DNA of 64,000 nt, taken from NCBI RefSeq assembly GCF_032362555.1, contig NC_083523.1:4997501-5061500 (forward strand), read 5' to 3'. Of the stretch, positions 1 through 64,000 are shown in pieces (the first letter of the stretch is position 1; each line of letters starts with the position of its first letter). A model generated the notes under the pieces. That model saw nothing but the letters and a program-made list of their open reading frames with translations, was not told where the DNA came from and made no database searches. Both the position numbers and the translations under genes were made by a program. The stretch is from Amyelois transitella. Taxonomy: Eukaryota > Arthropoda > Insecta > Lepidoptera > Pyralidae.

Positions 1-452
1 AAATGCATAAGTTGGTATTGTCGTCTCTGTACTCCTCTTGGATTTATATGAACGGGGATAATTAAGCTGTGGCTTCTGACTTTTATGTGGATGTCGCATC
101 GGATATAGGTATGTAAATTTATAACCGTTGCCACGCTAAAGAAGAAGCAAAGAGATACATTTTATATGAAATGAGCCAACCAAAAAGACGCCAAGGTGGG
201 TTAACTTTGATGAAATATTGATAATGTTTGTAAAATAACTATGTCACATAATTCAAGAAGAAACAGTGCCTATTTGTTTTCGTTATCTCGCAAATACTTA
301 AGAACAAACAGTTCTGTCAACAGTTACAAAAGTAGGTACCCATATTTATTAGGTAGGTATCTCTATATGGTTTATGGGTCTATCAATAAAGTACCTTGTA
401 TAAAAATACGGCACCACATACTAGTAAATTATATTTACAAAATAGAGCTTAC

Positions 453-2094
453 CTTTTCTGAGGGAGGGTTATCCGGGAACTTAGCTGCTGCAACCAGGAA
501 TATATCAGGGCTTGGCTTCCCGTTTTTCACGTTCGGGTCAGACGAGCCCCAGGTCTTAGTAGATAAAAGGTCGAACAGTTCTTGATGTTTGGCCGTCTTT
601 AGCTTGTAAGACTCGATGGAACTGCTTGTTGCTAAGCCGATTGGTACACTGTGCTTGTGTAAGTGACGTATCAGTTTTTCTACACCTGTAAATTACATTT
701 TATTTTATCTTTGATTTATAGAAACCAGTATAAAGGGCAGAATATTATGAAAGTTAGAAGGTAAGCTAGTGCGTATTTCATAATAAGGAATTATCCAATA
801 ACATAGCTACAAAGAGTATTTGATAAAACCTTACAATTGGCCCTGTTAATCCCGGTTGCATTCTTCCCTGTTTGGGAAGAAGCCCGTGATGTGCCTTTGT
901 GACTATGGTCCTGGATTTAATATGTAAGTCTCGTACACATTTTTCTGCTTAAATGTAAAAACATACGGTTATGACATTATCTCTGCTTAGGGAAGCAGTA
1001 TATTTTGTACCTTTTATTTGAAATAGTAAATAATACCCAATATATAAGCTTACCAGGTCTGACTTTGCAGAGTGGAAATAAATCTCTAAAAATCTTTTGC
1101 GATTCCGCTACAAACTCGTCAACAGTAAGCGGCAGACCGAGTTCGTTTATGATGGTGGCTGCGAAAGCCCTGGTCTGCATGCCCATTATTTTGTTCTTCA
1201 GCTCGAAAGTAAACTGCTTGCCATATCGAGAGGCGATCTCCTGAAACCCTAGTGTGTACAAATCTTCTGTATCTAAAAGAAAATGAAAATTGTATTTAAA
1301 AAATCAGCGACTCTTTTTCAGAAAGAAATGGGATGTTTTGATGCAAAATCTTAACGATCAACTAGAGTTATAAGTAGGTAAGAGAATTTAATTCGTTGAT
1401 TAAAATCGTATTAGCGATTTTATAATGTGAAATTTGGCGTGAATAACCGCAAATATTAAGTATATTTTGCAACTAGTTTCACCCGCGTGAAAAATACCCT
1501 ATGTCCTTCGTCAGCCCTCACAATATAATAAACACAATTTCACATGTATTAGTATAGAATAAATAGTAAAGATACGATACGAGTAAATTAAAATCAGTTC
1601 AGCCATTTCTAACAGTTTTTGTCTGCTAAATCAATATGTATCAATTTCATAAAACATTCGCAAAACACAGAAAAACATCTATGATTTTAAAATTACTGTT
1701 ATTTTGAACTGAGCATGCAGAAGTTTATAAATAAAAGTTATGTTATTTTAAACCCATTTATTCAACAAAACAAAATCCCTCACTTTTTAGCTAGATTATC
1801 ATTCGCTTATTTTACTTAGGTATCATTTTTAGTTTACAATATGAACAATTTTACAAATATAAAGCATTTTAATATCGTACCTATATGAAGATAATAATTT
1901 TGTTTAAAATACCGACCGGAAGTCACAAGATGAGATAAGATCCTCCGCATCAAATTTTTCCAATAGGCTTTACAAACACGCCTGTGGCGAAAATTTTGCT
2001 ACTGCCGAAATTCTAAACCAATTCAATAATAAAACTTACTTAGAATCAATCCATCCATGTCAAATAATACATGAGTAATTGGTTTAAAAGACAT
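453..2094 (-). CDS. HAD-family phosphatase, pseudouridine-5'-phosphatase-like, copy A (3' end outside window)
   Basis: Minus-strand gene. Three exons are visible: 2094-2040 (start codon at 2094), 1272-1054 and 685-453. The final exon, which should carry the HAD motif IV FEDA segment, would lie left of base 1. Exon sizes are 55, 219 and 233 nt with GT-AG borders, almost the same as the complete neighbour at 3360-5589, so this is a tandem duplicate. HAD motif I is visible (FDMDG at about residues 11-15, with the Asp nucleophile), then NTEDLY after the first intron, motif II (GLATSSS) and motif III (GKPSPDIFL). The family (PUDP/HDHD1, Gs1-like) dephosphorylates small cytosolic metabolites, classically pseudouridine 5'-phosphate; the substrate here is inferred only from similarity. 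It could also be a Gs1-like phosphatase with another substrate. The reading frame is open in all visible exons. Confidence 0.8.
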
Positions 2095-2547
2095 TTTTGT
2101 AAAAAAACTAGTACTCTATTCACATAAAATGTTTCCAATAACATTCACAAATCACACGACGTCTTGTTCGGACGATCTACTTTGTTTTACATCAGTTTAC
2201 ATCTTGTGATTACATCATGTAATATTTTATCATGTTCGACCTTCATCCATTATTGCCAACATCAAAAACGATGCTTCTTCAATCGATAGAAACTGTTCAT
2301 ATTTATATTCCATTCATCCATTCATATAATGGCGTCTTGCGGGGTAGACAGAACCAGCAATTTTGAAAGACATTATATCATAACCCAAATAAAACAAAAA
2401 ATTATATATTGTTTTCATGCAAATGGAACTGTTACAATGCGCTTGACTTACTTACTTACAGTGAACTTACAATTCTTATAGGTATAAGGTAAAAAACCTG
2501 TTTAAGGCCACAAGTCTTCTTATAAAAAGGTCATTAAATATCTAAGT

Positions 2548-2720
2548 GACGGCCTCTGTGGCGTAGCGGTAGTGCGTTTATCTGTGACACCGGAGGTCCC
2601 GAGTTCGAATCCCGGCTAAGCATGATGAGAAACAGACTTTCTCTGATTGGCCTAGATCTTGGATGATTTTCTATATAAGTATTTGATAAAAAATAATTTC
2701 GTTGGGTTTACTAACCCTTA
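2548..2720 (+). repeat. tRNA-derived SINE
   Basis: A tRNA-like head is visible: an A-box-like GGCGTAGCGGTAGTGCG at about 2570 and a B-box GAGTTCGAATCCC at 2601-2613. A Lepidoptera-type SINE body follows and fades out near 2720. It sits between the two phosphatase copies. The right end and target-site duplication were not resolved by eye. It is not a functional tRNA: there is no acceptor stem pairing. Confidence 0.7.
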
Positions 2721-3359
2721 CCACTAATTAGATACTTCTCGTAAAAATCTGATTTTTATACAACAAATGGATAAAATAAACATTATTTCACACTGCACAT
2801 AATAATAATTTATATACATACATCACTAAGCTTTGACTAGTTTCAGTTTTGAAATAATTATATTTTTATCGAAATTTTATATATATTATTTATTTTGTTA
2901 TATAATAATAGTAAACATATTAGGCACAAATAATCGAGTTTTATTTATATATTGTTTTAATTATATTTACAGTTTTGATACAGGTATTCTGAGAAATTTG
3001 TTCATAAACAAGAACATTTCACTGCACTGCACATTCACAAAATAATTAATGAAGACATACTGATTGCCTTTTGTACTTCTATTTGGTTACTGTTTTTGTG
3101 GTGGTGTTTTTTTCATACTTATATATTATTTATTACATTTGTTAGTATGATTTTCTGTCTGCATGACTTTAGAAATTCCTAAACTTCTCTTAAAAAATAC
3201 TTATTATCAAGCTTTTTTTTGTCACTCAAATGTACTGAAGAGATATCAGCGATAGATTCCTGCTATTGGATACAGGTACCCAATTAAGCTGTTACAGTTG
3301 TATTGTAGTTGGAAATACATTGTCACGTAATTTTTACTCTTTTGCTCTTGACAATGTTA

Positions 3360-5589
3360 CTAATCATCATAAGGAGGTAAACCAAAAAGCTCAGGTTTGA
3401 AATCCTCCAAACTTTTAAGCACCAGTGTAGCCTCTGTTCTTAGACTTTCGTCTACTCGTGGATCTGGTACCATCACCACCTGCATGCCAGCTGCTCTTGC
3501 AGCTTTCACTCCGTTTACAGCATCTTCAAACACTAAACACTGCAAAAATTAAGCAACTTTTAGGATTGCATACCTTAAAGCTAAAAACGGGAACCTATTA
3601 ATAAGCCTCTGCTATCTGTCTGTCTGTCACCAGGCTGTATCTCATAAACAGTAATATCTAGAAAGCTGTTATTTTTTAATTATTCCATATAAAATAATTT
3701 TCAATATTTCCATTGCCGCTGTAACAAAAAATAGGTACTAAAAATATAATATCTATTAATCCCCATACAATAAACTGTTCTTTTCATATTTTTTTGATCA
3801 ATATTATTAACAGTAACAGGTAGACGCTTAAAATGTTCACAGAATATTAAGTTATATATTACCTTTCAAACTTAATAATTAAATAGCAATAAGGTAATTA
3901 TTGAGTAAAGGGGGTCCATACAACAAATTTATTTTAACTATCCACAGCACCATCTAAATAATTTCTCTGAACTTATTAGGAGTGGGTATGCAACATGCTA
4001 TGTATTGATGGCATTGTAGTTACACCAATTTGCGCTAGATGGCGTTGTTATAAAAAACTTAAGAGATTGAAAAGCTTTTTTTCATTTTTTTGGTCGATTT
4101 CAATAAACAGGTAGAAACGCGAATACAAAAAATAAATATTTAAGTAACAAACATAATGATGGTAGGAACCCTCACTAAGAGAGTCCGACTCGCACTTGGC
4201 TGGTTTTTTAATCTATGTATACTAATATTATAAATACAAAATCTATTAAGCTTCATAGCTTAACAGCAGACCCAAATTTAATGAGATGTTCTATAAATAT
4301 GCTAGGTCAAACATAGGCTACTTTTCCCTAGAAATTCCCATGAGAACAGGATAAACGGAAATTTAGTTCAAAGAGGAGAGAACTTTGGGCAAAAGCTAGT
4401 ATTTTATAAAATTATGACTTAAAATTAAATTCTTAAACTTTTGAAATTCTAATAAGTTTCAATATTAAATTTATCTCAAAAGAAAAAGTAAAATTAATCT
4501 ATTGTTATATACCTGTTCTGGTTTTGGTTTATCTGGGAATCTAGATGCAGCAACTAAAAATATGTCAGGATAAGGTTTACCCCTCTTCACTTCAGAGTCA
4601 GAGGAGCCCATTGTTTTGTATGGAAATAAAGAAAATAATTCCTTATGCCGCTTGTTCACTTTCAATTCATAGCTCTCCCTGCTTGAACTAGTTGCAAGTC
4701 CGATAGGAACATTATGTTTGCTTAAATGTTCTATGAGGCATCTGGCTCCTGAAATAAAATTTTTAATCATCAACATTCTGATAAGAAACTATTTAACCAT
4801 AAAACAAAAATATCATTAAATGTTTCAAATAATTAGTAAAAAGATCGACCTTTTTTATGATTTTACTTACGTTTTTAACTAGATTTTATATCTTACCTGG
4901 TAAAACCTCAGTATCTGGGAATATCTTTTCAAACTCTTTACTAGTTTGTGCTATGAACTCTTCAGGTGTTACAGGTAAATCCAAATGGGACACCACAATC
5001 TTTGCTGTTTCATGTGCTTGCGAGCCCATTAGTTTTAACTTCAGTTCAAATGTATAGTCTTTGCCATATTGTGAAACAATATTTTGGAATGCAACTGTGT
5101 ATAAATCTTCAGTATCTTAAAATATATATTGAAAACTAATGAAGAACATAATAACTATTGTATAAAAAATAATAAATAATAAAAACATAAAACTGAGTAA
5201 TAAAAAACTGAAAAAGTTGAAACAAGATAAACATTCATTATGGTGATCATTCTTAATTGTACACAAAATTAAAAATGACCCCCAGCACAAAGCGAAAATG
5301 ACGACTTTTAAATTTATGCATTCAAATGCATGATGTATGATTTTGTATAAAAGACACATGCATACATATAATCAAGTCTACAACCCCTGCGGGGTAGACA
5401 GAGCCAACAGTCTTGAAAAGACAAAATGGGTAAAAAGTTTGGTTATCTATCCCCTTAAACGAAAAGTAATAACTGGCTTTAAAGAAATTCAAAGGTCTCG
5501 ATTAAAAATGACATTTGTAATATTTTAAACTTACTTAGAATCAAACCATCCATATCAAATAACACATGGGTTACTGGTTTAAACTCCAT
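3360..5589 (-). CDS. HAD-family phosphatase, pseudouridine-5'-phosphatase-like, copy B (complete)
   Basis: Four exons on the minus strand: 5589-5535, 5115-4897, 4748-4513 and 3539-3360. They total 690 nt, encoding 229 aa, close to the usual PUDP length of about 230. All introns are GT-AG and phases are consistent. Motifs in order: FDMDG (nucleophile), NTEDLY, GLATSSS (motif II), GKPYPDIFL (motif III Lys) and [14 protein letters not shown] (motif IV acidic pair). The C-terminus is PPYDD. A soluble Mg-dependent cytosolic phosphatase is expected. The residue four after the DMDG box, usually Asp in DGLLLDTE, is Asn here (codon split by intron 1) and in copy A. Copy B lies 5' of copy A in the same orientation. 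Its intron 3 (3540-4512) holds a dispersed repeat. It is divergent from the Asterless-like gene across a DRE-rich interval. Confidence 0.88.
3600..4212 (+). repeat. Dispersed lepidopteran repeat ending in GAGTCCGACTCGCACTTGGC
   Basis: Intron 3 of phosphatase copy B is largely one repeat. Its right end carries AGAGTCCGACTCGCACTTGGC near 4180-4200, a motif I recognise from abundant lepidopteran repeats. A diverged relative sits at about 38150-38460 in a sarcalumenin intron, ending in GCGAGTCCAACTCTCACTT. The element class is not determined; RTE-like LINE ends are one possibility. Confidence 0.5.
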
Positions 5590-5715
5590 CTTATGTTTAA
5601 ATAATACCTATGATATTTTGGCCTTTTTGAACTTGCAAAAGTTGCCAAGAAGTTAGCAACACTAAAGGTTTTATTCGTTTCGTATTCGTGTTAGTGTTGG
5701 CAATCGCTTGTCAAC

Positions 5716-5947
5716 TATCGATAGGCTATCGAGAAATGAATAAGAGCATTAGCATCGATAGACTTATCAATAGTATCGATCTTTTTTATAGCGCAGTTTT
5801 ACTATCGATACTACTCATATGAATTATTATTGTCATACTATTAACACCCAAGAATACTAAAGAATGGGTAGAATTTAATCTCTTTATCGAAATCACTATC
5901 GATATTATCGGTGATTTAGCTGAAGACTATTGCAATAACTATCGATA
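5716..5947. promoter_or_regulatory. Cluster of TATCGATA (DRE-like) motifs in a divergent promoter
   Basis: Four exact TATCGATA octamers (5716-5723, 5803-5810, 5897-5904, 5940-5947) lie in 232 bp, with near matches CATCGATA (5753) and TATCGATC (5774). In Drosophila this palindrome is the DNA-replication-related element bound by DREF and BEAF-32, common at housekeeping and proliferation promoters. The cluster lies between the phosphatase start (5589, minus) and the Asterless-like start (6439, plus). A shared promoter or insulator role is inferred. Confidence 0.55.
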
Positions 5948-6438
5948 CTATCATTTTATTGTTCTTGCCTATAGATAGTGAACTGGGGGGGTTCTTTCGT
6001 AGGCAGAGTAAAATATGTGTTCTCTATCTACGGGTTCTGCCCTTCCTCCCCTTCCTTCCAGTCCTAAAGTTCCTTTCTCTTAGTTGGGGATTCCGGTACC
6101 AACCATTTTTAAAAGATGTAAATAAAAACGATTGCCATTAAATACATATTTTATTTCCACCCTATGAAGGCATTTATGTTGTCACTTGCACATAGTACCT
6201 ATCTCTATTTAGTTTTAGTCTTGCACAACAGGCACTCCGACTAATGTTGTCATAGTCAATGTCAATCAAAGCGACATTTCAGCAACGCAAGCACGAACAA
6301 ATCGACGAGGACCATATCAAACGAAAGCAAACAAAACAAAACGTTGGCGATTGTATTGTGTCTGTTTTGTTTGGATATACTTTTTCATTTATAAAGTAAT
6401 CTCTTCAAAAAAAATTAAGTTATTTTAGTGGAGATAAC

Positions 6439-9400
6439 ATGGAAGGCCCTGGCATGAGTTTGTTTCAAGGTGCTCCAAGCATCCATATAAACAACAGTGC
6501 TCAAGACAGACTCGAAGAACAAGAAGAATTAGAAGACCAGAAACGACGAAATGCAGAGGTGCTTAATGTTTACGTAAACACAGTGAATTCTGTTGTATAT
6601 TATGTACCATTCATGACCTAATATTTATGTATAAGGAAATATACTAAGCAAATATACAAGAGTGTGAATGGGAACCTGCAAGTGGGAAGGGCTCAACTCT
6701 TAAAACGGGCCACCGCCAGAGAGGTTGGGGAGGGGGTGGGGAGGGTGGGGGAGGGTTTGTATGACCCCCCCCAAGTATTTCTTTTTGCCGGAATTTTTGA
6801 AAATCTTAAAAATTGCACTAAACAACGCAATATTTTCGGTTTGTCATTGTAAACTGTGTTAATTTACACAACACATTAATTAATATATTTTAGCACTAAA
6901 AATATAGTCAAAAACTTTGCTTAAAAGTAAAAACAAAAAAGACACTAACTATGAACAGAACGCAATCCGCCGTTTTGGTTATGTGCTACTGTCATCTTAT
7001 CTACTGACTTCGAAAGTAGCTGTCGGTAAACGGACAGCAGGGGGTGCAGGGGGGCGCAGCCCCCCCGTACGGGGGGCTTGAAAAGAAACAAATTAGTCAC
7101 AAATCAAACTCGGTTTGGTTAGGTTAGGTTAGGTTGGTGTAAACCACGAAAGTTCAAACTGAGTAAAAAAGTATAATAGACAGTACGTATAGGTTAGGTT
7201 AGGTTTAACTCACCTTCACCCCTTTCATCCCTTCTGACTTTCCCCCCCCTTGCCCATCTGGCGGTTAATGACCTTTAGCACACTTTTTATATGAAAACTT
7301 TAAAAATTCGTAAAAAAAAAATATAGGCTTCCGGCAAGGGGGGGTCACGGGAGGGGGGGTGTTAACCCCTCCCCCATCCCCCTGTCCCCTCCCCACCCCT
7401 CTCCGGCGGTGGCCCGTTTCAAGAGTTTAACCGTGGGAAGCCCTAGACGAACTTATCATGTTCAAATCAGGGATGTCTTGGCGAAATTCAGGCTAAGAGG
7501 ATCCATTAACCGACGAACTTGCATTAAGATAGTTATGAATGTGGAGGAAGCGAATGAAGTTTGCAAGGTGGAAGTGGAAAGTTGTAGTCTCTTCATAATT
7601 TTATGTATGTATGTTTGACCTAATAACCTTTTGTTGCAGTTAAAAGATAAACTTGCTAATGCATTTGATGATCTTATGGATGATGATGAGGCTAGTTCAG
7701 TGAATAGCAGTGGAAACTTCACCTTAGATGGGGGACAAACTAATGGAGGTGAAATCTTTTTTTAATATCAGTTTTATATCAGATTTTATTCATACAGCAT
7801 CACTCTCATTGCAAAATATTTTCTTTTCTATTAGATTATTTCTTTATATGGTGCACAAGTTTACGATAATTTTGATCAATAACTTTACAGCAACACCACA
7901 CACAAGGTCGGGTCAGCCACCTACTTATGTAGAGTCTCTGAATCATCTGAAGGAGCAACATGCCTTAGAATCCCCCAAGCCTTACTGTGAAACTCCTAAG
8001 AACCACATTTCCCATATGAGACAAGCAGAGGAACATCTAAAACATCAGTTTAGCCCCTTTGGTGCTGGCGATTACTTTCAGCAAGATTTCAGAGGTAGTC
8101 ATTTTGAGTTCATTATTTTTTATGCTATTGACACAGATATATCAACTATTTCATTTGGTTGAATCCACATTGCATACATACATACATATGGTCACATCTA
8201 TATCCCTTGCGGGGTAGACAGAGCCAATAGTCTTGAAAAGACTGAATGGCCACATTCAGCTATTTGGCTTAAGGCTTAATTTATGACAAAGATTTTAAAT
8301 GAGGTTTTTATTTTGCTTGGTTACAGGTCATCTTAATGGCATCAATAATTTTGATGCCAGGCAAGAATATATGGACAATGAGAAACTGAAAGTAATGTAT
8401 GAGGTATGTGTGACTATAAATTATGAAATTGAATATCTTCATGTATGAGCAAAAATGAACATTTTCAGAAAGATTTTATAATTCAGATGCGGGTAAAGGA
8501 ATGTCAACAACTAGCCGCTCAGATGGAGAAGCAAGATAGTGAAGTGGATGCACTGCGGGCGCGCCTCGCAGCCTCTGTCACTGACCGTGAGAAAGCAGAA
8601 CTGTCCGTGCAAGAAGCTCATCACTTGCTTGGTAACCACTTTTAATAATCAGATACCTTTCAGTATTTAACCATTGTGATGCAACATTCAGGCTTCTGAA
8701 TTTGCAAATTCAATATAGAACCATGATTCAAGATGAGTTAGGTACCCCTGCAAAGATTGCCGAGGTGAGACTGGAGATGCTTTGTGTAGAAACCTGACTA
8801 TGTTAAAAGGTGCTTTCCAGGGTCCCTCCCAGAGAGATAAGAATGTAACCGCTATATACACAAGGAAGAAGACTGTTTCTTGATGGCATAATATTTCCCT
8901 TTTTAAAACTATCCACAATCATAATTATTTATTTCAGCTTCTAGCAAGCACAAGATAATTGAGCTGGAGCAGCAAGTTACAGCTCTCACGGAGAAACTTA
9001 TGGAGAGTGATCAGGAGAAGGAACATTTGAGAATGGAGCTACGGTCAGCTAACATCAGTCATCAGGATGTACAGCAAAGACTGCATACATTTCAGGTATA
9101 TAAAGGCCAAACTCAGCTGCTCAGGATAATGATAGAATTGATAGTCAAATAGTGACAGGTTGCTAGCCCATCTCCATTAATTTCTTTAGCAGTGGGAATT
9201 TCAGGAAATCCTCTCTTAGTGCATCCCTAGACCACATGCCTTTCCAGTTATATCAAGTATGTGCTATTATGTGCTCTGCATCGTGGGTATTTTGATTCTC
9301 ATTGAAGTACCTATTAAATTTTTGATCACAACGAGTTGACATTTTTTTCGTTGACATTGAATTTAGAAACTGAATATGCTCTTTTGATGTTTTGCGAATA

Positions 9401-12400
9401 GCATATACTGCTACTAAGTGAACAAATTAAAAATTTTGATGAACTTAAGTTTTATTATTTTTGATTTTTTTTCAGGTAGCTCACACACATGATACTGACG
9501 CACTGTTCAGGGAACAGAAAGAAAGGTATATATGTTTCTAAAAAACTGTTTTATTTTATTTTCTAGAAGCACCACAACTAATCGCTTATTTTTTCAGGCA
9601 TAGACTTGAAATGGACCGATTGCAAAATGATTTATTGAAAGCAAAAAATAGATTGGAAGATAAAGTAAGCATAATGAACATACATTTTGAATTTCAATAT
9701 ACAACTTGATTTACATTATAATATTTAAGTTGGTTATCAGGTATTGCTTGAGTTAGAGTTCAAGTGAGTTTAAGTTTTCTCCTGAGTCTCCTTAAGATCT
9801 CGCAAGAATGCTACCTAATGTTTTCTTAATTCATATTTAATTTTATAGTACTAGCATATTGGTTGTTATATACTTAGCTGTTTTAAATCTCTCATGAGCA
9901 ACATAATCCCCAACGAAACAAATTGTTATTTTGTCATAGGAAAAGGAAATAAAAACGCTAGAACGTCGTTGCATGGACCGAGACAGAGAGAAAGAAGAGT
10001 TACTCATAGAGAAGGGTGCCACAATAAACCGTTTAGCTGCCGAATTGGAGGCCGCTCAAACAAGGCTTGTTAGTGGGGAGTCCGCGCGGTTGAAGGAGAA
10101 AGTGTCCCAACTGACAACTGAGAGGAACGCCGCTAGGGAACAGGTTAAGGAGCTGGGGGTAAGTGGAGTTTGCGTTTTCTTGCATAAAACTAATGATCGA
10201 AATCTAGGGAAATTATTATTTTAATGATGTGGTCTCAATTACGTTGGGTGCGTCTATAACCATGGTCCAAGCGGGTAACGGCAAAAAAAGTCAGACTCGA
10301 ACCGATTTCAACTTCAGACAAGTGGACGGTTTACATGACCTTCTTACAATTGAATCTATCTCTCATCTTCGCACATTCCCAGTTGCGTCCTCCACTATAG
10401 GTATCGCTTCAGGGCCTGGGATCCGCTTTTTCACTCCTGAATCGTGGTCATATTATAAATTTGGTCTAGGCCAAACGCCGGAAGGATAGGGGAAAGTGGG
10501 GTAAAAACGGGACGTTAAGGGAAATATTAAATAAAAAATATATTATTTAAAATATAAATCAACTTTATTAATCTTTGTTTAGTTTACTTTATCAATCACA
10601 GATTTTTTCAATGAGATCACTTTTTTATTATTCTAAGTACACAAAAATACAAAAAAATCAAGGCTTTAGTATTTACGATTTTGCCCCATGCCTAGTCCAA
10701 AACCGGGTATACCCGACTTTGCCCCATTAGCAACGGAAGCAATAGAACTCATCAAGGTCTTCTGGCTCCCAACCGGTACAGCCTTCATGAGCCCATTTTT
10801 TACATTTAAGGCATTGCACCCAATCATCGCTTTTTCGTGTGTTTCCATAAATTTCAGTGCAATAAATACACATATCATCTGAAATCTTTTTCTTTTTAGA
10901 TTTTACCAAATCATTATTTAACTGCGGAATTTTTGTTGGGTTCTTTATTTTAGCATTATTTTTTTCAAGTTCCGATTTGTAAGGCGATGAAGTTATTATG
11001 GCACTTTTTCCTCGACGAGCATTTGAAGTAGTCTTTCTTAAAAATATCAGTCGGAGAAAAAGCCAGAAAAGAATCTGGTTGCCGAGAAGTGCTCGGTTGT
11101 GGACTAACTGCCGACCTCTCATATGTATTCGTTTGTAAATTTACTATTGATCTTTTTGTTATTTGTTTTTGCAGTGAAACCGCGGGGTTTTGTTTTGTAA
11201 CGTCTGAACTAATACCAATGTTTTCATCATGATCTACAACCGAATCGTGACCAGAAATGTTAGTCATGAGATCAGAAGATGCGAGGTCATTATCTGTTGT
11301 ATTAGCTGATATAAAGTCATGATCTGAAAAAATATTAGGATTTAATGGATAAATTCCTGTTTTAGAAAAGCCACTCATAGCATTTTGTAGAGTTGCGGCT
11401 TTGGCATATGCAATTCCAAAAAGCTTTCCAACTTGAAATTGGGTTACGATCCGACCTGGATTATTACGCAACCACGTCATTACTTCTTGGCTGTAATAAG
11501 TGCTTAGTGGTCCCATGATGCTAACGTCCAAAGGTTGTAAGCGGTGTGTGCAATGGGGAGGAAAACTGACTATGACGACTCCGTTCTCTCGTGCTTTATC
11601 AATCAAAGGAAGATTTTTCGTATGCGTTGCGTGACCATCTAGTAAAAGTAAGATAGGATCATCTTTGGTAGGTTTAACATTAGCTATAAAATGGCTTAGC
11701 CAGTGAACAAATATGTCACTTTGAATCCACCCACTGGGATGGCACATTGCAATCGTGCCAGGTGGCGTACCATCTAATAATTCAGCCTTCATTCGGACTC
11801 TTGGGAAAATCAAAAGTGGTGGAACATAAGCACCAGCTGCCGATACACACATAACCGCTGTAGTCAACTGACCCCTTTCAGCAGATGAGATAAGACCTAC
11901 TTGTTTCTTGCCTTTTAAAGACAAAATTTTGGATTTCTTCTTAGGCACAGTCGTGATCCCGGTTTCGTCCACATTATAAATCTTGGTTGGTCCAAATTTG
12001 TACTTGTCTTGCAACTCAATCAGCAGAGAAAAAAATTTGGCGACATTTACTCGATTAAATCCCATTGCACGTGCGACGGACGTAGGCTCCGGAAGGCGTA
12101 ACGATAACTCTGGATGGCGACGTAAAAATCCGTAAAGCCAATCCATTCCAGCTAACTCAGTGTCTCTGTTGAAAGTATGATTTATACCATTTTTCTCTGC
12201 CATTTGAAAGGCAAAATGTCGAAAATCCCTGTATGTCAGTCCAAATAGCTGAGCTTCAAGATCTTTTATATGCTGACACATTAAATCTTCCTGTTCCTTC
12301 GTAAATACAGTCTTAAAACGACCCAAACCTTTTTTTGACGCATCTTCAACATTTCTATTTAATCGATACTTTTTTACTCTATCTTCCAATGTCGATTGCG

Positions 12401-15400
12401 GAACCGAGAATTTTCGAGAAGCGAGACGATATCCACACCTTCCTTCTGTTACTTCTAAAATAGCATTTCTCATAGAAACCTCACTCCATGATTGTCGATT
12501 TGTAGTTCTTTTATAATTACGTGGCATTTTCTTGAAAACTACAACAAATATACATATAAAATGAAAATAAATGGAAAAATAAATATGACGGCGAAATTGT
12601 ACAAAACCGGGTACCACCCGATATTACCCCGTACGGTTTTGCCCCAAACACAACGACAATAAATAATTTAATAAACTAACCTAAAAACGAGAAGCAATAA
12701 AAATCTAAGCAATATTGTTAAATCTTAATAAAATTGTTGATGTCATATAAAAAAACAAATCCCACATACCTGAACGTTACAATAGATTGTTAGACTTATG
12801 AAATCTAAGGTATATTACATCCAGATACCGTAAAAACTTTTTTCTTGATTATTTTCTACAAACACGCGTGAACGTCTTTCAACTTTTGTTGGCAAACTAA
12901 TCAAGATGGCCAACTGTAGTACTCAAAGCGCGCGTAAATTTGAAACTCAATATGTAGATATAGTAGCATGTCCCGATTTTACCCCCATACCCGGTTTTGG
13001 ACTAATCTCCCCTTTTTAATTTTTATGGTATCATATCAAATATAAAAGCTTCAGAGATATTAGACCTTCCTATGGTTTTGGTTTGTTTGAACAGGGGATC
13101 ATGTTTCTTTGCAAGCGACTGTATGTTACGTGATTTACAATAAATTTCCTTTGTTTTCAGTCAAAATTGGAAGTGACTGCGCATGAGTTAGTACTGTGTC
13201 GCAATAAACTGTCAACCAGTCAGAAGGAGTACGACAATTGGCGATCGACTCTCAATCAAATTTTGACCGAATCTTTACCAGATAACACATATTTAGGTGA
13301 GTCTATCACAATGGAAAGCGAAGAATTATCTTTCTAACTGTAACAGTATTCTCTACATAAATATATACCTCTTTTATAAATTACACTGATGTAAGTACCA
13401 GGTATATCGGTGCAGTACACATAAGTAAATTTTGTATAGCGCGAAATATTTCAGTGGAGCCTATCAGAGCGCGCCATTTGAACCCGCGAACAAAACTGCT
13501 CGCTACTATACGACTGTTGTGAGCTAGATGCAGGAGACATTTTGTCGCTTGCATATAAAGTTTTACGAACTTTAAAAGAGGTCGTTTTTTTATTGAGTTT
13601 TCATTAGGATCTCATTACGTTTGATTGGGCGGTAGTCTGCGCCATTGAATATGCCGAGGAACTTATAAACATTATAGCACTGTACTCGTATTGTCATTTT
13701 TTACATATGTGATCAAAAGTCTTTTCAAGATTGTTGGCTCTGTCTAACCCACGAGGGATATAGACGTGACTATATGTGTGTATGTGATCACATCCCACTT
13801 AGCTCGATTAAACTTAGTTTAGCCAAAATAAATAAACGAATAATTAATATAAAATCATTTTTGTTATAGGTGAACCACCTTCGCCCGGTAAATTGACGAC
13901 GTTAAAAGAAATCCTCAGTAGATATAAACTTCAACTACAAAAACTGCCGACATTACAAGAAGAGATTGTCAAAAGGTAAAAATTGTAATACCTATAGTCA
14001 ACTTAAAACAAAAATTCCCTTTTATTTCTGCTCCTAGGAGACATTTTATGGCACATGGAACACGGGTGACAACGATTACTATTTTTCTTTATTTTTCCAA
14101 ATTGTTTTTTGTCAATAAAATTGCTTTTTGCACTAAGAGCTCAAATTATATCTATTTCTTTTTGTATCAAACTGTTCATTATAACGACTAAGTTCTCAAA
14201 AATATCGTTCGAACTTCATTAGTAAAACAATGCTAACACTTTCAGGGACAAAAAATTAGAACAGCATCGCAAACAAGAATCAGAACTTCGGTCAAAAATA
14301 GAGGAGCACAAAGGTATAGAGATGCAACTGAACTCTCGAATAGCGGTGCTTCAGAATAAGTTGGAATTGTTAGGGAGCAACTCTGATAGCGATTTACTCG
14401 AAAGTTACAAAGCACAGAATGAACGGCTGCAAGCGGAGATTGAGGAAGCAAGAGCGGAACTTAAAAAGGTAAATTTAGCTCGTCATTAATTTAGCAAATT
14501 TAAAAATAAGTATTTCCAACTTACCGTTCTGAGCCCCTCTGACTGAATGCTATGCTACTACTACATCTACAAACTCTGAAAACCACTAAATAGTCTTATG
14601 TTCATAAAAGTCACATTACACCTTGATAAGGTTACATTAGCTCTATTATTTGCGCGAGGTTCCGCGCTTGTGGGATGTCCCAGAGGAAAGTCTATTTTAC
14701 TCCTACCCTATTCTATCCCTGTTTTAAAATTTTGCCAAAATCGGACCAGTATTATGAGATTTAATAAAAAAGTATAAACCTAACATTACGCTGAATCATG
14801 ATAGAATATGACGACAGTCAACTTTGAAGAATGAATTTAGTTATGTAAGTGCAAATTACTCTAACCAACCTGACCTGTCCAGTCTATACACATCAGAGAA
14901 TTTAATTTATTTTCACTTTCAGCTGGATCTCAAGTACACAGAGCTAGAATTGGAATACGACAAGTTGAAGTCGGAGAAAGGCAGTCGCGCGTCTATCGTA
15001 CAAGAAGCCAACGCGGACCTACTTAGAGAATTGGAGCGGTACAGCGCGCAACTCAAAGATACGCTCAAAGAGAACGGAGAACTTAAGAATTTATATCTGC
15101 AAGTAAGTATTAAGTTGTCGAAACTATTTATGAAAAAAAAAACAACAATTTTAAACAAGTTATGTTTGTGTTCGCAATTTTATTACGTTGGGTAAAAATA
15201 TCCATCAGCTTGGTGTTTTTCTATCGTGTCTTCCTTGCGAAGGACCAAGGTCCGCCTATAAACGTTCTAATAGTGGAGAGTGAGGTAACTTTGTAAGTGT
15301 AGTCACGCGTTGTCGTACAAGAAGAAAAAGCAAAAGCACTTACTTGGTACAGCGCCCAGTTAAAAGATATCTTTACTGGTAAACAAACGGTTTCAACAAA

Positions 15401-18400
15401 AAAGGGGTATTCCTGTCTTTTTTTTTGGATCCGTAAAACAAAGACTAACTCCATCATCATCTTGGTTTTTATTTTGCGTCATCACCATTGCCGTCTCCTT
15501 GGAAATGACATGAACTCAGCTTTTAACCACGGTTTAAGAATGGATGACCACGTAATTACAACACGTTAATTCAGTCCCCTGTCTGTTGTTTCTAATAGGC
15601 ATTTACTCACAACATTTTTGCACTAAATTCACACGCACTTGGCCGTAGTGGGATTCATACCATATTTCGAATTATTTTCAGGCGTGTAGTACTCGTGACG
15701 CAGCGTCAAGAGAACTCAAAGATATACAAAGCAAGATTCAAAAAGAGCGGGATTTATACAAATCTCAAGAGAAGGATTATGTGGCGCGGATAGAAAAAGA
15801 AAAACAACAAGTTGAGAAGGTGACGTCGGAGTTGACGAGCGCTAAGGAGGAGTTAGAAAAGGCCAATAAGAGAATATCGGAGTTGCATAAAGAGTTTACC
15901 GATAAACAGAAAGAGTTTACGGACAGACTGAACAAATATCTTGATGGTAAGTTGGATTTTTCTATTCATCTAAAAAAGTAGCGCAAATCTGACGGGACAC
16001 ATTGTTTTTACCCGGATGTTAAGTACCCTATGTCCTTCTCCAGACTCTTAAATATACCTATATATGCAAAATTTCAAGAAGATTGGTTTAGGAGATAACG
16101 CGTGTTGTGAAAACAAACAAATAAATAATTTTATAATATTTTATTAATGTATTTGTTTCTGTATGTCTATAAATAGTTGTGTATGTGGAGTACACGCCTG
16201 CCACCCTTTCCATCATGTCTCCTATCTCGGGTCTGCTGGAAGAGATTTTTTTTAAAAAAAGCGGAATCTCTCAAAGTTTTCTGTGTACATAAATAAATAA
16301 ATAAACTCATTTGCGCATTTATAATATTAGTTATGATTTACGAATTAATAACCAAATTTTGTTTGTAATATATTAATTGCATAGAAATTAACACAGTAAC
16401 AAGTAATAGTACATAGCTATAAAAGAAATAAATCAGTTACAATGGCGGACGTATCTCATTATATGAAGTATTAAATACATAACAATATTTCAGATGAGAA
16501 AAGCGCAATGAGGAAAGAAATGGAGTCATGTGCACAGTGCGAGAAAAACTTGAAGCAGATACGACACCTAGAGGACCAACTTAGCAAATGTAACATCAAA
16601 TTAGGTATAAAACTTTATGGCAAAAACCTATATCTTCTTTTTATGTTGTTATCATTCTAAATTAGACAATTGTACTTAGTAACTTTTATTTAGCGGCTTT
16701 TGTCGCTTACCTAATTATAATTGAGACTTATCGATGTTGTTCAGTCTTTTTGAGGCAATCGGCTCTGTCTACCCCTTAACTGATAAACATCTATAAAATC
16801 CTAACAGCGTCACAAGAAAGCAACGAGGAACTGATGCGGGAATTGAGAGGCAAAGCAGAGTTCTTTCAGCAGTATATAATGGAGCGGTTCAGGAAACTCG
16901 GAGATCAGAGATCGGTGGGCACCAACACGGACGGCGACCGCGAGCCCTGCGCCCGCCGCGAGCCCGGCGCCGATGGGGAGCAGGACCCTGATGATGGACT
17001 GGCTGCTAAGGTCAGGAACTTTATATTTCACTGTATCTTGATAGATAGTGAGAACGAGTGTGGTTCCCGGCACCAATATAAAAAAAGACTATGACCACTC
17101 CATCTCTTTCCATGGATGGTGTTAAAGGCGACTAAGGGTCTATCTCTTATATACTTGGGATCCTTCTTGTAGGCGATGGGCAAGCAACCTGTCAATGTTT
17201 GAATCTCAGTTCTATTGTTAAGCTTAACAGCTGAATATGGCCTTTCAGTCTTTCAAGACTGCCAGCTGTCTGCCGCAGTCAAACAGTTTTGCCGAATATT
17301 GTTTAAGTTCATAATGAATATTGTGTAATAAATAAATAAATAAATAATAAATACCCCACATGAGCTATAGACGTGATTATATGAATGAATAAAAAATATA
17401 TCAGAGACATCAAGATGCTGAGGTTCGTGACTTTAGGCCACTTTTTGACAACAAGTTCTATCTACTCCGTAGGAGATAAAAATGGGTAGTGTGTAATTAT
17501 GGTACATACAAAAAGTACATTTATATGCCTGTTGGACAAACTTATTTCTTCCAAGGGTGAACGTCCGCAGCACTTATGTATGGCCTTTCTACATGGAGAG
17601 TCAATAACTATGGGTAGGTTAATAGCGAAGAGGCTTCGATTCGAAGGGGAGTGTTCAAGCCTTCATGGTAGCTTTTTGTTTCAAGATCATCGGTTCGATT
17701 CTCTTCCGAATGTTTCAAAGAGTTTTACCAAAATAACACGTAACTAACATATTTTTTTATTGCCTTACATCGTTATGTAATCACTTTTTGTAATCTCACA
17801 GACCGCACTAATGATGAAAGAAAAGGCGATAAGAGACCAGATAGCCGAAAAGTTCACTCTAGAGATGAAAACAATGGAAATGAACTGCGCGAGACGCATA
17901 AAGGAACTTGAAAACGAGCATCTAGGCTCAATAACGAAATTGAAAGAATTGCTGGAAAGGAAAGCGCAGGAAGTGGAGACTTTGAAGGAATTCATACTCG
18001 GGGAAAGAGCAAAGGTGACACATATACTAGAAGCTAAAGAGAACGAGATATCTGTACTTATAAAGGAACACAATGAATTGCAATCTGAATGTCAAAAAGC
18101 GAAGGACAGTTTAGGGGAATGGAGGGTCAAAGCGGAGAAATACAAAGATAAAATAACGAAAGTTTGTACGTTAGAAGAAACTTTGAAGAAGGAAAGAGAG
18201 TCTATGAAGAACAAAGTGGCTGAGTTGCATTCGAAACATACGCAATTGGAACAAAAGTTTGAACGCCTGCAGGCAGAACATGCGACGCTGCAGGATAAAT
18301 ATAAGAATGCAAAGATAACTATCTTTACATATAAGGTATGGGAATTTTATTCATAGTATACTTTAAAGTATTTAGTATCTAATCAAGTCATGAAATTGAA

Positions 18401-19529
18401 CTGGAAGTCTAGTCATTGTCAAATGGAATTACCATATGTAATTCTGATTCAATAACTCGTTTTGACTAATATTATAAAAATGTTATTGTGAGTACTTATT
18501 TGGTATAATGATGGCAAAAGTTAACTAGTATTTTTTTAATGTTTAATTCGTTTTTAACTTTGAATAAAAGTTTTATCAATATTTCAGGAGTATATAGTGA
18601 AGAAGGACGACCACGTGAACAATGAAATGAACCGAATACAGGATGAGTACAGGAAGATATTCATGAAGCTGCAGACACAGATCAATTACCACATGAACTG
18701 CCGGGTACAAGAGGAGCGAAGCAAGGAGAAAAGACAGGCGCAACAGTTTGATGTGAGTTAATACTTTGACGATATTAAGACTTGTTATTACATTACATTG
18801 TAGTTATATTACAAGTATATAATGGATATACTTATGTATCGAGCGTTGGTGGTCGAACGGTTAAGAAATTCGTCTTTAGTAGCATGAAGCACAGATTCAC
18901 TTCACCACCACGGCCATATAATAATGACTCCTTTCAGAATAATGTGCATTGGTTTTGTTAATATTCTGCACCTGGGCAAGTGGGTTACCAATGTAAGATA
19001 GATTTTTTTTTATTTGCAGCTACAAAACATACACACTTTATAGTATTCAGGGTTTGATTTCCCTACAAAATTAAATCAAAATATGAACGTTAAACATTCA
19101 TTTTCTTATTGTGAAGAAAAACAGCGTGAGGAAACCTGCACATTCAGGCAACTGTATGTGTAATCATGGATACAATACGGTTTAGGTTTACTTGCTAAGG
19201 TTGCGGATGTCAGATGGGAGTAGCTTCGTATATAAACCTGACTCACCCAATCCAGTATCCATGGTCAAAGGCATACCCCGGGCTCCTCTCCAAAAAGGTG
19301 AGGATGCAACTGCGACTAACGCCACGAGGATGATGATGTATATCATCTAAGATTGATAATCTTCCTGTGAGAGAAAACATCGTGAGGAAACCTATAAATT
19401 CAAAGTGTTAAAAAATAAATAAAACTCCTTAATTTCTAGTACTCAGAGAAGATGGAAAAATTAAGCGAGGACTTCGCCCGGCTCGCGCAGTCTCGCTTCA
19501 AAGAAAATGGCGACTTCAACAAGCAGTGA
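6439..19529 (+). CDS. asl: Asterless/CEP152-like centriolar coiled-coil protein
   Basis: I assembled 19 exons: 6439-6558, 7640-7748, 7891-8094, 8327-8403, 8469-8631, 8938-9095, 9476-9525, 9598-9664, 9940-10158, 13161-13296, 13870-13975, 14246-14468, 14923-15102, 15682-15946, 16494-16604, 16808-17010, 17802-18335, 18588-18752 and 19440-19529. All are GT-AG with matching phases, 3180 nt, 1059 aa. The protein begins MEGPGMSLFQGAP, has an acidic patch FDDLMDDDEASS at about residues 48-60, then is almost entirely Glu/Lys/Gln-rich coiled coil. Later markers are CAQCEKNLKQ, RSVGTNTDGD and a CEP152-like LYLQACSTRD segment. In the Asterless/CEP152 family the acidic N-terminus recruits PLK4 and the rest is a centriolar scaffold required for centriole duplication. 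Identity rests on motif order and overall character; another centrosomal coiled-coil protein is possible. Intron 1 and intron 9 carry transposons. Confidence 0.7.
6690..7432. mobile_element. Non-autonomous hAT-like element (MITE) with 8-bp TSD
   Basis: It is flanked by identical 8-bp direct repeats GTGGGAAG (6682-6689 and 7433-7440). The ends are inverted repeats of about 50 bp: left starts GGCTCAACTCTT, right reverse complement starts GGTTAAACTCTT, and both continue AAACGGGCCACCGCC. The 743-bp interior has G-rich/C-rich arms and no coding capacity. An 8-bp TSD fits hAT, P or Merlin superfamilies. It splits an older repeat-derived coding remnant whose frame is continuous once one TSD copy is removed. 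Confidence 0.8.
7433..7600 (+). repeat. Repeat-derived coding remnant, interrupted by the hAT-like element
   Basis: Translation right of the insertion gives SPRRTYHVQIRDVL and then MNVEEANEVCK. Left of the insertion (6660-6689) the same frame gives SVNGNLQVG. A related string (SVNEKVGVRKSRRMYLDQ) occurs near 56395. This peptide pattern recurs in lepidopteran repeats; the parent element class is not identified. Confidence 0.45.
8172..8275 (+). repeat. Copy of the GGGGTAGACAGAGCC dispersed repeat
   Basis: Shows CATACATACAT, then the core TTGCGGGGTAGACAGAGCC and the small hairpin AGTCTTGAAAAGACT. It lies in an Asterless-like intron. It is the 5' part of the family whose best copy is at 55672-55940. 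Other partial copies on the plus strand: 2310-2375, 5346-5440, 9126-9172, 39597-39740, 57425-57500, 58163-58235. Confidence 0.7.
10488..13012 (-). mobile_element. pogo/Tigger-family DNA transposon in intron 9 of the Asterless-like gene
   Basis: Ends are related inverted sequences: left GGGGTAAAAACGGGAC (about 10499) and, on the opposite strand at the right, GGGGGTAAAATCGGGAC (about 12985). Both are purine-rich and repeat CCGGGTA-like blocks inside. A TA dinucleotide precedes the left end (10486-10487). It contains a pogo-type transposase on the minus strand. The right boundary is approximate because the expected TA is not clear there. Confidence 0.7.
10692..12527 (-). pseudogene. pogo/Tigger transposase with C-terminal PHD-like zinc finger, frameshifted
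   Basis: The frame opens at the Met at 12527 (MPRNYKRTTNRQSW); an in-frame upstream Met at 12617 looks like vector sequence of the element rather than protein. Order: psq-type helix-turn-helix (about residues 10-50), CENP-B-like segment, then the DDE domain with YNVDETGI, LLLDGHATH and LQPLDVSIMGPL. The frame then ends at 10965. A different frame, usable from about 11035, encodes RGKSAIITSSPYKSEL and a zinc finger (CIYC...CLKC...HEGC...CFRC) to about 10727. A single-base indel near 11030-11040 explains the split. Tigger-like proteins of insects often end in such a finger. Judged inactive, but otherwise well preserved. Confidence 0.75.
16140..16300 (+). repeat. Non-LTR retrotransposon 3' remnant
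   Basis: Contains CTGCTGGAAGAGATTTTTTTT, a string typical of lepidopteran LINE 3' regions, ending in an A-rich AAATAAATAAATAAA tail near 16290-16304. No coding sequence remains. Confidence 0.45.
17061..17275 (-). repeat. Copy of the GGGGTAGACAGAGCC dispersed repeat, reverse orientation
   Basis: Reads from GGTTCCCGGCACCA through CACTCCATCTCTTTCC, GGCGACTAAGGG and GGCGATGGGCAAGCAACC to TTTCAAGACTG. It is the reverse complement of the 3' two-thirds of the 55672-55940 copy. Other minus-strand partial copies: 13726-13785, 16741-16790, 35078-35262, 50320-50455, 59160-59200. Confidence 0.65.
18841..19390 (+). repeat. SINE-like and composite dispersed repeat in an Asterless-like intron
   Basis: Starts with a tRNA-like GTTGGTGGTCGAACGGTTAAG. 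Further on it contains GTGAGGAAACCTGCACATTC and CCCCGGGCTCCTCTCC, strings I recognise from lepidopteran repeats. A related piece lies at 38555-38620 (GGAGAGGAGCCCGATG). Boundaries between the parts are not resolved. Confidence 0.45.
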
Positions 19530-20065
19530 CGTCACGCATAGCGCACGCGCACCCCATCACCGTCCCACGGCCTAGTGCTGGGATAAAGGTTTCTATTTAC
19601 CTGCCTTATTAGAATCAGAGGGATTTCGCACGGAATCGTGCACGTAAACGCAAATTTGTTTGAAATGGCATAGTGCCATCGCGTTTTCACTAAATGGCGC
19701 TGGTTAAATTTTATAGAAATTTTTGTTGACCCTAGAGGTTTCCTGTACTTTGTACGATGTTTTAAAACAAGTCTTAGTGAATCTTTATATAATATTTTGG
19801 GTTCGACGGGATGTAAGTCCTTAAGCGATAGTGCCTTTTGCATAGGATATAGCGTTATGTGTCTAATGACAGCCTAAAACTAATACTTGGTTTTATTTTA
19901 TGTTTGTCGTGGCTCTCGTTGCCGCCTTGAAAGTATGTGGATTTACTTAGATTCAGTGATGTTTCAACTTTTCATGTCGATTTCTTTGCTAAAACCTGTT
20001 AAAACGGTTTATAGCTCTATACAAAGGTTAAAACATAGTTGTTAATTATACATCAATTCAATAAC

Positions 20066-20848
20066 AATAAATTGGATAATAATATTTGTTTTTTAAAGGT
20101 GGGTGAATTTAGTATTTTATTATGTAAATATATTGCCGTAATTGGCGAATTTGTACAAGTTAATAATTAGTATTTTAATTAGAAGAATTGCATTTGTTAG
20201 GAGTAAGCAAGGATACAATTCGAATATCTACAATTTAAACAAAGACTGCAAATAATTAACAAAGTCGCAAATGTCCCAGTTTTAGCCTTATTATATTGTA
20301 TATCATACAGTTATGTATATGTATGTTGACTGAACAATCGAATTGATAAAATCATTCCATGATATAAAACTATTTTACCTGTGATAGTCTGGTATTGATT
20401 TAAGTATACAATAATGACCAGTATTATAAAAAAGTTCAAAATAAACCTCAACATTCCTTTTGATTCCATTCATTGTCTTGATGTGTTGGGTATTTTCGAA
20501 TTTATCGTTTGTATCTGCTCAAACTACCTAGTATTATTATTATGAGTAATGTTGATTTTCGTTTAATGTTAAATATTATATATTTAAATTAATTATAATT
20601 AAATCGATTGGTGTCTACCCGATCGTTAAATATAATTATGAAGTTATAAATAAAATTGAATTATAATTACTATATAAGATCCGTCCTATTCCCAAGAAGG
20701 TAAAAATATCTAAGTACTTATAACAAGACTCATTCTGTTTCTTTTCTTTTTTATGTAAATATTCTCTAATCACTTTTATCTATAGCTTCATAACTAAAAC
20801 GGAGCCATTTTAGGTTTCTTTCCTGTTCTTAAAGCAATTAAAAATAAA
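20066..20848 (+). terminator. Candidate poly(A) signals of the Asterless-like gene
   Basis: AATAAA occurs on the plus strand at 20066-20071, 20440-20445 and 20843-20848 downstream of the stop at 19527-19529. The last is only about 25 bp from the convergent AMT stop codon, so use of it would give a tail-to-tail overlap. The interval 19530-20873 is otherwise AT-rich with no gene seen. Confidence 0.4.
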
Positions 20849-20872
20849 ACTATTATTTTAGACTTAACAACT

Positions 20873-20878
20873 TTTATT
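20873..20878 (-). terminator. AMT poly(A) signal overlapping the stop codon
   Basis: On the minus strand the coding end reads AAG AAA TAA AAG, so the stop (20876-20874) is nested in AATAAA (20878-20873). I saw no other AATAAA on this strand in the next 60 nt. The 3' UTR would be only about 10-30 nt. Confidence 0.6.
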
Positions 20879-22124
20879 TCTTAATATAATAATGTGATGG
20901 CACGAAAGGCATTTTACCAACTACACACGGCACATCTTTTCCTCGGATATTGACCAGTAGCTCGGTGCCTGCCTTCTTGAGTGCTTCCGACACGTACCCC
21001 ATTGCTACATTACCACCGAGAGAAGGACTGGGGCAACCACTAGTCACTTTTCCCACAACTTCAGAGGTTTTCTTATCTTTCAACACAGCATCCTTCCTCG
21101 CAGGAGCACCGGTTTCCATTCTTATTCCTACTCGCCTTTTAGTTACTCCTTGTTTTATTTGTCTCAATATTATTTCTGCCCCTGGAAAATTTGCATCGAC
21201 TCTTCTAGGTTTTGATATCAACCATGTGAGGTTAGCTTCCACTGGAGTAACGCTCTCGTCGATGTCGTTGCCATAAAGACACAATCCCGCTTCCAAACGC
21301 AACGAGTCCCTAGCTCCTAAGCCGGCGAGTTTGACATCATTACACTGTAGCAGAGCTTCGGTGACTGTATCAGTCTTGTCCGCTGGAATCGATATCTCAA
21401 CGCCGTCTTCCCCTGTATAACCACAGCGAGTTACGCGACAAGGTACTCCTGCTACTGATCCCACGCGTGAATTCATAAAATACAAGTCATTGAGTTTTAT
21501 ATCGGTTAAAGACTGCACAGCTGTAGCAGCCTTCGGGCCTTGGACCGCTATCAAACCTCTTTGGTTCACGTCCCAAAACTCTATATTCACATCTTTACCT
21601 TTCTTTCTAAATAATTCCGATGTTTCCTTCATATGTTCTTTATCAACCTCTAAACGGCCCGCATTAGAAACAATATAAAGAGTTTCATTATTTACTTTAG
21701 TTACAATCAAATCGTCAATGATTCCTCCCTTAGCGTTCAGGAACACAGTCAATGAGCTGGAGCCATCCGGCATACCTTTCAAATCGACGGGGCAAATTGA
21801 TTCAAACCAAGCTATACAGTCTTTACCCTTAACATTAGTCTGTAACATGTGTGAAACGTCGAAAATCGATGCACTTTTTCTGGTAAATAAATGAGAAGCG
21901 GACACACTCTGATCTGAATACTGCACAGGCAACAGAAAGCCTGCAAAGTCGACTACTTTACCACCGTATTTGATATGTAAGTCATATAAAGGTGTTTTGG
22001 AGGGCTGTTTCCCGCTTTCGCTATAAGGGCGTAAACTGCATAATGCGACACTGCTTTGTTTCACATTAAGTACGTTTTTCGCGAGACGCGCAATATTTAC
22101 ACTCTGTAGAGAACACATTTCCAC
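20874..22124 (-). CDS. AMT: Aminomethyltransferase, glycine cleavage system T-protein, mitochondrial
   Basis: A single uninterrupted 416-aa frame. It starts MEMCSLQSVNIARL, with a basic, Ser-rich stretch of about 45 residues typical of a mitochondrial targeting peptide. The mature protein follows: PLYDLHIKYGGKVVDFAGF, then IFDVSHM, GGIIDDLIVT, RGLIAVQGP, RCGYTGEDGVEIS, ARDSLRLEAGLCLYGNDIDE and the C-terminal GCMT beta-barrel. These are the T-protein signatures. It transfers the aminomethyl carbon from lipoylated H-protein to tetrahydrofolate, releasing ammonia, in the matrix. Length matches animal AMT (about 400 aa). The absence of introns is unusual here. The stop codon TAA is part of the only nearby AATAAA. 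It is convergent with the Asterless-like gene. Confidence 0.97.
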   Translation of the reverse strand: MEMCSLQSVNIARLAKNVLNVKQSSVALCSLRPYSESGKQPSKTPLYDLHIKYGGKVVDFAGFLLPVQYSDQSVSASHLFTRKSASIFDVSHMLQTNVKGKDCIAWFESICPVDLKGMPDGSSSLTVFLNAKGGIIDDLIVTKVNNETLYIVSNAGRLEVDKEHMKETSELFRKKGKDVNIEFWDVNQRGLIAVQGPKAATAVQSLTDIKLNDLYFMNSRVGSVAGVPCRVTRCGYTGEDGVEISIPADKTDTVTEALLQCNDVKLAGLGARDSLRLEAGLCLYGNDIDESVTPVEANLTWLISKPRRVDANFPGAEIILRQIKQGVTKRRVGIRMETGAPARKDAVLKDKKTSEVVGKVTSGCPSPSLGGNVAMGYVSEALKKAGTELLVNIRGKDVPCVVGKMPFVPSHYYIKK

Positions 22125-22952
22125 GGCTCACGACATACGCGTTCAAGGCACTTTACAAAACTGTAACCATACTTATCATCTCAGAAGAGGGTCAAAAGTT
22201 CGAACAAAAACAGTTGGTTTAAGATAAGCTAATGTCTTATTACAGAAAAACATAGAGATTACATCATTTGGAAAAGTCATATTTATCTCTTCGGTTATTT
22301 AATTAGTATGATAATTTTTGCTCAAGACTTGGCTCTGTTTACCTAAGGTATTTTGTTATTTAATAAGGTAGGTATATGTTTGATTTAAGTAAGGATTACG
22401 GAGTGGACAGAGCTATCAGTCTTGAAGGTCACGTTCAGATGGCTGGCTTAAAGCCATGTATGATATAGATTATATATCATAAAATCATCTATATAATTGC
22501 GCCAGAAAGAAAAGAATATTAACGAAAATTAAAAAAAAATAACTTATAACAAAATGAGGCTTCGCTGCCGTGTGAATTTCGCGATTATAGTAGGTACCCA
22601 AATGTGTCAGTAGTAACTCGCCACTCATACGCATTTCGTCATTACATTTTTTTATGTCACATCTGTATTTTTGGTGACACCTAAGAACATCACACACTAT
22701 AAATTGTGATGACAAGATTAGGAAATGATTAGATACCTACCTAGTGAACAGAATTAAATGAAGAAAATTATACATTGTCCTCTTTCACTTTCTCCACACT
22801 CATTACACTTTTCATACATATTCGATGATTATGGGTACTCCTAATATTACTTTTTTATATAACTTTTATTAGACATTCGGAATTTAATCTCTCAAAATTT
22901 CGACGAGGTCAGGCCTGTCCCACTTACAATCAGCTCTATAAATTCCTTTGAC

Positions 22953-23115
22953 TTTGTGTGGGTTATTGGACTTATGATAATAATCCCACAAGTATCAAAC
23001 CTGTATGTAATGTAATTAACGATTGTATCTTGTGTTAAATTTAAGATCTGTTACAATGGGACTGACATGTCTTTATGACAAAAGTCCTTTATTTAAATAA
23101 AGATTAAAAAAAAAA
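22953..23115 (+). mobile_element. 5'-truncated non-LTR retroelement copy with 9-bp TSD
   Basis: A 163-bp insert ends in TTTAAATAAAGATT plus an A-tract. It is flanked by TCCTTTGAC at 22944-22952 and 23116-23124. Poly(A) tail plus variable-length TSD indicates LINE-type retrotransposition. Family unidentified. The region 22125-23452 around it has no gene. Confidence 0.7.
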
Positions 23116-23147
23116 TCCTTTGACAAGTTACTACTAATTATTAATCA

Positions 23148-23183
23148 GGCGTAACTGATGCTTCTAGAAGCATCAGTTACGCC
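23148..23183. repeat. Perfect 36-bp palindrome without loop
   Basis: Two 18-nt arms meet at TTCT/AGAA (centre 23165/23166); every base pairs with its mirror. It lies 24 bp right of the retroelement copy. The core ATGCTTNNAGAAGCAT is shared with the hairpin at 39160-39197. Confidence 0.8.
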
Positions 23184-23452
23184 TACTGCTAGCAGTAACA
23201 TCCCTGGGAAGGTGTGGTTAAATCAGATCACTTTCATGACCCAGTTAATAGGGTTATCAACTCGGCTTGTTAAACAATGTTAGTTTACTGTAACTGTTAG
23301 TCAACTCTTACAATATGCACTGGAAAATCTGACAGGTTTCTATCTTCTTTACGTAATTAATGGATAATTAATTTATAATGATAAACCAACAGGTCAGGTT
23401 CTTAAATAAAAATTAAGTTCTAATCAAAAGTCTATTTATACTATAACATAAG

Positions 23453-23977
23453 CTATGTACTTTCAAAAAGTTTAATATATTCTTCATGACTCAACAACTT
23501 GTTCTTTGCCGCCTCTGAATTAGCAATACTGGAAAGAATTATTGCAATATAGCCATTAGCATCTGGCATTTCTTTTAGCAGTTCTGGATGTTTAACCAGC
23601 TGTTCATTGACCTCAATCAGAGTTCCCTTCAAGCCACAAGGAACATCAAAACTACTGCCATCACTGTACTCTATTTTACAAATAATAGAGTTTGGTGTCA
23701 ATATCTGACCACCTTTCTTGCCTTTACCCTTCACAGTATTGTTGAGACGATCCACATTACCAATTGAAAAATTAATGGTGTATTTCATATCTTTCTTGAA
23801 AAAGAAATGGCTCGGAGCCAAGCTCAAAAGTGTAATTCGGTTTGAGTGAAACATGAGCATTATGTCATTGTTCTCTACACCATCAACATTTAGAATATAT
23901 CTTTTACTGAAGTATCTGTCTGTGAACGACTTAACATTGGCTATGTCTGGTATCGAGTCTAAAATCTTGTACTCCAT
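23453..23977 (-). CDS. ABITRAM: ABITRAM/FAM206A (Simiate) family protein
   Basis: A single-exon frame of 174 aa (vertebrate ABITRAM about 180 aa). Recognisable features: SFTDRYFSKRYILN near the N-terminus, HSNRITLLSLAPSHFF, KGKGKKGGQILTPN, CKIEYSDGSSFDVPCGLKG, LIEVNEQLVKHPELL and DANGYIAIIL. These match the family, which has a fold related to the glycine-cleavage H protein. Mammalian Abitram/Simiate binds actin and affects transcription at nuclear speckles; insect function is unknown. The start codon is 14 nt after the CMC2 stop codon on the same strand, which leaves no room for its own promoter, so it is probably the second cistron of a shared mRNA or uses a promoter inside CMC2. Confidence 0.9.
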   Translation of the reverse strand: MEYKILDSIPDIANVKSFTDRYFSKRYILNVDGVENNDIMLMFHSNRITLLSLAPSHFFFKKDMKYTINFSIGNVDRLNNTVKGKGKKGGQILTPNSIICKIEYSDGSSFDVPCGLKGTLIEVNEQLVKHPELLKEMPDANGYIAIILSSIANSEAAKNKLLSHEEYIKLFEST

Positions 23978-23991
23978 ATTATAATAAATGT

Positions 23992-24487
23992 TTATGAACT
24001 GTTTGTTGCTGAAGCAGCTGCCTTCGCTCTCTCTGATGCTAAAATTCGGGCATGAATTTCGGCGTGGCGTTTTCTAGAATCTTCTAAGTTAGCTCTTTGC
24101 CGACGTAGTCTCTCTTGCTTAAGACACCGTCTCATAGCCGAATCATAGTCATTACAATATCCCATAAACTTTCGAAATGGATGCTGTAATCACAATGGTT
24201 TTATTAAAGCACACAAAAATTAAACAAAACGAAGAGTATTAAAAAAATTTGATTGCTTCATGATTCTAACCTGTTCATTTCTTTATATTTATCTATATAA
24301 TTAGTATTAATAGTTTTTGTACTTTAAATGCTTAAGTATCAAGCTGAAACATATAAAAAATTTTAGGTTAAGTCTTGAATTGGTTATTTTAGTATTATTT
24401 TTGTACCTCTGTATGACAGTCCATTAATTTCCTAATCAAAACATTACATTCCTCCGTATGCAAATGTGGCGACAAATCAGTGTGCAT
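23992..24487 (-). CDS. CMC2: COX assembly mitochondrial protein 2 homolog (CMC2), twin CX9C
   Basis: Two exons: 24487-24407 (27 codons) and 24183-23992 (63 codons plus stop), GT-AG, phase 0. The product is 90 aa. It starts [16 protein letters not shown]. It has two CX9C motifs: [11 protein letters not shown] in exon 1 and [11 protein letters not shown] in exon 2 (after FRKFMGYC). This is the CHCH fold of CMC2, which is imported and oxidised by MIA40 in the intermembrane space and acts in copper-dependent cytochrome c oxidase biogenesis. The C-terminal tail is basic then Ala/Ser-rich and longer than in human CMC2 (79 aa). Its stop is 14 nt from the ABITRAM start. A MITE begins 97 bp upstream of its start codon. 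Confidence 0.93.
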
Positions 24488-24583
24488 CCCTTATGTTTTA
24501 ATTATTACCAAATATCGAAGATTTTGTAGTCAACTTTCAGAATCTTGATTTATTTTTATTTGAATTGAGGCAACTTGAGCAAA

Positions 24584-25304
24584 CTATAGTCCATTTCAAC
24601 TAAGATGATCCCCGTGACAGTTCGATTTTGACAATTTGTAGAGATGTTCTACAATGAAATAATTTCGATTGTTTCTGGTAATCGATAATACTTTATATGG
24701 AAATGAAATCGATTTGATTACTACCAAAGCTTTAAAATATATGATTTGTGTTTTTGTATTTAATTGAAAGTTTATAGTTCATAAATGCATTTTATTAAAT
24801 GTATGTTTTACACAGTGGTTATTAGGTAAAATGAAACAAAATTTGAATAGTATTTTTTTTATTCACTATCTGAGAAATAGAAACACAACTCAACAATAAC
24901 CAACAGTAACAATAACCGAAAACCACGCAAAGATCAATGAAAACACAACTCGCATACAAGGCTGATGCACTCGTACTGACGCGATTGATAAGCGATGACA
25001 AGATGGCCGGCGATTATGTATTGTCCCAGCTCTACGTTATTTCCACGTTCCGTTCTACGTACACGAGTTGCGCAGGTATTTTAAAAAATATATATTTTTA
25101 TTTTCTATTTTGTTAATTTAAAGTAAGCGATACTGTTTTTGTTTTATAAGTTTAAGATGTTTAATTTTAATAAGTTTCGTAATGACGCCGCGATAAAATG
25201 AAAAAATTATACAATTAAATTATTTTTGTTTGTTAAAAATAAAATGCGTAATTCAGAACACGGTGAAATGTCACGGGGATCATCTTAGTTGAAATGGACT
25301 ATAG
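24584..25304. mobile_element. MITE with perfect 36-bp terminal inverted repeats
   Basis: Bases 24584-24619 and 25269-25304 are exact reverse complements (36/36), starting CTATAGTCCATTTCAAC. Reading the ends as TAGTCC with TA on each side gives a TA target-site duplication, as in Tc1/mariner-type MITEs. The 721-bp element has no transposase. Its left end is 97 bp upstream of the CMC2 start, so the CMC2-ABITRAM promoter either lies in that 97 bp or inside the element. Confidence 0.8.
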
Positions 25305-25882
25305 ATCTTTTTTTCTTTTTCCATATAAAAATGACAATTTTGACATGTGTCAATACAAATGTCACAATGTCATGCAGACATTGATAGGATAGGTTTTTTT
25401 ATTGATGTAGATGATTGATACAGATGTAGACGTGGGTAGGGATTGAACTGATAGAAATTATGCCAAAACTTGTATATGTCGCAGAGAAATGAGGATATCA
25501 GAGATTTCACGAAATCTCTAGGTATACCACGAAATCACGGAAGATGGTGAATATTCCTATTTAATACATCTTCTAACTAAAAAAATATTAGTGATATGAC
25601 AAAATACTATTTTAATCTGATATATCATTTCACTCATATAAATCTAGTGAAATAAAGAATGAAAAAGGTTCGTGCTAAGTCCTTTTAAAAGTACTTACAT
25701 AATCATTAACCTAACCTAACCATTTTTTTTTTCGGACAATATATATATAAATTTAAGAAATAATAAATTAATTGTCAATTTTATCATTATGTTCTTATCA
25801 TTCAATTGTCAATATTATCTTATCAATATTATCATTATGTACTTACTTATCATTAAATTAATTGTCAATATTATCATTACTA

Positions 25883-26161
25883 TTATAAATTTACCCTGTC
25901 ATTAAGGAATTCATTAAGACTATAATAACATTTATTGTTTAAAAAATTTTTGAGCCCTTTTTTAAATCTATGTATCGGCAATTCTTTTAATGCTAAAGAC
26001 AATTTGTTATATATTTTCGGCGCTACACCAAAAATATTATTATGCATTAGTTTCGTTTTGCATTGCCGAATACATAATCTGCTATTATATCTTCTTCTGC
26101 GGTTGTTTATGTCTGATAGCTTAGGGAACAGGTATGGATTCATTTTTACAAATACTGCCAT
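25883..26161 (-). pseudogene. C-terminal remnant of a non-LTR retrotransposon reverse transcriptase ORF
   Basis: A 92-aa frame with IFGVAPKIYNKLSLALKEL and FKKGLKNFLNNKCYYSLNEFL, which matches the C-terminal tail of lepidopteran jockey-like ORF2 proteins. No catalytic domain remains. Simple TTGTCAATATTATCATTA tandem units follow on its 3' side (25770-25880). Confidence 0.55.
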
Positions 26162-26306
26162 CGCCTACCGCTTCGTTGCCAGGAGCATGAGCCGCCCTCG
26201 CTCATATTCAAGACGCGGCGGCCGCTTCCACGGCGGCTTCCTTCCGCTCCCACTTGTGTCCGTTTGGGTAGAGAGATACATTGGACGATTTTTACTCGGA
26301 GGTATT

Positions 26307-26371
26307 CACTAAATTAAATCTAGTGAAATGTCAGAAAAACGGTCTGACATTTCACTAGATTTAATTTAGTG
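26307..26371. repeat. Perfect 28-bp inverted repeat with 9-nt loop
   Basis: The arm at 26307-26334 is the exact reverse complement of 26344-26371; the loop is AAAAACGGT. It lies within the foldback element. A related AAATCTAGTGAAAT piece is near 25642, suggesting this was part of the element's inner repeat. Confidence 0.8.
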
Positions 26372-26688
26372 AAACGACATTTCACTGACTATTTTATTAA
26401 GAAGGCGTCGTAAATAAGAATATTCAACATATGCCGTGATTTCGTGATATCCCTAGGGATTTCGCGAAATCTCTGGTTACTTCATTTTCCTGCGACTTAT
26501 ATATGTAACTTGTGTATATACGTGTATCAAAGCAAGACATCATGTTTAATCATTTAAACGTTTATATGTATACTTTCCTTCTGTATAAAAACGGGTTATG
26601 TAATTAGCTTATATTTCTTCCACCGATCCGATCCGGTAGACAAAGCACTTCTACTTTCTACTTTTGTTTATATTATGACTAGCTGACC

Positions 26689-27776
26689 CGCGCAACTTCG
26701 TTTGCAAAAGAAAGATACCTATTCTATTAAGTTCTTTTTCTGAACTTATCTTACCTTAAATTACGATTTTTTTTTTAATTTAATTATTTCCCTAATATTA
26801 AATTGACCTAACTTTAAATTTTAACCAAAATCTTAATAGAAAATATCAATCCATAAATTACGGTTTTATATTTTAAAAAACTAATCTTACTAATAAGTGC
26901 GATTTAATACTAACCTTAGAATACAATACCTACTATTATCATACAATTATTGTTGTCGCGCTGAAAAGCACGTTTTATTTTTCTCAAAGAGCTGCGATAA
27001 ATAAACGCGTCCGATCGCTTCCAATTTCAAAGTGCTAATGGGGAGCCGCTGTTTTTTTTTTTTTTTGACTATGAGAACATAGTTTGCCTGAGGGGCATTT
27101 ACTATTACAGCGGGACGTTTTTAGGCGAGGGCTTGACGCTCCTCCTAACAGCCTTATCGGGGAGCCGCTGCCGCCGACGCGCTATTTATAGGGACGCTGC
27201 CCCCGCCGCCGCGGCCGGCCCGTACCGTGCCGCAATACTAATATCGTGATATCTCCTAAACTATATGTCTAAATAACACACTGTAAACTGCAAAAATAAT
27301 CTAAATTAAATGCTCGTGATGATGAACTTACTTATTTTGATAAGGATATATGTATTATTGGTTATATCACCAGTTAAACATCACCCAACGAATTAAATGT
27401 TTTTTAATACAGAAAAGTAGTTTTTGTGACTTAAATAAAAAAGCTGGATATATGTCATCGCGGACTTTTTTGTAGAACTAATAAAGACCAATGTTTTTGC
27501 TATACATTGTTCTTACTTGTATCCAACGGTATAAGCGGCGCACGCACAAATGCAATCTTCAATTAGATTTTTTTTCTGACTTCTTGGACATAAATCGCTA
27601 TAACTCAGCTAATATAGTTTCAATGTATTTCAATTATATATAAAAACCTGTCGGAGAAAATACTCTTTCTATTAGTGAAAACCGCATCAAAATCCGTTGC
27701 GTAGTTTTAAAGTTTTATGCATACGAAGGGACTACAGACAAAATGGGCGACTTTGTTTTATACTACCTATGTAGTG
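26689..27776 (-). mobile_element. Helitron-like element
   Basis: On the minus strand it begins TCACTACATAGGTAGTATAA (about 27776) and ends with GAAGTTGCGCGGGTCAGCTAG, i.e. a 5' TC and a 3' CTAG terminus at 26689-26692. These are the usual ends of lepidopteran Helitron-like elements, with no TIR or TSD. No Rep/helicase ORF, so non-autonomous. A short retro-insert is nested at 27052-27158. Confidence 0.6.
27052..27158 (-). mobile_element. Short retroelement insertion with 12-bp TSD
   Basis: A 107-bp insert with a T-tract at its left end (poly(A) of a minus-strand copy) is flanked by the identical dodecamer GGGGAGCCGCTG at 27040-27051 and 27159-27170. The body carries GAGGGGCATTTACTATTACA, recognisable from lepidopteran LINE/SINE tails. 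It sits inside the Helitron-like element. Confidence 0.8.
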
Positions 27777-28292
27777 ATGAACTTGATGATCGCGAAAATA
27801 TCTTCTTCCGCAGTAAACCACAGTAAACTGTAAATTCAGAAATCGATATCATTCACAAACCCTTCATTATTTAGGTTTCTCATTATTATTACCCGGGAAC
27901 AGGGTATCAGGGTTAGGGTAATAATCCTGGAATTTCCTGGAATTTTCTACAGAATTCGCACGGTATCTTTATACTTAAGTTGTTTGGGAAAATGAAAAAC
28001 AAATCTTTTTTTATCTTTTATTTTTACTTAAATAGTCACATTGTCTCTCGTATTTAACCAAACAAGAAGTAAGGCAGAGACCGCGTATGATAGATAATAA
28101 ATTATTAGTCCTAATGTAGAAGGAACTCACTTCAATAAATAAAATAACAATGTTCACTAACAAACTTTAACATAATGACTAGATTAATTTATCGTATTTT
28201 TGAGACTTGTTTTAAACAATGTTAATTAGGAAGTTGGAAATTGTCTTGCATTTTATCTTCTCTAACCACTAATAAACGCGCGAAGAAAATCA

Positions 28293-28298
28293 TTTATT
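28293..28298 (-). terminator. Sarcalumenin poly(A) signal
   Basis: AATAAA on the minus strand about 240 nt beyond the stop codon (28537-28539). The interval between is AT-rich without other features. Confidence 0.45.
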
Positions 28299-28536
28299 CC
28301 ATCATTCGTACAACATCTATTACAAAAACAGGAACAAGCGAGTATTCAAGCAAAATAATACAAAAGTATAAATAAATAAATACAGAAATGCGATTGTAAC
28401 AAAAAATTAAATAAAACATTGACGCCCGATTAGATAAGAAATGCAAAATGTGCCCAAAATAAGTCCAATTAATTGACTAAAATTAAAAAAGCGGGTGTTA
28501 AGTGTGGCGCGTGGGGTTCGTTCGTTCGCGTGAACA

Positions 28537-40313
<11,777 letters not shown>

Positions 40314-41299
40314 TTTGTTAAGTTCAGCCCGTTGTCGGGCTATAAGTCATTTGCACTCACACTCGCGCACCCGGTCGACAGATCTACGAAAACACATCAC
40401 CACGAACCACTTAGATTCGAATAGCATTCCCATAGGAACGCTACTCGAGCCAAAGATCCATTAAACCGCGATTAAACAACCAGCGTGGGTGGCAACAATA
40501 TGAATAAAATGATAATCAGTTATTTAATAGCGTCGGGTTAACCACGGTTTAATGGCGAAGTGATATTGGTTGCGACGACGGTAATACGCGACACTGAATG
40601 TAAGTCGGGGATCGTACTCTATTTCCGGAGACAGCACAGCATCGCTGGTCGGAGGGGTACTGGCGCGGCGGCGAGGCGCTCCCCACGCGGACTCTCACGA
40701 GTTTCAGGCCGGTACGAGTGCCAAGTGCGGCCCACGAGCACGACACGCCGCGCCGCCCGCGACCCTCGCCGACGGCCACCACCAGCTGAAGCGAGACAAC
40801 TTCTTACACACATAGCACTTCAGCCCATTCATCTCCTACCAAGTAGGACCATCAGAGGGGTAGAAAAGTACTCATAAAATTAAGTTTTCATGATTCATGA
40901 GACAAGCATAACATCGTCACATCTAGATCGTGCCACAAACTCATGTGTGCTGTTTATCCGACCGCTGACCGCCACTTTTTTCGGCTTTTTGTCATAACGA
41001 GGGAGAACCAAAACAAATGGGTTAACATTAGTGAATATAGGGTTGGAACAATTAATATGGGTGCCGCAGATCTTCCGTCAATCCCACAGCATTCAGTAAA
41101 TTTAATATTGCTGTATAGAGACGTTTGAAGCAATACTTAGATGTACTATTCCGGGAATTGGATTCCTTACGATTACCACCGCACACTGGAAAAAGTTATT
41201 GACGAAAGGAATTGTTTCACGACGTTCAACTTAGAATGATAATTGTCACCAGAAAATTGCGGTGAAATTACGCCAGTCAATTAAAAAAGTAATCCAAGG
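40314..41299 (-). promoter_or_regulatory. Upstream/promoter region of sarcalumenin
   Basis: A GC-rich block at about 40610-40800, unlike the AT-rich surroundings, lies 300-500 bp upstream of the signal-peptide exon. It may be a promoter or a non-coding first exon. Short open frames here have no recognisable protein. No TATA or initiator could be assigned with confidence. Confidence 0.3.
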
Positions 41300-41818
41300 T
41301 TTAGGATGATAGGTAATGGTATGCAATGCCTACCTTGGGTTCCCGGCTTCAGTCAGTGGCAAATAATAGTCCAACTGCAGTTCACTTTGTTTATTCTTGA
41401 ATACACATTTATACGGTAGCACAAGCATAAATAGTTGAAGCATAGGGTTGAAGGAGAATAGAGAAAATTTACAACACACAAGGAAAAGCGAAAGAAAAGA
41501 AACAGTTATAAAGCAAACGTAAAAAAATGTGGCGCGTAAACCGAGAAAAATTCTAGGTGAACAGCGGTGAAGCGCATGCGTGCGTACTTTTTTATTTCGT
41601 ATGAATTTCGACTGGCGAGCGCGCGACAGCATGTGTATGGTTCCACTGCATTATTTTAATGACGATACGGTAAGAGTGATATCGTATTAAGTAATAAATA
41701 TATAAATATGTATTTATTTGTGTAACTGTTTTTAATATATTATAAGTGATATCTAGGTCTTGTTTATGAGTTGTATGTGTTAGGTATAATTTATTTAGTT
41801 TGTGTATATGTGCCTACA
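41300..41818 (-). repeat. 3' LTR
   Basis: 519 bp, downstream LTR of the minus-strand element. Matches 45801-46319 base for base by eye with a constant offset of 4501. On the element strand it starts TGTAGGCACA and ends ATCATCCTAAA, so it is TG...AA rather than TG...CA. Confidence 0.95.
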
Positions 41819-41831
41819 TCACCCCCCTCCA
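41819..41831 (-). other. Polypurine tract
   Basis: On the element strand CTGGAGGGGGGTGA lies directly before the 3' LTR TG, as expected for the plus-strand DNA priming site. It is 7 bases from the pol stop codon (41839-41841). Confidence 0.8.
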
Positions 41832-41838
41832 GAGACCG

Positions 41839-44800
41839 TCAAGGGCGATAGAAATCTGGAAAATTCACACGTCGCCCCGAACGGGTGATATAATCTTTTT
41901 GGGTATTAGGTGGGAATATATCGGAATGAGGGATAGGGTCTGCTAAGATGAAAGCAGGTTTAAGTCTGTCTATCGAAACTGTCACCTCTTTGTTATTGTA
42001 AAAAATTTTAAAATATTTATCTCTTTTACTTATTACTTTGTGTGGCCCTGAGTAGGCAGGTTGAAGCGAACCTCGTACGGTGTCGTCTCTAAGGAAGACA
42101 TGGGTACTGGTTGCCAATTCCTTATACACAAAGGGTTTTTGTGGCGCCATGTGATGCGAGGTTGGTAAAGGTCGTAGATGTTTAGCGATTTTTCTTATGC
42201 GGGCTGTGAACTCTGTAACATCAGTAGTAGTGGGAACGTCAGGTTCGAAGAACTCACCAGGCAGGCGTAACGACTCGCCATAAACCAGTTCAGCTGCCGA
42301 GGCCTGCAAATCTTCTTTAAAGGCCGTTCTTACGCCAAGCAGAACCCATGGCAGTGATTCCGTCCAGCTGCCATCAGCATGACAAACTATTGCTGCCTTG
42401 AGCTGTCTGTGAAACCGTTCAATCAGACCGTTGCACGCCGGATGGTAGGCTGTCGTTCTTTTATGTTCGAAGCCCGTCATTTTGGATAGGTATCCGAATA
42501 AGGCGGATTCAAATTGACGGCCACGGTCAGTAACGATAACCGTCGGGCAGCCAAAACGAGCTATCCAGTTTGATAGAAAAGCTTTGGCAACGGTTTCGGC
42601 AGTGATGTCAACTAATGGTATTGCTTCTGGCCATCTTGTAAACCGGTCAATCGCCGTCAGGCAGTACCTATAACCCTGGGATACCGGGAGAGGACCTACC
42701 AAATCTATATGGATTTGGGTAAATCTTGCTCGTGGTAGTTTGTACGTACCGAGTGGAGAATTCACATGCCGCGTAACTTTAGCACGTTGGCACGCGATAC
42801 AGGCTCGTGCCCATTCCCTGCAATCTTTCTTTACGCCTGGCCAGACGAACCTTTCGGAGACTAACTTAGCCGACGCGTTGGGACCAGGGTGGCTCAAAGA
42901 ATGTAAAGAGTCAAATACTTGCCTGCGTAAGACACCTGTCACGAACGGTCTGGGAGTTGTGGTACTTACGTCGCAGGACAAAGGTAAATCACATCCAGGT
43001 ACTTTTAACTGTTCAAGACGTAGTGAAGATCCTTCCTCAATAAGTTTAATTAGTTCTGGATCAGAGGCTTGGCATTTGGCTAAATGCTCGAGATTAATCG
43101 GTTCGCTCAATTCTTCAACGCGCGAAAGTGTATCTGCAACTACATTATCTTTTCCAGATATGTGGCGAATGTCGGTAGTGAATTGAGCGATGTAATCTAA
43201 ATGTCTGTACTGCCTAGGGGAACAGTTAGTTTTCCTCTCGTGAAAAGCAAAACTGATCGGCTTATGGTCAGTGTAAATGGTAAAATGCCTAGCCTCAAGC
43301 ATGTGTTTAAAATATTTAATGGCCTCATAAATGGCTAACAATTCTCTATCATAGGGTGAATACTTTACCTGCGACGGGCTAAGCTTTCTTGAGAAGAAGG
43401 CCAATGGCTCCCAAACACCGTCCTTTAACTGCTGGAGAACAGCTCCAAGAGCTTTGTCAGAAGCGTCTGTTACCAAAGCTAGCTTGGCAGAGCAATCTGG
43501 ATGGGCCAGCAATGCAGCATTGGCAAGTGCTTCCTTGCAGGACTCAAAAGCTGTAAGGGAATCACCTGTTAGGCTTATTGGGTGAGAACCTTTTACAGCT
43601 CCCGTCAATAAAGCATTCAAGGGTGCTTGAGTTGATGCAGCCCGAGGCAGGAATCTCCTGTAAAAATTTAGCATACCTAAAAATCTCCTAAGCTGACGGA
43701 TGTTGGTAGGAATAGGAAAGTCTTTTATTGCCTGAACTTTAGCATCCGTTGGTTTTGTGCCGTGTTCCGAGATATGGTAACCAAGAAAGGTTACCTCAGA
43801 TGCACCAAGAACACATTTGGATGTATTAATGAGCATACCGTAGTCTTTAAGCTTCTTAAAGATTATACGGAGATGCTCTTCATGCTCGTCATCCGACCTA
43901 GAAAAAACGATATAGTCATCCAAATAACAGTACACAAAATCGAGTCCCCGTGTCATTTCGTCAACAAATCTTTGGAAAGTTTGGCCTGCGTTTCGTAGTC
44001 CAAATGTCATGAAAGGAAATTCATATAGTCCGAAGGGTGTTGTGATGGCGGTCTTCTGCACATCGTCCGGATTGACAGGTATCTGATTATAGGCTTTTAA
44101 AAGATCCAAAGTACTGAAAATTTTGCAGCCTGAAATGCTGTGAGCAAAATCATGGATGTGCCTAATCGGATACCTATCAGGTATGGTACGAGCATTAAGA
44201 AGTCGATAGTCTCCGCAAGGGCGCCAACCATTATCTTTTTTGGGGGCCAAGTGTAATGGCGAAGACCACGGACTCTCAGAGGGACGCGCCGTACCATTAG
44301 CTAACATAGCTCGAAATTCGTCGCGGGCTATTTTTAATTTGTCAGGGGCCAGACGACGGGGGGAAGAAGAAACTGGAGGACCTGGGGTTGTGCGAATATA
44401 GTGAACAGTGTTGTGTGGCGTAGTGTTTTGTATACCGGCTGGTCTGGTAATTTCCGGAAATTCGTTAAGAATTTTATGATAACGAGAATCACCAGTCAAG
44501 ATTTTGACAGAATAAATATCATTACAATTAGGTACAGTGGCTATAGAAGATATTGAGGTTGTATTATCAATTAATCTCTTATTTCTACAGTCTACAATCA
44601 AATTGTAAAAGTTTAAAAAATCTACTCCAATTATTGGCCTTGTAACATCGGCAACAACAAAACGCCAGCTATAATTCCTACGTAAGCCAAAATCTAAATT
44701 AAAGTAAATATAACCGTACGTAGAAATGTTAGAACCATTTGCTGCACTTAAATTAAAGTCTGTTTTCGCACGACGATCACGCAGGGCCGATCGAGGAAAG

Positions 44801-44904
44801 ACGCAGAGATCGCTTCCGGTGTCGATCAAAAACTGCAGCCTTGATGTTCGATCGGTGATAAACAGGCGACCAGTGGAAGAAGGAGGGCAATCGTCGGCCA
44901 CCAT
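41839..44904 (-). CDS. pol: Pol polyprotein (protease, RT, RNase H, integrase)
   Basis: An intact 1021-aa frame beginning [10 protein letters not shown]. Protease active site LIDTGSD (DTG 28-30). Reverse transcriptase with [10 protein letters not shown] and YLDD at 327-330. RNase H with TDASD (479-483) and YTDHKPI (544-550). Integrase with an HHCC finger (H668, H672, C702, C705), catalytic D734, D793 and E829, and a C-terminal chromatin-facing tail without an obvious chromodomain. No internal stops or frameshifts. Start and gag stop overlap as TAATG, so translation by termination-reinitiation is likely rather than ribosomal frameshifting. Confidence 0.95.
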
Positions 44905-45779
44905 TATCGACTGCCCTTGGAGTTTCCCGCTGAGTAATCACAGGGCAAGATGCAACGATTGGCCTTTTCTCCAAATTTTGCGTGATACCAGCATAGCGGG
45001 AACTTCTGGTAGTTGGAATGGGACCGCTGCCTTGATCGGGACTTGCTATGGGTGGGACGTCGTGAACTTCGCTCTCTAGACCGTCCGCTCCTTGTTGTCA
45101 AGTCCTGAAGTCTTCTTCGGAGATGCGCAACTTCCTTCTTTAATTCTTCAACCTCGGAAATCTGGTTTTGCTGACTCATTGATGCGACCTTTGGCATTGT
45201 TGAAGTCAGGTCGTTTACTCGATCCGCCAGGTCTGCAAGATCGTCGGGATGAGCAGTAGCAGGTTGGCTTGCAAGTATGGTTTGGATACTATGTGGAAGA
45301 CGGCTAATCCATATAGTTTTTAAGAAATCATCTGGCACATCCAGGCCGGCCAATCCCTTCAGATGCCGTAGAAATTGTGAAGGTTTCCGATCGCCGAGCT
45401 CTTCATGCATTAAAAGTTGTTTCAGTTTATTTTCGTTTGATGCTGTAAGGCGCTTTATTAATTCTGCTTTTAGTTTCTCGTATCTACCGACTGCTGGTGG
45501 GCTAATAATAATGTCTTTCACTTCTCGGGAATACTTGTTATCGAGTTGGCTGATTACATAATTGAATTTCGTAGCGTCACTTGTAATTCCCGAAATCGCA
45601 AATTGTCCCTCCACTTGCGCGAACCAAATTTCTGGTTCTTCAGGCCAGAATGGTGGGACTCGCACGGACACCTTATAAATACCACCAGTACGGGACGAAT
45701 CTTGTCCGTCATTTTTCTCGTCCGACTCGCGTTCCGTGGAAACGCGCTCCTCGCGTGCATCATGAAATCTCTTTTCCAT
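44904..45779 (-). CDS. gag: Gag polyprotein of the LTR retrotransposon
   Basis: I chose the Met at 45779 ([10 protein letters not shown] follows). It gives 291 aa and starts just after the PBS; a longer in-frame Met at 45827 would lie inside the LTR. The N-terminal half resembles insect gypsy capsid ([19 protein letters not shown], then [20 protein letters not shown]). A predicted coiled coil and Arg/Ser-rich basic region follow. The last segment [18 protein letters not shown] is the CHCC zinc finger of the CsRn1 group in place of a CCHC knuckle. The stop codon TAA shares its last A with the pol ATG. Confidence 0.92.
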
Positions 45780-45781
45780 TG

Positions 45782-45799
45782 TTCCAGACGGGGTCACCA
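45782..45799 (-). other. Primer binding site complementary to tRNA-Trp 3' end
   Basis: One base after the 5' LTR the element strand reads TGGTGACCCCGTCTGGAA. TGGTGACCCCG is complementary to an acceptor end ...CGGGGTCA-CCA, as in eukaryotic tRNA-Trp. This primer is characteristic of the CsRn1 group. Confidence 0.75.
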
Positions 45800-45800
45800 A

Positions 45801-46319
45801 TTTAGGATGATAGGTAATGGTATGCAATGCCTACCTTGGGTTCCCGGCTTCAGTCAGTGGCAAATAATAGTCCAACTGCAGTTCACTTTGTTTATTCTTG
45901 AATACACATTTATACGGTAGCACAAGCATAAATAGTTGAAGCATAGGGTTGAAGGAGAATAGAGAAAATTTACAACACACAAGGAAAAGCGAAAGAAAAG
46001 AAACAGTTATAAAGCAAACGTAAAAAAATGTGGCGCGTAAACCGAGAAAAATTCTAGGTGAACAGCGGTGAAGCGCATGCGTGCGTACTTTTTTATTTCG
46101 TATGAATTTCGACTGGCGAGCGCGCGACAGCATGTGTATGGTTCCACTGCATTATTTTAATGACGATACGGTAAGAGTGATATCGTATTAAGTAATAAAT
46201 ATATAAATATGTATTTATTTGTGTAACTGTTTTTAATATATTATAAGTGATATCTAGGTCTTGTTTATGAGTTGTATGTGTTAGGTATAATTTATTTAGT
46301 TTGTGTATATGTGCCTACA
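45801..46319 (-). repeat. 5' LTR
   Basis: 519 bp, upstream LTR containing the expected promoter of the element. Contains TATATAAATATG-like AT-rich sequence near 46200. Borders are set by the TSD AAGG outside and the PBS inside. Confidence 0.95.
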
Positions 46320-47816
46320 AAGGCAATGAAGACTAAGCTGCTATGTCGTTCAACGCTTAATAACTGTCGCCGACGCCAGCACTTGGCCGGAGCCATGCGC
46401 CTGTCTATCGCTCCTATAATTCAACCTGTCGTACATACCAGTATTACTACACTGCACTTCAGTTTGCAACCAGGGTGACCATCTCACGGCCATACTGTTG
46501 AGAACTAAGATACTGCTATAAATAAGAACAGCAGAAAGAAGTTTCATCAGGTAGACTAACTAAGTATTGAAAGTAAAGTAACCATTAAGTCATGTAACAA
46601 AACTGTAACTGGACTATTAATTCCTCCTATTTTTTTTGGCTTTATTTGACTTACAAAAAGAAAGATAACATGGTACTTACTAACGCTTAGGCCTACTTAC
46701 TAAGAATTTTTCATCTTGAAATTTTCACAGATACGAAGTTCAGAAAAGAGCTAGATGTAAGAACCATCATCGTCTTACTAGTTTTAGTCCCGGTGGCGTC
46801 CTCACTCGCGGCTGAAGTGGGGCCCGGGGTCCGCCTAGCCCACCATCTACGACTCTAATCTAACATCCACAGAGCTGTAATACCATTGTGTATTAATATT
46901 TTAATTTTCGATTAATATGTTACATGGAGAGAACACCAAGGTCCATTATTTCTAGAAGAGACTCTTCTTCATGTGATAAAACTGCCGATAGAATTCTAGT
47001 TATGAAAAAAGACACAAGTGCCCGTGCAATCCTTGTGAATATGGACTCCTATTCTCTGCACTGACATGTTCTAACGTAGCAATGTTACGTAAATAGTTCG
47101 CATTCGTGGCAATGTGGCTATTTGTGGCCGATCCTTGTTATCGTAGGAGTTAATTTGCCAGAAGTAGGTATGACATCAAGTTCATCAAAACAAGATGCAT
47201 GTGGCTTGGTGTACGAAGGTGCGAGATCTTGGCTGCACATCGAATCACGCACTTATCGATAGCGAGTCCTTAAAGAGCAATCTCTCGAATAGACTCCCCA
47301 AGGTCAGGAGTCTATTCGGATCGTGATTCCAATGCAACAAAACTTAAGAAAACTTTTATCAGTTAACCTCTTGTCCCTGCTACAGTAAATAGTTTCCGAC
47401 CTTGACACAGAAAATCAACAAGTTTAGTGGTTTCATCGCCGCTTGCTAAAAATATCTTGACGCGGGACTGTCTAAGACCAACGGCAGAGTTATTTACAAA
47501 TTGAATAATTTGAGTTACGAATACCTTTGTGAACAGAACTAACTGTGGCCAAACCAAATAGGTATACTTATAGTTAGATACTAGTTAAAAAAAAAGACAA
47601 ATTCACCACATCCCATCGTAATAGCTTTGACCGCTTAGACAAATAGGCTTTCACTCCTTCTTATTCTTTCTCTTGGTTCTGGGTCTAACTACGGTTACAT
47701 AGGTAATTATGACTCTGGAGAGTCCCGGGTGCGCCTTTAACAATGATCTTGGATGTGTTACGTGTAACTCTGAGTAGAGATATATACAGTAAAATTATTA
47801 CGAGTAATAATCTATA

Positions 47817-48562
47817 TGTTACAGTTAAAACTAGTTTTTAGATAGAACGCGTTTTCCCTAGTTAGAACTAGTTTTTACTAAATGCCTTTGTTAAAACTAG
47901 AATTAACTTATGCTCAAAATTAAATATCAGTTCAAACAAGTTCTAACTAGACAACACGCGTTTTTCCGAAGAGAGCCAGTTAAAACTGTTCCGACCAAGG
48001 TCAAAAAGGTGTCTCTGCAAGAAAAATGGTTGCCTTTGTAACTCAAAGTGCCATGATAGTTTGTCTTGTAATAACAAGTTTTTTAATTTTTATATTGTAC
48101 TAGAGGCCGCCCGCGACTTCGTCCGCATGGAAACCCTATCAATCCCGCGGGAACTCTGGGATAAAAAGTAGCTTATGTGTTATTCTGGGTCTTCAGCTAC
48201 CTACATACCAAATTTCATGGTAATCGGTTCAGTAGTTTTTGCGTGAAAGAGTAACTAACATCCATACAAACTTTCGCCTTTATAATAGTAGTAGGATGAC
48301 AGAGTTGAGAGGAATGAGTGTCTTAAACCACTTTAAGATTGAGAAATGTTTATCCTGACACAAAAAGGATTTCACTGCTCGTATTAAGAGACTGCTCACC
48401 CCATGCATAGAAAGTGCTGACCACAATTCATTCCTTCACACCTTTTTGACCTTGGTCGGAACAGTTTTAACTGGCTCTCTTCGGAAAAACGCGTGTTGTC
48501 TAGTAAGAACTTGTTTTAACTGATATATTCTATCTATCTAAAAACTAGTCTGAACTGTAACA
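47817..48562. mobile_element. Foldback MITE with TA duplication, containing a Helitron-like copy
   Basis: The outer ends are TGTTACAGTT and AACTGTAACA with TA on both sides (47815-47816, 48563-48564). Inner arms 47937-48012 and 48440-48515 are near-perfect inverted repeats (AGACAACACGCGTTTTTCCG and beyond). The left arm is longer because it has extra AACTAGTTTT-type units. A Helitron-like fragment sits in the loop. No coding sequence. Confidence 0.75.
48100..48298 (-). mobile_element. Short Helitron-like copy nested in the foldback MITE
   Basis: On the minus strand it runs from TACTACTATTATAAAGGCGA to GGACGAAGTCGCGGGCGGCC followed by CTAG (48100-48103). These are common lepidopteran Helitron-type ends. 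Confidence 0.55.
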
Positions 48563-49398
48563 TACCTATACACTTATTAAAAAAGTAATTGACGGATTCT
48601 GTATGTCTTGTATGTTTGTACTCCCATCACGCCAAAAATATTTTTTTTTCTCAGATATATTAAGCTTGGTCTAATTCAAACACTGGTATACCGACATAAA
48701 TTTCTTCCCTCACCCCTCTAAGGGGCAATACAGGGGGCAAGTTCAAATATTGAGATTTACGGCGAACGACGCCACGGGCAACCACAAGTTGTTACAAAGT
48801 AAAAATTGTAAAACTGTGGTTATGTAGGTACATTGGTTTAAGTTATTAAGAGTCACTGATACTGGTACTTAGTGCCCCCAACATCATCCTCCTTTAATGG
48901 TTGCCCACTGATAAGTACATTTGATCTCATATTGCTGAATCTTTGAGGAAAAAATATAATTAACAAAACATATTTTTAGATAAAATATTTTTATTGTCTT
49001 AATGTGGAAATACATCTAGAAACCTTTTCATTAATGTTTGAAATGTTTAAACTCAAATCATTAATACTTGGTAGGTGACCCCAAATGCTTATTGTATAAA
49101 CAGCAAAATATCTAATTACTCAAATTACCAATTAAATAATTTATTAGTCTAAAAGTAAAAATAGAAAGACTTTAAAAGTGTTAAGTCCTGGTGTATGTGA
49201 CATCACTAGTTTTGGCTTTGACACTATCACATCATGCTTTCATCTCAATTCTGAGATTTATTTGACAGCTTTATGACAGCATAGAACATTGTCGGCGATT
49301 TAATATGTCTATAGTTCCAAGTCCAAAAAAGTTATAATAATATGTTGCTGTTTGTACAAACAGACACATGTAATTTGATATAAATTTAACCTTAAAAA

Positions 49399-50843
<1,445 letters not shown>

Positions 50844-51766
50844 GGTGTTTACCTAAATATAACTTAATAAGAGATTGTGACTATTTCTCTAGGACAAGAC
50901 TCTAGAAATTTAGAAAACAACTATTTGCCTGTTGAATCTCAGCCAGCAGAGTAGAAACAAAGCAAGCATTGATTGAACAAATGAAATTAAATCTTTGACA
51001 TTGACACTGTGTATACAGACAGTGACGCAGGTGATAATTTTTTACCTAAAGTCAATATACTTAAAATAAACAGGTTTCTTTATGTCAGTAGCTTGAGTCC
51101 AATTCCGAAATAACAGTACTTTCACTGGATAGGCCGTCTCAATTTTGTTCATGAAAAATTCCTGGTGATTAACTCATACAATAACACATTTTCATACTTG
51201 ATAGTGATAATAAAAAGTGATTCTGTCACTGTCATAGTTTCTCCAAATCAGAATGTTAGATCATGGACCTAATAATAATAACAGGACAGAGCACTTAGCA
51301 AAAATCAAAATATTTTGCTTTTGTAAAATAAACTTTAATTCAAGTATATAAGACATAGTTTAATCTAGCACCGTTTACAGAGGCAAAACGGTCCGAGCAG
51401 GATGTAGATAACGGAGGCCGTGTGTCCCTTTCTAACACTTGCCAGACTAAAAAAGACATGGTAGTTAGTAGAAAACATGGGTAAAAAATTATAATTATCA
51501 TTTCGTAAATTAATGAATTATTAATCAGAGGCAATGTGTAAGTTACTAAATACATTAAAACTCGTTAATGACTAAATATTCCGTAACAATAAATCGTAAC
51601 TATTATTTAAAATTAGATCATTTAATATTATATTATTGGAAGTATATTTTTTGATTAGGCTGTTAACACTTCGAATGTGTCATGGCGATTCGGCAAGTAC
51701 CTAATGTTGATTTCCGTGTTCACATTATTTTCAAATTATCATCAGTTTATGCCTATTTACTTCAAA
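50844..51766. other. Divergent intergenic region RPB6 / THAP9-like gene
   Basis: AT-rich, 923 bp between the two start codons. Must contain the RPB6 promoter and any promoter for the THAP9-like gene. No clear motifs, repeats or transposon ends were recognised. Confidence 0.4.
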
Positions 51767-54700
51767 ATGGTGAAAAAATGTTGTATAAAATTTTGTAAAA
51801 GTGAATCTTATGCAGGTTGTGGGATATCGTTTCACAGGTAAGCCAATCGAAAACAATTTTAAATATTGACAAGTAGGGTGTCCCGGCGATTTATATTTTG
51901 TTTGTATTGTACCACGAAAGGCAAACAAGCTTACGAACAATAGACTGTAAATGATAATTGAGTAATTGGGACTATATCATTTAAATATTTTTAAGAACAT
52001 TTCAGTAGGTACACGTTTAACTACTGACCATTGCAAACTATAAAGTAAATGTTATAATTATTGCAATGAAATACCATGTTACCATGTTGAGTACTATTTC
52101 AAAACACATTATTACATATTATTTGTGGTCACAAGCCAGAGAAATATTTTGATTGTGTGATTATATTCCTTTCAGTTTTCCTAAAGATGGAGAAATGAAA
52201 CAAAAGTGGATAGATGTTATTCCAACGTCGCAAAAAATAACGAAAAACTCCGTTGTCTGTAGCCGTCACTTCAAAAAAGAAGACTTTTATGAAGCTAACT
52301 CGCGACAGCTATTAAAAGTAGATATAATACCATCTGTATTTCCATCGGTATGTATGCGAAGCTAATACATATTTAAGCAAGGAACGTCTACTGCTTTAAC
52401 CCCCGACACAAAAAGAGGGATGTTATAAGTTTGACCGCTAAATGTGTCTGTGGACGTGGCATCATAGCTCTTAAATGAGGAAACTGATTTAGATGCATTT
52501 TTTTTATTTGCTAGCTAATTGTTATGCAATGGTTATTAGCTATGTTTTATCAAAATCAGTTTAAATTTAAAAAATGCGTGGAAAATATTTCATAGCCTAA
52601 ATTATCTACGGTAATTGATAGATTTAAAGTAATTATTAGCTAAATTGTAGTTTATCGTGAGGCGCTTAAAAATTATACAAAAAAAGTCACAGTCGTTCCA
52701 AAGTTAAAGGGAAAAAACTGGGATTTTTAAACGTCTGCGGACGTGACACCATAGCTCTTAAACGGGTAAACTGATTTAGATGTGTTTTTTTTTATTTACT
52801 AACAAAATTTTATGCGATGGTTCTCAAACATGTTTTATCAAAATCCTTTTAGTGTTTAAAAGTAATAGACGAAAACTGCGATTTTTAAACGTAAGCTAAT
52901 CTTTGTGTTGGGGGTTTTTTTTAATTTTCAATTTATAAATTATATGCTTGTTTTATTACCTGGAACGATTTCTAAAATTATTTCTCTGTTAGAAACCTAC
53001 ATTATCCCTGAATGCTATACGCATATAAATAGTACTAGCGTGAGCGAAGCCTCAGGCGGAAAGCTTGTACTTTGTAAAATTATTGTTAGCATAAAAACTA
53101 CTTAGTTTATTTGTTACTTACAATTAACAATTATTACAAGTAAATAATAACAATAACATTGAATAGAAAGTCATATAGTTTGAGATTTGCACTTATTTGA
53201 TACTTCTTTTGCAGGTGGAAAATAAAAATATAAATGTTCTGAGTAACATTATTATACATCCAACATTTCAACCTATTGGAGAAAGTTCTTCAGGTACTCC
53301 AGGAACCTCAAGAGAATCTTGCAATTCTGATGTCGACACACCACCTGCTAAAAAATTCTGTGGGGACGTAAAAGAAATAGCAGTCCAGACTAACATCAAC
53401 TGGAGTCCATCAAAAGATATGCTCAAGCGTAAACTAAAAGTTTTAAATCAAAAGTTGAAAAGGCGCGATATTCGTTTGGACAGTTTAAAGTCACTTCTAA
53501 CAATTTTAAAAAAAAGAAGCAGCAATTTTGATGAGGTTGAACATATGTTAAAAAATAATTTTATGGAAATTCATAAGCAAATGAATAAAGATAAAAGTAA
53601 CAAAGGCGTACGATATTCAAAGGAACTCAAACAGTTTGCTTTATCTTTGTACTTTTATTCTCCAAAAGCATATCTGTTTCTTAGAAATCACACCATGTTA
53701 CCTCACCCTGCAACCTTACGCAAAATGTTAGCGACTCACGAGTGTAATGTAGGATTTATGGTTGAAGTTTTCGAATACTTAAAATTGTCAGTATCCGAAA
53801 ATGATCTCGAAAATGTTGCTTTAATATTTGATGCCATGTCTATTAAATCAGAGGAAGTTTATGATAAACATAAAGATAAAATATGGGGTTATGTAGACTA
53901 TGCTGGAATTGTACCATATGATTCTGAATGTTTAGCCACAGAGGTCCTTGTTCTTCAGATTGTGTCATTTAAACGCAAATTCAAATGTCCTATCGCTTAC
54001 TTTTTTATTGACAAAATTTCAGCCTCAATACAGGCACAGTTATTAATCACAGCAATTAACATGTTATATGATATCGGTATAACTGTTCGAAGTCTTACAT
54101 GTGATGGGACTGCTAGTAACATGGCCACATATGAAAATTTGGGATGCAGTTTCAATTTTCCAGAAATTATTACAAACTTTAAACATCCAAGGAAAGAAAC
54201 TAAAATTCATTGTATATTCGATCCTGTTCACATGCTCAAATTATGTCGTAATGTATTTGCGGAAAAAAACTTAAGTTCTGGAAATGGGCAAATTGAATTC
54301 AATTTTGTCAAAAAATTACATGATTTGCAAGATAAAGAGGGTTTAAAACTTGCAAATAAAATAAACGCTGCCCATATTAACTTTATGGGTAAGAAAATGA
54401 ATGTGAAACTGGCCGCTCAGACTTTGAGTGCGTCGGTTGCAAATGCTATAGACTTCTTACGTGTTAGCAATAATGATGAATTCAAGAACAGCGAAGCTAC
54501 TACTGAATTTATCAGAACTATTGATAGAGTTTTCGATGTCTTAAATGCCAAATCTCCTTTAGGAAAGGGCTTTAAGTCCCCATTGCGGCTTAATAATAAA
54601 GAATATTGGATGAGAATCTTCACTGAAACCCGAGAATACTTATCAAAGCTAAATGTAGAAAACAAATCGATTCTTTTACATCGGCGAAAAATGGGAGTTT

Positions 54701-55593
54701 TAGGATTCATAGTGGATACATACAGTGTTACTAACATAGCCATGGATCTTTTAGTTGAAAACAGTTTAAATTATTTCTTGCCTTATAAAATATCTCAAGA
54801 TCAGTTGGAAATGTTCTTTTCTTGTGTCCGAATTCAAGGCGGTGGTAACAATAACCCTAATGCCTTACAATTTAGGTTCGCTCTGAGGAAATTACTCTAT
54901 CGTAATAGTATTAAGCCGAGTATGAATGCTAACTGTACTGACGATGAGTTTGAATTATCCCCAATTTTGGAATTCCGTAGTGAGAAGCGATCTGTGATTG
55001 AAGCTCAATCGTCTGATCCTCATGAAGAAGAACAATTAGATGCTTTAATGTATTACGTTGAGTCAACTACCATTTCCGATTACAAGATGAATGTCTTGTA
55101 TTATATAGCAGGTCATTTTGTAAACAAGATGTTAGATAAAATTTCATGCCAGTACTGTCACGATGCTTTAGTGATTGCTAAGGAACATTTTGATCACACA
55201 TATTTCGTAGATATTACGAATTTCTCATCTTTTACAGCCTTTGTAGATAAAGGCAGCTTAAAATATGTATCTCGCTTTGCATTTGAAGTGGTAAAGAATG
55301 CTGAAAAATTGTTCCTTTCAGAAATAGCAAATGGTTCTATAAAAGATATAAGAAAAAATAAAATTTTGATGTCTTTAAAGCAAATGTTTCTCACAAAATT
55401 TAATAATTTGTTCTTACACCCTATTGAAAATTATGAAGAACCACATGAGTTACAGCTGGTAAAAACAATAGCTAATTATTATTTAAATTTAAGAATATTT
55501 AATCATCTGAAATCGAACTCATTGAAGAATTTAGGCAGTAAGATAGGCCTGCGTCAAAAACTCCACAAAACAATTTTATTTAGTCATGTGTGA
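51767..55593 (+). CDS. THAP9/P-element-type transposase-like protein, intact
   Basis: Three exons: 51767-51837, 52176-52347 and 53215-55593, GT-AG, 2622 nt, 873 aa. Exons 1-2 encode a THAP domain: MVKKCCIKFC, SFPKDGEMKQKWIDV, CSRHFKKEDF (C2CH zinc ligands). Residues about 140-180 are a coiled coil (KRKLKVLNQKLKRR). Exon 3 encodes the RNase H-like core of P-type transposases: IFDAMSIKSEE (D287), LTCDGTASNM (D378), IFDPVHMLKLCRN (D417) and DQLEMFFSCVRIQGG (E613). The GTP-binding insert lies between the last two. Length equals human THAP9 (903 aa). All catalytic acids are present and there is no frameshift. No flanking TIRs were found by eye, so it may be a domesticated gene or an element with short ends that I missed. 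Confidence 0.88.
52445..52860 (+). repeat. Two degenerate tandem units in intron 2 of the THAP9-like gene
   Basis: Units at about 52445-52570 and 52733-52860 share GGACGTGRCAYCATAGCTC, ACTGATTTAGATG and ATGTTTTATCAAAATC. The rest of the intron is AT-rich. Function unknown; likely old repeat. Confidence 0.55.
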
Positions 55594-55671
55594 TTTTTAT
55601 AAAAATCTATGTACAATCATAGTTTTCTTTTATTCAACTTTTTTGTTCACTATCCCTATCCTATTTTACTC

Positions 55672-55940
55672 ATACATACATACATACCATATGTATCACG
55701 TCTATATCCCTAGCGGGGTAGACAGAGCCACCAGTCTTGAAAAGACTGATAGGCCACGCTCAGCTGTTTGGCTTAGTGATAGAATTGAGATTCAAATAGT
55801 GACAGGTTGCTAGCCCATCGCCTAAAAGACGAATCCCAAGTTTATTAGCCTATCCCTTAGTCGCCTTTTACGACATCCGTGGGAAAGAGATGGAGTGGTC
55901 CTATTCTTTTTTGTAATGGTGCCGGGAACCACACGGCACT
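55672..55940 (+). repeat. Best copy of the GGGGTAGACAGAGCC dispersed repeat
   Basis: Begins in CATACATACATACA, then GCGGGGTAGACAGAGCC, the hairpin CAGTCTTGAAAAGACTG, GAGATTCAAATAGTGACAGG, TTGCTAGCCCATCGCC, TTAGTCGCCTTTTACGACAT and CACTCCATCTC complement, ending in GTGCCGGGAACCACACGGCAC, which folds as GTGCCG/CGGCAC. At least a dozen fragments of it occur through the window. The terminal hairpin would fit a Helitron-like non-autonomous family, but no class is proven. Confidence 0.7.
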
Positions 55941-56392
55941 CTTCAATCTTTAATAAGTACATTTTTGATACCTAAATGAGTAGTCTACCTATTAAAATAT
56001 AATATTATACAAATATACTTTGTTCCACGAAAAATCAATATCATGGACACTTTAATAGAAAGAAACAAATAGCCTCTGTACTACCCATCCTACTTGGACC
56101 GTCTTTTAGTCAACAGTGCTCAGTCCTGTTATTATTATTACGTCCATGTGTTAGATAATAATGAATATAATGAATAGGACAATAAAGACCATGTTATGTT
56201 TCTAATAAAGTAGAATTTAGTGATATCTCTACGTAGATGTTTCGATATGCTCCTTTTGATCGTAATTTTTTGTCACATTAATATTTATGTTTTGTATTCA
56301 ATTATTTGCTTATAGCTACTTCTTGATGTGATGACTTCGCATTATTGTACAATATATTATGTAGGAACATTTTTTCGGGATTATATTGAGAG

Positions 56393-56500
56393 TGTGAATG
56401 AAAAGGTAGGAGTGAGAAAGTCTAGACGAATGTACCTTGATCAGAGATTCAGGTCAAGAGTACTCGAAACCGCTGAGCTTGCATTAAGGGAGATATGAAT
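56393..56500 (+). repeat. Repeat-derived coding remnant
   Basis: The frame gives SVNEKVGVRKSRRMYLDQ then SRVLETAELALREI and a stop. It is the same family as the remnant around the hAT-like element at 6660-7600. The rest of 55941-56767 shows no gene. Confidence 0.4.
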
Positions 56501-56732
56501 AAGTGAAAACAGGAACTTTCCACTCCGGGAAAGAGGTGTGATTTTAATCAACTTTTGCGTTGTATGCTGTGGTTGTATGATATTAATATTCGCGATTATT
56601 CCCGTTTGCGTGCAAACCTACATTATGTTTTAAATAATTCTCCAATACCTATTTTGCAGAATTCATAATTTAAGAACGCATTCCAATCAGTTTGCCTATG
56701 GTCTACAATTCTAGTCTATGGCACATTGAGTA

Positions 56733-56744
56733 TCTTCCTTTTCC
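56733..56744 (+). promoter_or_regulatory. Pyrimidine-rich TCT/TOP-like initiator of RpS27
   Basis: TCTTCCTTTTCC lies 24 nt before the RpS27 start codon. Insect ribosomal protein genes start transcription in such polypyrimidine (TCT) initiators, giving 5' TOP mRNAs with very short 5' UTRs. Assigned by position and composition only. Confidence 0.5.
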
Positions 56745-56767
56745 GGTTCTGCACTAAAGCTGTAACC

Positions 56768-58389
56768 ATGCCGGTGTGTATTTTTTGTAAAATAATAAAA
56801 TAATCGCGTTGTGTTACATTTCCAAATAAAATATGTGTAATCATTGCGATCCTTCGGAATTTTACGTGTTTAATTATCATGCCATTTGTCGATCACACGA
56901 TTTCATTTCTCAAAACATTAGTGTGATACACATGGCAAACTGACATGTCAGATCTAAATCTCTTTAGACTTGCTAGAATTGCATGTGTATTCGTTACATT
57001 TTTAAACACATTATTTTGGTTGTTTTTGATCATAATATTCGGTAAAATAGAAGTGTAGTGATTATGATAAAATGATAACCTAAACATCAACATTCCAGCT
57101 CGCAATTGATTTGCTTCACCCTTCACCCGCGTCGGAGAGGAGGAAACACAAGCTGAAGAGACTGGTGCCACATCCTAATTCATATTTTATGGATGTGAAA
57201 TGCCCAGGCTGTTACAAGATCACAACGGTTTTCAGTCACGCACAGAGGGTGGTCGTATGCGCAGGTTGTTCCACAATCCTTTGCCAGCCCACCGGAGGAC
57301 GTGCTAGATTAACCGAAGGTTAGTGTTCTTATTCCTTATAAAAATTATTGAAAAAAATTACTACGACATTTATCACAATATAATCTGGCCAGAAATTGAT
57401 TGATACATACATAGATATATTCACCTCTAGTATATCAATTGCGAGTTAAACAAAGCCTACAATCTTAAAAAGACTGAAAGGCAATTTTCAGCTGTGACGT
57501 AAATGGATAATTTTAGTATGACATTTAAATAGTTGTTACTAAACATAAGAAACATTGTTTATATTAGGTGCATCATTTAGTGAACCTTAATGGGTATACG
57601 GTTTTATACATTTTGAATGATGGCAAAATAATATATATACATTATGAAGGCAATATCATGATATTTGTACGTAGGTATTGTATAATATATTTGAAACTCA
57701 ACTCAATTGTTGCAATTTAATAAAGGTGAACCACAAGGTATCTCTGCACTTGTGTCTAATCATGGAATTAAAAATAATGTTAAAAATTTTGCAGTATAGT
57801 TGTGCAATATGTAAATGGTGCAATATTTTTATTTACCAGGAAAATGTATCTTTGTGTCCATAATATAAAACATAGAGAAGATCAAAGAAGAGAAAAAGAC
57901 TCTTAATGTAACTGAATTATTTTGATGTAATTTGGCACAGAGCTATAGTTGACTTTCAAGATTAACATTTGTGGCCTGCTCTAGACCACAGGGTGCACCT
58001 TTTTCCCATGTTACTGCATTGGCCAAGTCTGAGTTATACACAAAGCAACTCTTGTCTGATGTCCACAGGCTTCCTACCTAACCCATGTTGGATTATGGTA
58101 TAAGCTGTACAGGATTAATTTACCAATTACATAAATGTTAAATTTTTCATGAAATTTTACATACATACATTTAATCACGTCTATATCCCTTGCAGGATAG
58201 ACAGAGCCAACAGCCTTGAAAAGATGAATACGCCACATTAAAAAAAAAATTAATCCCAATATTCTAAAATTATTGTAAAAAAATATAAGCTGCCACACAT
58301 CTCATAACTTGTATACTAATTAATAAAAGTGGATATTAATGGTGCCTTTTGCTTTTTCAGGATGTTCGTTTAGGAGAAAACAACACTGA
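56768..58389 (+). CDS. RpS27: 40S ribosomal protein S27
   Basis: Exons 56768-56773 (only ATG CCG), 57099-57318 and 58361-58389, GT-AG, 255 nt, 84 aa, the family's standard length. The protein reads [32 protein letters not shown] and a C4 zinc ribbon CPGC...CAGC, then [12 protein letters not shown] and CSFRRKQH across the last intron. It is a small-subunit protein that also acts in late 18S rRNA maturation. The two-codon first exon next to a TOP-like start is typical of ribosomal protein genes. AATAAA at 58488-58493 is about 100 nt past the stop. Confidence 0.97.
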
Positions 58390-58487
58390 AAAGTCCTGGA
58401 GAGAGAGCCCGTAATTTAAGTTTTTATTTCCAAGAGTATGAAGGAGTGATATTTTACAAATTCATTATATGGATCCATTAAAGCGTT

Positions 58488-58493
58488 AATAAA
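58488..58493 (+). terminator. RpS27 poly(A) signal
   Basis: AATAAA about 100 nt downstream of the RpS27 stop codon in TTAATAAAGG context, the first such signal after the gene. Confidence 0.65.
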
Positions 58494-58499
58494 GGCTTT

Positions 58500-60515
58500 T
58501 TCAAAGGGATCATGTGTTTTATTAAAGCTGGTAAGCCTACGTGTTAAAGGTAGTTCATTCATAGTCCCTTTGTAATACTCACCCATAATCGATTTAGTGG
58601 GGCACAGTTTTTACTAGTGTTGTAATGTATGCTCTGGATGCAGCTATAGAGCCACCTCTGTTGAATTATGTGCTTTGGTGGGTTATAATTTTCTTGTTGG
58701 TACAGTATTACAGTCAGTTTATCAACCTAGCCAAATTCAATGCAAATATATTTAATCGCGTTATAAGAGTTCCATGCAGAGAAACGTTTATATGCGGTTG
58801 ATTGTACAGTGACTACTACTTAGTGGCTGAACTTGTTTTGCGGCGTGTGTACACACACCGGCCCAAGTTATTAAATTGTAAACATTTCTCGAGATTTCTA
58901 TTCTTCGATAGATGGCTACAGAGTACCTAATTGACATTTTGGATACCTAAATAATTATAGTTCCCTATCCTACATAAAAATAAAATGAATAAAAAAGTGA
59001 GACACAGGTTCACCTTATTATTTACTCGAATGTCATTTGGCCAAGTAGGTATCAATGATACTGAGTAACTGATAGACAACTCACAGCCCAAACTGCTGGA
59101 TCTAGTCTAGAAATTTAAGATGTACATAGGTTTTCTATATTTGACAAAGGATTTACTGAAATTCCCATGGCTCTGTATATCTCCCGTAAAGGATAAGACG
59201 TGATAGTATGTTTGTAATTCAGGAAGTCACGACTCAAGAGGCAGATTAAAAATCTCGTCAAAATGCCATTTAAAATTGAACCTTACTACTGCTAAATTTA
59301 ATGGCTGTTTTGTCTCCTACATAGATATAGTACGTCGTCTTACTAGGTAGGCATATTTAAGATATTTCCTATATTGATGGTCGTCTATTTTCATACATTC
59401 AGTTTCATCATTTTCTCCGTTTTAAAAATTGAAAATAACTGTATTTGAAAAATATATTTATTATAACATTATAATATATGTATCACAAAAGTTGAGGAAT
59501 TTGCATTCACAATTTATTTTCTAAGTACGTAATATGGGCTGTCAACTCAATATGGCTACATAGTACATTCATTATTTTGGCAAACATTTGAGTTACAAGC
59601 TTAATTACCTTCCATAATCTGTTATTTAGTCATGTGAAATAAATTAATGGTAGGTTTATACTGATCGTGGGCTAGCTAGCTAGATAACAAAGATAAAAAA
59701 AAAAAACAATCGTATCATCATCGTAATAATCATAATACACATTTGAGTAAATATTCCTATTTAAAGTTTATCTAGAATTGAATTAGTGATGTGATGGCTT
59801 AGTACACCGACCGCATAATTTCCTCATTTGAGTTTTAACTTATTTTCTTAACGTCGGGGTCACACCAGAGTAGTGAGTTTACGAATTGAGCAAGTAAATT
59901 TGTATGAAATTTAATCGCGATGGTAACGTGCAATTCCACGCAAATTCGGATTTCACTTGTTTATGACGTGAAACTCGCCAATGAAGACAATGGCGTTTGC
60001 CAAACCATTCAAACAATACCAACGACGGTTAAAAAACTCCATTCGTTGACTATGTAAGTACGTAGGCAGGCTTCAATTTGCTGGTGAATAGCATTCATTA
60101 TTATTACAAATGTTGTGTAACAATATCATTATAGAAAAAGATATAAATTATAATCAAACAATAATATTTGTTTTTGGCAGTTGGTCATAGATTAAAATAT
60201 AATGTCAAAAACATTGAAACATAACATTGATACATAAAAATTGTAAACAAATAAATTAAATAACGTTAATGCTGGACAAGGAAATCTGTATTGCTGAGTA
60301 GTTCAAAATATCACCACAAGTATAAAAACAGTTCGCTATGTAAGTATTTGAATATGTGCTCATATTCTCAGACAATATTTTGGTAATTTAAAATACAGCA
60401 GCAACATCAAATTTCATGTACAACCGTAAATATAACATTTTACTAAAAGTCCTTAATAAATAACAGTTATAAAAATAATAAATTCATTTAAGCATCAATA
60501 TTGGAACTGGTCAAC
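58500..60515. other. Intergenic/3' UTR region between RpS27 and riboflavin kinase
   Basis: AT-rich, with a degenerate minus-strand dispersed-repeat fragment (59160-59200) and a GTCGGGGTCACACCAGAG string (59853). On the minus strand AATAAA occurs near 59512 and 59459, possible ends of a roughly 1-kb riboflavin kinase 3' UTR. No coding sequence seen. Confidence 0.4.
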
Positions 60516-61939
60516 TTAATGTTCCCCTAGTTGAGAGGGGAAAAAGAACTTATGGTTGACCAACTTTTGTGCGTCGGGGTAGTCTAAAAACTTTATAGCA
60601 TTCGCTATGTCCTGATTGATCGTTTCTATCAGCTTCTCAACAGAATCAAAGTTCATTTCAGCTCTCAAATATCCCACAAGAGCAATTTTTAAGTAATCTC
60701 CGTAAAAGTCTGGGCCGGTGTAATGTATGACGTGGGTTTCCTGAAATAATAATATGATTTACTTTTGAAGAGAGATTGTCAATATAGGTAGGTTCTTTAA
60801 GTCAGCTCATGATAAAATGCTAAAATCAGTTTAAGGAATATATATCCAGGGTCTAACGGATTTATTTATTTAACCTTTATCCAGGCTACTAATAAAGAGA
60901 ACGGATTTGTATGTTTGTAATACATGAATAAACTCACAATAAATTAATAAACTCGAAAACTTCTGAAACGATTTCAAAATTTCTTTCACTTTTCAAAGCT
61001 AAATTATCCGAATGTGCTATAATGCATATATTTGTTTTGAAATATATATGATTTTTAAAGTAACCCGAAACCTACCTAGTGCTACCGCTAGCGCTAAATC
61101 TTTTATGGCGTGCGACGGCCACAGGGTTGATGATAGGTGCATACAATATTATAAAAATTTATTGGTCTTTAATTGATCTTTAAAAAGTCCGCGACACAAT
61201 ATATCTAACTTCTATAAAATTAAGTAACTGTAAGGCATTTTTTATATTAAAAATAAGGTAAAATAAAAAGGTGCAGGTACAAGGGCGTTATTACTACACA
61301 AGGATATATTAGTAATTTAATCATTTAGATAATTTTACGAAGATAATTTTTGCCATTTACAGCACATTAATCAGATTAAAAGGTTCTGATTCGTTTCTTC
61401 CGCGAAGAAATTTCGGTCCATACATACATACATAAAATCACGCCTCTTGCCCGGAGGGGTAGGCAGAGACTACCTCTTTCCATTTCGTCCACACTCATAA
61501 CTCTCATAATTTCGGTCCGTCACCGACAATATACCGAGCAAAACCGCGGGACATGCTATTTTATTATAATTATCTTTAATTGTTGTTTCAATGTTTGTTT
61601 CTTAGAGAGAATGAATAAAAGCAGATTGATTAAGGAAGGGGGGTGTAAATGGGACTGTTGGAGTGTATGATATACTATATATGTATGTTAAACTATAGAT
61701 TTCCACTTGCTACGATCCTTACAGACATCCTTTGGCGGTCAGGTCTAGAGTCTAGTTTGAAATTTAGTTAGCATAGAGAATACTTACAATAGACATCTCT
61801 TTATTTTGGTAGAAGGGACACCAGCCAATATTTGCCACCATTTTGTAGACTGGTCCCTCGCCAATTTTCGCGAATCCATAATAAACGCCAGTTTCTATTT
61901 GCTCTGGCAGGGATTTCACAACGGACAGAGGATAGTTTG
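60516..61939 (-). CDS. RFK: Riboflavin kinase, C-terminal two exons (5' part outside window)
   Basis: Exons 61939-61788 (50 codons after a split Ala) and 60740-60516 (74 codons plus stop), GT-AG, joined in phase 0. The first encodes ANYPLSVVKSLPEQ, ETGVYYGFAKIGEGPVYKM and NIGWCPFYQNKEMS. The second encodes ETHVIHYTGPDFYGDYLKI, ALVGYLRAEMNFDSVEKLI and a C-terminal helix ending QLGEH. These are the flavokinase barrel and lid segments, including the catalytic Glu of the ETH motif. The enzyme phosphorylates riboflavin to FMN with ATP. The N-terminal exon with the GFGRG...PTA nucleotide-binding motif was not found up to base 64000, so intron 1 runs off the window. Confidence 0.93.
61426..61500 (+). 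repeat. GGAGGGGTAGGCAGAGAC dispersed repeat
   Basis: Reads CATACATACATAAAATCACG, CCCGGAGGGGTAGGCAGAGAC and CTACCTCTTTCC. A second copy lies at 37711-37770 in sarcalumenin intron 1. It resembles the GGGGTAGACAGAGCC family in layout but is a distinct sequence. Confidence 0.6.
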
Positions 61940-62034
61940 CTGAAAAAAAAAAATCTACTCAACTCATTTCTTTGTCAATTTTTTGATTTGAGAAAACTGT
62001 GATGAACGACACCGGCACTAGGGCACAAAACGCT

Positions 62035-62761
62035 TACAAGTATCTTTTGTTGAGTCAATTTTCGCTTGGGACAGGATTTGGCTGAGTGGCTAGGGTCCAG
62101 CTATTGCGATGAGCATTTCCGGTTATCGTAGAGAATCCACTTTTCATCATAGGTAATGATTTGATTCCTTAATTAATGTAACGTAGCAGTCGACAAGCGT
62201 TTGCCGGTTTGCTTCACTTAATTCCTAAGGAACCCACCTTTCAAGTTTCTTAATCTTTCCAATTTGCTTCAAGTAGATTAAAATAGTAGCCGTAAATTTG
62301 GTAGCCGTGTGTTGTTGTCAATGATCGCAAAGAAATTGACGCGCTCAGCGAATAGCAGCGAAGAATCTAAATCGCGATTACAAAGATTCATAGATTGGAG
62401 CATACCTTAATACAACGTCAGACTCAACATCGTCGGAACCGCGGCCCTAGGCATAACACCTAGCCTGGCGGGAGATCTTCCCTTTCGAGCATAATCATCG
62501 CTCCCGCTACAGTTGATTAAAATAGTTTTATCACTAAAACTTAAAACCGAAGCCTGATGCTAACTTTCACGATAGCCTTCAATTCTTTATTATCAACTAA
62601 GTCTTCGGCCGTCCAAGAGGCTTGTTCTGCAGGTCGAAATTTCCAGAACGAAAACGTTGGAACCAAAAAGCACTGTCATTAACCCTTCGAGCTGTTTCCG
62701 CAGCACTGGTGCTACCGTGGAACTCATACTCGTAAATAATACGATATTTAAAGTTTTCCAT
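62035..62761 (-). pseudogene. Decayed mariner-family transposase in a riboflavin kinase intron
   Basis: Minus-strand translation from the Met at 62761 shows ENFKYRIIYEYEFHGSTSAA, FWFQRFRSGNFDLQNKPLGR, SDKTILI, then LKQIGKIKKLERWVP and LSEANRQTLVDCYVTL in shifting frames with stops. This is the HTH region and first part of a mariner transposase; the DDD core is broken. It is interrupted by an insert at 62288-62514. No terminal repeats recognised. Confidence 0.75.
62288..62514 (-). mobile_element. 227-bp insert with 12-bp TSD inside the mariner remnant
   Basis: Flanked by GATTAAAATAGT at 62276-62287 and 62515-62526. Removing the insert and one repeat copy restores the mariner frame SDKTILIYLKQIG. 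The insert is much more GC-rich than its surroundings (for example CGGAACCGCGGCCCTAGGC), has no poly(A) tail that I can see and no recognised family. It might be a retroposed structured RNA. Confidence 0.65.
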
Positions 62762-62763
62762 TT

Positions 62764-64000
62764 TGTAAACTGGGTGACGAAAACAGAAAAATCAGAAGAA
62801 AAAAAACAATTGAATGACGGTTAAACACAAATACATGTGTAAATAGCTGTATAAATTTTAATTTAAAATTCAAGATATTTAGGATTAAAAGACCTAATAA
62901 TGACACCTCCTATCCTATAGATTCTCACCAGCTAGTACTAAAGTGAATTGGAGTCTGTGTTATTGAATACTAAAGTTGATGATATATAGATGAACATCCT
63001 ACACCCAGGCTTATCAGAAAAAATAATCATTATATTGACCTGATCAGCATTTATTTACCATTTTTTTTAATAAACAATATTCTTGCCTTTAATTGCTAAA
63101 CATTGTAAAAGGAACCTACTTAGCCTTTGTACTCAAAATAAATTTTTGGTTACTATTCAACAATTGGAATAATGTTATGTAGATAATTGTTGTTTCAAAT
63201 CGAGGTTATCATCATTCAAGCTAAGTAAATAGGAAAGTTTCAAGGACTGTGATTACACAATAGACTGATTGTAAACTAGATATACATATGTACTTCTCTA
63301 TGCTAGGTTTCACTAAAAATCAGCTCATTGTGTGACCTCATCAAAAAAGGTTTGTAAAATTAATTACTATTTGTGACATAAAAACATATTTCATTACATT
63401 TTTTGTGGCAATAATAAAATCTATGTGTTTTAAGAGTATAGCAACAAATAGATTAATACACCTATAGAAAGATGTAGCTATTATTTTTTTTTAACTAAAG
63501 CTGTATAAAACAAAAATAAAATACAGTATATTTAAAGTATAATCAGTTATCAGTATATACTACAAACTGGCCTCACAAAGACATACTTTTTATCAAGCAG
63601 GTGGAAGCCAAATGCCACTTCCAATCAGTAAAGGTGTGAAGAATTTTTAAGAGGCTATTCACCTAAATATTAAACTACTAACTAAATAAATAATCAGTAG
63701 GTTTTATTCAAACTTATCATGTTTGCAAAATATTTTGTAAAATGAAAGGTGAGGATGTAACCAGGACTTACACCAAGAAGAAAAAGACGATGATTGTAAA
63801 AATATTGTGTGTAACAGTGTACATTATTTACTTCCCATTTTTTCTAGATTACTTTTTACATATTTTTTAATAGATAAATATGCAATAACCACATCTAATT
63901 GAAAAGAAATAATATTTATCCCATTTTGACTTATCACGAATGGACCAAGAGACCTGCAGCAAAAATAGATGATGGGAACGGGAGATTCTGCATAATATTA
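62764..64000 (-). other. Riboflavin kinase intron 1 (continued to window edge)
   Basis: AT-rich sequence. I looked on the minus strand for the missing N-terminal riboflavin kinase exon and did not find it. No other gene, RNA or clear repeat recognised. Confidence 0.4.

Follow-up and report, generated by a model that had tools for sequence, protein, structure and literature searches.

Within a 64,000-nt stretch of the Amyelois transitella genome (positions 4,997,501 to 5,061,500 of contig NC_083523.1, assembly GCF_032362555.1; referred to here as 'the window'), CMC2 and ABITRAM lie one behind the other on the minus strand. The nearest gene identified on the same strand is AMT:

24487-24407, minus strand: CMC2 exon 1, 81 nt, start ATG at 24487-24485, codons 1-27
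24406-24184, minus strand: CMC2 intron 1, 223 nt, GT..AG
24183-23992, minus strand: CMC2 exon 2, 192 nt, stop TAA at 23994-23992
23991-23978, minus strand: intercistronic spacer, 14 nt, A/T throughout bar one C
23977-23453, minus strand: ABITRAM, 174 aa, one exon, uninterrupted frame
20874-22115, minus strand: AMT (aminomethyltransferase), one exon, GCV_T (E=2.4e-81) plus GCV_T_C, 1337 nt downstream of ABITRAM

The spliced CMC2 frame is open across its 2 exons and encodes 90 aa with a twin CX9C motif, formed by the pairs C14-C24 and C37-C47. The Pfam family Cmc1 (PF08583) matches it with E=1.8e-14, covering positions 1-67 of its 70-position profile. This match alone does not tell CMC2 from CMC1, and we name the gene CMC2 on what we take to be its N-terminal signature. 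Reading the frame through a retained intron 1 brings CMC2 to a stop after 30 aa. A single PDB match, to a glycosyl hydrolase with E=0.13, was dismissed as chance.

ABITRAM is read in a different frame from CMC2. At a cutoff of E=0.001, GCV_H (PF01597; E=6.6e-8, profile positions 15-120 of 122) is its sole Pfam match. Among the 8 PDB sequences that it matched at an E of 10 or less, 7 bear the name H-protein, the best at E=0.00076. When aligned to 1zko and 1dxm, it carries G or D opposite the lysine of the ESVKA-type motif, and its stretch facing that motif contains no lysine at all. That lysine is presumably the lipoyl site of the glycine-cleavage H-protein. Since the column holds no lysine, we ruled out an H-protein identity. 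A GCV_H-like domain lacking the lipoyl lysine fits ABITRAM (FAM206A, Simiate), a name that we give partly on putative sequence signatures. A derivation of Simiate from the H-protein is suggested in a passage of PMC3859600. A single-sequence structure prediction reached a mean pLDDT of 33.4 and was set aside as evidence. In water striders, RNAi of Simiate affects bristles and leg length, and the portion of PMC8892508 that deals with Simiate holds nothing on gene linkage. ABITRAM itself contains 11 out-of-frame ATGs against a mean of 7.7 after synonymous resampling (in 99.2% of 2000 resamples the count was 11 or lower), an excess in one of three genes tested that is perhaps due to chance.

The sequence-only reading had placed the CMC2 intron and stop as listed above, separated the CMC2 stop from the ABITRAM start by 14 AT-rich nucleotides and regarded both proteins as complete. 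All of this holds: the spacing is as described, both frames are intact and both Pfam profiles are well covered. Because they span these profiles so well, CMC2 and ABITRAM are not random ORFs. The gap between them is unlike the 1337-nt spacing of ABITRAM and AMT, the one neighbour compared.

Could the close spacing be an accident, that is, chance packing, an assembly error or a local rearrangement specific to this species, without functional co-transcription? Such an accident would be compatible with our failure to find a relative locus for comparison: neither ABITRAM nor spliced CMC2 had a relative in the collections of prokaryote and virus contigs searched, which include no insects and therefore have no bearing on whether insects conserve the pair. 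It sits poorly with two intact frames that cover their profiles well, and with the CX9C upstream ORF described before CG9288 in flies and Aedes (PMC2276209; the orthology is our own assumption). We consider it highly improbable. The gene anatomy instead suggests that CMC2 and ABITRAM probably share one dicistronic mRNA.

We searched for signals that might end or start separate mRNAs. Poly(A) signals were scanned as 13 hexamer types over 24100-23100, and the following features bear on the question:

24052-23978, minus strand: ATG-free stretch, 75 nt, abutting the ABITRAM start
23996-23991, minus strand: CATAAA, a putative weak variant of the poly(A) signal that overlaps the CMC2 stop
23093-23088, minus strand: AATAAA, the first canonical signal 3' of both cistrons

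CATAAA at 23996 is the only match to any of the 13 hexamers in 24100-23978, ahead of the ABITRAM frame. No AATAAA occurs from the CMC2 stop to the ABITRAM stop, and the only ATTAAA between the two stops, at 23476, falls in the final codons of ABITRAM. An AATAAA at 24205 lies within the CMC2 intron, and variant hexamers are found within ABITRAM, such as AGTAAA at 23908, AAGAAA at 23797 and AATACA at 23784. Judged by sequence, CATAAA could mark a separate CMC2 3' end, and the intronic AATAAA or the hexamers within ABITRAM could mark the ends of other short mRNAs. On the promoter side, TATAWAW, TCAGT, TCAKTY and RGWCGTG were each absent from 24500-23978, which is weak evidence because only 0.02-0.71 occurrences were expected per motif. 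The 75-nt ATG-free stretch could be a clean leader for an ABITRAM-only mRNA. A search of CMC2 exon 2 for acceptor-like sites that would allow splicing past CMC2 returned none with at least 13 of 20 pyrimidines (a crude filter); alternative splicing may nonetheless be another route. Taken together, the poly(A), core-motif and ATG-free-stretch data thus disfavor separate mRNAs while still allowing them. The earlier statement that separate signals would have 'no space' went too far, given that CATAAA overlaps the CMC2 stop and that a start site could sit within CMC2.

Separate mRNAs would take the form of two overlapping single-gene units, in which ABITRAM starts in CMC2 intron 1 or exon 2, CMC2 ends at the weak signal by its stop, and any mRNA spanning both is minor read-through. 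The positions of the ATG-free stretch and of CATAAA speak for such units, and so does the record from flies: among the 159 dicistronic pairs of FlyBase release 6.04, the section of PMC4528330 on these loci counts 45 that are dicistronic only, 45 with monocistronic mRNAs of both genes and 69 with a monocistronic mRNA of one. The lack of a core promoter consensus in 24500-23978, itself a weak test, argues against them, as does the burden on a transcript started in the intron, which would carry up to 5 exon 2 ATGs (24165, 24152, 24146, 24135 and 24053) before reaching ABITRAM. We regard overlapping units as rather unlikely. They and the full explanation that we favor below are not exclusive, and the probabilities that we attach to the two need not total one. 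Because 114 of the 159 fly pairs have some monocistronic form, extra ABITRAM-only mRNAs starting within CMC2 are likely.

Next, we considered how ribosomes might reach the second cistron of a shared mRNA. The ABITRAM start context (AAT-AUG-G, with A at -3 and G at +4) is stronger than that of CMC2 (GGG-AUG-C, with G at -3 and C at +4). Counting the CMC2 start, 9 AUGs precede the ABITRAM AUG; 6 of them have a purine at -3, 4 are in the CMC2 frame (the start and 3 internal ones), and the frames of all 9 close before the ABITRAM AUG. CMC2 shows no depletion of out-of-frame ATGs, with 5 observed against 4.62 expected from codon-usage sampling or 4.46 from synonymous permutation; AMT, used as a comparison gene, has 17 against 19.0. 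Leaky scanning past the weak CMC2 start, as proposed for Drosophila sloth1/sloth2 and for loci of green algae, would be favored by the difference in start context and by the early closing of the upstream frames. It would have to pass all 9 AUGs, among them those with a purine at -3 and those in the CMC2 frame, in a first ORF that is not AUG-depleted, unlike the algal first ORFs described in part of PMC11892635. On account of the nine AUGs and the missing depletion, we place it low, as a quite improbable route.

Little pointed to a dedicated RNA element. The predicted structure around the gap (23930-24080) was no more stable than expected (z -0.24; 72 of 200 shuffles were at least as stable), and no Rfam family reached its gathering score within 22800-25500. 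The sequence near the gap thus gave no sign of a structured IRES or reinitiation element; an unstructured IRES would be compatible with it. The CMC2 stop sits in the last exon of our gene model, with no exon junction after it; the position of a stop relative to exon junctions bears on mRNA decay, and here it speaks for a dicistronic mRNA. Reinitiation has difficulties of its own. A gap of 14 nt is short for the classical form, and the 90-aa first frame of CMC2 also appears an unfavorable setting for it. In plant protoplasts, classical reinitiation falls steeply above 34 aa (cited in PMC2276209). Given a shared mRNA, and choosing among routes none of which is proven, we nevertheless select reinitiation at ABITRAM, with a confidence somewhat short of even.

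Upstream of CMC2, we found a segment bounded by inverted repeats:

24584-25304, no strand assigned: transposon-like segment, 721 bp, with 40-nt inverted repeats (98%) at 24584-24623 and 25265-25304

This segment is probably a transposon-like insertion, and 96 nt separate its end from the CMC2 ATG. Its own arms aside, the only matches to it in the window are two short partial ones (34 and 45 nt), and an exact search for its inverted-repeat end in virus contigs gave 0 matches. The 96-nt leader between the repeat and the CMC2 ATG is free of ATGs; one lies just within the repeat, at 24594. CpG is densest among the bins counted at 25100-24901, in the middle of the segment, where it reaches 15 per 200 nt. 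In this patch, 24 codons on the plus strand begin with an ATG at 25003, which has A at -3 and G at +4, and are followed by a donor-like GCAG/GTATTT at 25075/25076. The patch may thus hold a promoter or the first exon of a gene running the other way; the 66-aa frame around the ATG had no Pfam or PDB match. The promoter of CMC2 may lie in the 96-nt strip, within the 721-bp segment or beyond it. Just past the segment lies a further inverted repeat pair (25473-25598 and 26378-26501, about 127 nt, 79.5% identity), probably another mobile-element remnant.

Other frames and elements in the window include:

10965-12623, minus strand: transposase-like frame, 552 aa, pogo-like by eye
30268-30894, minus strand: EHD_N frame, E=1.5e-11
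41330-46151: LTR-retrotransposon-like element, judged by eye
53179-55593, plus strand: transposase-like frame, 804 aa, THAP/P-element-like by eye

The EHD_N frame is accompanied by long acidic, E/D/S-rich frames at 31114-31842 and 32321-32680, and by eye these together are perhaps a sarcalumenin-like gene. The LTR-like element contains a pol-like frame of 1032 aa (41839-44937) and a gag-like frame of 308 aa (44904-45830), and its ends carry identical 106-aa frames (41330-41650 and 45831-46151), which suggests a recent insertion. The proximity of AMT to the H-protein-related ABITRAM places two glycine-cleavage-related neighbors side by side, which is probably a coincidence.

We propose the following model for expression of the pair. 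A single promoter 5' of CMC2 would give rise to a spliced mRNA containing both frames, which would end at a poly(A) site past ABITRAM. CMC2 would be read by ordinary cap-dependent scanning. ABITRAM, made in smaller amounts, would most likely be reached by ribosomes that are retained after the CMC2 stop and restart at its strong-context AUG 14 nt further on. As a whole, a dicistronic insect locus with a shared mRNA and a restart at ABITRAM is the explanation that we hold to be best, with moderate confidence.

A bicistronic mRNA had been proposed in the sequence-only reading. It is still the best reading of the gene anatomy, from which the transcript itself is deduced; two of the accompanying arguments needed correction. 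One was that dicistronic genes are rare in insects. The portion of PMC4528330 on these loci reports a polycistronic transcript for 2.5% of protein-coding gene models in FlyBase, in addition to the 159 pairs mentioned above, and describes dicistronic loci as 'no longer a surprise' to FlyBase annotators. The other was that pairing a mitochondrial factor with ABITRAM is unexpected. Hayden & Bosco 2008 described 44 conserved upstream ORFs in Drosophila whose transcripts are enriched in mitochondrial import terms, and CX9C motifs are named for 4 of the 44 in a passage that introduces them by 'such as' (PMC2276209). One of these four belongs to CG9288, with an 80-aa upstream ORF containing CX9C, Ka/Ks values of 0.16 for the upstream and 0.17 for the main ORF, and an arrangement common to an Aedes aegypti EST (PMC2276209). 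The main ORF of CG9288 is labeled 'pyruvate kinase' via InterPro in the same source (PMC2276209), a label that gives clear evidence neither for nor against an ABITRAM identity.

The gene CG42375 lies with CG9288 within one 37-kb interval, according to part of PMC4751556. This shared interval fits an assignment of the two genes to CMC2 and ABITRAM, without proving it. For our own part, we take CG9288 to be fly ABITRAM and CG42375 to be fly CMC2. With the orthology so assumed, CG9288 and its CX9C upstream ORF look like the same pair as CMC2-ABITRAM, and a descent of the pair from an ancestor common with flies rests on the literature together with this assumption.

If the assumed fly orthology is right, the locus described here is the same dicistron, already in print, in another insect, and dicistronic expression of the pair in flies as well as here would make it an operon-like unit of long standing. 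Such a unit could serve to test by what route animal ribosomes get to a second cistron when the first has 90 codons and is not AUG-poor, and whether small mitochondrial CX9C genes regularly stay first cistrons. A more far-reaching reading, which we regard as unlikely, is that the dicistron has been kept since flies and the order of this insect diverged, with the CX9C frame acting as a regulatory uORF. The output of ABITRAM, which has actin and nuclear-speckle functions in mammals, would then be tied to CMC2 translation via reinitiation, despite the 90-codon first cistron. For annotators and experimenters, a practical point is that RNAi or knock-out of CMC2 or ABITRAM may hit both genes.

Finally, we compared the locus with known systems. 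A literature search under the names CMC2, FAM206A, ABITRAM, Simiate and C9orf6 did not find the pair, with CMC2 plus bicistronic outside Drosophila covered partly. The sloth1/sloth2 locus, as described in sections of PMC9681215, resembles CMC2-ABITRAM in its short gap (5 nt there), a second ORF in another frame, a weaker first start context and a small mitochondrial protein in first place. It differs in that sloth1/2 are likely paralogues of one complex, whereas CMC2 and ABITRAM belong to unrelated Pfam families, and in that CMC2 has eight AUGs between its own start and that of ABITRAM. The green-algal loci share with it a short spacer, a short first ORF and a stronger second start context (PMC11892635). 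Leaky scanning is well supported there, and the first ORFs are AUG-depleted, with median observed/expected ratios of 0.71 and 0 in two species, which CMC2 is not (PMC11892635, in the part on these loci). The FlyBase pairs likewise consist of separate frames on the same strand, and the 14-nt gap falls within the range of -34 to 319 nt given for polycistronic-only loci in that portion of PMC4528330; those pairs are backed by cDNA or RNA-Seq, while the shared mRNA of CMC2-ABITRAM is predicted from gene anatomy. The CG9288 locus, likened here by its published description, encodes a CX9C peptide similar in length to CMC2 before the main ORF on one transcript, as CMC2-ABITRAM would. Altogether, CMC2-ABITRAM represents a known kind of arrangement, one that may already be on record in flies for the same pair.
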